A stretch of 37,119 bases of DNA. Origin: Hyphomicrobiales bacterium. GTDB lineage: Bacteria > Pseudomonadota > Alphaproteobacteria > Rhizobiales > Methyloligellaceae. The notes below the pieces were generated by a model that saw nothing but the letters and a program-made list of their open reading frames with translations, ran no database searches and was not told the origin of the DNA. The position numbers and the translations under genes were made by a program. Positions 1 through 37,119 of the stretch are shown here, piece by piece; position 1 is the first letter of the stretch, and the number at the start of each line of letters is the position of its first letter. Location of the stretch: assembly GCA_021775555.1 (NCBI GenBank), contig JAJFHP010000061.1, positions 1 to 37,119 on the forward strand. Reading direction: 5' to 3'.

Positions 1-1
1 G

Positions 2-565
2 ACGCTAGCAAAAAGGATTTTAAGCGTAAGTGTGGCAATCGCATTTGCGTTTACCGCCGGTTCCTCGCTGGCGCTTGCTCAAGCAAAGAAGAAAAAGTCC
101 AAGTGCAAGGACGGTGAAACGGAACAGGTCGCCAGCTACAAACTCTCAAAGGGCGAAAATATAGATCATCAAATCAATGCTTCATTGACCGGAAAATCCG
201 GCGATCCCAAATCCGGGTTGAAGTGGATGACGCATCGCCGTCTCGGCAACTGCATCGCTTGTCACGAGGTCAAGAAAATCCTGGTCAAGGCCATGCCTGG
301 TAACACCGGCAGTCAGAAGAAATACGGCTTCCACGGCAAGATAGCACCGCCGCTTGATGGCGTTGCCGATCGGTACACCGAAGGTGAGCTTCGTCTCATC
401 GTGGTCAGTGCGAAAAAAGCGTTTCCTGACGCTGATACGATCATGCCGTCCTTCCACGTCAAGGATGGCCTCAACAAGGTTCACAAGGATTGTGTGGGTC
501 AGGCGATCTTCACCGCTGAGCGGGTTGAGGATGTAGTCGCTTATCTCAAGTCACTCAAGGAATAG
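2..565 (+). CDS. soxX: SoxX, monoheme c-type cytochrome subunit of SoxAX (5' partial)
   Basis: SoxX pairs with SoxA in the periplasm. The complex oxidatively couples thiosulfate or other sulfur substrates to the SoxY carrier cysteine. One heme-binding motif, CIACH, is encoded at about 251-265. A likely distal methionine lies in the TIMPSF segment near 443. The reading frame is open to the left edge. The residues before the GTG at 32 (KRILSVSVAIAFAF) continue a signal-peptide hydrophobic core that ends near ALAQA, so the true start is upstream of the window and the gene is truncated by the edge. soxA follows after 41 bp, as in other sox operons. A lysine-rich stretch follows the predicted cleavage site. 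Identification rests on the heme motif, size and neighbours. Confidence 0.9.
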   Translation, partial: TLAKRILSVSVAIAFAFTAGSSLALAQAKKKKSKCKDGETEQVASYKLSKGENIDHQINASLTGKSGDPKSGLKWMTHRRLGNCIACHEVKKILVKAMPGNTGSQKKYGFHGKIAPPLDGVADRYTEGELRLIVVSAKKAFPDADTIMPSFHVKDGLNKVHKDCVGQAIFTAERVEDVVAYLKSLKE

Positions 566-606
566 CCCTAACAGGGCAACGCGCATTGCGCGAGGGAGGA
601 TCAAGC

Positions 607-1425
607 ATGTCAAAATTGAAATTATCAGGCATTGCCGCGGGTCTTGCTGCAATATTACTCGCTGCTCCGGCCCTGGCGGCCGATGGCAAGTCGAGTGCTA
701 TGAAGCAATCGATCAAAGGCCATCCGCTGTCTGAGCTGTTTTCCGGCTACTACTACGCCAGCAAGGACACTCAGGAGATTCAGAACGACGATTTCGCAAA
801 TCCGGCCATGACCTGGTACGACATCGGCGAAACCAACTGGTCCAAAAAGGACGGTGAAGCCGGCAAATCCTGCGCTGAATGCCATAAGGTCGGGGATATG
901 AAAGGCGTTGGCGCGCGATATCCAATCTTCGACGACAAGCTCAAAAAGCTCATGAATGTCGAGGAGCGGGTCAACAATTGCCGCAAGTCCTACATGAAGG
1001 CCAAGCCCTGGAAATATGACTCCGCCAATATGCTGGGCATGGCTATTTACGTGAATGCCCAGTCGCGCGGCATGCCCAGGAGCGTCAAAATCGACGGACC
1101 TGCTGCTGATTATTTCAAGAAGGGCAAAGACTTCTACTATGCACGCCGGGGCCAGCTCGACATGTCCTGTGCGCATTGCCACGAGAAGTATTACGGGCAG
1201 AAAATCCGGATGAATACGCTCACCCAGGGCCATTCAAACGGATTTCCGACATATCGCCTGAAGTGGCAGAAACCTGGCTCACTGCACCGCCGCTTCTCTG
1301 GCTGCAACAAGCAGGTCCGGGCCAAAGCATTCAAACGCGGTTCGCCGGAATATATGGCTCTTGAGCTGTATCTTGCCTGGCGTGGACAAGGCCTGACAGT
1401 TGAAACACCGGCGGTTCGCAACTAG
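607..1425 (+). CDS. soxA: SoxA, diheme c-type cytochrome subunit of SoxAX
   Basis: SoxA is the catalytic partner of SoxX in the periplasmic thiosulfate-oxidising Sox system. The 272-residue protein has a signal peptide ending at ALA (about residue 25). It has two CxxCH heme motifs, CAECH at 89-93 and CAHCH at 188-192, so this is a diheme SoxA rather than the single-heme type. Cys125 (NNCRK) is a candidate axial thiolate for the first heme. Cys233, in the FSGCNKQ segment, corresponds to the active-site cysteine that carries persulfide in characterised SoxA. I chose the ATG at 607 because a strong GGGAGG site lies about 7 bp upstream; an in-frame start at 586 would add seven residues and lacks such a site. 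A candidate terminator follows the gene. Confidence 0.93.
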   Translation: MSKLKLSGIAAGLAAILLAAPALAADGKSSAMKQSIKGHPLSELFSGYYYASKDTQEIQNDDFANPAMTWYDIGETNWSKKDGEAGKSCAECHKVGDMKGVGARYPIFDDKLKKLMNVEERVNNCRKSYMKAKPWKYDSANMLGMAIYVNAQSRGMPRSVKIDGPAADYFKKGKDFYYARRGQLDMSCAHCHEKYYGQKIRMNTLTQGHSNGFPTYRLKWQKPGSLHRRFSGCNKQVRAKAFKRGSPEYMALELYLAWRGQGLTVETPAVRN

Positions 1426-1493
1426 TCCGGACGCAAGGATATTGGCGATCGGGTGATAATGGCCCTGCCGCAATAAAACTGCACTTCGAGCGC

Positions 1494-1531
1494 GGGGCTG
1501 CTTTGTCGATGACGGAGTGGCCCCTTTTTTT
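1494..1531 (+). terminator. Candidate rho-independent terminator after soxA
   Basis: GGGGC (1494-1498) pairs with GCCCC (1520-1524). The second arm is followed at once by a run of seven T. The loop of about 21 nt is long but could contain a small internal GTC/GAC pairing. The position between soxA and soxB suggests that soxB is at least partly transcribed from its own promoter. The long loop keeps this tentative. Confidence 0.5.
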
Positions 1532-1600
1532 CTCTAAAAGGTATCGGCACTTCACCCGAGTGACCGCTACAGAATCAAAACCATGAGGACGCAGAGGTAG

Positions 1601-3292
1601 ATGATTTCACGTCGGGAATTCCTGCAAGCGGCTGCCGCGGCAAGCGCATTGACGGCTGGAACGGGTTACGGAAACTGGTCCAGACTGGCCGCGCAACAGT
1701 CGCTCACCCAATCGCAGCTTCTGGAGTTTGCACCGTTTGGAAACGTGTCTCTGGTTCACCTGACAGATATTCACGCCCAGCTGATGCCGACATATTTCCG
1801 CGAACCTTCAGTCAATCTGGGTGTTGGGGACGCAACTGGTCAGCCTCCTCATGTTACAGGCGCTGATTTTCTCAAGCTCTTCAACCTGAAACCTGGTTCC
1901 CGGAACGCCTATGCGCTCACCTCAGACGACTTTGTTTCTCTTGCCAGGGGTTATGGAAAAATGGGCGGTTTCGACCGCATTGCTACGGTCGTGAAAGCCA
2001 TTCGCGCGGAACGGGCCGACAATATGCTTTTCCTGGATGGTGGCGACACCTGGCAGGGCAGCTATACGGCGAACAAAACCAACGGTCAGGATATGATCAC
2101 GGCCATGAATTCCCTCAAGCCCGACGCCATGACGGGGCATTGGGAATTCACCTATGGAGCTGAGCGGGTGAAGGAAGTGGTCGATGCACTTCCCTACCCG
2201 TTTTTAGCCGGCAATATCTTTGATAATGAGTGGCAGGAACCAGCCTTCGAATCGACCAAATTCTTTGAGCGTGGCGGCGTAAAAATAGCCGTCATCGGTC
2301 AGGCCTTCCCCTATACCCCGATTGCAAATCCACGCTGGATGTTCCCGAACTGGTCGATGGGCATTCGCGAAGAGACTGTGCAGAAGAATGTTGATGCTGC
2401 GCGGGCCAAGGGTGCCGGGCTTGTGGTGTTGCTTTCCCACAACGGATTTGACGTAGACCGGAAACTGGTGTCGCGCGTGAAGGGCATCGACGTGGTGCTT
2501 ACCGGACATACCCATGATGCGATCCCCGAGCCGCTTCTGGTCGGCAAGACCCTGCTGGTGGCCTCGGGGTCGGCTGGTAAGTTTATTTCCCGCCTCGATC
2601 TGGATATCCAGAACGGAGCCGTCAAAGATTTCCGCTACAAACTCATCCCCATTTTTTCCGATGTGATCTCTCCGGACAAGGAGACGACCAAGCTGGTTGA
2701 CGACCTGCGTGCCCCCTACAAGGCGGAGCTTGAGCGTGTCGTGGGCACAACGGAGTCCCTGCTGTATCGCCGCGGTAATTTCAATGGCACCTTTGACGAT
2801 CTGATATGTCAGGCCATGCTGTCAGAACGCGATGCCGAAATCGCCCTGTCGCCAGGTTTCCGTTGGGGCAATTCGTTCCTGCCCGATCAGCCGATCACCA
2901 TTGAGGATATCTTCAGCCACACAGCGCTCACTTATCCGGCCGTATACCGCCTGCCGATGACAGGGAAATTTCTCAAGGAAATCCTTGAAGATGTCGCCGA
3001 CAACCTGTTCAACCCCGATCCCTACTACCAGCAGGGTGGCGACATGGTCCGCGTTGGCGGCCTCGGTTACACAATCGAGGTCAACAAACCCATCGGTTCC
3101 CGCATCACCAACATGACCCATCTGAAGAGTGGCAATCCGATTGATCCGGCGCGAGAATACACAGTCGCCGGATGGGCCAGCATCAACCAGGACACCAAAG
3201 GCCCGGCTATATGGGATGTCGTCGAATCCTACATCGCGGCCCGTAAAACAGTAAGCGTACAGCCGAACAACTCGGTGAAAATTGTCGGCTGA
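1601..3292 (+). CDS. soxB: SoxB, thiosulfohydrolase
   Basis: SoxB is a periplasmic dinuclear manganese enzyme that hydrolyses sulfate from SoxY-bound S-sulfonate. The 563-residue protein starts with a Tat signal (SRREFLQAAAAAS), fitting export of a folded metalloenzyme. Metallophosphoesterase motifs appear in order: TDIHAQ (Asp56, His58), GGDTWQGS near residue 148, the SoxB-type GHWEFTYG near 180 where 5'-nucleotidases usually have GNHEF, LSHNGFD near 280, and TGHTHDA near 302. A 5'-nucleotidase-like C-terminal domain follows. Length and motifs match the SoxB family. The ATG at 1601 is preceded by an AGAGGT ribosome site. soxYZ is not in the window and no soxCD is seen. Confidence 0.96.
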   Translation: MISRREFLQAAAAASALTAGTGYGNWSRLAAQQSLTQSQLLEFAPFGNVSLVHLTDIHAQLMPTYFREPSVNLGVGDATGQPPHVTGADFLKLFNLKPGSRNAYALTSDDFVSLARGYGKMGGFDRIATVVKAIRAERADNMLFLDGGDTWQGSYTANKTNGQDMITAMNSLKPDAMTGHWEFTYGAERVKEVVDALPYPFLAGNIFDNEWQEPAFESTKFFERGGVKIAVIGQAFPYTPIANPRWMFPNWSMGIREETVQKNVDAARAKGAGLVVLLSHNGFDVDRKLVSRVKGIDVVLTGHTHDAIPEPLLVGKTLLVASGSAGKFISRLDLDIQNGAVKDFRYKLIPIFSDVISPDKETTKLVDDLRAPYKAELERVVGTTESLLYRRGNFNGTFDDLICQAMLSERDAEIALSPGFRWGNSFLPDQPITIEDIFSHTALTYPAVYRLPMTGKFLKEILEDVADNLFNPDPYYQQGGDMVRVGGLGYTIEVNKPIGSRITNMTHLKSGNPIDPAREYTVAGWASINQDTKGPAIWDVVESYIAARKTVSVQPNNSVKIVG

Positions 3293-3415
3293 TCCTTCTG
3301 AACGCACTGCGCCTGCACCCTTCGCTCCATTATCCGGCAGCGCGATCATGACACAAGGATTCGGTGAAGCATGAGAGTGTCCTGGCTGACTTGCCTGCAT
3401 CAAGTGACTGCGCTA

Positions 3416-3427
3416 TGAATACATTCA
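3416..3427. promoter_or_regulatory. Inverted repeat upstream of the YeeE/YedE transporter gene
   Basis: TGAAT-AC-ATTCA is a perfect 5-2-5 inverted repeat about 50 bp before the transporter ATG at 3477. It shares the TGAA/TTCA half-site character of other AT-rich repeats near the sulfur genes here. The operator role is inference. Confidence 0.35.
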
Positions 3428-3476
3428 ATTATTTGCATGTTATGATCTGCACGTAAGGCCGAAAGAGACACCCGAG

Positions 3477-4574
3477 ATGGAGCCCATCAGAGAGTTGTTA
3501 GTTTCGAATTCCGCCGCAAGCCTGGCGCTCGGCGGCCTGGTCATTGGATTTGTTTTTGGCTTCGTTGTTCACCGGACAAACTTTTGCACCATGGGTTCGC
3601 TTTCAGATATTCTCTCCTTTGGAGACTATCGGCGGTTCCGGTCCTGGCTTCTGGCCATCGCGGTTTCAATTCTCGGTGTCCAGCTTTTGCATGCTGCCGG
3701 TGCGGTTGACCTCGCGAAGTCGATGTATCTCGTCCCGAACTTTAACTGGGCAGGAAATATCGTCGGCGGCCTGATGTTCGGTTTCGGCATGGTGTTTGCC
3801 GGCGGCTGCACAAGCCGCAATCTGGTACGCGCCGGTGCCGGGGATCTGCGCGCGCTGATTGTCCTTATTGTCGTTGGGATTTTCTCCTACATGACGATTG
3901 GTGGCTTGATTGGCCCACTACGGGCGGAATTACAGCAAGCAACACAGATCGACCTGACAGCGATCGGTCCCGATAGCCAGAGTATGGGCACGCTTCTCGC
4001 GCAATTTACCGGCCTGGAGGGTGGCGTTGCAGTGTGGATTGTGTCCGTGGTCCTGGCTGGCGCCTTCCTGATTTTCTGCTTCTCCGATAAAGGATTCAGG
4101 GCTTCGCCAGAGCACATGACTGCCGGGTTCGTTATCGGCGCATGCATTATTGCGGGCTGGGCATTGACGGGTCTTGCCTATGACGATTTGGGCGAACGGG
4201 TGCAGGATCCAATTTCATTGAGTTATGTGCGCCCTTCGGGTGACTCGCTGGAATATCTGATGCGATTTACTGCGCAGATGATCCCGAGCTTCGGCGTGGC
4301 CTCTCTGTTCGGGGCCCTGGCCGGTTCATTCACTTCCGCGATATCGAAGGGGAGATTTCATCTCGCCACTTTCGCTGATCCAGGAGATACGTTGCGCAAT
4401 CTTTTTGGCGCCGCAATGATGGGTGTTGGCGGCGTTCTGGCGATGGGCTGCACGATCGGACAGGCCGTAACCGGGTTGTCCACCCTCGCCATCGGTTCGC
4501 TCATAGCCTTCGGGGCCATTATCGCCGGCGGTGTTGCCGGTATCAAATCGCTCGAAAAGCTTCTGATGGGCTAG
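3477..4574 (+). CDS. YeeE/YedE (TsuA-like) sulfur-compound transporter
   Basis: Inner-membrane transporter of the YeeE/YedE family, whose characterised members import thiosulfate or related sulfur species. The 365-residue protein is strongly hydrophobic, with about nine or more membrane segments. It carries the family's conserved cysteines in NFCTMG (Cys37), AGGCTSRN (Cys111) and MGCTIGQ (Cys325), which are thought to relay the substrate through the pore. The neighbouring convergent tusA is a frequent partner of YeeE genes. In this setting it may bring sulfane sulfur or thiosulfate into the cytoplasm for the TusA/DsrEFH/DsrC relay. The exact substrate cannot be read from sequence. I use no gene symbol because several names exist for this family. 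Confidence 0.88.
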   Translation: MEPIRELLVSNSAASLALGGLVIGFVFGFVVHRTNFCTMGSLSDILSFGDYRRFRSWLLAIAVSILGVQLLHAAGAVDLAKSMYLVPNFNWAGNIVGGLMFGFGMVFAGGCTSRNLVRAGAGDLRALIVLIVVGIFSYMTIGGLIGPLRAELQQATQIDLTAIGPDSQSMGTLLAQFTGLEGGVAVWIVSVVLAGAFLIFCFSDKGFRASPEHMTAGFVIGACIIAGWALTGLAYDDLGERVQDPISLSYVRPSGDSLEYLMRFTAQMIPSFGVASLFGALAGSFTSAISKGRFHLATFADPGDTLRNLFGAAMMGVGGVLAMGCTIGQAVTGLSTLAIGSLIAFGAIIAGGVAGIKSLEKLLMG

Positions 4575-4601
4575 CCCTGAGTGAGGCCGTGACAGACAGA
4601 C

Positions 4602-4829
4602 TCAGGATTTGGCCTTGAGCAGGAAGCGGTAGACGCCGCCATCTTCACCGGATTCCAGAAGCTCGTGCCCCGTCGCATTGCAAAATGCATCGAAATCAGC
4701 AACTGCACCGGGATCGGTCGCCAGCACTTCTAGTGTCCCGCCCGAGGGAACGTCTTTGAGCGCGGCTTTTGCCCTCAGGATAGGAAGCGGGCAATTGAGG
4801 CCCTTTGCATCGAGCGTTGTATCGGCCAT
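4602..4829 (-). CDS. tusA: TusA family sulfur carrier protein
   Basis: TusA is a small cytoplasmic sulfurtransferase that carries persulfide on a conserved cysteine. In sulfur oxidisers it feeds DsrEFH and DsrC. This 75-residue protein contains the diagnostic CPxP motif (NCPLPILR, Cys13) on the first helix, followed by the expected beta-alpha-beta-alpha-beta pattern. I chose the ATG at 4829, which has a CCGGAGAA site just upstream. An in-frame extension to 4961 would add 44 residues unlike the family. The gene is convergent with the YeeE transporter and divergent from the rhodanese-HTH gene. Rhodanese plus TusA is a common pair in oxidative sulfur relays. Confidence 0.93.
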   Translation of the reverse strand: MADTTLDAKGLNCPLPILRAKAALKDVPSGGTLEVLATDPGAVADFDAFCNATGHELLESGEDGGVYRFLLKAKS

Positions 4830-4850
4830 TTCATTCTCCGGCGATTTATA

Positions 4851-4929
4851 TTCAAATTCTTGAATGATTGAACAGGGGATTGCCGTCCCGGTCAAGAGAA
4901 CATCTCCCGTTTGGGGTGTGTTGATATAT
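4851..4929. promoter_or_regulatory. AT-rich putative operator between tusA and the rhodanese-HTH gene
   Basis: The 275-bp divergent spacer holds an inverted repeat TTCAA-ATTC-TTGAA (4851-4864) and the octamer TGATATAT (4922-4929). The octamer recurs in other sulfur-gene promoters of this window. ArsR-type sulfur regulators are known to bind AT-rich inverted repeats of this general kind, but no such regulator gene is visible here. Confidence 0.4.
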
Positions 4930-5104
4930 TTTGTGCGGCCTCCAGTACCGGTTTCTCTCAAAATCAGAATGATTTCCGAGCAGCAAAATTTTTAAATGCT
5001 GTTGATTCCGGTGTTTTCAGCAGACACGGAATTCGTCGCATCGCCATTCCAGCCCCTATAAGGTAGTCCCGGAACTGGCGATTGCATAAAGAAAGAGATT
5101 GAAA

Positions 5105-5827
5105 ATGGGTAACAAGCCCAAAGACGAAGTGGTCGGGATTGATGCCGCAACTGTAAACACGTGGCTCGAAAATGACGAGGCAGTGCTCGTGGATGTTCGC
5201 GAGACGTCCGAGTTCGACCAGGAACACATTCCCGGCGCCATGCTGCTACCCATGTCGATGTTCGATCCGGAATTGTTCCCAAGCGTTCCAGGAAAGAAGG
5301 TTGTCCTTCATTGCGCTGTCGGCAAAAGATCCGAAGCTGCGGGCAAAATGCTGCTGAATGAGGGCTACGAAGGCGCAATCCATATGATTGGCGGCATCCA
5401 GGAATGGAAGGCCGCGGGATATGCCACGGAGGTCCAGTTCATACCGCATCCGGGCCCGCGGGATATTGCTTTGCAGGGCAGTGGGGATGAATCTCCGGAA
5501 GCTGTCTCAAAGCAGGTCCCTCAGGAAGCGGTACAACCCATATCGCCGCCGCCTGGAGAGGTGCTGATCGAGGAATTCCTCTCGCCCCTTGGTATCGGGG
5601 AGAAGGAATTGGCGTCAGATATCGGTGTCTCAGAGGAAACTATAAGCTCAATCATTCAGGGGGAGACGGTGATCACTGCGGAGCTGTCGCTGCGTTTGGC
5701 GCGCTACTTCTCTACGGCATCGGATTTCTGGCTGCATGTTCAGATGGAACATGATTTGGAAAAAGTACGCCGGGACGTTGGCAAGGAGATCAGACGTCAG
5801 GTCACCCCCAGAACCGCGAAGACGTGA
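5105..5827 (+). CDS. Rhodanese domain fused to a HigA-type (XRE) helix-turn-helix
   Basis: The 240-residue protein has two domains. Residues about 8-108 form a rhodanese homology domain with a CAVGKRS active loop. Cys70 there is the only cysteine in the protein and the likely persulfide carrier. After a proline-rich linker (about 112-150), residues 151-235 resemble HigA-type antitoxin XRE domains: PPGEVLIEEFLSPLG, then ELASDIGVSEETIS as the helix-turn-helix core, then LSLRLARYFSTASDFWLHVQ. No HigB-like toxin gene is adjacent. I chose the ATG at 5105 after an AAAGAGA site; a TTG six bases earlier is possible. Its place between tusA and the dsr region suggests either a sulfurtransferase in the relay or a transcription regulator sensing persulfide. 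The second role is inference. Confidence 0.88.
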   Translation: MGNKPKDEVVGIDAATVNTWLENDEAVLVDVRETSEFDQEHIPGAMLLPMSMFDPELFPSVPGKKVVLHCAVGKRSEAAGKMLLNEGYEGAIHMIGGIQEWKAAGYATEVQFIPHPGPRDIALQGSGDESPEAVSKQVPQEAVQPISPPPGEVLIEEFLSPLGIGEKELASDIGVSEETISSIIQGETVITAELSLRLARYFSTASDFWLHVQMEHDLEKVRRDVGKEIRRQVTPRTAKT

Positions 5828-5834
5828 TTTGGGT

Positions 5835-6206
5835 TCAGCGCACGCTTCCGAATGATTTATCGGTACTGCCCGGTGGAGGAGTGAGGTTCGCCAACTTGCA
5901 CCCTTGCGCGATTGGACCACCGGGAAACAGCTGGAATAAATGTTTTCGCCCGCCCTTGTCGCTGAACCGTGCCTCCAGAGCGTCGGCAATCCGGCGCACG
6001 GGCGGGTTCTCCTCGTCTGCATAGCAGGCTTGAAGCACCCGGATCACTTCCCAATGATCCTCGTTCAACTCAAGGTCGTCTGCCCCGGCCAGCTCGATGG
6101 CAGTTTCGCGGGACCATCCCCTGGGAGCGTTTGGAAACGTTTCGTCCCTTTTATCGCGTCCTGTTGGATCGAGTATGGCCTTCATAATGTCGTTAACATC
6201 ACGCAT
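5835..6206 (-). CDS. DsrC/TusE-like protein with the C-terminal redox cysteine replaced by serine
   Basis: DsrC is the sulfur-carrying substrate protein of Dsr. This 123-residue paralogue keeps the family core: LNEDHWEVIRVLQACY near residue 50, PPVRRIADALE near 70 and KHLFQLFPGGPIAQGCKLANL near 90-108. Cys103 aligns with the inner cysteine (CysB) of DsrC. Eleven residues later, where DsrC has its penultimate cysteine (CysA), this protein has Ser114, followed by a nine-residue tail. TusE proteins show the reverse pattern, keeping CysA and lacking CysB. Its start overlaps the preceding small gene by 8 bp and has a GGAGG site, so the two are probably translationally coupled. It cannot form the CysA-CysB trisulfide cycle, so a regulatory or partner-binding role is possible. 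Confidence 0.85.
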   Translation of the reverse strand: MRDVNDIMKAILDPTGRDKRDETFPNAPRGWSRETAIELAGADDLELNEDHWEVIRVLQACYADEENPPVRRIADALEARFSDKGGRKHLFQLFPGGPIAQGCKLANLTPPPGSTDKSFGSVR

Positions 6207-6429
6207 GATTATCGCCTCCTTGCTCCATCTGTTCTGACCAGCCCTGCATAGCTGACCCCCAATGAGCCGCCGTCGGGGTGTCGAGATCGAATATGGTGAA
6301 CCGGCGCCCTTCCCGGACCGTTATCCGCAACAGCTGCATGCCGCTTTCGTGGAGCACATTGTCCAGTGTGATTTCCCGGCCATAGGGAGCAGGGAACCGC
6401 TCCATCCGCGTCACCGCTTCGCTGCTCAC
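6199..6429 (-). CDS. Conserved-looking small protein, unknown function (76 aa)
   Basis: I do not recognise this family with confidence. The protein has no cysteine, no signal peptide and no membrane segment. It looks like a compact cytoplasmic fold with a beta-rich middle (MQLLRITVREGRRFTIFDLD) and a C-terminal helix with several tryptophans and glutamates. Translation starts at a GTG whose G overlaps the TAG stop of the upstream 63-residue gene, with a GGGGAGA site before it. Its 3' end overlaps the DsrC-like gene by 8 bp. This tight packing is the main evidence that it is real, and suggests a function together with the dioxygenase and DsrC-like protein. Confidence 0.75.
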   Translation of the reverse strand: MSSEAVTRMERFPAPYGREITLDNVLHESGMQLLRITVREGRRFTIFDLDTPTAAHWGSAMQGWSEQMEQGGDNHA

Positions 6430-6620
6430 TACTTGTCTCCCCAGTAAAAGGCCGTCTCCAATTGCATTGCCCAGTCGCGCGGCGTATCCCGATAGTCCGG
6501 TTTGACATCAAACTGCAGGTGAATTTCTCCATTTTTTCCCGTCTTGATGACGAGCTGTTTCAGTTCCGGGAAGGACTGAACGTCCGGGTTATGGATTATC
6601 AGATCACTCAATAGCGCCAT
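6429..6620 (-). CDS. Small protein, unknown function (63 aa)
   Basis: A 63-residue acidic to neutral protein without cysteines, signal peptide or membrane helix. It has an alternating hydrophobic pattern (LKQLVIKTGKNGEIHLQFDV) suggesting two beta strands, then a tryptophan-containing C-terminal helix (PRDWAMQLETAFYWGDK). It begins 14 bp after the dioxygenase stop and its TAG stop overlaps the GTG start of the next gene, so it is likely part of one transcript. I assign no function. Protein-protein adaptor or subunit roles are open. Confidence 0.7.
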   Translation of the reverse strand: MALLSDLIIHNPDVQSFPELKQLVIKTGKNGEIHLQFDVKPDYRDTPRDWAMQLETAFYWGDK

Positions 6621-6634
6621 TGGCTCACTCGCTT

Positions 6635-7603
6635 TTAGTGTTTGGCAATTGTCATCGGGCTTGCCGCAGCAATCCGGTACAGATAGCGCATGCGGAACAG
6701 CAATCTTTTGCTGGCCTCCGCCTGTGCGCCGCCCGCATCAAATCCCGACCGGCTGTGAAGCACATTGTTGCAGATCAGGCCCTGCCCAGGCGCCAATTTA
6801 TGTTTCAACAATAGTGGCTCGCTTCCACTCAACAGATGGTTGAGAAAACCTACAGCGGCCTGCGTGTCATCATCCTTCCTCCAAATGATATTCCGGCCGC
6901 GCGCGCTATATCGCATATGAAGAGTATGCGTCTCCCTATCAATGGAGATCACTGGTCCCCTGCTGACCGGGCGCACCTGACCTGAAGCTTCCCTGTTTTC
7001 CGGAATGATCATGGCATCTGGATGCATCAAAGCCGCAACATAGGCAGGGTTCTCATCACGCAGGCGGATATAGGCAATTTCCGGATCAAGAAGCGAATTC
7101 TCACCGCCTTCGTCTGCATCACGTACACAGTGCAGGAGGAAGGACCGGATGCGTTTCTCCGGCGCATTGTAATATCCGTCGGTATGCCAGGTGAGCGGCC
7201 GATTTGTGTAAGGAATATAGCCGCTCCGTTTGTGATCGCTTGCAACCTCGAGCGAAACAATCTTGTCTTCTGCCGCGGAACGGTGGCTTTCCAGGTGTGT
7301 TAGGCCGAGCGAGCTTGCAAAGACGGGCAGATCACGTCTCACTGCTTTCTCGTCCTGTACGTTTGGCTGGCTGGCATAAATAGCCATGTTTGCCCGCCCG
7401 CAGAGACTTACAATTTCCGCGCGCTCAGAGTCTGTCGGCCTTGAGAGATCGCCTAATTCCACGACTATGTCCGAAGCACACGAGGGATAGTTGGCAAGCT
7501 TGTTGTCCCGCCAGCTGCGATATGCGGTGTCATGGTCCAGGTCGAACGGATTATCCAGGGACTGACCCCGGGATTCTTGCAAGACTTGCTGTGTATTTTC
7601 CAT
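6635..7603 (-). CDS. TauD/TfdA-type Fe(II)/2-oxoglutarate dioxygenase-like protein
   Basis: The 322-residue protein carries the iron-binding facial triad of the TauD/TfdA superfamily: HTD at His140/Asp142 (in LTWHTDGYYN) and a C-terminal His283 (NNVLHSRSGF). An arginine-rich strand near 300-310 (RLLFRMRYLYR) would hold the 2-oxoglutarate carboxylate. Family members oxidise small substrates such as taurine, alkylsulfonates or gamma-butyrobetaine. I chose the ATG at 7603; an in-frame extension to 7714 adds 37 basic residues that look unlike coding sequence. It leads a minus-strand operon with two small genes and a DsrC-like gene, divergent from dsrA. Release of sulfite from an organosulfonate would fit the setting but is speculation: no tau/ssu-type transporter is present. 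Confidence 0.85.
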   Translation of the reverse strand: MENTQQVLQESRGQSLDNPFDLDHDTAYRSWRDNKLANYPSCASDIVVELGDLSRPTDSERAEIVSLCGRANMAIYASQPNVQDEKAVRRDLPVFASSLGLTHLESHRSAAEDKIVSLEVASDHKRSGYIPYTNRPLTWHTDGYYNAPEKRIRSFLLHCVRDADEGGENSLLDPEIAYIRLRDENPAYVAALMHPDAMIIPENREASGQVRPVSRGPVISIDRETHTLHMRYSARGRNIIWRKDDDTQAAVGFLNHLLSGSEPLLLKHKLAPGQGLICNNVLHSRSGFDAGGAQAEASKRLLFRMRYLYRIAAASPMTIAKH

Positions 7604-7724
7604 AAAACCACTTTTGGTCAAACGATAACATTCACCCCGACACAGCGAAAAACAAGCAGCCGGGTGGTCCCGTGAGACCCTTGATATGCGGCTGGACCGG
7701 GTATTTCCGAGCAACTCATAAATT

Positions 7725-7750
7725 TGATATATTCATAATTTGTGATATAT
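7725..7750. promoter_or_regulatory. Tandem TGATATAT motifs in the dsrA/dioxygenase divergent promoter
   Basis: Two exact copies of TGATATAT lie at 7725-7732 and 7743-7750, 18 bp apart start to start. They sit in a markedly AT-rich patch of an otherwise GC-balanced 294-bp spacer (7604-7897). The same octamer occurs upstream of tusA, fccA (reverse orientation) and the second soxW-like gene. The spacing allows binding on the same DNA face or overlap with a -10 element. Either way it is the best candidate for the dsr control region. Confidence 0.45.
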
Positions 7751-7824
7751 AGTATTATAAATGTATCCACTCTGGCAATCCATGGGTTGGCCGCTGGTGA
7801 ATGCTAGGGAGGATCAGGGAATTT

Positions 7825-7873
7825 AAAGCGCTCGAAGGCTCGCGGATTATTCCGTGAGACGTCGAAGCGCTTT
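7825..7873 (+). other. Long bulged stem-loop in the dsrA leader
   Basis: An outer stem pairs AAAGCGCTCGA (7825-7835) with TCGAAGCGCTTT (7862-7873), 11 bp with one bulged base. After a small internal loop, an inner stem pairs CTCGCGGA (7839-7846) with TCCGTGAG (7851-7858) through one G-U pair, closed by TTAT. It ends 24 bp before the dsrA ATG, leaving the AGGGGTGA ribosome site free. No T run follows, so it is not a simple terminator. Roles in mRNA stability, processing or regulation are possible. Confidence 0.6.
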
Positions 7874-7897
7874 GAAAATAATCAGGGGTGACGAGAC

Positions 7898-9238
7898 ATG
7901 CCAAGTCCAGACAGTTCTTCGAAGAAGAACGGAAATCCATCGCCAAAAAACGGAAAATCCGATGGGAAACAGCATCCCACGCCCATGCTGGATGAATTGG
8001 AGGGCGGTCCCTGGCCAAGTTTCGTAACCGGGTTGAAGCGGCTTCGCGATTCACAAGACAAGCAATACGCACCGATGATGAATGACCTGCTCGGTCAGCT
8101 TGAGCATTCCTACGAGAAAAAGCTCGGCTTCTGGAAGGGCGGCGTCGTCAGCGTCTACGGTTACGGTGGCGGTATCATCCCGCGTTTTTCCCAAGTTGCC
8201 GAAAAATTTCCCGAGTCGAAGGAGTTCCATACGCTCCGCGTGATGCCGCCTGCCGGATTCCATTACGACACCGATATCATGCGTAAGATCTGCGATATCT
8301 GGGAAGAGTTCGGCTCTGGCCTGATCGCGTTCCACGGCCAGACCGGCAACATCATGTTCCAGGGGGCAACCACCGAGAACACGCAAAAAGCGTTCGATGC
8401 ACTCAACAAAATCGGTTTCGACCTCGGAGGTGCGGGACCCTGCATGCGTACGGGCATGAGTTGCGTGGGCGCCGCCCGTTGCGAGATGTCGAACTATGAC
8501 GAGCAGCGCGCGCTTCGCTCCATCATCAACGAATATCTCGATGAGATGCACCGCCCAGCGATGCCGTACAAGTTCAAGTTCAAATTCTCCGGTTGCCCGA
8601 ACGACTGTGTGAACTCGGTCCAGCGCGCCGATTTCGCGGTGATCGGCACCTGGCGTGACGACATAAAGGTCAACCAGGACGAGGTGAAAGCCTATGTCGA
8701 GAAGGTTGGCCGTAAATACATGATCGACTCGGTGATCACCAATTGCCCAACCCGCGCATTGAGCCTCAATGACGACAATACCCTTGATGTCGACAATCAA
8801 TCTTGTGTGCGCTGCATGCATTGCCTGAATGTCATGCCCAAGGCGTTGTCGCCGGGTGATGATAAGGGTGTCACAATCCTGATCGGCGGAAAGCGCGCAC
8901 TCAAGGTCGGTGATCTGATGGGCACCGTCATCGTACCTTTCATGAAGCTTGAATCTGATGAGGATTATGAAAAGCTCACCGAGTTTGCCGGCGAGGTTAT
9001 GGAGTTTTTCTCCGAAAATGCCTTGGAGCATGAGCGGATTGGCGAGACCATAGATCGCATTGGACTCCCGGCTTTCCTGGATGCTCTGGAAATCGATCCG
9101 GACCCGAACATGGTCAAGCATCCCCGCACTTCCTCTTACGTCCGTACCGACGATTTCACCGAGGAAGCGGAAAAATATTTCGAGAAGAAAAAAGCAAAAG
9201 AAGCCGAAGAAGCTAAGCGTGTTGCTGCCGCTGAATGA
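7898..9238 (+). CDS. dsrA: DsrA, reverse-type dissimilatory sulfite reductase alpha subunit
   Basis: DsrAB is a cytoplasmic siroheme enzyme; in sulfur oxidisers it oxidises sulfur bound to DsrC towards sulfite. The 446-residue protein has the siroheme/[4Fe-4S] cysteines in CMRTGMSC and AARCEM (Cys182, Cys189, Cys195) and in SGCPNDC (Cys233, Cys237). An inserted ferredoxin domain follows (NCPTRAL, then CVRCMHCLNVMP near 303-315). A lysine- and glutamate-rich tail ends the protein. The ATG at 7898 has an AGGGGTGA site 8 bp upstream. Accompanying dsrEFH and dsrL identify the reverse (oxidative) type. It is the first gene of the operon. Confidence 0.97.
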   Translation: MPSPDSSSKKNGNPSPKNGKSDGKQHPTPMLDELEGGPWPSFVTGLKRLRDSQDKQYAPMMNDLLGQLEHSYEKKLGFWKGGVVSVYGYGGGIIPRFSQVAEKFPESKEFHTLRVMPPAGFHYDTDIMRKICDIWEEFGSGLIAFHGQTGNIMFQGATTENTQKAFDALNKIGFDLGGAGPCMRTGMSCVGAARCEMSNYDEQRALRSIINEYLDEMHRPAMPYKFKFKFSGCPNDCVNSVQRADFAVIGTWRDDIKVNQDEVKAYVEKVGRKYMIDSVITNCPTRALSLNDDNTLDVDNQSCVRCMHCLNVMPKALSPGDDKGVTILIGGKRALKVGDLMGTVIVPFMKLESDEDYEKLTEFAGEVMEFFSENALEHERIGETIDRIGLPAFLDALEIDPDPNMVKHPRTSSYVRTDDFTEEAEKYFEKKKAKEAEEAKRVAAAE

Positions 9239-9281
9239 CCCTGGCCGCACCAATCGTTGCCGGAGATTAGAATTTGAAAAA

Positions 9282-9299
9282 CGCAGGTCCCGGCCTGCG
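9282..9299 (+). other. Hairpin in the dsrA-dsrB spacer
   Basis: CGCAGG (9282-9287) and CCTGCG (9294-9299) form a perfect 6-bp stem with a TCCCGG loop. It sits in the 80-bp spacer, 19 bp before the dsrB start. No T run follows. It may protect or punctuate the dsrA-dsrB message. Confidence 0.4.
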
Positions 9300-9318
9300 A
9301 TGAGAGGAAACGAAGACA

Positions 9319-10401
9319 ATGAGTGAAGCTGCGACCACGCCCCGCCTCCCAGATGAAACCGGCGTACCAGATCCATTCCTGTACATGCACCCGACCATGA
9401 AGAAAAATTACGGGAACTGGGATTGGCATGAGCGTCTTCGACCCGGCGTCCTTCACCACACCTCAAAAACGGGTGAGTCCATCTACACGGTGCGCGCAGG
9501 CACCCAGCGGCAGATGGACGTCTATACAATCCGGAAATTGTGCGACATCGCCGACGAGTTCGCCGACGGGCATTTCCGCTTCACGACCCGAAGCAACATC
9601 GAATTCATGGTCGCTGACCAGAGCAAAATCGAACCGCTGGTCGAGAAACTGACATCGGAAGGCTTTCCAGTCGGTGGCACAGGCAATTCGGTCTCGATGA
9701 TTTCCCATACGCAGGGTTGGCTCCATTGCGACATACCGGGCACCGATGCATCGGGCGTGGTCAAGAAGCTGATGGATATGATGTATGAGGAATTCATCAA
9801 GGAGGAGATGCCAAACCGTGTCCGGATCACGACCTCCTGCTGCCAGGTCAACTGCGGCGGCCAGGGCGATATTGCCATCAACGTACAATATACCAAGCCG
9901 CCCAAGATCGACCATGACCTCGTTGCAAATGTCTGTGAGCGTCCGGCGGTTGTGGCGCGCTGTCCGGTTGCAGCGATCCGCCCGGCCATCGTCAACGGCA
10001 AACCCTCGCTTGAGGTCGATGAGAAGAAGTGCATCTGCTGCGGCGCCTGTTACCCGCCATGCCCGCCGATGCAGATTAACGGCGACGATTCCACCAAGCT
10101 CGCGATCTGGGTCGGCGGAAAGCATTCAAACGCCCGCACCAAACCAACATTCCACAAGCTGGTAGTTGCCAATCTGCCGAACAATCCTCCGCACTGGCCC
10201 GAGGTCGAGGCCGTGGTGAAGAAGATTCTATACACCTACAAGGATAATGCGCGCGATTGGGAGAGAATGGGTGAGTGGATCGATCGTATCGGCTGGCCGA
10301 AATTCTTCGAGCTGACGGATCTGGCGTTCACCAAACACCATTTGGACGACTGGACGGGTGCGCGGCACAACATGAATTCATCAACGCATATCCGCTTTTA
10401 G
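9319..10401 (+). CDS. dsrB: DsrB, reverse-type dissimilatory sulfite reductase beta subunit
   Basis: Partner of DsrA in the alpha2-beta2 sulfite reductase. The 360-residue protein has the DsrB cysteine clusters TTSCCQVNCGGQGDIA (near residues 170-185) and VVARCPVAAIRP (near 215). A ferredoxin insert follows with CICCGACYPPCPPM (near 237-250) for an additional [4Fe-4S] cluster. The start at 9319 has an AGAGGAAACG site. It lies 80 bp after dsrA with a small hairpin between. Size and motifs match the family and nothing appears broken. Confidence 0.97.
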   Translation: MSEAATTPRLPDETGVPDPFLYMHPTMKKNYGNWDWHERLRPGVLHHTSKTGESIYTVRAGTQRQMDVYTIRKLCDIADEFADGHFRFTTRSNIEFMVADQSKIEPLVEKLTSEGFPVGGTGNSVSMISHTQGWLHCDIPGTDASGVVKKLMDMMYEEFIKEEMPNRVRITTSCCQVNCGGQGDIAINVQYTKPPKIDHDLVANVCERPAVVARCPVAAIRPAIVNGKPSLEVDEKKCICCGACYPPCPPMQINGDDSTKLAIWVGGKHSNARTKPTFHKLVVANLPNNPPHWPEVEAVVKKILYTYKDNARDWERMGEWIDRIGWPKFFELTDLAFTKHHLDDWTGARHNMNSSTHIRF

Positions 10402-10489
10402 GCGCATTGCCGGCGGAGTGCAGGCCCGGGGATCGCCGTTCGTGTCGGCGAAAACCACCTTGCCAACGGGTTCCAGGGAGAAACATACC

Positions 10490-10882
10490 GTGAAGTTTGG
10501 AATTTTGGTCAATGAGGGTCCCTATACCCATCAGGCATCAGACTCCGCCTACCAGTTCACCAAGGCGGCGCTGGAGAAGGGACACGAAATCTATCGCGTC
10601 TTTTTCTACAATGACGGCGTCAATAACGGCACGCGCCTCACTGTCCCGCCCCAGGATGAGCGCAACATTCAGGTCAACTGGAGCGAGTTGGGGGAGAAAT
10701 ACAAACTCGATCTGGTGGTTTGCGTCGCCGCTGCGCAGCGCCGCGGCATTCTGGATGAGAGCGAGGCGAAGCGTCACGGCAAGAATGCAGACAATATCGC
10801 TCCCGGATTTCGGATTTCGGGTCTGGGCCAGTTGATCGAAACCGGTATCGAGTGCGACCGGGTTGTCGCGTTTGGTGATTGA
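10490..10882 (+). CDS. dsrE: DsrE, sulfurtransferase subunit of DsrEFH
   Basis: DsrE is the persulfide-carrying subunit of the cytoplasmic DsrE2F2H2 complex, which takes sulfur from TusA and passes it to DsrC. I chose the GTG at 10490 with a CCAGGGAG site upstream. This gives 130 residues starting MKFGILVNEGPY, and places the key cysteine at position 78 (DLVVCVAA), the same number as the essential cysteine in Allochromatium DsrE. An upstream in-frame ATG at 10418 would add 24 residues of spacer-like sequence. The region before it contains a short CGCCG/CGGCG hairpin (10434-10450). Confidence 0.94.
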   Translation: MKFGILVNEGPYTHQASDSAYQFTKAALEKGHEIYRVFFYNDGVNNGTRLTVPPQDERNIQVNWSELGEKYKLDLVVCVAAAQRRGILDESEAKRHGKNADNIAPGFRISGLGQLIETGIECDRVVAFGD

Positions 10883-10893
10883 GGAGTCTGAAG

Positions 10894-11328
10894 ATGTCCA
10901 TGGAAGAAGACCTCCCCGGAACCGGCGATCAGAAAAAGTTCCTCTATGTAAACCGGAGGGCGCCTTACGGAACGATCTATGCCCTGGAATCACTTGAAGT
11001 CGTGCTGATTGGCGCGGCCTTCGACCAGGATGTCTCGCTCGCCTTCTTCGATGATGGCGTCTACCAGATCGTCAAGGATCAGGACACATCCGGAATCGGG
11101 ATGAAGAACTTCTCCCCGACCTACAGGGCCCTCGGCGACTATGAAGTTACCAGGCTTTATGTCGAGAAAGAGTCATTGGAAGAGCGCGGATTGACGCCCG
11201 ATGACCTTATGGAAATCACCTATGAAGACGAGGACGATGACTGGGCCGAGAAGCCATCTGTTCGGCTCGTCAGCCGCGCCGAGTTGAGTGAGGTCATGGC
11301 CGAGCAGGACGTTATTCTTAGCTTCTGA
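10894..11328 (+). CDS. dsrF: DsrF, subunit of DsrEFH
   Basis: DsrF is a structural subunit of the DsrEFH sulfurtransferase. The 144-residue protein has the DsrE/F fold pattern: KKFLYVNRRAPYGTIYALESL at the start, then VVLIGAAFDQDVSLAFFDDGVYQIVK. It contains no cysteine, in line with a non-catalytic role. The ATG at 10894 follows a GAGGAG site by 7 bp. A TTG at 10879 overlapping dsrE is in frame but is a less likely start. The acidic insert EDEDDDWAE near residues 113-121 is a local feature. Confidence 0.93.
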   Translation: MSMEEDLPGTGDQKKFLYVNRRAPYGTIYALESLEVVLIGAAFDQDVSLAFFDDGVYQIVKDQDTSGIGMKNFSPTYRALGDYEVTRLYVEKESLEERGLTPDDLMEITYEDEDDDWAEKPSVRLVSRAELSEVMAEQDVILSF

Positions 11329-11358
11329 GGGGCTGAGTCAGGAAAAGAGAAAACACCG

Positions 11359-11661
11359 ATGTTGCACACAGTCAACAAATCGCCTTTCGAGAAATCGACC
11401 TTTGAGAGCTGTCTCAATCACGCGAGACCCGGAGATGCCGTCCTGCTCATCGAGGATGGAGTCTATGGAGCCGTAAAAGGGACTGCCGTATCCGGGCAGG
11501 TTGCCAAATTTAATGGTGATCTGAAGCTCTATGCGCTGGGACCCGATCTAGCAGCTCGCGGTATCAAGGATGCCTCACTGATGGAAGGGGTATCGGTTGT
11601 CGACTATGGCGGTTTCGTCGACCTGGTCGCCAAACATGACGTCTCACAGGCATGGCTGTGA
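11359..11661 (+). CDS. dsrH: DsrH, subunit of DsrEFH
   Basis: DsrH (TusB-like) completes the DsrEFH hexamer. The 100-residue protein has the family opening MLHTVNKSPFEKSTFESCL, with a cysteine at position 18 close to the conserved cysteine near position 20 in known DsrH. It is followed by PGDAVLLIEDGVYGAVKG. It lies 30 bp after dsrF in the standard E-F-H-C order. Length is normal for the family. Confidence 0.94.
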   Translation: MLHTVNKSPFEKSTFESCLNHARPGDAVLLIEDGVYGAVKGTAVSGQVAKFNGDLKLYALGPDLAARGIKDASLMEGVSVVDYGGFVDLVAKHDVSQAWL

Positions 11662-11710
11662 TCACAAGAATACATACGGAAACGCTTGAGAATTTAAGAG
11701 GAGAAAACTG

Positions 11711-12043
11711 ATGCCATATCAGATGAACGGAACCACCGTTGAACATGACGAGGAAGGCTATATTGAGGAACTCGACAAGTGGAGCAAAGAGCTCGCCGAG
11801 ATTATCGCCCAGGACGAGAATATCGATATGACCGAAGAGCATTGGGAGGTCGTAAATTTTCTGCGTGATTATTACGAGGAATATCAGATCGCTCCAGCCG
11901 TCCGCGTTCTTATCAAGTCGATCAAGAAATCAATGGGCAAGGAGAAAGGTAACAACAAGTATCTCTACACCCTCTTCCCCTACGGCCCAGCCAAACAGGC
12001 TTGTAAAATTGCTGGACTGCCCAAGCCCACAGGCTGCGTCTGA
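11711..12043 (+). CDS. dsrC: DsrC, sulfur carrier protein with both redox cysteines
   Basis: DsrC carries the sulfur substrate of DsrAB as a persulfide or trisulfide and links it to the membrane DsrMKJOP complex. The 110-residue protein ends KQACKIAGLPKPTGCV. Cys98 (CysB) and the penultimate Cys109 (CysA) are both present with the standard spacing of 11, so it is a full-function DsrC. MTEEHWEVVNFLRDYYEEY is the typical core helix. An AAGAGGAG site precedes the ATG. A second DsrC-like gene at 5835-6206 lacks CysA. A small GGCG/CGCC hairpin (12054-12065) lies just after the stop. Confidence 0.97.
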   Translation: MPYQMNGTTVEHDEEGYIEELDKWSKELAEIIAQDENIDMTEEHWEVVNFLRDYYEEYQIAPAVRVLIKSIKKSMGKEKGNNKYLYTLFPYGPAKQACKIAGLPKPTGCV

Positions 12044-12104
12044 TCACATTGGAGGCGGTTTCGCCCCGGGCGTGTTCCGGAAGTGAATCCGCAAGGGTAG
12101 AGTG

Positions 12105-12845
12105 ATGCTGACAACCATATATGCACTGTTGTTCTATGGCGCGACCATAGTGCTGGTTGCCGGCATCTCGCTCCGGGTCTGGCAATATTCAAAGACGCCG
12201 GCGCCTCTGAAAATCCCCACGACCCCCGCTCCCGTAACGCTTGGTGGTGTCGTGGTGCGGATGGCGCGTGAAGTGGTTCTGTTTGAAAGCCTGTTCAAGG
12301 CCAACAAGTGGATCTGGCTCTTCGGCTGGGTGTTTCACGCAGCTCTTCTGCTCGTCGTCATGCGGCACTTGCGATATTTCACGGAACCGGTCTGGAGCTG
12401 GGTTGCCCTCATGCAACCGCTTGGGCTTTACGCCGGGTTTGCGATGGTCGCGGGGCTCCTGGGATTGTGGGCACGGCGTATCATAGTGCCGCGTATCCGC
12501 TATATCAGCGCACCCTCCGACCATTTGATGCTGGCGCTGATCGTCGCCATCGGCCTCAGCGGGCTGGCAATGAAATATGTCGCGCGCACCGATATCGTTG
12601 CGCTGAAGGCATTCTTCCTCGGTCTCATCTATTTCGATTGGCAGCCAATCCCTGCCGATCCGCTATTGCTCGTGCACCTCACTCTGGTTGCCGTGCTGAT
12701 GATCATCTTCCCGGTCTCCAAGCTGCTGCACGCGCCGGGCTTGTTTTTCAGCCCCTCACGCAATCAGGTCGATAACGCGCGTGAGCGACGCCACGTGGCG
12801 CCGTCCTGGTCGGCACTCCAGACCAATACAAGTGCCAAGCGCTAG
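12105..12845 (+). CDS. dsrM: DsrM, cytochrome b (NarI-like) membrane subunit of DsrMKJOP
   Basis: DsrM is the diheme b subunit that exchanges electrons with the quinone pool and partners DsrK. The 246-residue protein has about six hydrophobic helices with conserved histidines for heme b, for example in GWVFHAALLLVVMRHLRYF, LVHLTLVAVLMI and SKLLHAPGLFF. Length fits the family. I chose the ATG at 12105; the overlapping GTG three bases earlier is equally in frame. The spacer after dsrC is about 60 bp, whereas dsrM, K and L are tightly packed. Confidence 0.93.
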   Translation: MLTTIYALLFYGATIVLVAGISLRVWQYSKTPAPLKIPTTPAPVTLGGVVVRMAREVVLFESLFKANKWIWLFGWVFHAALLLVVMRHLRYFTEPVWSWVALMQPLGLYAGFAMVAGLLGLWARRIIVPRIRYISAPSDHLMLALIVAIGLSGLAMKYVARTDIVALKAFFLGLIYFDWQPIPADPLLLVHLTLVAVLMIIFPVSKLLHAPGLFFSPSRNQVDNARERRHVAPSWSALQTNTSAKR

Positions 12846-12860
12846 GCCGGGAGAGCAGAA

Positions 12861-14432
12861 ATGGTTGAACTCAAGATCAGACAGCCGGTTAAGCAACAGG
12901 ATCACCCTGACCCGGCCGAAATCCCTCCTCTGGCTTTTGGCGCCATGGCCGACAGCAAACCCTATCCGGCTAAAGTGGAACACCAGAAGGCAATCGGTTT
13001 TCCAGGTGAACTGGTTGATGACTGGAAAGAGCGGGCAATCGACAAGCTGGGTGAACTTGTCAGCCAGTCCCGGGGTCTGCGCGTCTATCTCGATACCTGC
13101 GTTAAATGCGGCGCGTGCACGGACAAGTGCCACTATTTTCTAGGAACGGGCGATCCCAACAATATGCCGGTGGCGAGGCAGGACCTTCTGCGCAAGGTGT
13201 ACCGGCGCTATTTCACGTTTGCGGGGAAATATTTTCCCTGGCTTGTCGGCGCTGAGGACCTCACAGAGGAAGTGCTGGACGAGTGGTATACCTACTTCCA
13301 TCAATGCTCCCAATGCCGCCGCTGCTCGGTCTACTGCCCCTATGGCATCGACACCGCAGAAGTTTCAATGGCCGCACGCGAGATCATGGACAGCGTGGGC
13401 AAGGGGCAGAAATACTGCAACGAGATCATCGGCAAGGTCCATAAATTCGGTAACAATCTGGGGCTTCAGGAAAAAGCACACCGAGCCACGCTGGAGGATC
13501 TGGAAGAAGATATCGAGGATGAGACCGGCGTCGCCGTGCGGCTCCCTCTGGATGAGAAGGGCGCCGATATCCTGCTGGTAACGCCGAGCGCAGACTTCTT
13601 CGCTGAGCCGCATATCGATGGGCTGATCGGGTACGCCAAGGTGTTCCATCAGGCGGGCGCCAGCTGGACCATCAGCTCATACGCATCAGAGGCGGCCAAT
13701 TTCGGACTGTTTATCGGGTCGCAGGAAAACATGCGTAAAATGGCGCTGCGCATTCACAAGGCAGCAAAACAGCTCAAGGTGAAACGCATCATCTTTGGTG
13801 AGTGCGGGCATGCCTGGCGCGCGGCATATAACTTTATGAACACGCTTGCTGGACCGTTTGATTTTCTCGACCAGAGATACCCCATACCGCAGCACATTTG
13901 CGAATACACCTATGACCTGATCCAGAAGGGCGCGCTGAATTTGGACAAGTCGCAGAACGATCATATCCGCCTGACCTTCCATGACTCCTGCAATATTTCG
14001 AGAGCCTCGCGCATGGGAGACAAACCCGGTGGGCAATTCGAAATTCCCCGGGCAATTCTGAGAGCCAGCTGCAACCACTTCTATGACATGCCGGAAGACA
14101 CGATCCGTGAAGCCACATTTTGCTGCGGCGGCGGAGGCGGGCTGCTCACAGATGAATTGATGGATTTGCGCAAAAAAGGCGCGCAACCCCGGATGCGGGC
14201 GCTTCAGCAGGTCGCCGATGAGCATGGCGTGACCCACATGGCGGCCATCTGCGCGATCTGCAAAACCCAGTTCGCTAAGGTCATGCCCGAATACGGCTTC
14301 GAGATGGACAACATTGTGAGCGTTCATCAGATGGTCAGCAACGCGATTATTCTCGATGGCCAGATCATGGACGGCGATGAAACAGAAGAGACAGATTCAT
14401 CCGGCAACGGCGCGGATGCAGGGGAGATGTAG
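12861..14432 (+). CDS. dsrK: DsrK, HdrD-like iron-sulfur catalytic subunit of DsrMKJOP
   Basis: DsrK is the cytoplasm-facing subunit that interacts with DsrC and resembles the heterodisulfide reductase catalytic subunit HdrD. The 523-residue protein has two [4Fe-4S] motifs, CVKCGACTDKC (80-90) and CSQCRRCSVYC (149-159). The non-cubane-cluster CCG signature is FCCGGGGGLL (Cys421-Cys422), followed by CAICKTQF near 462. The rest of the C-terminal half holds further HdrD-like cysteines (FHDSCNISR, FGECGHAWR). It starts 15 bp after dsrM with a GGGAGAG site. Confidence 0.96.
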   Translation: MVELKIRQPVKQQDHPDPAEIPPLAFGAMADSKPYPAKVEHQKAIGFPGELVDDWKERAIDKLGELVSQSRGLRVYLDTCVKCGACTDKCHYFLGTGDPNNMPVARQDLLRKVYRRYFTFAGKYFPWLVGAEDLTEEVLDEWYTYFHQCSQCRRCSVYCPYGIDTAEVSMAAREIMDSVGKGQKYCNEIIGKVHKFGNNLGLQEKAHRATLEDLEEDIEDETGVAVRLPLDEKGADILLVTPSADFFAEPHIDGLIGYAKVFHQAGASWTISSYASEAANFGLFIGSQENMRKMALRIHKAAKQLKVKRIIFGECGHAWRAAYNFMNTLAGPFDFLDQRYPIPQHICEYTYDLIQKGALNLDKSQNDHIRLTFHDSCNISRASRMGDKPGGQFEIPRAILRASCNHFYDMPEDTIREATFCCGGGGGLLTDELMDLRKKGAQPRMRALQQVADEHGVTHMAAICAICKTQFAKVMPEYGFEMDNIVSVHQMVSNAIILDGQIMDGDETEETDSSGNGADAGEM

Positions 14433-14434
14433 AG

Positions 14435-16381
14435 ATGACGGACAGCGTGGTACCGCAGGAGCATACCTTCCGCAGATATGTAGAAGGCGAGACGTCCGCC
14501 GACATCGACCTGGAAGAAAAAATCTTCCAGGCGGACTATTCCTACAAATGCCCGACCTACGTCAACAAGACCCCGCCCTGCCAGGGCAGTTGCCCTTCGG
14601 GTCATGAAATTCGCGGCTGGCTGGCGATAGCGCGTGGCATGGACAAGCCGCCGGTCGAAGGCATGTCTTGGCAGGAATATGCCTTCCAGCGCATGGTTGC
14701 GGCTAATCCCTTTCCCGCCACCATGGGCCGGGTGTGTCCTGCTCCTTGCGAAGATGGCTGCAACAGGAATGAGGTCGACGAATATGTCGGCATCAATGGA
14801 GTTGAGCAATATGTCGGGGACTGGGCCAACGAAAATGATTTGAAACTTGGCGTGGCGGGGTCTGACACAAGCAAGAAGGTTGCGGTCATTGGCAGTGGCC
14901 CGGCCGGACTTACGGCTGCCTATTTCCTGCGTCTCAAAGGACATGGCGTCACACTGTTCGAGGCCCAGGAAAAACTCGGTGGAATGATGCGCTACGGTAT
15001 TCCGGGGTACCGCACACCACGCGATATGCTGGACATTGAGATTGGCCGCATCATCGATCTGGGTGTTGAGGTGAAGACAGAGACGCGCATTGGTCAGGAT
15101 GTGCCCCTTGAGAGCCTTGAAAAAGATTATGATGCCGTCTTCTGGGGTATCGGTGCGCAGAACGGACGCCCCCTGCCTATCCCCGGGTTTGATGCCGACA
15201 ACTGCATAACCGGCGTTGATTTTCTTGATGCCTTCAATCAGGGGTGGGTCTTCTCCACCGCGAAAAAAATCGTAGTTGTCGGCGGCGGAGATACATCTGT
15301 GGATGTCGCCTCGGTCGCCCGCCGTCTTGGCCATATCAGTCATAGCCACAGCAAGGGGCAATCTGACAGCGCACTCCATGGCCACACGGCCCATGATGTA
15401 GCGGGCACCGCATCACGCGAGGGTGTGAAGGCGGTCCTGACGTCTCTCTTCCCGGTAGAGGAAATGACGGCGGCTGAACATGAACGCGAAGATGCTCTAC
15501 GCGAAGGCATTGAGATCAGGGGTGGCGTGCTTCCACTCGAAGTGATCAAGGACGATGAGGGACGTGTTGCCGCACTCAAATTGTGCGAGTGCGAAATGGA
15601 CGGAACGAAGCCAGTCCCGAAAGAGGGTACCGAGTTCGAGATCGAATGTGACCTGATCGTCTCGGCTATCGGCCAGATGGGGGATATGACTGGCATCGAA
15701 GCGCTTGATAACGGCAATGGCTTCATGGCCACTGATGCGCTCTACAAGGTCAAGGAGCAGGACAAGCATTTCGCCGGTGGAGATATTATCCACCCGCACC
15801 TTCTCACCACGGCAATCGGCCATGGACGTATCGCTGCTGAGAATATCGACCATTTCCTGGCAGGCGAGCCGATTGATAAACGGCCCAAGGTCGATGTCCA
15901 TCACTTCAATCTGCTCAACGAATTGCACCAGCGCGGGCTCGATCCGGACGAATATGATCACACGCAGACAAGAGGAACCTCGGAAGAGGGTTTTGCAGTT
16001 CACAATTATGAAGATCGCTCGGCAACCCAGATCATCACCCATGATGAACTCTTCAAGGGCCACTTCGAATATGAGGCTTTAGAGAAGCGTGGCCAGGTCG
16101 AAATTGTCGGTGATGAAGTGCTGGGCAATTTTGATGAACGGATCAAAGGCTTTACCGAGGATCAGGCTCAGAAAGAGGGCAACCGCTGCATGAGTTGCGG
16201 CATGTGCCTGGAGTGCAACAACTGCGTGAATTACTGCCCGCAAGATGCTGTCTTCCGCGTCAAGAAAGACGAGCGGGCTGTCGGGCGCTATGTTGATACG
16301 GATTATTCGAAATGCATCGGTTGCCATATCTGCATGGATGTTTGTCCTTCCGGCTACATCAAGATGGGGCTCGGGGAGTAG
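14435..16381 (+). CDS. dsrL: DsrL, NAD(P)H-dependent iron-sulfur flavoprotein partner of DsrAB
   Basis: DsrL is a cytoplasmic flavoprotein related to the small subunit of glutamate synthase. In sulfur oxidisers it passes electrons from DsrAB to NAD+. The 648-residue protein has an N-terminal cysteine cluster (KCPTYVNKTPPCQGSC, about 39-53) and an FAD site, IGSGPAGLTAAYF, near 150. A second nucleotide site is VVVGGGDTSVDVAS near 283. A C-terminal two-cluster ferredoxin domain starts near 585 (CMSCGMCLECNNC, then CIGCHICMDVCPSG). The C-terminal ferredoxin and the clustering with dsrEFH indicate the oxidative-type DsrL. It starts 2 bp after dsrK. Confidence 0.96.
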   Translation: MTDSVVPQEHTFRRYVEGETSADIDLEEKIFQADYSYKCPTYVNKTPPCQGSCPSGHEIRGWLAIARGMDKPPVEGMSWQEYAFQRMVAANPFPATMGRVCPAPCEDGCNRNEVDEYVGINGVEQYVGDWANENDLKLGVAGSDTSKKVAVIGSGPAGLTAAYFLRLKGHGVTLFEAQEKLGGMMRYGIPGYRTPRDMLDIEIGRIIDLGVEVKTETRIGQDVPLESLEKDYDAVFWGIGAQNGRPLPIPGFDADNCITGVDFLDAFNQGWVFSTAKKIVVVGGGDTSVDVASVARRLGHISHSHSKGQSDSALHGHTAHDVAGTASREGVKAVLTSLFPVEEMTAAEHEREDALREGIEIRGGVLPLEVIKDDEGRVAALKLCECEMDGTKPVPKEGTEFEIECDLIVSAIGQMGDMTGIEALDNGNGFMATDALYKVKEQDKHFAGGDIIHPHLLTTAIGHGRIAAENIDHFLAGEPIDKRPKVDVHHFNLLNELHQRGLDPDEYDHTQTRGTSEEGFAVHNYEDRSATQIITHDELFKGHFEYEALEKRGQVEIVGDEVLGNFDERIKGFTEDQAQKEGNRCMSCGMCLECNNCVNYCPQDAVFRVKKDERAVGRYVDTDYSKCIGCHICMDVCPSGYIKMGLGE

Positions 16382-16386
16382 CGCAC

Positions 16387-16878
16387 ATGCGAGCATGGCA
16401 CTCCCATATCCCTGTTGTCGCGATGCTTCTCGTATCGGCGCTATTCTGCCTTTTGCAGGGAGCTGATGCAGCCGTGTCTGCGGAAACCGTGAAGACGAGC
16501 CGTGTATTCGTACCCGCGCCGCCCAAGGGCAAGGGGGACAAGTGCGTTGCCGATACTGACTATATGCGCCGCTACCATATGACGATGCTCGATCATCAGC
16601 GCGACGACACTGTGCATGAAGGCCTCCGCACGAAACAGTTCTCTTTGAAGGAATGTATTGCCTGCCATGCAGTGAAGGGGCCCGATGCCCAGCCCCTCAC
16701 CATCAAGAGTCTCAAGCATTTCTGCCGAGGCTGCCATGACTATGCAGCTGTGAAGATTGATTGTTTTGAATGCCATGCATCACGCCCTGAACCAGGCAAG
16801 AAGGCTGGGCTTCCAGCCAACCATGACGAGAAGGCATTGAGTACACTCGCGGGATATCTGGGGGACAAGCGTCAATGA
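16387..16878 (+). CDS. dsrJ: DsrJ, periplasmic triheme cytochrome c of DsrMKJOP
   Basis: DsrJ is the periplasmic triheme subunit of the Dsr membrane complex. The 163-residue protein has an N-terminal hydrophobic signal or anchor (HIPVVAMLLVSALFCLLQG). It has three CxxCH motifs: CIACH (90-94), CRGCH (113-117) and CFECH (126-130). Cys53 (GDKCVAD) matches the position of the unusual distal cysteine heme ligand known in DsrJ. I chose the ATG at 16387, just after dsrL; the upstream in-frame start at 16312 lies inside dsrL. The stop overlaps the dsrO start as ATGA. Confidence 0.95.
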   Translation: MRAWHSHIPVVAMLLVSALFCLLQGADAAVSAETVKTSRVFVPAPPKGKGDKCVADTDYMRRYHMTMLDHQRDDTVHEGLRTKQFSLKECIACHAVKGPDAQPLTIKSLKHFCRGCHDYAAVKIDCFECHASRPEPGKKAGLPANHDEKALSTLAGYLGDKRQ

Positions 16879-17651
16879 CAATGGCCCGGGCATCAGCCAA
16901 TCAGAAGCCTGACAAGGCTTATCCTGATCGCCGCGATATGTTGCGCGGGCTTGCGGCTGGTATTGGCCTCACCATTGCGCCCGGCGTGACCCTCTATGCG
17001 CTCGGCGGTGCCGCCGAAGCCAAAGCTCCAGGTGATCGGGTAACGTCCAAAGTGCGCTGGGGCATGCTGATCGATGTCAACGAATGCGCAGACGGCTGCA
17101 CGGAATGCGTAACCGCCTGCTCGAAAGAAAACGGTTGGGCAGATACGGGAAATCCCCGGACCGACGCGCAATGGATTCGCAAGGTCACAGTCAGTGATCC
17201 CAAGACCGGGGCTACGCAGTCACTGCCGATGATGTGCCAGCATTGTGCTGAACCTCCTTGCGTCGACGTCTGCCCGACAGGAGCTTCCTTCAAGCGCGCA
17301 GACGGTATCGTTCTGGTCGACAAGCATATTTGCATTGGCTGCCGCTATTGCATGCTGGCCTGCCCATACGGCGCACGCTCCTTCATCCATGAACCTCTGG
17401 AGGACCAGAAACCCCATGCCCCGCGCGGCAAGGGCACCGTCGAAAGCTGTACCCTGTGCGTGCACCGGGTTGACGAAGACCGCGCTCCGGCCTGTGTCGA
17501 AGCCTGCCCGGCAGAAGACGGCGGCGCCATGCTGTTCGGCGACCTGAATGACCCGGCAAGCGAGATTTCAAAGCGCATTGCCAAATATGCAACCCGGCAG
17601 ATACGCGATGACCTGGGGACGGACCCCGGGGTGCGCTACCAGAACCTGTAA
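16875..17651 (+). CDS. dsrO: DsrO, periplasmic ferredoxin-like subunit of DsrMKJOP
   Basis: DsrO is a periplasmic iron-sulfur protein of the DmsB/PhsB type linking DsrJ and DsrP. The 258-residue protein has a Tat signal (DRRDMLRGLAAGIGLTIAP). Four-cysteine clusters follow: CADGCTECVTAC near 75-86, CQHCAEPPCVDVCPTG near 121-136, CIGCRYCMLACPYG near 153-166 and CTLCVHRV with CVEACPAE near 192-215. Translation is probably coupled to dsrJ by the 4-bp ATGA overlap. Length and motifs are normal for the family. Confidence 0.95.
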   Translation: MTMARASANQKPDKAYPDRRDMLRGLAAGIGLTIAPGVTLYALGGAAEAKAPGDRVTSKVRWGMLIDVNECADGCTECVTACSKENGWADTGNPRTDAQWIRKVTVSDPKTGATQSLPMMCQHCAEPPCVDVCPTGASFKRADGIVLVDKHICIGCRYCMLACPYGARSFIHEPLEDQKPHAPRGKGTVESCTLCVHRVDEDRAPACVEACPAEDGGAMLFGDLNDPASEISKRIAKYATRQIRDDLGTDPGVRYQNL

Positions 17652-17667
17652 GGAATTGAGCAAAGAG

Positions 17668-18891
17668 ATGGCGCGGATTGTTTACAAGGAGATCGGAGGC
17701 GGAGTGGGCTTTTTTGGCCTGTTTGCCCTGCTCGCGCTGTTCATTCTCACCGGGCTCGCAAGCGCCTGGTATATGGAGCATCACGGTCACATCGTCACTG
17801 GCATGACCAACCAGATCGTCTGGGGCACCCCGCATGTATTTGCCGTCTTTCTGATTGTCACCGCTTCAGGCGTTCTCAATATTGCCTCAGTCGGATCGGT
17901 ATTCGGACGAACACCTTACAAGCCGATGGCACGGCTTTCGGGTCTGCTGGCGATTGCCTTCCTCATTGGCGGGCTGGCGGTATTGGTGCTGGACCTGGGA
18001 CGGCCAGAACGCTTGATCGTCGCCATGACAACCTACAATTTCAAATCAATCTTTGCCTGGAACATTATTCTCTATACCGGATTTATTGTCGTGGTCGCCG
18101 CCTATCTGTTTGTTCAAATGGAGCGCACCATGAACGGATATATCGGTGCACTCGGCTGGTTTGCATTCATTTGGAGGCTGGTGCTTACAACGGGTACAGG
18201 CTCGATCTTCGGCTGGCTTGTCGCGCGCCAGGCCTATGACGCGGCGGTGATGGCTCCCCTGTTCATCGCCATGTCGCTATCGTTTGGCCTCTCTGCCTTT
18301 CTCCTCGTGATACTGACCGCCTATGGCTTCAGCGGACGCCCGCTCGGGGACCAGATCCTGAACCGCCTGGGACGGCTGCTTGGAATTTTTGTAGCAGTGG
18401 TGCTCTATTTCACGGCCCTTCAGCATCTCACCAATCTCTATGCCTCTGAGCATGCCGGCGTGGAACGGTTTTTCCTGCTGGAGGGCGGGGTTTACACACA
18501 ATTATTCTGGATTGTTCAGGTCTTTCTCGGCGGCCTCGTACCACTCGCGCTTCTGTATGCTCCGCAAATTGGCGCGACGCGCAAACGCATCACCCTTGCA
18601 TCAGCCCTGGTCATCATCGGCGGCCTGGCCCAGATTTACGTGATCATCATCGGCGGACAGGCCTACCCCCTTATCCTGTTTCCCGGCATGGAAGTGCAAA
18701 GCAGTTTCTTCGACGGTGTGGTGGGAGTTTATTCTCCCTCCCTGCCCGAGATTGGCCTTGGGGGTGGGGGGGTAGCGCTTGCGCTCGCTATTGGGGTCCT
18801 TGGCATGAAGGTGCTGCGGATCCTCCCTGAAAGCCTGGACGATGCCCTGATTGATCCGCACCACGCGCCCGTGCAGGCGGCGAAGACATGA
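17668..18891 (+). CDS. dsrP: DsrP, NrfD/PsrC-like integral membrane subunit of DsrMKJOP
   Basis: DsrP is the quinone-interacting membrane anchor of the DsrJ/O module. The 407-residue protein has around ten hydrophobic helices and the NrfD-family look, with LDLGRPERLIVAMTTYNFKS in the loop after the early helices. The ATG at 17668 follows an AAGGAATTGAG site 16 bp after dsrO. A longer in-frame reading back to 17548 overlaps dsrO and is rejected. It is the last of the dsrMKLJOP set. Confidence 0.94.
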   Translation: MARIVYKEIGGGVGFFGLFALLALFILTGLASAWYMEHHGHIVTGMTNQIVWGTPHVFAVFLIVTASGVLNIASVGSVFGRTPYKPMARLSGLLAIAFLIGGLAVLVLDLGRPERLIVAMTTYNFKSIFAWNIILYTGFIVVVAAYLFVQMERTMNGYIGALGWFAFIWRLVLTTGTGSIFGWLVARQAYDAAVMAPLFIAMSLSFGLSAFLLVILTAYGFSGRPLGDQILNRLGRLLGIFVAVVLYFTALQHLTNLYASEHAGVERFFLLEGGVYTQLFWIVQVFLGGLVPLALLYAPQIGATRKRITLASALVIIGGLAQIYVIIIGGQAYPLILFPGMEVQSSFFDGVVGVYSPSLPEIGLGGGGVALALAIGVLGMKVLRILPESLDDALIDPHHAPVQAAKT

Positions 18892-18913
18892 GAGTGAACA
18901 GGACACAAATGCC

Positions 18914-19918
18914 ATGACCGACCTCCATCCTTTCGCCCGCTTTGTCGCCATCCTCGGGCGTGGAAAATCGCTGACGCGCTCGCTGACAATCGAAGAAGCG
19001 GAAGAGGCGATGGGCATGATACTGCGCGAAGAAGCGCTGCCGGAACAGCTCGGCGCCTTCATGATGCTTTTGCGCGTTAAGGAGGAAAGCCCGGAAGAAA
19101 TCGCCGGGTTTGTGCGCGCCGCGCGTGCGACGTTCTCTCTCCCGAACAAGGTACCGCAGGTAGACATTGACTGGTCCTCCTATGCCGGCAAGCGCAGACA
19201 GCTTCCCTGGTTCCTCCTCTCGGCACTTCTATTGGCGCGAAACGGCTACCGGATATTCATGCATGGCACCGAAGGGCATACACCCGGGCGTCTCTATACG
19301 CGCGAGACCCTGGAGCTGCTCGGCTTTCCGGCAGCCCAAAACCTCCAGGAAGCAGCTGATCAGATAGGCCGGCATAATCTTGCCTATGTACCGCTTGAAG
19401 TCATCAGCCCGAGGCTCAGATCCCTCATTGATTTGCGGCCGGTTTTCGGTCTGCGCTCGCCGGTGCACACACTTGCGCGCTTGCTCAATCCCTTCGATGC
19501 ACCCTGCATGCTCCAGGGCATTTTCCATCCCGGCTATATGGAGGTTCATCAGGGTGCTGCGATGCTGCTGAAGCAACCGCATATGGCGGTCTTTCGCGGT
19601 GAAGGCGGCGAGATTGAGCGCCGACCCAACAAGCCCTGCGAGGTATGGACGGTCCATAACGGCGAGACGGCTGCGGAACGCTGGCCGCCGATTCTGCCTG
19701 AGCCACGTCGTGCACCGGACGAAGAGATGAATTTCAACGAGTTACGGGCCCTGTGGCAGGGCGAAATCACGAATGACTATGCCGAAGCCACGGTAATCGG
19801 AACACTTGCAATCACGCTCAAGGCGCTTGGCAGCGCGGTGAATATGGAAGAAGCCGAGACGATGGCGCAGACCCTCTGGCAGGACAGGGACAGGGACCAG
19901 TTCCTGGAAGTGGCGTAA
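18914..19918 (+). CDS. TrpD2/YbiB-like (anthranilate phosphoribosyltransferase-related) protein
   Basis: The 334-residue protein resembles the TrpD/YbiB superfamily. The N-terminal helical domain reads SLTIEEAEEAMGMILREEALPEQLGAFMMLLR-like sequence, followed by a nucleoside-phosphorylase-type domain. Where true anthranilate phosphoribosyltransferases have the GTGGD motif that binds PRPP, this protein has HGTEGHTPGR near 117-126, so it is unlikely to be tryptophan biosynthetic. YbiB-type members have been linked to nucleic-acid binding. I chose the ATG at 18914, 22 bp after dsrP; a longer start at 18851 overlaps dsrP. Only 4 bp separate it from dsrN, so it is transcribed with the dsr genes. 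Its role there is unknown. Confidence 0.8.
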   Translation: MTDLHPFARFVAILGRGKSLTRSLTIEEAEEAMGMILREEALPEQLGAFMMLLRVKEESPEEIAGFVRAARATFSLPNKVPQVDIDWSSYAGKRRQLPWFLLSALLLARNGYRIFMHGTEGHTPGRLYTRETLELLGFPAAQNLQEAADQIGRHNLAYVPLEVISPRLRSLIDLRPVFGLRSPVHTLARLLNPFDAPCMLQGIFHPGYMEVHQGAAMLLKQPHMAVFRGEGGEIERRPNKPCEVWTVHNGETAAERWPPILPEPRRAPDEEMNFNELRALWQGEITNDYAEATVIGTLAITLKALGSAVNMEEAETMAQTLWQDRDRDQFLEVA

Positions 19919-19922
19919 ATCG

Positions 19923-21338
19923 ATGTCACATATTTATCTATCAGCAGCTCACAAGTCCTCTGGCAAAACCAGCATTGCCATCGGACTGTTGGCGGCGTTC
20001 GCAGAACGCGGCGTGTCAGTCCAGCCCTTCAAGAAGGGTCCGGATTATATCGACCCGATGTGGCTGAAGCGCGCAGCTGGCCGTCCTTGCTACAATCTTG
20101 ACTACAACACCCAAAGTGACGCTGAAATCCGCACGCTGTTCGAGCGGCATGCGAACGGGGCCAGCTTTGCGCTCATCGAAGGCAACAAGGGCCTGTATGA
20201 CGGGCTGGATACGGAAGGCCGGGACTGCAATGCGGCTCTGGCCAAGCTCCTGCAAACACCCGTCATTCTGGTATTGGACACCGAGGGCATAACCCGCGGG
20301 CTTGTTCCACTCGTCCTGGGGTACCAGGCGTTCGACATGGAAGTGAACATAGAAGGCATCATCCTGAACCGGGTCGCCAGCCCCCGTCACGAAGACAAGC
20401 TACGCGCCTCGCTGGAATATTACACGGACGTGCCAATTTTTGGCGCTGTCGGCCGACACAAGGAGCTGATTGTCACCGAGCGTCATCTCGGTCTGATGAC
20501 GCCGTGTGAGTGGCGTGAATATGACAGCAAAATTGAATGCCTGAAAAAGGCCGTTACCGGGGGCGTCGATCTGGACCGGCTTGCTGATACAGCCGGAAAT
20601 GCTTCCCCGCCAAATAAGATTGGATCTAGGCGCACGCGCGGAACGCATGCGGATGTTCGCCTTGGTATTGCCCGCGATGCAGCCTTCAATTTCTATTATG
20701 CGGACGATCTTGAAGCGCTTGAGAAAGCCGGTGCGGAACTGGTTTTCTTCAACACGCTCCGGGATGAAAGGCTACCTGAAGTTGATGGCTTGTTTCTCGG
20801 CGGTGGCTTTCCGGAAACACAGATGGCCGCACTTGAGGCCAATAAAGGCCTGAGGAACGAAATCCGCCTGGCCGCAGCGAATGGCCTGCCCATCTACGCG
20901 GAATGCGGCGGGATGATGTATCTCTGCCGGACGATTTCGTGGCACGACAAGCGCCATGAAATGGTTGGCGCCATTCCCTTCGACGCAGCGATGCACGACA
21001 AGCCGCAAGGCCGCGGACTGGTGCGGCTTGAGGAAACAGGGGCGTTGCCCTGGCCTTTGCGGGCCAGTGGCAGAACCCGCGCGCAATTTTCTGCCCATGA
21101 ATTTCATTATGCCTCTCTGGAGAATGGTCCGGACGACGTGGTCTGTGCCTATCATGTGATGCGCGGGCAAGGCATTGATGGGAGCCGTGACGGCATTGTG
21201 ACAGGAAATCTGGTTGCGAATTTCTGTCACTTGAGAGACACGGACATGAACCACTGGGCAGAGAGGTTCGTGGCGTTTATCCGCGCCTGTCGCAACAGTC
21301 AGGAAGCCAGCCTATCGCTGGATTCTGCAGTATGCTGA
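19923..21338 (+). CDS. dsrN: DsrN, cobyrinic acid a,c-diamide synthase-like siroheme amidase
   Basis: DsrN is thought to amidate siroheme to the siro-amide used by DsrAB. The 471-residue protein has the CbiA/CobB layout. An N-terminal P-loop-like ATPase domain opens SAAHKSSGKTSIAIGLLAA, with KKGPDYIDPMWL and EGNKGLYDGLD as family motifs. The C-terminal class I glutamine amidotransferase-like domain has YAECGGMMYL (nucleophile Cys328) and a histidine-containing end (NFCHLRDTDMNHW). A cobalamin-pathway CbiA is the alternative, but the position at the end of the dsr operon and absence of cob genes favour DsrN. Confidence 0.9.
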   Translation: MSHIYLSAAHKSSGKTSIAIGLLAAFAERGVSVQPFKKGPDYIDPMWLKRAAGRPCYNLDYNTQSDAEIRTLFERHANGASFALIEGNKGLYDGLDTEGRDCNAALAKLLQTPVILVLDTEGITRGLVPLVLGYQAFDMEVNIEGIILNRVASPRHEDKLRASLEYYTDVPIFGAVGRHKELIVTERHLGLMTPCEWREYDSKIECLKKAVTGGVDLDRLADTAGNASPPNKIGSRRTRGTHADVRLGIARDAAFNFYYADDLEALEKAGAELVFFNTLRDERLPEVDGLFLGGGFPETQMAALEANKGLRNEIRLAAANGLPIYAECGGMMYLCRTISWHDKRHEMVGAIPFDAAMHDKPQGRGLVRLEETGALPWPLRASGRTRAQFSAHEFHYASLENGPDDVVCAYHVMRGQGIDGSRDGIVTGNLVANFCHLRDTDMNHWAERFVAFIRACRNSQEASLSLDSAVC

Positions 21339-21375
21339 AGGGAGCGATGGCCGCTGGTTACCTGCCTGGGCTCAA

Positions 21376-21389
21376 TTGACAAGGATCAA
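21376..21389. promoter_or_regulatory. FNR/FixK-like box upstream of the DUF302-like gene
   Basis: TTGAC-AAGG-ATCAA differs at one base from the FNR consensus TTGAT-N4-ATCAA. It lies about 100 bp before the ATG at 21490. An AT-rich -10-like stretch (AGAATAAT, 21407-21414) follows. The same half-sites occur at 23886-23899. Oxygen- or redox-dependent control is inference. Confidence 0.45.
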
Positions 21390-21489
21390 GGCTGTATTGC
21401 GTAATCAGAATAATCTGCCAACCAGGCGCTGTCGCCTTATGCTGGCAGACAGCCTTTAGCCGACAAACAGACATGATCGGTCGTCAGTC

Positions 21490-21987
21490 ATGAAAAAAAT
21501 TCTCTTAGCACTGTGTGCATTTGTCATTGCAGGCGCCTATCTCGCCGGTGATGCCAGCGCGGCTACCGCAGCCGGATACAAGTCCTATATCAAGACCGGA
21601 ACATACGAGGACGTTTTGTTCGAATTGAATAGTGCGATCATCGATCGCGGCCTGGTGGTCGATTATACGGGCCACCTGCAAACGATGCTGGAGCGGACCA
21701 GCGAAGCGGTCGGGAGCGTCACGCCCGGTGGCAGCAAAACGCCTTATATCGAAGCGAAATATCTGCAATTTTGCTCGGCAAAACTGACACATGGAGTGGT
21801 CAGCGCAAACCCACTGAATATCGCCATCTGCCCCTATGTCGTATTTATCTTCGAATTGAAATCTGATCCGGGGAAGATACATGTCGGGTATCGTCGGCCC
21901 ATAGCAGGTCCCTCAAAAGTGTCCCGGAAAGCAATTGCTAAGGTGGAGGCCCTGCTCGACGAAATCACAAAACAGGCTGTTGAATAG
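21490..21987 (+). CDS. Exported DUF302-like protein
   Basis: A 165-residue protein with a clear signal peptide (MKKILLALCAFVIAGAYLAG, cleavage near ASA-AT around residue 25). The mature part resembles DUF302 domains: SYIKTGTYEDVLFELNSAII near the start, then NIAICPYVVFIFELKSDPGKIHVGYR. Two cysteines (FCSAKL and AICPYV) could be redox active in the periplasm. DUF302 proteins are seen with sulfur-oxidation genes, but I know no firm biochemical role. It has its own upstream region with an FNR/FixK-like box and shares a terminator with convergent fccB. A periplasmic role in sulfur metabolism is inference. Confidence 0.8.
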   Translation: MKKILLALCAFVIAGAYLAGDASAATAAGYKSYIKTGTYEDVLFELNSAIIDRGLVVDYTGHLQTMLERTSEAVGSVTPGGSKTPYIEAKYLQFCSAKLTHGVVSANPLNIAICPYVVFIFELKSDPGKIHVGYRRPIAGPSKVSRKAIAKVEALLDEITKQAVE

Positions 21988-22014
21988 CCTGATCTGACGA
22001 GACCAGAGACAAGG

Positions 22015-22044
22015 AAAAAGCCGCCTCTTACGAGGCGGCTTTTT
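22015..22044. terminator. Bidirectional terminator between the DUF302-like gene and fccB
   Basis: A perfect 13-bp inverted repeat (arms 22015-22027 and 22032-22044, core GCCGCCTC/GAGGCGGC) surrounds a TTAC loop. Each arm is flanked by A5 or T5, so it would end transcription from both sides. It lies between two convergent stop codons. Confidence 0.92.
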
Positions 22045-22068
22045 CAGTCTTGGATGTTGAAGCTTGTC

Positions 22069-23340
22069 CTAGCCAAACATATCGGCCGTAATTGCCTTGT
22101 ACCAGCCTTCCGATTCCTCGTAAGTCTGCTTGCGCAAATCGGCACTTTCACCGTTTTTCGAGATGAACTTTGCGGTTGGCTTTATCTTGTCGGGGGCAGC
22201 TTCATATTTCGCCCCGACCTTCACGCCGTCGTTGGCCGCAATCAGGCTCCAGCAGGTATTGGCGTAGCGCGCCGGGAAGACCTTGGAGCCCGACAGTGCA
22301 CCGCGGATCGCGTTAGCCGCGACCTTGGCCTGAGAGTTGGCGGAGAAACCTGATTTCGGCATCGCAGATGCGACCGACGCATCGCCCAGGACATAGATGT
22401 TCTCATCGATTTGGGATTGCATGGTTGCCGGATTGATCGGGCACCAGTCGCCTTTGGTAATGCCGGCAATTTGCGCGATAGCGCCGGCTTTCTGCGCCGG
22501 CACAACACAGGCTGCATCTGCCTTGAAAGTATCGAGGTCTGTCAGGAACTCCATGGTTTCCGGATTCACACGCTTGACGCCGCCGGATACCGACGCAGGA
22601 ATCCATTCGACCATGCCCGGATAATGTTCTTCCCAGCCTGCCATAAACAGGCCCTGCTTGGAGAATTTCTCCTTCGGGTCCAGAACGATAATCTTGGCTT
22701 TCGGATTCCGCTTTTTGAACTGATGGGCGATCATTGAAATCCGCTCATAGGGTCCGGGTGGGCAGCGGAATGGATTGGGCGGGGGCACCATGACAAAAGT
22801 CCCGCCCTGTTTCATATTTTCCACCTGCGCACGAAGCTGCTGCACCTGGGTGCCTGACTTCCACGCGTGTGGCATTACATTTTGCGCTTCAACCGAATAG
22901 CCAGGCACGGAGTCGTATTTTAGATCAATGCCCGGTGCGACAACCAGCCGGTCATAGGAGACCTTGGCGCCCGATCCCAGGGTCACTGTCTTGGCTTTTC
23001 TGTCGACCGTAACGGCCCAGTCGTGGATTACGTTGATCCCGTGCTTGCTGGCGAGGGTATCATAGCCATGGCCGATTGAATCAAACTCCCGGAACCCACC
23101 GAGATAGAGGTTTGAAAAGAAACATGTGTAGTAGCGCTTAGTCGGCTCAATCAGCGTGACATCAATTGCACCCTTCGAATCCTTCGCGATATAGCGCGCA
23201 GCCGTGGCGCCTCCCGCTCCACCGCCGATAACCACCACCCGCGGATTTGCCGCATGTGCAATGAACGGCATGCCGATAATGCTTGCAGCGGTTGCCGCAG
23301 CGGCTGTTGCCGAAAATTGACGCCTCGAAATTTTTTTCAT
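22069..23340 (-). CDS. fccB: FccB, flavoprotein subunit of flavocytochrome c sulfide dehydrogenase
   Basis: FccB oxidises sulfide (or polysulfide) in the periplasm and passes electrons to its cytochrome partner. The 423-residue protein has a Tat signal (SRRQFSATAAAATAAS), then an FAD-binding motif VVVIGGGAGGATAARY. Cys73 in RYYTCFFSN matches the cysteine that covalently binds FAD in this family. Cys193 (FRCPPGPYER) and Cys363 (NTCWSLI) match the redox-active pair. Length and the C-terminal FCSD-type domain fit. A GGGAG site precedes the ATG. fccA lies 57 bp upstream on the same strand. Confidence 0.93.
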   Translation of the reverse strand: MKKISRRQFSATAAAATAASIIGMPFIAHAANPRVVVIGGGAGGATAARYIAKDSKGAIDVTLIEPTKRYYTCFFSNLYLGGFREFDSIGHGYDTLASKHGINVIHDWAVTVDRKAKTVTLGSGAKVSYDRLVVAPGIDLKYDSVPGYSVEAQNVMPHAWKSGTQVQQLRAQVENMKQGGTFVMVPPPNPFRCPPGPYERISMIAHQFKKRNPKAKIIVLDPKEKFSKQGLFMAGWEEHYPGMVEWIPASVSGGVKRVNPETMEFLTDLDTFKADAACVVPAQKAGAIAQIAGITKGDWCPINPATMQSQIDENIYVLGDASVASAMPKSGFSANSQAKVAANAIRGALSGSKVFPARYANTCWSLIAANDGVKVGAKYEAAPDKIKPTAKFISKNGESADLRKQTYEESEGWYKAITADMFG

Positions 23341-23397
23341 GATCCGTCTCCCGTTTCCATTCCCCAGTCTCAGTCTTCAGTAAATTTTTCTCTCATG

Positions 23398-23727
23398 TCA
23401 GTTTTCTGCGGGTTCCAATTTGGTAAAGTAGGCGGCCAGCGCCTTCATCTCCTTTTCACCCAGATTGCTCGTGACCAACTGCATTGCCTTATTTTCCCGC
23501 TCCCGGGCCTTGTAGGATTTCAGAACGGCTATAAATGAGGCTTCATCCCATCCGATGATGGGCGGTATGCCTTCCCCGGCACCTGAGAGCTGGTGGCATG
23601 TGACGCATTCCGCTGAGAGATATTCGCCATATTCGGCGTCCTCTGCGTTGGCAGCTGCCTGCGAAACAGCGAAAAGGGCGAGCATCGAAATGAGGACTCT
23701 ATGGAGCAGCTCTTTCACGGCAGGCAT
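23398..23727 (-). CDS. fccA: Monoheme cytochrome c subunit of flavocytochrome c (FccA-like)
   Basis: A 109-residue exported c-type cytochrome with a signal peptide (to about residue 27, ending AANAED) and a single CVTCH heme motif at 41-45. Methionines in the C-terminal half are candidates for the distal ligand. It sits directly before fccB, so it is the probable electron acceptor of the flavoprotein. Purple sulfur bacterial FccA is diheme; this one is monoheme, as in other sulfur oxidisers. AAGGGGAA upstream of the ATG is a good ribosome site. Confidence 0.88.
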   Translation of the reverse strand: MPAVKELLHRVLISMLALFAVSQAAANAEDAEYGEYLSAECVTCHQLSGAGEGIPPIIGWDEASFIAVLKSYKARERENKAMQLVTSNLGEKEMKALAAYFTKLEPAEN

Positions 23728-24098
23728 TTCCCCTTACATATCTTAATATATCATATTTTGAATATATTTTATCCCAAAACAAGGTCACCAATGGCAATGC
23801 GACGCGATATTTTTCTGTATTTTTGGCGATAAACGACTGAATTTTTCTTATTAATCCATAATGATGAGAGAATTAATCTGCTGCCTTGACCTCGATCAAG
23901 TGCCGGCTCCGCCAATAAAATATCTGATCAGCACCGGAGATTACTGACGGCCAACGCTTTTCAATCAGTATAGCCATGGAGCATGATGCCCGAGGCAAAG
24001 CATTCAGGAATTCATATATGAACTTTCGTATCCTTACGATTTACGATATGGTCCAGAATGGCAGGAAAAGAGGTCGGATTTACCCCAAGGAAGAACCC
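23728..24098. promoter_or_regulatory. Intergenic control region between fccA and the first soxW-like gene
   Basis: No convincing gene is seen in these 371 bp between divergent genes. The fccA-proximal part holds an AT-rich imperfect inverted repeat (23746-23767; left arm ATATATCA, right arm TGAATATAT). The middle has an FNR/FixK-like box, TTGAC-CTCG-ATCAA (23886-23899), with a -10-like TAAAAT at 23916-23921. Nearer the soxW-like gene is a perfect palindrome TTCATATATGAA (24011-24022). Functions are inferred from sequence only. Confidence 0.5.
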
Positions 24099-24722
24099 AT
24101 GACTTTTACCCGGCGTGATGTATGCGGTTTGCTCGCACTTTCAGGAGCTGCATCGGTTGCTCCTTCGGTACTCAATGCAGCAGGTGGCGAAACCGCGGTA
24201 GGAGACAATGGTCTGTTTGCCCAGGACTGGTTCCTGGAATCATTTTTTGACCTTTCCGATGATCATGCTGAGTTGGCTGCTAAAAATAAAAACCTCGCGA
24301 TATTATTTGAGCAGCGCGGGTGCCCCTACTGCCGTGAATTGCACCGGGTGAATTTTGCCCGCAAGGAAATCCTCTCATACCTCAACAAGCATTTCGGAGT
24401 CCTGCAAATCGATCTTTGGGGCAGCCGGTCGGTTACCGGTTTCGATGGTCAAAAGCTTGAGGAACGTGCCTTTGCACAAAAGTCCAGGGTCGTATTTACA
24501 CCGACGATGGTCTTTTTTCCCAGGGACGCAAGTGGCGTGAAGGGAAAGAGCATCGCCGATGCCGAAATTTTCAGAATGCCCGGCTATTTCAAGCCGTTTC
24601 ATTTCATTTCCATGCTCGAATTCGTCAATGAGGGGCATTACCGCACAGAAAATTTCCAGCGCTTTCTGCAGGGCAGGTTTGCAAAGCTGAAAGAACAGGG
24701 CATTAACCCCGATATCTGGTAG
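24099..24722 (+). CDS. SoxW-like periplasmic thioredoxin (first copy)
   Basis: A 207-residue exported thioredoxin-fold protein. The N-terminus MTFTRRDVCGLLALSG resembles a Tat signal. The active site is EQRGCPYCRELH (Cys75, Cys78), followed by LQIDLWGS and the cis-proline region VVFTPTMVFFPRD. SoxW-type thioredoxins are thought to keep Sox proteins reduced. I chose the ATG at 24099 because of the AAGGAAG site upstream; a longer reading to 23976 adds 41 residues without a signal. It is paralogous to the gene at 25225, with the same EQRGCxYC active site and LWG motif. Confidence 0.85.
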   Translation: MTFTRRDVCGLLALSGAASVAPSVLNAAGGETAVGDNGLFAQDWFLESFFDLSDDHAELAAKNKNLAILFEQRGCPYCRELHRVNFARKEILSYLNKHFGVLQIDLWGSRSVTGFDGQKLEERAFAQKSRVVFTPTMVFFPRDASGVKGKSIADAEIFRMPGYFKPFHFISMLEFVNEGHYRTENFQRFLQGRFAKLKEQGINPDIW

Positions 24723-24808
24723 CTGCTGGCACCCGCCACCTTCATTTGTTTTCCAACGGCCGCACTGCGCGATACCCTGACATCCGGCTTTTTTTAAATT
24801 GCCAAATT

Positions 24809-25015
24809 TCAGCTTGGCTTGCCCTCATGCGGCAGGAATTCTGCCGACGCAACAACGGCATCATGTAATATTTCGTCCGTCAGCATCCGCGTCATCGTGG
24901 CGACCGCGTCTACCGGATAGTCCGGCGATTTCACATCACCAAATTTGCCGGCGGCAACCAGTTCAGCCGCCGCCTCGATGCATGAGCCAATCAGAATCGC
25001 TCGTCTGTTGTCCAT
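24809..25015 (-). CDS. Small protein of unknown function (68 aa)
   Basis: I do not recognise this protein. It has 68 residues, one cysteine near the start (IGSCIEAAAELVAAG) and a helical, acidic middle (PVDAVATMTRMLTDEILHDA). It has no membrane segment. A GGAGCATAGAGA stretch before the ATG is an acceptable ribosome site, and it lies alone on the minus strand between two soxW-like genes, with no better frame there. It may be genuine but could be chance. Confidence 0.5.
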   Translation of the reverse strand: MDNRRAILIGSCIEAAAELVAAGKFGDVKSPDYPVDAVATMTRMLTDEILHDAVVASAEFLPHEGKPS

Positions 25016-25089
25016 TTCTCTATGCTCCGTCTTTCACGTGAATGGTGAAGTTTGATTGAAGCAGCGTACAGCGTCCGCCGGCCGGCGAT

Positions 25090-25138
25090 TTGATCTAAAA
25101 CAAGGCTAATGAGCGAAAACATGCAAGAATTGATATAT
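25090..25138. promoter_or_regulatory. Candidate control elements upstream of the second soxW-like gene
   Basis: TTGAT-CTAA-AACAA (25090-25103) is one base off the FNR consensus. TGATATAT at 25131-25138 is the octamer also found before tusA, dsrA and fccA. Both lie 85-135 bp upstream of the ATG at 25225. Confidence 0.4.
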
Positions 25139-25224
25139 ACAGCTCTGTCTTGTTTGGGCTAACTTTAGAGAGAGGTTTTTCGCATCAGGAGTTCTCCTAT
25201 CCCTCCTATGAAGGCAGGCTGATC

Positions 25225-25989
25225 ATGAACACGCAAAACACGAACTATAAAACCAAACAGGCAACCACTGCAGCACGTCATGACATGGAAAGACATATTC
25301 ATGTTCCTGCGCTGATCGGAGTTTCAACCCTCCTGATCGCCGCGTTGCTGTGGCTAGCTGCTGGATACACTCCGGCGGGGGCGGAGACCTCAACCAAACT
25401 GCCACCTGCCATCGGGCCGGAACATCCCATGGTTAAGCCAGAGAAGGACGATGAGGCCCTTTATCACCAGACATGGTTCAACCAGTCCTTTTTGAATCTC
25501 CGAGAAGATTTCGAGGAAGCGAAAGCGGAAGGAAAACGCTTTGCGGTCATCTTCGAGCAGCGCGGCTGTGTTTACTGCGTGAAAATGCATACGGAGGTGC
25601 TGGCCAAGAAGTATATCAACGACTATGTGCGCGAGAATTACCGCATCGTTCAGCTCAATCTGTGGGGCGACCGCGAGGTGACGGACTTCGATGGAAAAGT
25701 GATGTCTGAAAAAGAGCTGGTGAGACGCTGGGGCGTCGTGTTCACGCCGTGGATCGTTTTCTTCAAGGACGACTTGTCGGGTGTGGATGCCAAATGGGGT
25801 CCGAAATTGGAAGCCATGCGCATGGGTCTTGGTATTGGCCCGGGCACATTCTACGACATGTTCACCTGGATCCGTATCAAGGGGTATGAGTCAGACGAAC
25901 ATTTTCAGCGCTTTCACATAAGGCGCATAGGCGAGCGCGAAGCCATTGCCAAGAAACAAACCACCGGCAAGACCGGGAAAATAAACTGA
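25225..25989 (+). CDS. SoxW-like thioredoxin with N-terminal membrane anchor (second copy)
   Basis: A 254-residue protein with a basic N-terminal stretch, then a hydrophobic helix (about residues 27-48) that is a signal or anchor, so the thioredoxin domain is periplasmic. The active site is EQRGCVYCVKMH (Cys115, Cys118), followed by LNLWGDREVTDFDG and the cis-proline segment VVFTPWIVFF. It matches the first copy closely over this core. Start choice: ATG at 25225 with a GAAGGCAGG site; a start at 25285 is possible. A second, Tat-exported SoxW-like gene is unusual beside it. Confidence 0.85.
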   Translation: MNTQNTNYKTKQATTAARHDMERHIHVPALIGVSTLLIAALLWLAAGYTPAGAETSTKLPPAIGPEHPMVKPEKDDEALYHQTWFNQSFLNLREDFEEAKAEGKRFAVIFEQRGCVYCVKMHTEVLAKKYINDYVRENYRIVQLNLWGDREVTDFDGKVMSEKELVRRWGVVFTPWIVFFKDDLSGVDAKWGPKLEAMRMGLGIGPGTFYDMFTWIRIKGYESDEHFQRFHIRRIGEREAIAKKQTTGKTGKIN

Positions 25990-26035
25990 AATCTGACATG
26001 AGCTGTTGCCGGAACATGAATAGACGGATCATGCG

Positions 26036-26872
26036 CTAGGATTTTGGCTTCTTGAACTTTAGCGTCATCCTGTCGCTCTCACCGATCGCGAGATATTTTT
26101 CCCGGTCCTGGTCCTTCAATCTCAAGCTTGGCGGCAGGGTCCACACGCCTTTTGGATGATCCCGCGTGTCCGCCGGATTTGCATTGATCTCCGATTTTTC
26201 CACGAAAATAAATCCGGCGGCTTCAGCCATTTCGATCACCTGTTCCTCATGCACATAGCCCGAGAGGGCCTGCGGGTCGGGGAACTCATCAGGATTGGCG
26301 CGATGCTCTACCACGCCTAAAATACCGCCCGGCTTCAGCGCGGTAAACATCGCTTCAAAGATCGGCGTCTCGAAGCCGAACTTCATCCAGTTATGCACAT
26401 TGCGAAACGTCAACACCATGTCAGCCGAGCCCTGTGGGGCTATCGAAGTTTTTGTTCTCGACATCTCGGTGACCGTCACCTCGCTATAGAGGTCGGGACG
26501 GGCTGCCAATTTGGCATCATAACGCTGAATGAACTTCAGGATGCGTGCATCCTTGGTATCTCTGTTTCGGTGGGCGGCATAATATTTGCCGCTCCCCTTG
26601 AGGAAAGGGGCGAGGATTTCCGTATACCAGCCTCCGCCCGGCCAGATTTCCACCACCTTCATATCCGGCCTGACGCCAAGGAATACCAGCGTCTCCAGGG
26701 GATGACGATATTTATCACGTGCGGCGTATTTCGGTGTTCGATGTTTCGCTGCGATGAGGGTATTGAGCCGGACTTCAGCAGTTTTCTGATCTGCAGCGGT
26801 AGGCAACGTTGCGCAGACGAGATAAAAGCCTGTCACAAGCAGCAACCTGATCATATTTGCCACCATTGCCAT
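26036..26872 (-). CDS. Exported class I SAM-dependent methyltransferase-like protein
   Basis: The 278-residue protein has a signal peptide (MIRLLLVTGFYLVCATLPTA) and then a methyltransferase-like domain. The SAM-binding strand-loop is VVEIWPGGGWYTEILAPFL, followed by MVLTFRNVHNWMKF and PGGILGVVEHRANPDE. It resembles a group of predicted exported methyltransferases. An enzyme of this fold outside the cytoplasm would lack SAM, so either the signal is not used or the domain has another role. It is alone on the minus strand, convergent with the second soxW-like gene. Confidence 0.8.
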   Translation of the reverse strand: MAMVANMIRLLLVTGFYLVCATLPTAADQKTAEVRLNTLIAAKHRTPKYAARDKYRHPLETLVFLGVRPDMKVVEIWPGGGWYTEILAPFLKGSGKYYAAHRNRDTKDARILKFIQRYDAKLAARPDLYSEVTVTEMSRTKTSIAPQGSADMVLTFRNVHNWMKFGFETPIFEAMFTALKPGGILGVVEHRANPDEFPDPQALSGYVHEEQVIEMAEAAGFIFVEKSEINANPADTRDHPKGVWTLPPSLRLKDQDREKYLAIGESDRMTLKFKKPKS

Positions 26873-26993
26873 CTCCCTCCCTTATTCCGTGATAATGCCG
26901 GATGGAGAAGCACAATTCAATCAACAGTATAGATACACAATCGACATCAAGCGCGGATTGGCAGTTATGTTCTATGCGTGGCAAATTCTCAGC

Positions 26994-28586
26994 CTAGAAA
27001 CCGGCCGCCTGACCATCTCCTCTGGGATCTGCAGCACCTTCAATGAGACCATCGGGGTGCAACACAAGTGCACCAGCATGACCCATGACTTCATCAAGAG
27101 GTCCGATCTCCTCCAGATCATGCCCTGCGCTTCGAAGTGCTGAAACAACACTCGGATCAAAACGGTTTTCCATACGCAGACTTGTCGTCTCTGCACCCCA
27201 TGTACGCCCGAGCAGCCAGCGCGGCGCGCTCACCGCCTCCTGCAAGCCCTGACCGTGCAAAACGTGGCGCGAAAATATCATTGCCTGGGTCTGTGGTTGA
27301 CCCTCACCCCCCATTGTGCCGTAGGGCATGACCCGGCCGTCTGAGAGATGAGCCAGAGCTGGCTGGATGGTGTGGAAGGGCCGACGGTGCGGTTGCAGGC
27401 AATTGTGATGCGCAGGATCGAGAGAAAAACTGGTCCCCCTGTTCTGCCAGGTGATGCCTGTGCTCTCCAGGACCGTGCCAGAACCAAACTCCCAATATCC
27501 ACTTTGGATGAAGCTGACAGCGCGACCCTCACTATCAATCGCGCCAAGCCAAACCGTATCCCCCTTGGAATTTGCTTCAGGCCAGGGCAATGCCCGGGTC
27601 ATATCGACATTGCCCGCCATGTCATCCAGAACGGAATCGGCCAGAAAGTCTGCCGGATCGACATCCATATAATCCGGGTCAGTGACATAGCGGTCACGCA
27701 CACGGAACGCCTGCTTCGTGGCCTCCACCAGCGCGTGCACATATTCAAACGTCTCCGCCCGGGAAATTTTCAGGCGGTCATAAACGCCCAGCAATAACAG
27801 CGATGCCAGTCCTTGTGTCGGCGGCGGCATGTTGAAGACCGTGTGCCCCGCCACATTAACCGACATGGGCGTAACCGGAAGAGCCCGATGCCGTTCCAGA
27901 TCCTCCAACCGCAGGGGCGTCCCTGCACGTTCATGATCAGACGCAAGAGAACGCGCCAGGTCTCCGCGGTAGAAGTCCTCAAGACCCGCCTCGGCAAGGC
28001 GCCTGAGGGTGTCCGCGATACGTGGCTGCCTGAATTTCGCACCCTCATCCGGCAGGACACCATCAATTAAAAAATTATCCGAAAATCCCGGTGCATCCTT
28101 GAGTTCACTGAATTTTGAGCGCGTGTTCACCGCCTGGCTCTGAGTTACCCCATAGCCTGTATCAGCATGATGAATGGCATCCTCAAGCAAGCGGCCCAAG
28201 GGAATTTTCCCGCCCCATTGATCTTTGCTGATCTTCAGGGCCTCGTGCCAACCTGAGACCGCGCCAGCGACCGTCAGGGCAGCAAGTTTGCCGCGTGACG
28301 GGATCGCATCCAGCCCCTGGTCCTTGTAAAAAGCGATATCGGCCATTGCCGCAGCACCACCGCAGGCGTCAATGCCAACAACCTTCTTGTCTGGCGTGTG
28401 AATGATCCAGAAATTATCACCACCAAGGCTGTTCATATGCGGATAAACCACGGCAATGGCAGCAGCGGCCGCAACCATGGCCTCTATGGCATTGCCGCCA
28501 TCTTCGAGAACCCGCAAGCCAGCGCGGGATGCAAGATGATGGGGCGCTGTGACCATTCCACGATGAGCGCGCGTTGTCTGATGCAT
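26994..28586 (-). CDS. Gamma-glutamyltransferase family protein
   Basis: A 530-residue Ntn-hydrolase of the gamma-glutamyltransferase/cephalosporin acylase family. Family motifs include GGNAIEAMVAAAAA near the start, HMNSLGGDNFWI, and the large/small subunit junction KGDTVWLGAIDSEGRAVS, where Thr344 is the likely autocatalytic nucleophile. MPYGTMGGEGQPQTQA follows near 420. The usual DTTH is DTVW here, so substrate preference may differ from glutathione hydrolases. No signal peptide is apparent, so it is probably cytoplasmic. I start at ATG 28586; a TTG at 28613 is the alternative. A link to glutathione or thiol turnover is possible but not shown. Confidence 0.88.
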   Translation of the reverse strand: MHQTTRAHRGMVTAPHHLASRAGLRVLEDGGNAIEAMVAAAAAIAVVYPHMNSLGGDNFWIIHTPDKKVVGIDACGGAAAMADIAFYKDQGLDAIPSRGKLAALTVAGAVSGWHEALKISKDQWGGKIPLGRLLEDAIHHADTGYGVTQSQAVNTRSKFSELKDAPGFSDNFLIDGVLPDEGAKFRQPRIADTLRRLAEAGLEDFYRGDLARSLASDHERAGTPLRLEDLERHRALPVTPMSVNVAGHTVFNMPPPTQGLASLLLLGVYDRLKISRAETFEYVHALVEATKQAFRVRDRYVTDPDYMDVDPADFLADSVLDDMAGNVDMTRALPWPEANSKGDTVWLGAIDSEGRAVSFIQSGYWEFGSGTVLESTGITWQNRGTSFSLDPAHHNCLQPHRRPFHTIQPALAHLSDGRVMPYGTMGGEGQPQTQAMIFSRHVLHGQGLQEAVSAPRWLLGRTWGAETTSLRMENRFDPSVVSALRSAGHDLEEIGPLDEVMGHAGALVLHPDGLIEGAADPRGDGQAAGF

Positions 28587-28832
28587 TTTTGATCCGTTGT
28601 TTGGTTTATCCAATGTCAGTGTCCGTGATTTTGAAGCCAGGCATCGGGTTTATCCAGGTTAATACACTCACCATTTGTCTGGTGGCGAATCTCACCTGCC
28701 ATTTGGCACCTGGTTAGCGAATCATAGCCGTGCGAAACCTCAGACACTGTGACACCAGTGTGACAGAGGAGATTTCAACGCATGGCTGGCTAAGGGCACT
28801 ATTAGCTAACCTGTTGTCATTTATGAGATAAA

Positions 28833-28907
28833 TGGAGCGGGCGATGAGATTCGAACTCACGACTTCAACCTTGGCAAGGTTGCGCTCTACCCCTGAGCTA
28901 CGCCCGC
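28833..28907 (-). tRNA. tRNA-Gly (GCC anticodon)
   Basis: Read on the minus strand, the sequence folds as a complete tRNA. The acceptor stem is GCGGGCG/CGCCCGC. The D arm is GCTC/GAGC. The anticodon stem is CAACC/GGTTG with the loop TTGCCAA, giving anticodon GCC for glycine. The T arm has the TTCGAAT loop. The discriminator is T and CCA is encoded at 28835-28833. It marks the transition from the sulfur genes to a housekeeping block, and tRNA genes are common integration sites, though no attachment repeat or integrase was seen. Confidence 0.97.
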
Positions 28908-29014
28908 ATACCATTAAAGCTGGACTGCCTTGGTGGCAGTGGCCGATTTATCGCTTAAACTCCCAGCCAATGCAACCACGCTTCCACGCTTGCGGTTCAA
29001 ACAGATGAGCACCC

Positions 29015-29392
29015 TCAGGCTGTGGCTTGTTCTTCCTGATCGGCCCTGATTGCAACCCAGGTGAGCGATGCGGTCAGCGCATCAAGAGAGGCAAACATAA
29101 GCAGCGCCATCCCGGCTTCTCCCATCGCAACCATCAACGACAAGAAGCTCGCCGACACATAACGGGTAGGAATTGTCCAGGCCAGGAAACTGTCGGTCCG
29201 GGTGAGCACCGCGGCAATGTAAAATGAACCGATGATGCCGGTCAGCACACCGACAAAGCGAATCCACATATCGTCGCCTGCGCTCAAACCAAATATACCG
29301 AGCGTAAAATGTGGAATCAGCAGGAACGGCAGCGCCACACCACTGACCAGATATAATCCGTACATGTAAACGCTAAGTGCCGCCCTGGTCAT
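29015..29392 (-). CDS. Small integral membrane protein, unknown function
   Basis: A 125-residue hydrophobic protein with about four transmembrane helices, starting MTRAALSVYMYGLYLVSGVA. It has no cofactor motif I can name. The ATG at 29392 is preceded by GGTGGTGG; an in-frame TTG at 29416 is less likely. It lies just downstream of the tRNA-Gly on the same strand side, and is divergent from the ProX-like gene. Functions in transport or stress are open. Confidence 0.7.
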   Translation of the reverse strand: MTRAALSVYMYGLYLVSGVALPFLLIPHFTLGIFGLSAGDDMWIRFVGVLTGIIGSFYIAAVLTRTDSFLAWTIPTRYVSASFLSLMVAMGEAGMALLMFASLDALTASLTWVAIRADQEEQATA

Positions 29393-29495
29393 TGATCCAC
29401 CACCAACTCCTCCCAAAGAGACCTCCCGGCCCCATCACGGGCAGGAGGGATTATGGGACTATACAAAATCAATCTTCCACGTAGACTCATATTCG

Positions 29496-29999
29496 ATGGA
29501 AAACGCTCCTGCAACGCGCGACATATTGCTTCAGCGGCTCAAAGCCCTTGGCATCAGTGCCAAAACAATCGATCACCCTCCGCTCTTCACGGTGGAGGAA
29601 TCGCGCGCGCTTCGTGGTGAGATTCCAGGGGCCCACACCAAAAACCTGTTCCTGAAATGCAAGAAGGACACGTTCTGGCTCATTGTCGCCCTTGAGGAAG
29701 CAATCATCGACCTGAAACGGATTCACTCCATTCTTGGCAGTGGCCGCCTGAGTTTTGGGCGGCCAGAAATGCTGCTGGAAACGCTTGGCGTCCCGCCCGG
29801 TTCCGTCACGCCCTTCTCGCTTATCAACGACACGCAAGGGCGTGTTACTGTTGTGCTGGATGAAACCATGATGCGCCACGACGTGCTGAATTTTCATCCG
29901 CTTGATAATACGGCAACGACGACCATTTCACGCGAAGATCTGCTCACCTTCATTGGTGATTGCGGCCATAACCCGATGATCCTCCCGGTTAGCAAATAA
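29496..29999 (+). CDS. ProX/YbaK-type aminoacyl-tRNA deacylase
   Basis: The 167-residue protein has the YbaK/ProX editing fold: DHPPLFTVEESRALRGEIPGAHTKNLFLKCKK with the conserved lysine region, then VPPGSVTPFSLIND. Proteins of this family hydrolyse Ala- or Cys-tRNA(Pro) as a translation quality check. It is a free-standing domain, which is the usual form in Alphaproteobacteria. Its neighbours are housekeeping genes, not sulfur genes. Confidence 0.9.
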   Translation: MENAPATRDILLQRLKALGISAKTIDHPPLFTVEESRALRGEIPGAHTKNLFLKCKKDTFWLIVALEEAIIDLKRIHSILGSGRLSFGRPEMLLETLGVPPGSVTPFSLINDTQGRVTVVLDETMMRHDVLNFHPLDNTATTTISREDLLTFIGDCGHNPMILPVSK

Positions 30000-30111
30000 G
30001 ACGCATCGGAAGGTGTGACCGAATAGGCGGTTGCAAAAGGTCATCGCGGGGTTCATTTTTCGCTGAACACAGAACCGTGGAACAGCGGCATAACGGCGAG
30101 GCAAGGAAATT

Positions 30112-31023
30112 ATGGAACCACCAATCGTTGAGGCCAGGCCGGAGAGCACCGGGGCCGATCTCATCAAGGAAACCAATACGCAAAGCTTCGTAGAGGATGT
30201 GATCGAAGCTTCCAAGGAAGCACTCATACTGGTCGATTTCTGGGCGCCCTGGTGTGAGCCCTGCAAGCAGCTTACGCCGGTCCTGGAAAAAGTGGTCAAA
30301 GAGTCCGGCGGCGCAGTACGGCTGGTAAAGCTCGACATTGACAAGCACCCGGCCATTCCCGGCCAGATGGGTGTTCAATCGATCCCGGCGGTGTTCGCGT
30401 TCAAGGCCGGGCGGCCCGTAGATGGATTCATGGGCGCGCTGCCCGAATCACAGGTCAAGGAGTTCATCGCCCGTCACGCAGAGCCGACCGGCCAGCAACA
30501 GGCAGAAGCAGAGATCGAGGCAGCCGAGACCGCCCTGGAGTCAGGTGATCTGGAAGTTGCCACGCAGTCCTTCGCCCAAATTGTACAGGAAGACAAAAAA
30601 AATGCCCGTGCCATATCGGGTCTCGCCAAATGCTTCGTTCAGAACGGTGATCTGGAGCAGGCCGAGCAGACCCTTGACCTGTGGGAAGACAAGGGCAAGA
30701 GCAGCACGGAAATCGACACAGTGCGTGCCATGATCGAGCTGGCCCTCAAGTCAAGCGAGGCTGGCGATGTCACCGCCCTGCGTGACAAGGTGGATAGTGA
30801 CGGGGGAGATTTCCAGTCACGCTGCGATCTTGCAATTGCCCTCAATGCAAATGGCGATCGAGAGGGTGCAGCAGAACAGCTGCTGGAGGTGATTGCTGCC
30901 AAACGTGACTGGAACGAGGGCACGGCCAAGGCCCAGCTGCTCCAGTTTTTCGAGGCCTGGGGAAATGATGATCCGGCAACTGTGACAGGACGACAGAAAC
31001 TCTCATTGCTCTTGTTTTCATGA
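30112..31023 (+). CDS. Thioredoxin-TPR co-chaperone (CnoX/YbbN-like)
   Basis: A 303-residue protein with an N-terminal thioredoxin domain with active site WAPWCEPCKQL (Cys48, Cys51) and an SIPAVFAFKAG cis-proline segment. A C-terminal tetratricopeptide-like region from about residue 130 reads EIEAAETALESGDLEVA, then further helix pairs. This matches the CnoX/YbbN chaperone-redoxin family that protects proteins under oxidative stress and cooperates with GroEL. It precedes the LON-domain gene by 48 bp. Confidence 0.9.
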   Translation: MEPPIVEARPESTGADLIKETNTQSFVEDVIEASKEALILVDFWAPWCEPCKQLTPVLEKVVKESGGAVRLVKLDIDKHPAIPGQMGVQSIPAVFAFKAGRPVDGFMGALPESQVKEFIARHAEPTGQQQAEAEIEAAETALESGDLEVATQSFAQIVQEDKKNARAISGLAKCFVQNGDLEQAEQTLDLWEDKGKSSTEIDTVRAMIELALKSSEAGDVTALRDKVDSDGGDFQSRCDLAIALNANGDREGAAEQLLEVIAAKRDWNEGTAKAQLLQFFEAWGNDDPATVTGRQKLSLLLFS

Positions 31024-31071
31024 GAAACATGTAGCTCCGATTGAGAACTGAGGAGGCGGCAAAGTAAACCC

Positions 31072-31749
31072 GTGCAGGAGCATTATCTCAAACCCGGCGA
31101 CCTGCCGACAAGGCTCAAGATGTTCCCCTTGCGCGGCGTCATCATGCTGCCCCGCTCTTCGCTGCCGCTGAGTGTTTTCGAGCCCCGATATCTGTCGCTG
31201 GTGAATGATGTGCTGGCCGGCGACCGGCTGATAGGTTTCGCTCAACCTGTTAGCCAAGAAGGAGACGCTGAATCACCCGAGGGCAAAGACGCCGTTTTGC
31301 GCCGGACCGGGGGTGTTGGACGCCTCACTGCCTTCCAGGAGACCGACGACGGACGTTATCTCATCACGCTCAGTGGCATCGCCAGGTTCAACATCATCGG
31401 CGAAGAGCAGACTGATGCGCCTTACCGCGTGTGCAATGTCGACTGGTCGGACTACAGTAATGACCTTGTTCAGGGCCATGGTGAAGAAGAGGTGGAACGA
31501 GGTCGGCTGCTCAGCGTGTTAAAAGAATATCTGACCGTTAATGACCTGTCGGCTGATTGGGAAGGCATCAATAATTCGTCGAACGAATTGCTGGTCAACA
31601 CCCTGTCGATGATCTCACCCTACGGGCCGGAGGAAAAGCAGGCACTGCTCGAGGCGGGAGATTTGAAAACCCGCGCCGAAGTTCTGGTTGCCCTGGCCGA
31701 GATGGAAATTGCCGGTGCCGACAGTGGATCAGGTTCAACACTGCAATAA
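31072..31749 (+). CDS. LON substrate-binding domain protein
   Basis: A 225-residue protein matching the stand-alone N-terminal (substrate-binding) domain of Lon protease: [20 protein letters not shown] then [24 protein letters not shown]. It has no ATPase or peptidase domain. The start is a GTG at 31072; a GAGGAGG site about 15 bp upstream makes this the best choice though the spacing is long. Such proteins occur next to CnoX-like thioredoxins in many Alphaproteobacteria. Confidence 0.88.
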
Positions 31750-31781
31750 ATGTGTCAATTATCCGGGCCCAAGGAAAACCC

Positions 31782-31988
31782 ATGAATACCGATCAAAACA
31801 ACAAGTCCGAACCACACGCAGTCGATCCCAAGCTGCTGGAAATTCTGGTGTGCCCGCTCACCAAGAATGAGCTGGAATATGATGCCAAGACCCAGGAACT
31901 GATTTCGCGCTCCGCCGGACTGGCTTATCCCATTCGTGACGGAATTCCGATCATGCTGCCCGAAGAAGCTCGCAAGCTGGATGATTAG
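31782..31988 (+). CDS. UPF0434/Trm112-like small protein
   Basis: A 68-residue protein of the Trm112/YcaR type: [17 protein letters not shown] near the start, and [18 protein letters not shown] at the end. Only one of the zinc cysteines of canonical Trm112 remains, as is usual for UPF0434. The ATG at 31782 has an AAGGAAA site. The TAG stop overlaps the TAA stop of the convergent MFS gene by four bases (TTAG). Confidence 0.88.
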
Positions 31989-33232
31989 GCCGCGGGTTTC
32001 CTCACGCTGCCAGGGACCCTGGGCAATGGTCGCTCATCAATCGGAATATGTATCAGCGCTGCAAGCAACCCTAATGCCACGCCTGCCCACCAGATGCCGT
32101 CATAGGTCCCGGTGGTGTCATAGAGATACCCCCCCAGCCACACACCACTGAAACTCCCTAACTGGTGGCTGAAAAATACGATGCCGAAAAGCGTTGCCAT
32201 ATATCTGGTTCCAAACACCTGGCCGACAATACCGGTGGTCAGTGGCACGGTTGATAGCCAGAGCAGCCCCATGGCAATCGCAAACAGGTAAATTGTGATC
32301 TCGGTCTTGGGTGCGATCATCAGGAGCGTGATGGTGATGGCGCGCACGAAGTAGATGCTTGCGAGGCTGGTTTTCTTGCTGTAGCGCTGACCAACCATGC
32401 CGGACATATAGGAGCCGATTATATTGAAAAAACCGACTAGCGAGATGGCAATAGCGCCCGTTCGCGCACTGAGCCCGAGATCCGTCACATAGGCTGGAAA
32501 ATGCACTGTGATGAAGGCTACATGGAAGCCGCACACGAAAAAACCTGTGGTCAGAAGTACGTAGCCACGGTGAGACATCGCCTCGCGCATGGCATCACCG
32601 AATGTCTGCTCCGCACCATGTGAACTCACGCCATTACTCTCGCCCTTGGGCAACATTAATGCAGCCGGAATAATGGCGAGGACCGTCAAAGCCAGCATCA
32701 TTAACGCGGTTTGCCAGCCATAGGCCGAGATAAACCCTTGCGCGATGGGGGAGAATAGAACCTGGCCAAAAGACCCAGCCGCGGTGCCGATACCCAGCGC
32801 CAATGAACGACGCTCCGGACCAACGGCCTTGGCCATAACCGCGAGCGCGATGGAAAAGGCCGTGAAGGAAATTCCCAGACCGGTTGTGAGGCCGGCGAAT
32901 AAATGAAGTTCTGCACCCGTTTCCGCATACCTCATGCCCAAAATGCCCAGCGAATAGATGATCGCCCCAACGATCAGAATCCGCGATGCGCCGAAACGAT
33001 CAGCGATAGCGCCGGCCACCGGCACGCCTATGCCCCACATCAAATTCTGAATAGCAAGGGCCAGGCCGAATGTTTCCCGGCTCCATCCATTCGCGCTCGT
33101 CATGGGCCCAAGGAAAAGACCGAAGGACGAGCGTACGCCGAAACCGACAAGCGAAATTGCGCATCCGGCCAGGATGACGAGGATCATGGCTCGGGTCAGG
33201 GAAGTTTGGGTAGCCTGGTGCGTGGGGGTCAT
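31985..33232 (-). CDS. Major facilitator superfamily transporter
   Basis: A 415-residue membrane protein with twelve predicted helices in two halves, typical of MFS. Motif-like loops include [16 protein letters not shown] near residue 80 (the loop 2-3 signature). The substrate cannot be told from sequence; resemblance to monocarboxylate-type MFS carriers is weak. Gene content around it is housekeeping, and it may be a lineage-specific insertion. The 3' end overlaps the UPF0434 gene. Confidence 0.85.
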
Positions 33233-33285
33233 GGACGATACGTGATTTGTTTTGAGTAAATGTCAGGTGAATTCAGATATTGCGC

Positions 33286-34518
33286 TCAGAGCGCCTCGCC
33301 TTTTAGCAGCTTTGGCACTGTACCTGTTAGCCCCGCAGCTTCCCTCACGAAGAAACGTTTCAGCGCCGGGGCGCGGTCAACCAGGCCCAACCCAAGTGAC
33401 CGTATGGCCCGCAACGGTGCGTTGTCATTTGTGAACAACCGGTTGAGCGCGTCCATGGAGAGGCCGGAAAAGGCGCTGTCAAAACGCCGCCAGCGCTCGT
33501 AACGCTGCAGCACGGTTGCTGATCCCGGATCGAGCCCGATCCGCACAGCCTCGACGATGACCTCCGTCAATGCCGCCACGTCCCGCAATCCGATATTCAG
33601 CCCCTGCCCTGCCAATGGATGCACACCGTGCGCCGCATCACCAACCAGCGCCACGCGATCTGCGACGAAGGCCCGTGCTAGATGCATGTCAAGCGGGAAG
33701 GCGGCCCGAGGGCCTTCAAGAGTAAGATCGCCAAAGCGTGCGCCCATACGCTTTTTCGCTTCGGCCAGGAATTTGGCATCTTCCATGGCGACGATTTCAC
33801 GCGCCCGGGCACGCTCCTCGGTCCACACCAGTGAGACCCGGTTTTCCGGCAATGGCAGAATGGCAAAAGGACCCTTGGGGAGGAAATGCTGGATGGCGCG
33901 CCCGCCATGGGACTTTTCCAGCCCGAGTGTCGCGACGATGCCCGCCTGCGGATAACTCCACCCTATGGTTTTGATGCCGGCCCGTTTGCGCATGGCAGAC
34001 TTGCGGCCATCCGCCGCCACCAGCAACGACGCCTCAATGGTTCCACCATGCTCCAATTGAGCCGAGACACCATTAGCATGGACTTCGAAATCGACGACGC
34101 TTTCCGGCGCAAGGAACTTCAAACCTGCTGTCTCCCCGGCCTTCGAGATCAGCGCATCTCGCAGCACGTGATTTTCCAGCATATGCGCAGCCGGCTCTCC
34201 TTCGGCCAGGTCCCCGTCGAAATGCAGCAATGAGGGTCGCACCAGCGAGTTCATCTGGCTGTCCGTGATATCGATGCCGGTGATGGGTTGTGCGCTTTTC
34301 GCAACGGACTGCCATATGCCCAGTGAATGGAACAGATGGGTGCTCGCGGCGGACAGAGCCGACGCCCGCCCGTCATTTACCCTGTCGCGCGCACTCTCCA
34401 GTGGTGTGCGGTCAACCACCGCAATTCTCAACGCGCCGCGCGCCGAGCTGGCCAAGGCGATGGCCAGAGTCAGGCCGACAAAGCTGCCGCCGGCAATCAG
34501 CACGTCGTATCTTTGCAT
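33286..34518 (-). CDS. UbiH/UbiF/Coq6-type FAD-dependent hydroxylase
   Basis: A 410-residue flavoprotein monooxygenase. The N-terminal ADP-binding fold is YDVLIAGGSFVGLTLAIAL, the DG motif is LLVAADGRKSAMRKRAGI near 155, and the second FAD motif is VALVGDAAHGVHPLAGQGLNIGL-like sequence near 290 (GD and HP residues). This set is diagnostic of ubiquinone-biosynthesis hydroxylases. I start at ATG 34518; an in-frame ATG at 34530 adds four residues. The exact ring position hydroxylated is unknown. Confidence 0.9.
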   Translation of the reverse strand: MQRYDVLIAGGSFVGLTLAIALASSARGALRIAVVDRTPLESARDRVNDGRASALSAASTHLFHSLGIWQSVAKSAQPITGIDITDSQMNSLVRPSLLHFDGDLAEGEPAAHMLENHVLRDALISKAGETAGLKFLAPESVVDFEVHANGVSAQLEHGGTIEASLLVAADGRKSAMRKRAGIKTIGWSYPQAGIVATLGLEKSHGGRAIQHFLPKGPFAILPLPENRVSLVWTEERARAREIVAMEDAKFLAEAKKRMGARFGDLTLEGPRAAFPLDMHLARAFVADRVALVGDAAHGVHPLAGQGLNIGLRDVAALTEVIVEAVRIGLDPGSATVLQRYERWRRFDSAFSGLSMDALNRLFTNDNAPLRAIRSLGLGLVDRAPALKRFFVREAAGLTGTVPKLLKGEAL

Positions 34519-34624
34519 CTCACCACCCATCAGAAAGTCAATTTCTCATCAATCCACCAGCTTCATCTTGACAGTCCGCATTTGCATCTCCCTCATGTGC
34601 CTCAGTTTACAATGAGGTACCCAA

Positions 34625-35488
34625 ATGGTCAGCGCGGTCAAACGTCTACTCTCCATACTCGATCTGGAGCAGCTGGAACAGAACCTGTTCCGTGGCAACA
34701 GCCCGCAGGACGGCTGGCAGCGCGTTTTCGGCGGACAGGTTATCGGCCAGGCGCTGGTGGCGGCCGAGAGAACAGTTGAGGACCGCCTTGCCCATTCATT
34801 GCATGCCTATTTCATGCGCCCGGGTGATCCTTCCATACCAATTATTTACGAAGTCGACCGAATTCGAGATGGCAAGAGTTTCAACACCCGCCGCGTTGTG
34901 GCGACCCAGCACGGGGCGGCTATTTTTACCATGGGTGTGTCATTCCATCTCGAGGAGCCTGGCTTTGAACACCAGTCCGAAATGCCCGATGTTCCGACTC
35001 CCGACGAATTGCCCAGTCTAAACGACATCAAGGACCAGTTTATTGACAAGCTGCCGACAAACATAAAAACCTATTTTGAGCGCGAGCGGCCTATCGAAAT
35101 TCGGCCGGTGGATACCACCCGCTTCTTCAAGCACCAAAAGCGTGACCCGAAGCAATCCATCTGGTTCCGGGCGACCGATGATCTGCCCGATGACCCTTCC
35201 ATGCATCAATGCGCCCTCGCCTATGCTTCGGACTTCTCGCTGCTCGATACTGCGCTCATTGCTCATGGCCGGGTGCTGTTCGATCCCCGGCTTATGCTCG
35301 CAAGTCTGGACCACGCCATGTGGTTTCACCGCCCCTGCAGGGCAGACGATTGGCTGCTCTACTCCATGGACAGCCCCGCGGCGCATGGCGCACGCGGCTT
35401 TTGTCGTGGCAGCATCTTCACGCCTGATGGTGTTCTCGTGGCGTCGGTCGCGCAAGAAGGACTGATCCGGGAAAAGCGTGCTGACTAA
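34625..35488 (+). CDS. tesB: Acyl-CoA thioesterase II (TesB family)
   Basis: A 287-residue double-hotdog thioesterase. Family features include NLFRGNSPQDGWQRVFGGQVIGQAL at the start, HSLHAYFMRPGDP, the C-terminal ASLDHAMWFHRPCRADDWLLY and GRGSIFTPDG-like sequence near the end. It hydrolyses medium- to long-chain acyl-CoAs. Start at ATG 34625 with a TGAGG site. It is divergent from the UbiH-type gene. Confidence 0.92.
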   Translation: MVSAVKRLLSILDLEQLEQNLFRGNSPQDGWQRVFGGQVIGQALVAAERTVEDRLAHSLHAYFMRPGDPSIPIIYEVDRIRDGKSFNTRRVVATQHGAAIFTMGVSFHLEEPGFEHQSEMPDVPTPDELPSLNDIKDQFIDKLPTNIKTYFERERPIEIRPVDTTRFFKHQKRDPKQSIWFRATDDLPDDPSMHQCALAYASDFSLLDTALIAHGRVLFDPRLMLASLDHAMWFHRPCRADDWLLYSMDSPAAHGARGFCRGSIFTPDGVLVASVAQEGLIREKRAD

Positions 35489-35515
35489 GGCAAATTGAAG
35501 TACTGCATATATATT

Positions 35516-35537
35516 AGGCGACATTGACAATGTGCCT
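35516..35537. promoter_or_regulatory. Bulged palindrome upstream of glnK
   Basis: ACATTG-A-CAATGT (35521-35533) is a perfect palindrome. It extends to AGGC/GCCT arms with one bulged base, covering 35516-35537. No T run follows. It lies about 225 bp before glnK, where an activator such as NtrC would be expected, though it does not match the NtrC consensus. Confidence 0.35.
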
Positions 35538-35635
35538 GATATTTAGGCGTATATGCCGAACAAATGATCGCCAGCACGCGCCTGAAATCATATTTAATTC
35601 AAATATTACAGTGTATTACCATTCTTTTTCGAATC

Positions 35636-36097
<462 letters not shown>

Positions 36098-36131
36098 CAA
36101 CAATCTTACTCGTGCCTATTGGGGGATAGAA

Positions 36132-37119
36132 ATGAAACCTACTCGCAACCTGCTGGCAGCGCTTGTCGGCCTGGCCAGCTCTCTGGTCATGCTTGCCGAA
36201 CCGGCGCTCGCAGCGGACGAGCCAAAATTAAGCGCCGGTGATACCGCGTGGATGATGACATCAACAGCACTGGTGCTGATGATGACCATTCCTGGTCTTG
36301 CCCTTTTTTATGGTGGCATGGTCCGCAAAAAAAACGTGCTGGCAACGGTCATGCAGGGCTTCGCCGTGACCTGCCTCATGAGCGTGCTCTGGATGGTGGC
36401 GGGCTATTCTATAGCCTTCACTGATGGCGGTTCGTTCAATGCCTATACGGGTGGTCTGTCAAAGGCGTTCCTTTCCGGAATGGACAAGGACTCGCTCACC
36501 GGGACGATCCCGGAGTCGGTCTTCATGACCTTCCAGATGACTTTTGCGATCATCACGCCGGCACTCATTTGCGGCGCTGTTGCGGACCGGATGAAATTTT
36601 CCGCACTGCTGCTTTTCCTGAGCGCCTGGGTGCTGATCGTCTATGCACCGATCACTCACTGGGTGTGGGGCGGCGGCTTCCTTTCGGACGCAGGCGTGCT
36701 TGATTTCGCCGGCGGCACGGTGGTTCACATCAATTCCGGCATCGCCGGACTTGTCGCGTGCCTCGTGCTTGGCAGGCGCCACAATTACGGCACCGAAAAT
36801 ATGGCGCCCCACAATCTGGTGCTGAGCGTCATCGGCGCTTCGTTCCTGTGGGTCGGCTGGTTTGGTTTCAACGCCGGTTCCGCTGTCGCCGCCGACGGGG
36901 CGGCCGGCATGGCCATGGCCGTCACGCAAATCTGCACCGCCACTGCGGCGCTGACGTGGATGTTTGTCGAGTGGATGGTGCTCAAGAAGCCGAGCGTGCT
37001 GGGCATCGTTTCCGGCGCGGTCGCCGGGCTTGTCGCCATTACGCCGGCCTCGGGCTTCGTTGATCCCATGGGCGCGCTGTTTATCGGCATCGCCGCCGGT
37101 CTCATCTGCTTCTTCGCCT
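36132..37119 (+). CDS. amtB: AmtB ammonium transporter (3' partial)
   Basis: An ammonium channel that runs off the right edge. The visible 329 residues start with a signal-like helix ending ALAADEPK (about residue 28), as in many AmtB. They contain typical Amt sequence: GLALFYGGMVRKKNVL, PITHWVWGGGFL, VVHINSGIAGLVACLVLG with the pore histidine, and GASFLWVGWFGFNAGS. An open frame reaches the edge with no stop. It forms an operon with glnK, which would block it when nitrogen is plentiful. Confidence 0.95.
   Translation, partial: MKPTRNLLAALVGLASSLVMLAEPALAADEPKLSAGDTAWMMTSTALVLMMTIPGLALFYGGMVRKKNVLATVMQGFAVTCLMSVLWMVAGYSIAFTDGGSFNAYTGGLSKAFLSGMDKDSLTGTIPESVFMTFQMTFAIITPALICGAVADRMKFSALLLFLSAWVLIVYAPITHWVWGGGFLSDAGVLDFAGGTVVHINSGIAGLVACLVLGRRHNYGTENMAPHNLVLSVIGASFLWVGWFGFNAGSAVAADGAAGMAMAVTQICTATAALTWMFVEWMVLKKPSVLGIVSGAVAGLVAITPASGFVDPMGALFIGIAAGLICFFA

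Follow-up and report, generated by a model that had tools for sequence, protein, structure and literature searches.

A dsrQ-containing gene set facing dsrA in a Hyphomicrobiales bacterium, a possible accessory module of the oxidative Dsr pathway

The window, that is, the whole stretch of 37,119 nucleotides analysed here, contains four packed genes on the minus strand between positions 5835 and 7603, just where a previous sequence-only reading had placed them. The gene proximal to dsrA (6635..7603, minus strand, ATG start) encodes DsrQ, a 322-aa 2-oxoglutarate/Fe(II) oxygenase of the TauD/TfdA family, whose TauD-type assignment was borne out by a PF02668 score of 62.8 bits against a Pfam cut-off of 27. 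A gap of 14 bp separates it from sp63 (a name coined in this analysis; 6429..6620, minus strand, ATG start), which encodes a protein of 63 aa. The TAG stop of sp63 shares one base with the GTG start of the following gene (TAGTG), whose 76-aa product belongs to DUF6967 (PF22295; 6199..6429, minus strand), and this gene overlaps by 8 bp with the last one (5835..6206, minus strand, ATG start), encoding a 123-aa paralogue of the DsrC/TusE family that matches TIGR03342 and, in agreement with its earlier naming as DsrC-like, PF04358 (67.3 bits, Pfam cut-off 24.9). The middle pair had been described as two unknown small proteins; this stands for the 63-aa protein, which has no Pfam family, but not for the 76-aa one, which has a family name. 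From the packing of the four genes, we infer that they are probably co-transcribed. All four are under purifying selection, with pN of 0.08-0.30 against pS of 0.48-0.81 in 21 of 21 pairs with relatives of the same genus or family. A simple codon-usage gene caller skipped the DUF6967 and DsrC-like genes of the window and favoured a plus-strand ORF there; as conservation is the stronger evidence, all four genes were taken as real.

The divergent partner of dsrQ is dsrA (7898..9238, plus strand; TIGR02064, 574 bits), and the intergenic control region common to both genes, already pointed out in the sequence-only reading, spans 294 bp (7604..7897). A canonical DsrC is encoded at 11711..12043 on the plus strand, and its translation ends in TGCV, in contrast to the paralogue. 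The window also carries a SoxB-like gene, the dsr genes from dsrABEFHC onward, a DsrN-type gene and flavocytochrome c genes. Its metagenome-assembled genome is Hyphomicrobiaceae-like, a label borne by records of the same genus, among them L052 and L055. Other features surround the set. At 5099-5827 (plus strand), a rhodanese domain (residues 17-106) and a HigA-type antitoxin/HTH domain (residues 150-225; TIGR02607, 84 bits, cut-off 47.7) share a single open frame, a fusion matched among 51 loci solely in the two of the window itself. A YeeE/TsuA-like Sulf_transp gene and a TusA gene adjoin the four genes at 3477-4961, and both lie again beside the set in three loci of the same genus (L052, L053 and L055). 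In the dsr cluster, a TrpD-like protein (18914-19915, plus strand; Glycos_trans_3N, 58.1 bits) is encoded immediately 5' of the CbiA/DsrN-type gene.

In the dsrQ-dsrA intergenic region, five promoter-like sites were counted against 0.5 in shuffled sequences. The one directed toward dsrA (7724..7753, plus strand) was scored as TTGATA and TATAGT separated by 18 bp, and a spacing of 16 bp to TATATA also fits. It lies in a block running from TTGATATATTCA to TGTGATATATA (7700-7765), which is kept in the genus and family members tested and does not exceed shuffles further out. The element TTGATATATTCA itself is exact in the window, has 0-2 mismatches in the six genus or family genomes tested (L032-L037) and, in the more distant loci tested, was no more frequent than in shuffles. 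A palindrome, ATATT(N1-4)AATAT with at most one mismatch, was present in 23 of the 54 gaps, where shuffled sequences would give 5.6; however, as a wider operator it was discarded, with close variants reaching 21, 20 and 19 among 64 AT-only patterns, and on 45 loci not used to conceive it the count was 14 against 13, which reflects AT-richness rather than a site.

The oxygenase fits dsrQ, a known gene to which no function has been assigned. According to the passages cited from PMC7596348, the name was given by Lenk et al. (2012) to a divergent tauD-like gene upstream of dsrA, and dsrQ is also a named gene in those cited from PMC6018796; therefore, the label of undescribed that the set had received cannot be kept for the oxygenase. 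The window gene shares with the dsrQ of those passages its tauD-like nature, its transcription away from dsrA and its occurrence in sulfur oxidisers, whereas the cited passages do not mention the pair of small companions, the DsrC without its cysteine or the counts of co-occurrence reported here, although the original may describe them. The same arrangement is present in loci labelled Rhodobacteraceae, Marinosulfonomonas, Marimonas and Jhaorihella (L057, L069, L080 and L120, respectively).

A profile search of the PDB gave TmpA (8e-10), DfmD (6e-6) and GBBH (5e-4) as the nearest solved relatives of DsrQ. The alignment with TmpA and gamma-butyrobetaine dioxygenase extends over about 160 residues including the HxD and the H, but DsrQ is shorter and constitutes a single dsr-linked family, and it scored below the NCBIfam cut-offs for TmpA (59.6 against 400 bits) and GBBH (41.1 against 414.75). 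In an alignment of 130 rows (129 distinct sequences plus that of the window), H140, D142, H283 and R300 are invariant in 130 of 130; the first three we take to be the HxD...H iron triad, and the last presumably is the arginine that holds 2-oxoglutarate. For the 80 named loci, the invariance of HxD is partly built in, since the pattern WHTDGYY was one of the means of finding them. Y132, Y145, R182, R211, R235, W241, N280, R285, R304 and R306 are also invariant in all 130 rows and R231 is kept in 129; this makes eight arginines that vary in at most one row, which hints at an anionic substrate. Among the 55 of 99 loci with all three genes long enough, the distances of DsrA and DsrQ correlate (r 0.69; none of 2000 permutations as high; DsrA-DsrB, 0.94), although any two vertically inherited genes would correlate.

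A link of the set to dsrAB across genomes, raised by the sequence-only reading, was found in the order sample, composed of 297 genomes in all of which the DUF6967, DsrA and DsrQ families were searched. DUF6967 was above the cut-off in 34 genomes, and a 35th (G061) gave a match below it; counted by genus with G061 included, it was present in 19 of 122. The dsrA gene was above the cut-off in 32 genomes, to which dsrB-level matches add G059 and G011, the latter also with part of dsrA where a contig ends. The 34 DUF6967 genomes are the same 34 that show dsr (Fisher 2e-45, a value inflated by relatedness). DsrQ exceeded 400 bits in 31 of the 297, every one inside those 34, and seven further genomes gave distant matches to its profile only, all below 60 bits, with at most seven candidates scored per genome. 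By their coordinates, DUF6967 and dsrA lie within 2.5 kb in 28 of the 34 (in G011 as seen in locus L043); in the other six, DUF6967 is about 15 kb away on one contig in two, about 6 kb away in one and on another contig in three. The small protein sp63 is present in 29 of the 31 dsr genomes with an examined locus, the exceptions being G014 and G062. A second copy of DsrQ was observed in G014 (L044, G014:C234), with no sp63, DUF6967 or dsrA in the 3.5 kb examined. Of the proposed candidate module, the linkage to dsr proved far beyond chance, and the oxygenase, the 63-aa protein and DUF6967 are frequent neighbours; as a strict unit of four genes it is local, since among the loci examined the DsrC-like gene comes immediately after DUF6967 in four genomes, all of this genus.

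In a phylum sample of 398 genomes, four of whose dsr genomes are common to the order sample, 53 had dsrA at a threshold of 1e-60, 41 had DsrQ at one of 1e-40, and 39 had the two together; DsrQ occurred without dsrA in G334 (99% complete) and G465 (65%), and dsrA without DsrQ in 14 of the 53. DUF6967 was detected in 10 of the 53 dsrA genomes, all with DsrQ (G000, G022, G025, G255, G505, G518, G531, G552, G570 and G641), and the other 43, which belong to other families of the phylum and which we suspect to be Magnetococcia, gave no DUF6967 or sp63 match. Among 51 entries searched outside the order, DUF6967 was absent in 45 and sp63 in 50. In the three examined loci of other families where DsrQ is near dsr (L172, L173 and L174), it comes immediately after dsrA-dsrB-dsrL, all on one strand in a compact arrangement, and the coordinates of G405, G411 and G415 show the same spacing; in G354 and G319, it stands apart from dsr (L175-L178). 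Several genomes of the other phylum families have two dsrA genes.

Named genomes were scanned through the best 80 of at least 587 confirmed relatives, so that the following counts concern near relatives only. Divergent dsrA was observed in 58 of the 80 loci, within 1 kb in 53; sp63 was immediately downstream of DsrQ in 46, and DUF6967 was on the DsrQ strand in 26. A locus labelled Bradyrhizobiaceae (L059) has DsrQ beside dsrA with neither sp63 nor DUF6967 in the DNA examined. In two of the 22 loci without dsrA nearby, the contig ends intervene, with a dsrA piece at the end in L075 and a stop just past DsrQ in L098; a dsrA-profile match at 1e-20 or better was found in 19 of the remaining 20 genomes, above the cut-off in 14, and none in one.

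In the order sample, the phototrophy gene pufL is present in 6 of the 34 genomes with dsr, and DsrQ accompanies dsr in 28 of 28 genomes without pufL and in 3 of 6 with it (Fisher 0.003, uncorrected for kinship). The three dsr genomes without DsrQ (G073, G139 and G190) are all pufL-positive and of one genus, so their losses may be a single event; in two of them, no DsrQ was found in the 17-19 kb around dsrA (L185 and L189). Another member of that genus, G212 (88% complete), keeps DsrQ, and pufL was not found in it. It would seem that what certain phototrophs have given up is the enzyme that uses oxygen, although three other pufL genomes keep it. The three genomes without DsrQ keep sp63 and DUF6967 beside dsrA (L010, L017 and L018), which suggests that these two small proteins work for Dsr as such.

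Regarding these companions, the DUF6967 protein is a clear member of PF22295 (98.9 bits, cut-off 27), a family without described function that is tied here to dsr, and no paper on it was found in the CC-licensed PMC literature. Besides PF22295, its sequence gave only weak scattered matches (best in Pfam 0.0012, in 2 of 32 members; best in PDB 0.19). Its model (beta-beta-beta-beta-alpha, pLDDT 92.7) had SnoaL-like folds at the top of a Foldseek search by E-value (0.33, TM 0.42); Pur-alpha 3nm7 gave the highest TM among the matches listed (0.65, E 0.8) and a PC4-like protein a TM of 0.53, none of the three being significant. The sp63 protein carries the motif FDVKPDYxDTPxxW, has no Pfam match and is modelled by AlphaFold2 as three helices (pLDDT 90), for which the 10 PDB matches obtained (best E 4.0) included none worth reporting. 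A homology between both proteins, suggested by similar strand-helix patterns, was rejected by profile comparison (probability 1.5%). A DsrU with no function assigned is named in the passages cited from PMC6018796, and one of the two small proteins could correspond to it.

The DsrC paralogue is recognised by the DsrC/TusE/DsvC profile (TIGR03342, 62.8 bits, cut-off 53.5), but its C-terminus reads GSTDKSFGSVR in place of TGCV and lacks the penultimate cysteine, which in the DsrC of Allochromatium vinosum binds sulfur according to the passages cited from PMC3397948. In the order loci examined, such a gene immediately follows DUF6967 in four genomes, all of this genus (G000, G251, G297 and G298), and is missing from the same neighbourhood in the relatives G301, G268 and G303. 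Among the best 80 of at least 587 named relatives, a DsrC-family gene lies on the DsrQ strand within 4.5 kb in 35, and the penultimate cysteine is gone in 35 of 35, with 32 ending in KGGY and 3, from this genus, in SFGSVR, whereas 47 of 50 opposite-strand DsrC-family genes of the same loci, mostly the copy of the dsr operon, end in GCV or GCI. Two tails so unlike suggest that a sulfur-dead DsrC arrived beside dsrQ at least twice. Of the same best 80, 35 have a gene for a Cas6/Cmx6-family protein on the DsrQ strand, 32 of them together with the DsrC-like gene; these loci are of gamma/beta-type sulfur oxidisers, and none of the 35 is labelled Alphaproteobacteria. One example, inside a dsrQ cluster (L087:3481-4176), scored 132 bits with TIGR02807. 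Among these best 80 loci, the siroheme synthase gene cysG lies on the DsrQ strand within 4.5 kb in 14. Searches found no literature linking rspA to DsrC, TusE and cysteine, or cmx6 to dsr. A few kb past the dsrQ cluster, 14 named loci (L097:7711-8382 and 13 others) encode a 2OG oxygenase-like protein, cluster c8, which we take to be PiuC-type.

We propose, with about an even chance of being right, that these genes form a module accessory to oxidative (reverse) Dsr in which DsrQ acts in a maturation-like manner on a Dsr component under oxygen. In favour are the order of the genes, their purifying selection, the intact catalytic residues, the co-occurrence with dsr and, in the order sample, the absence of DsrQ only from pufL-bearing dsr genomes. 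DsrQ would be catalytically active as a 2-oxoglutarate/Fe(II) oxygenase on a single substrate, conserved and probably anionic, working where the Dsr pathway runs with oxygen, and its target could be found within the Dsr machinery, either among the cofactors (siroheme, for instance) or at a residue of one of the proteins. The proximity of CysG also counts in favour of the module, yet it is seen in only 14 of the best 80 loci and could mean mere cofactor supply. In Alphaproteobacteria, sp63 and DUF6967 may be small Dsr-dedicated partners, with or without DsrQ, and the DsrC-like protein, which could carry no persulfide at the usual cysteine, probably docks on DsrC partners as an adaptor or regulator. 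The placement of DsrQ after dsrL in L172-L174 is an arrangement independent of the divergent one and supports the accessory module. Against it stand the 14 of 53 dsrA genomes that lack DsrQ and the two genomes (G334 and G465) with DsrQ and no dsrA; moreover, the small partners are not universal, being absent from most of the 51 entries searched outside the order and both missing from the examined DNA of L059.

The main rival, which we regard as unlikely, is that the set controls expression: DsrQ would be a sensor of oxygen and 2-oxoglutarate that hydroxylates a partner and thereby adjusts dsr expression. The effectors on DNA or RNA, in an equally tentative assignment, would be DUF6967 with its Pur-alpha/PC4-like fold, the cysteine-less DsrC and, in gamma/beta-type clusters, the Cas6-like protein. 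The divergence of dsrQ from dsrA over a shared control region counts in favour, but in L172-L174 dsrQ lies downstream of dsrL and is not divergent, and in the loci tested no conserved operator extends past the genus and family. The likeness of the DUF6967 model to the nucleic-acid-binding Pur-alpha (TM 0.65) points the same way, yet its E-value of 0.8 ranks under the SnoaL-like folds and it has no support from sequence. The Cas6/Cmx6 genes on the DsrQ strand (35 of the best 80 of at least 587) and the loss of the sulfur cysteine in the DsrC-like protein also agree with expression control; besides, the DsrC of A. vinosum is reported to bind the DNA that precedes dsrA. The cluster (Cas6-like, TusE/DsrC-like, DUF6967 and oxygenase) could likewise be read as machinery that modifies tRNA or processes the long dsr transcript. 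The families found in gamma/beta clusters count in favour, and TusE is part of a tRNA thiolation relay in the passages cited from PMC3397948; we find this very improbable, for none of the 35 Cas6-like loci (of the best 80 of at least 587) is labelled Alphaproteobacteria, the DsrC-like proteins lack the sulfur-binding cysteine of DsrC, and no RNA target was seen.

The sequence-only reading had suggested that the oxygenase feeds sulfite from an organosulfur compound. DsrQ would then resemble taurine dioxygenase and free sulfite from ambient or internal sulfonates, which we judge quite improbable. Its membership in the TauD family and the arginine pair R300/R304, which we take to resemble that of TauD, count in favour, but no taurine dioxygenase is among the eight PDB sequences matched by the DsrQ profile up to E 1. 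An SsuA-type binding protein of sulfonate importers (TIGR01728) was above the cut-off in 1 of 31 DsrQ genomes against 2 of 3 without DsrQ (3 of 34 overall); the genome of the window comes close (162 bits, just below the cut-off of 163.5), and at 1e-15 some match appears in 19 of the 31 and none in 12. The near-strict tie of DsrQ to dsr also speaks against it. So does the pathway, as oxidative Dsr yields sulfite and such a supply would have no need of Dsr. The importer and structure results thus lend little support to sulfonate breakdown, although an internal sulfonate or another importer could still be involved. The suggestion coincides with a published one, as the passages cited from PMC7596348 speculate on oxygenolytic release of sulfite from sulfonates by dsrQ. 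In a further reading, quite improbable to us, DsrQ is an oxygen-sensing hydroxylase acting on DUF6967, sp63 or the sulfur-dead DsrC, a switch by which dsr transcription, RNA processing or the assembly of Dsr would be adjusted to oxygen; if true, it would explain why certain phototrophs drop the enzyme and keep the small proteins.

Much of biological sulfur oxidation is driven by the Dsr pathway, whose standard list of parts derives in large measure from the phototroph A. vinosum. Three points are new here: DsrQ is one member of a larger set dedicated to Dsr, together with two small proteins of which little is known; where DsrQ is missing from a dsr genome of the order, pufL is present; and a sulfur-dead DsrC is a recurrent neighbour of DsrQ. 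The set looks like an addition made by sulfur oxidisers working with oxygen, its two tiny protein families are concrete candidates for missing Dsr factors, and the published sulfonate guess for DsrQ can now be tested against an alternative. Altogether, the set probably services the sulfur-burning machinery rather than feeding it.
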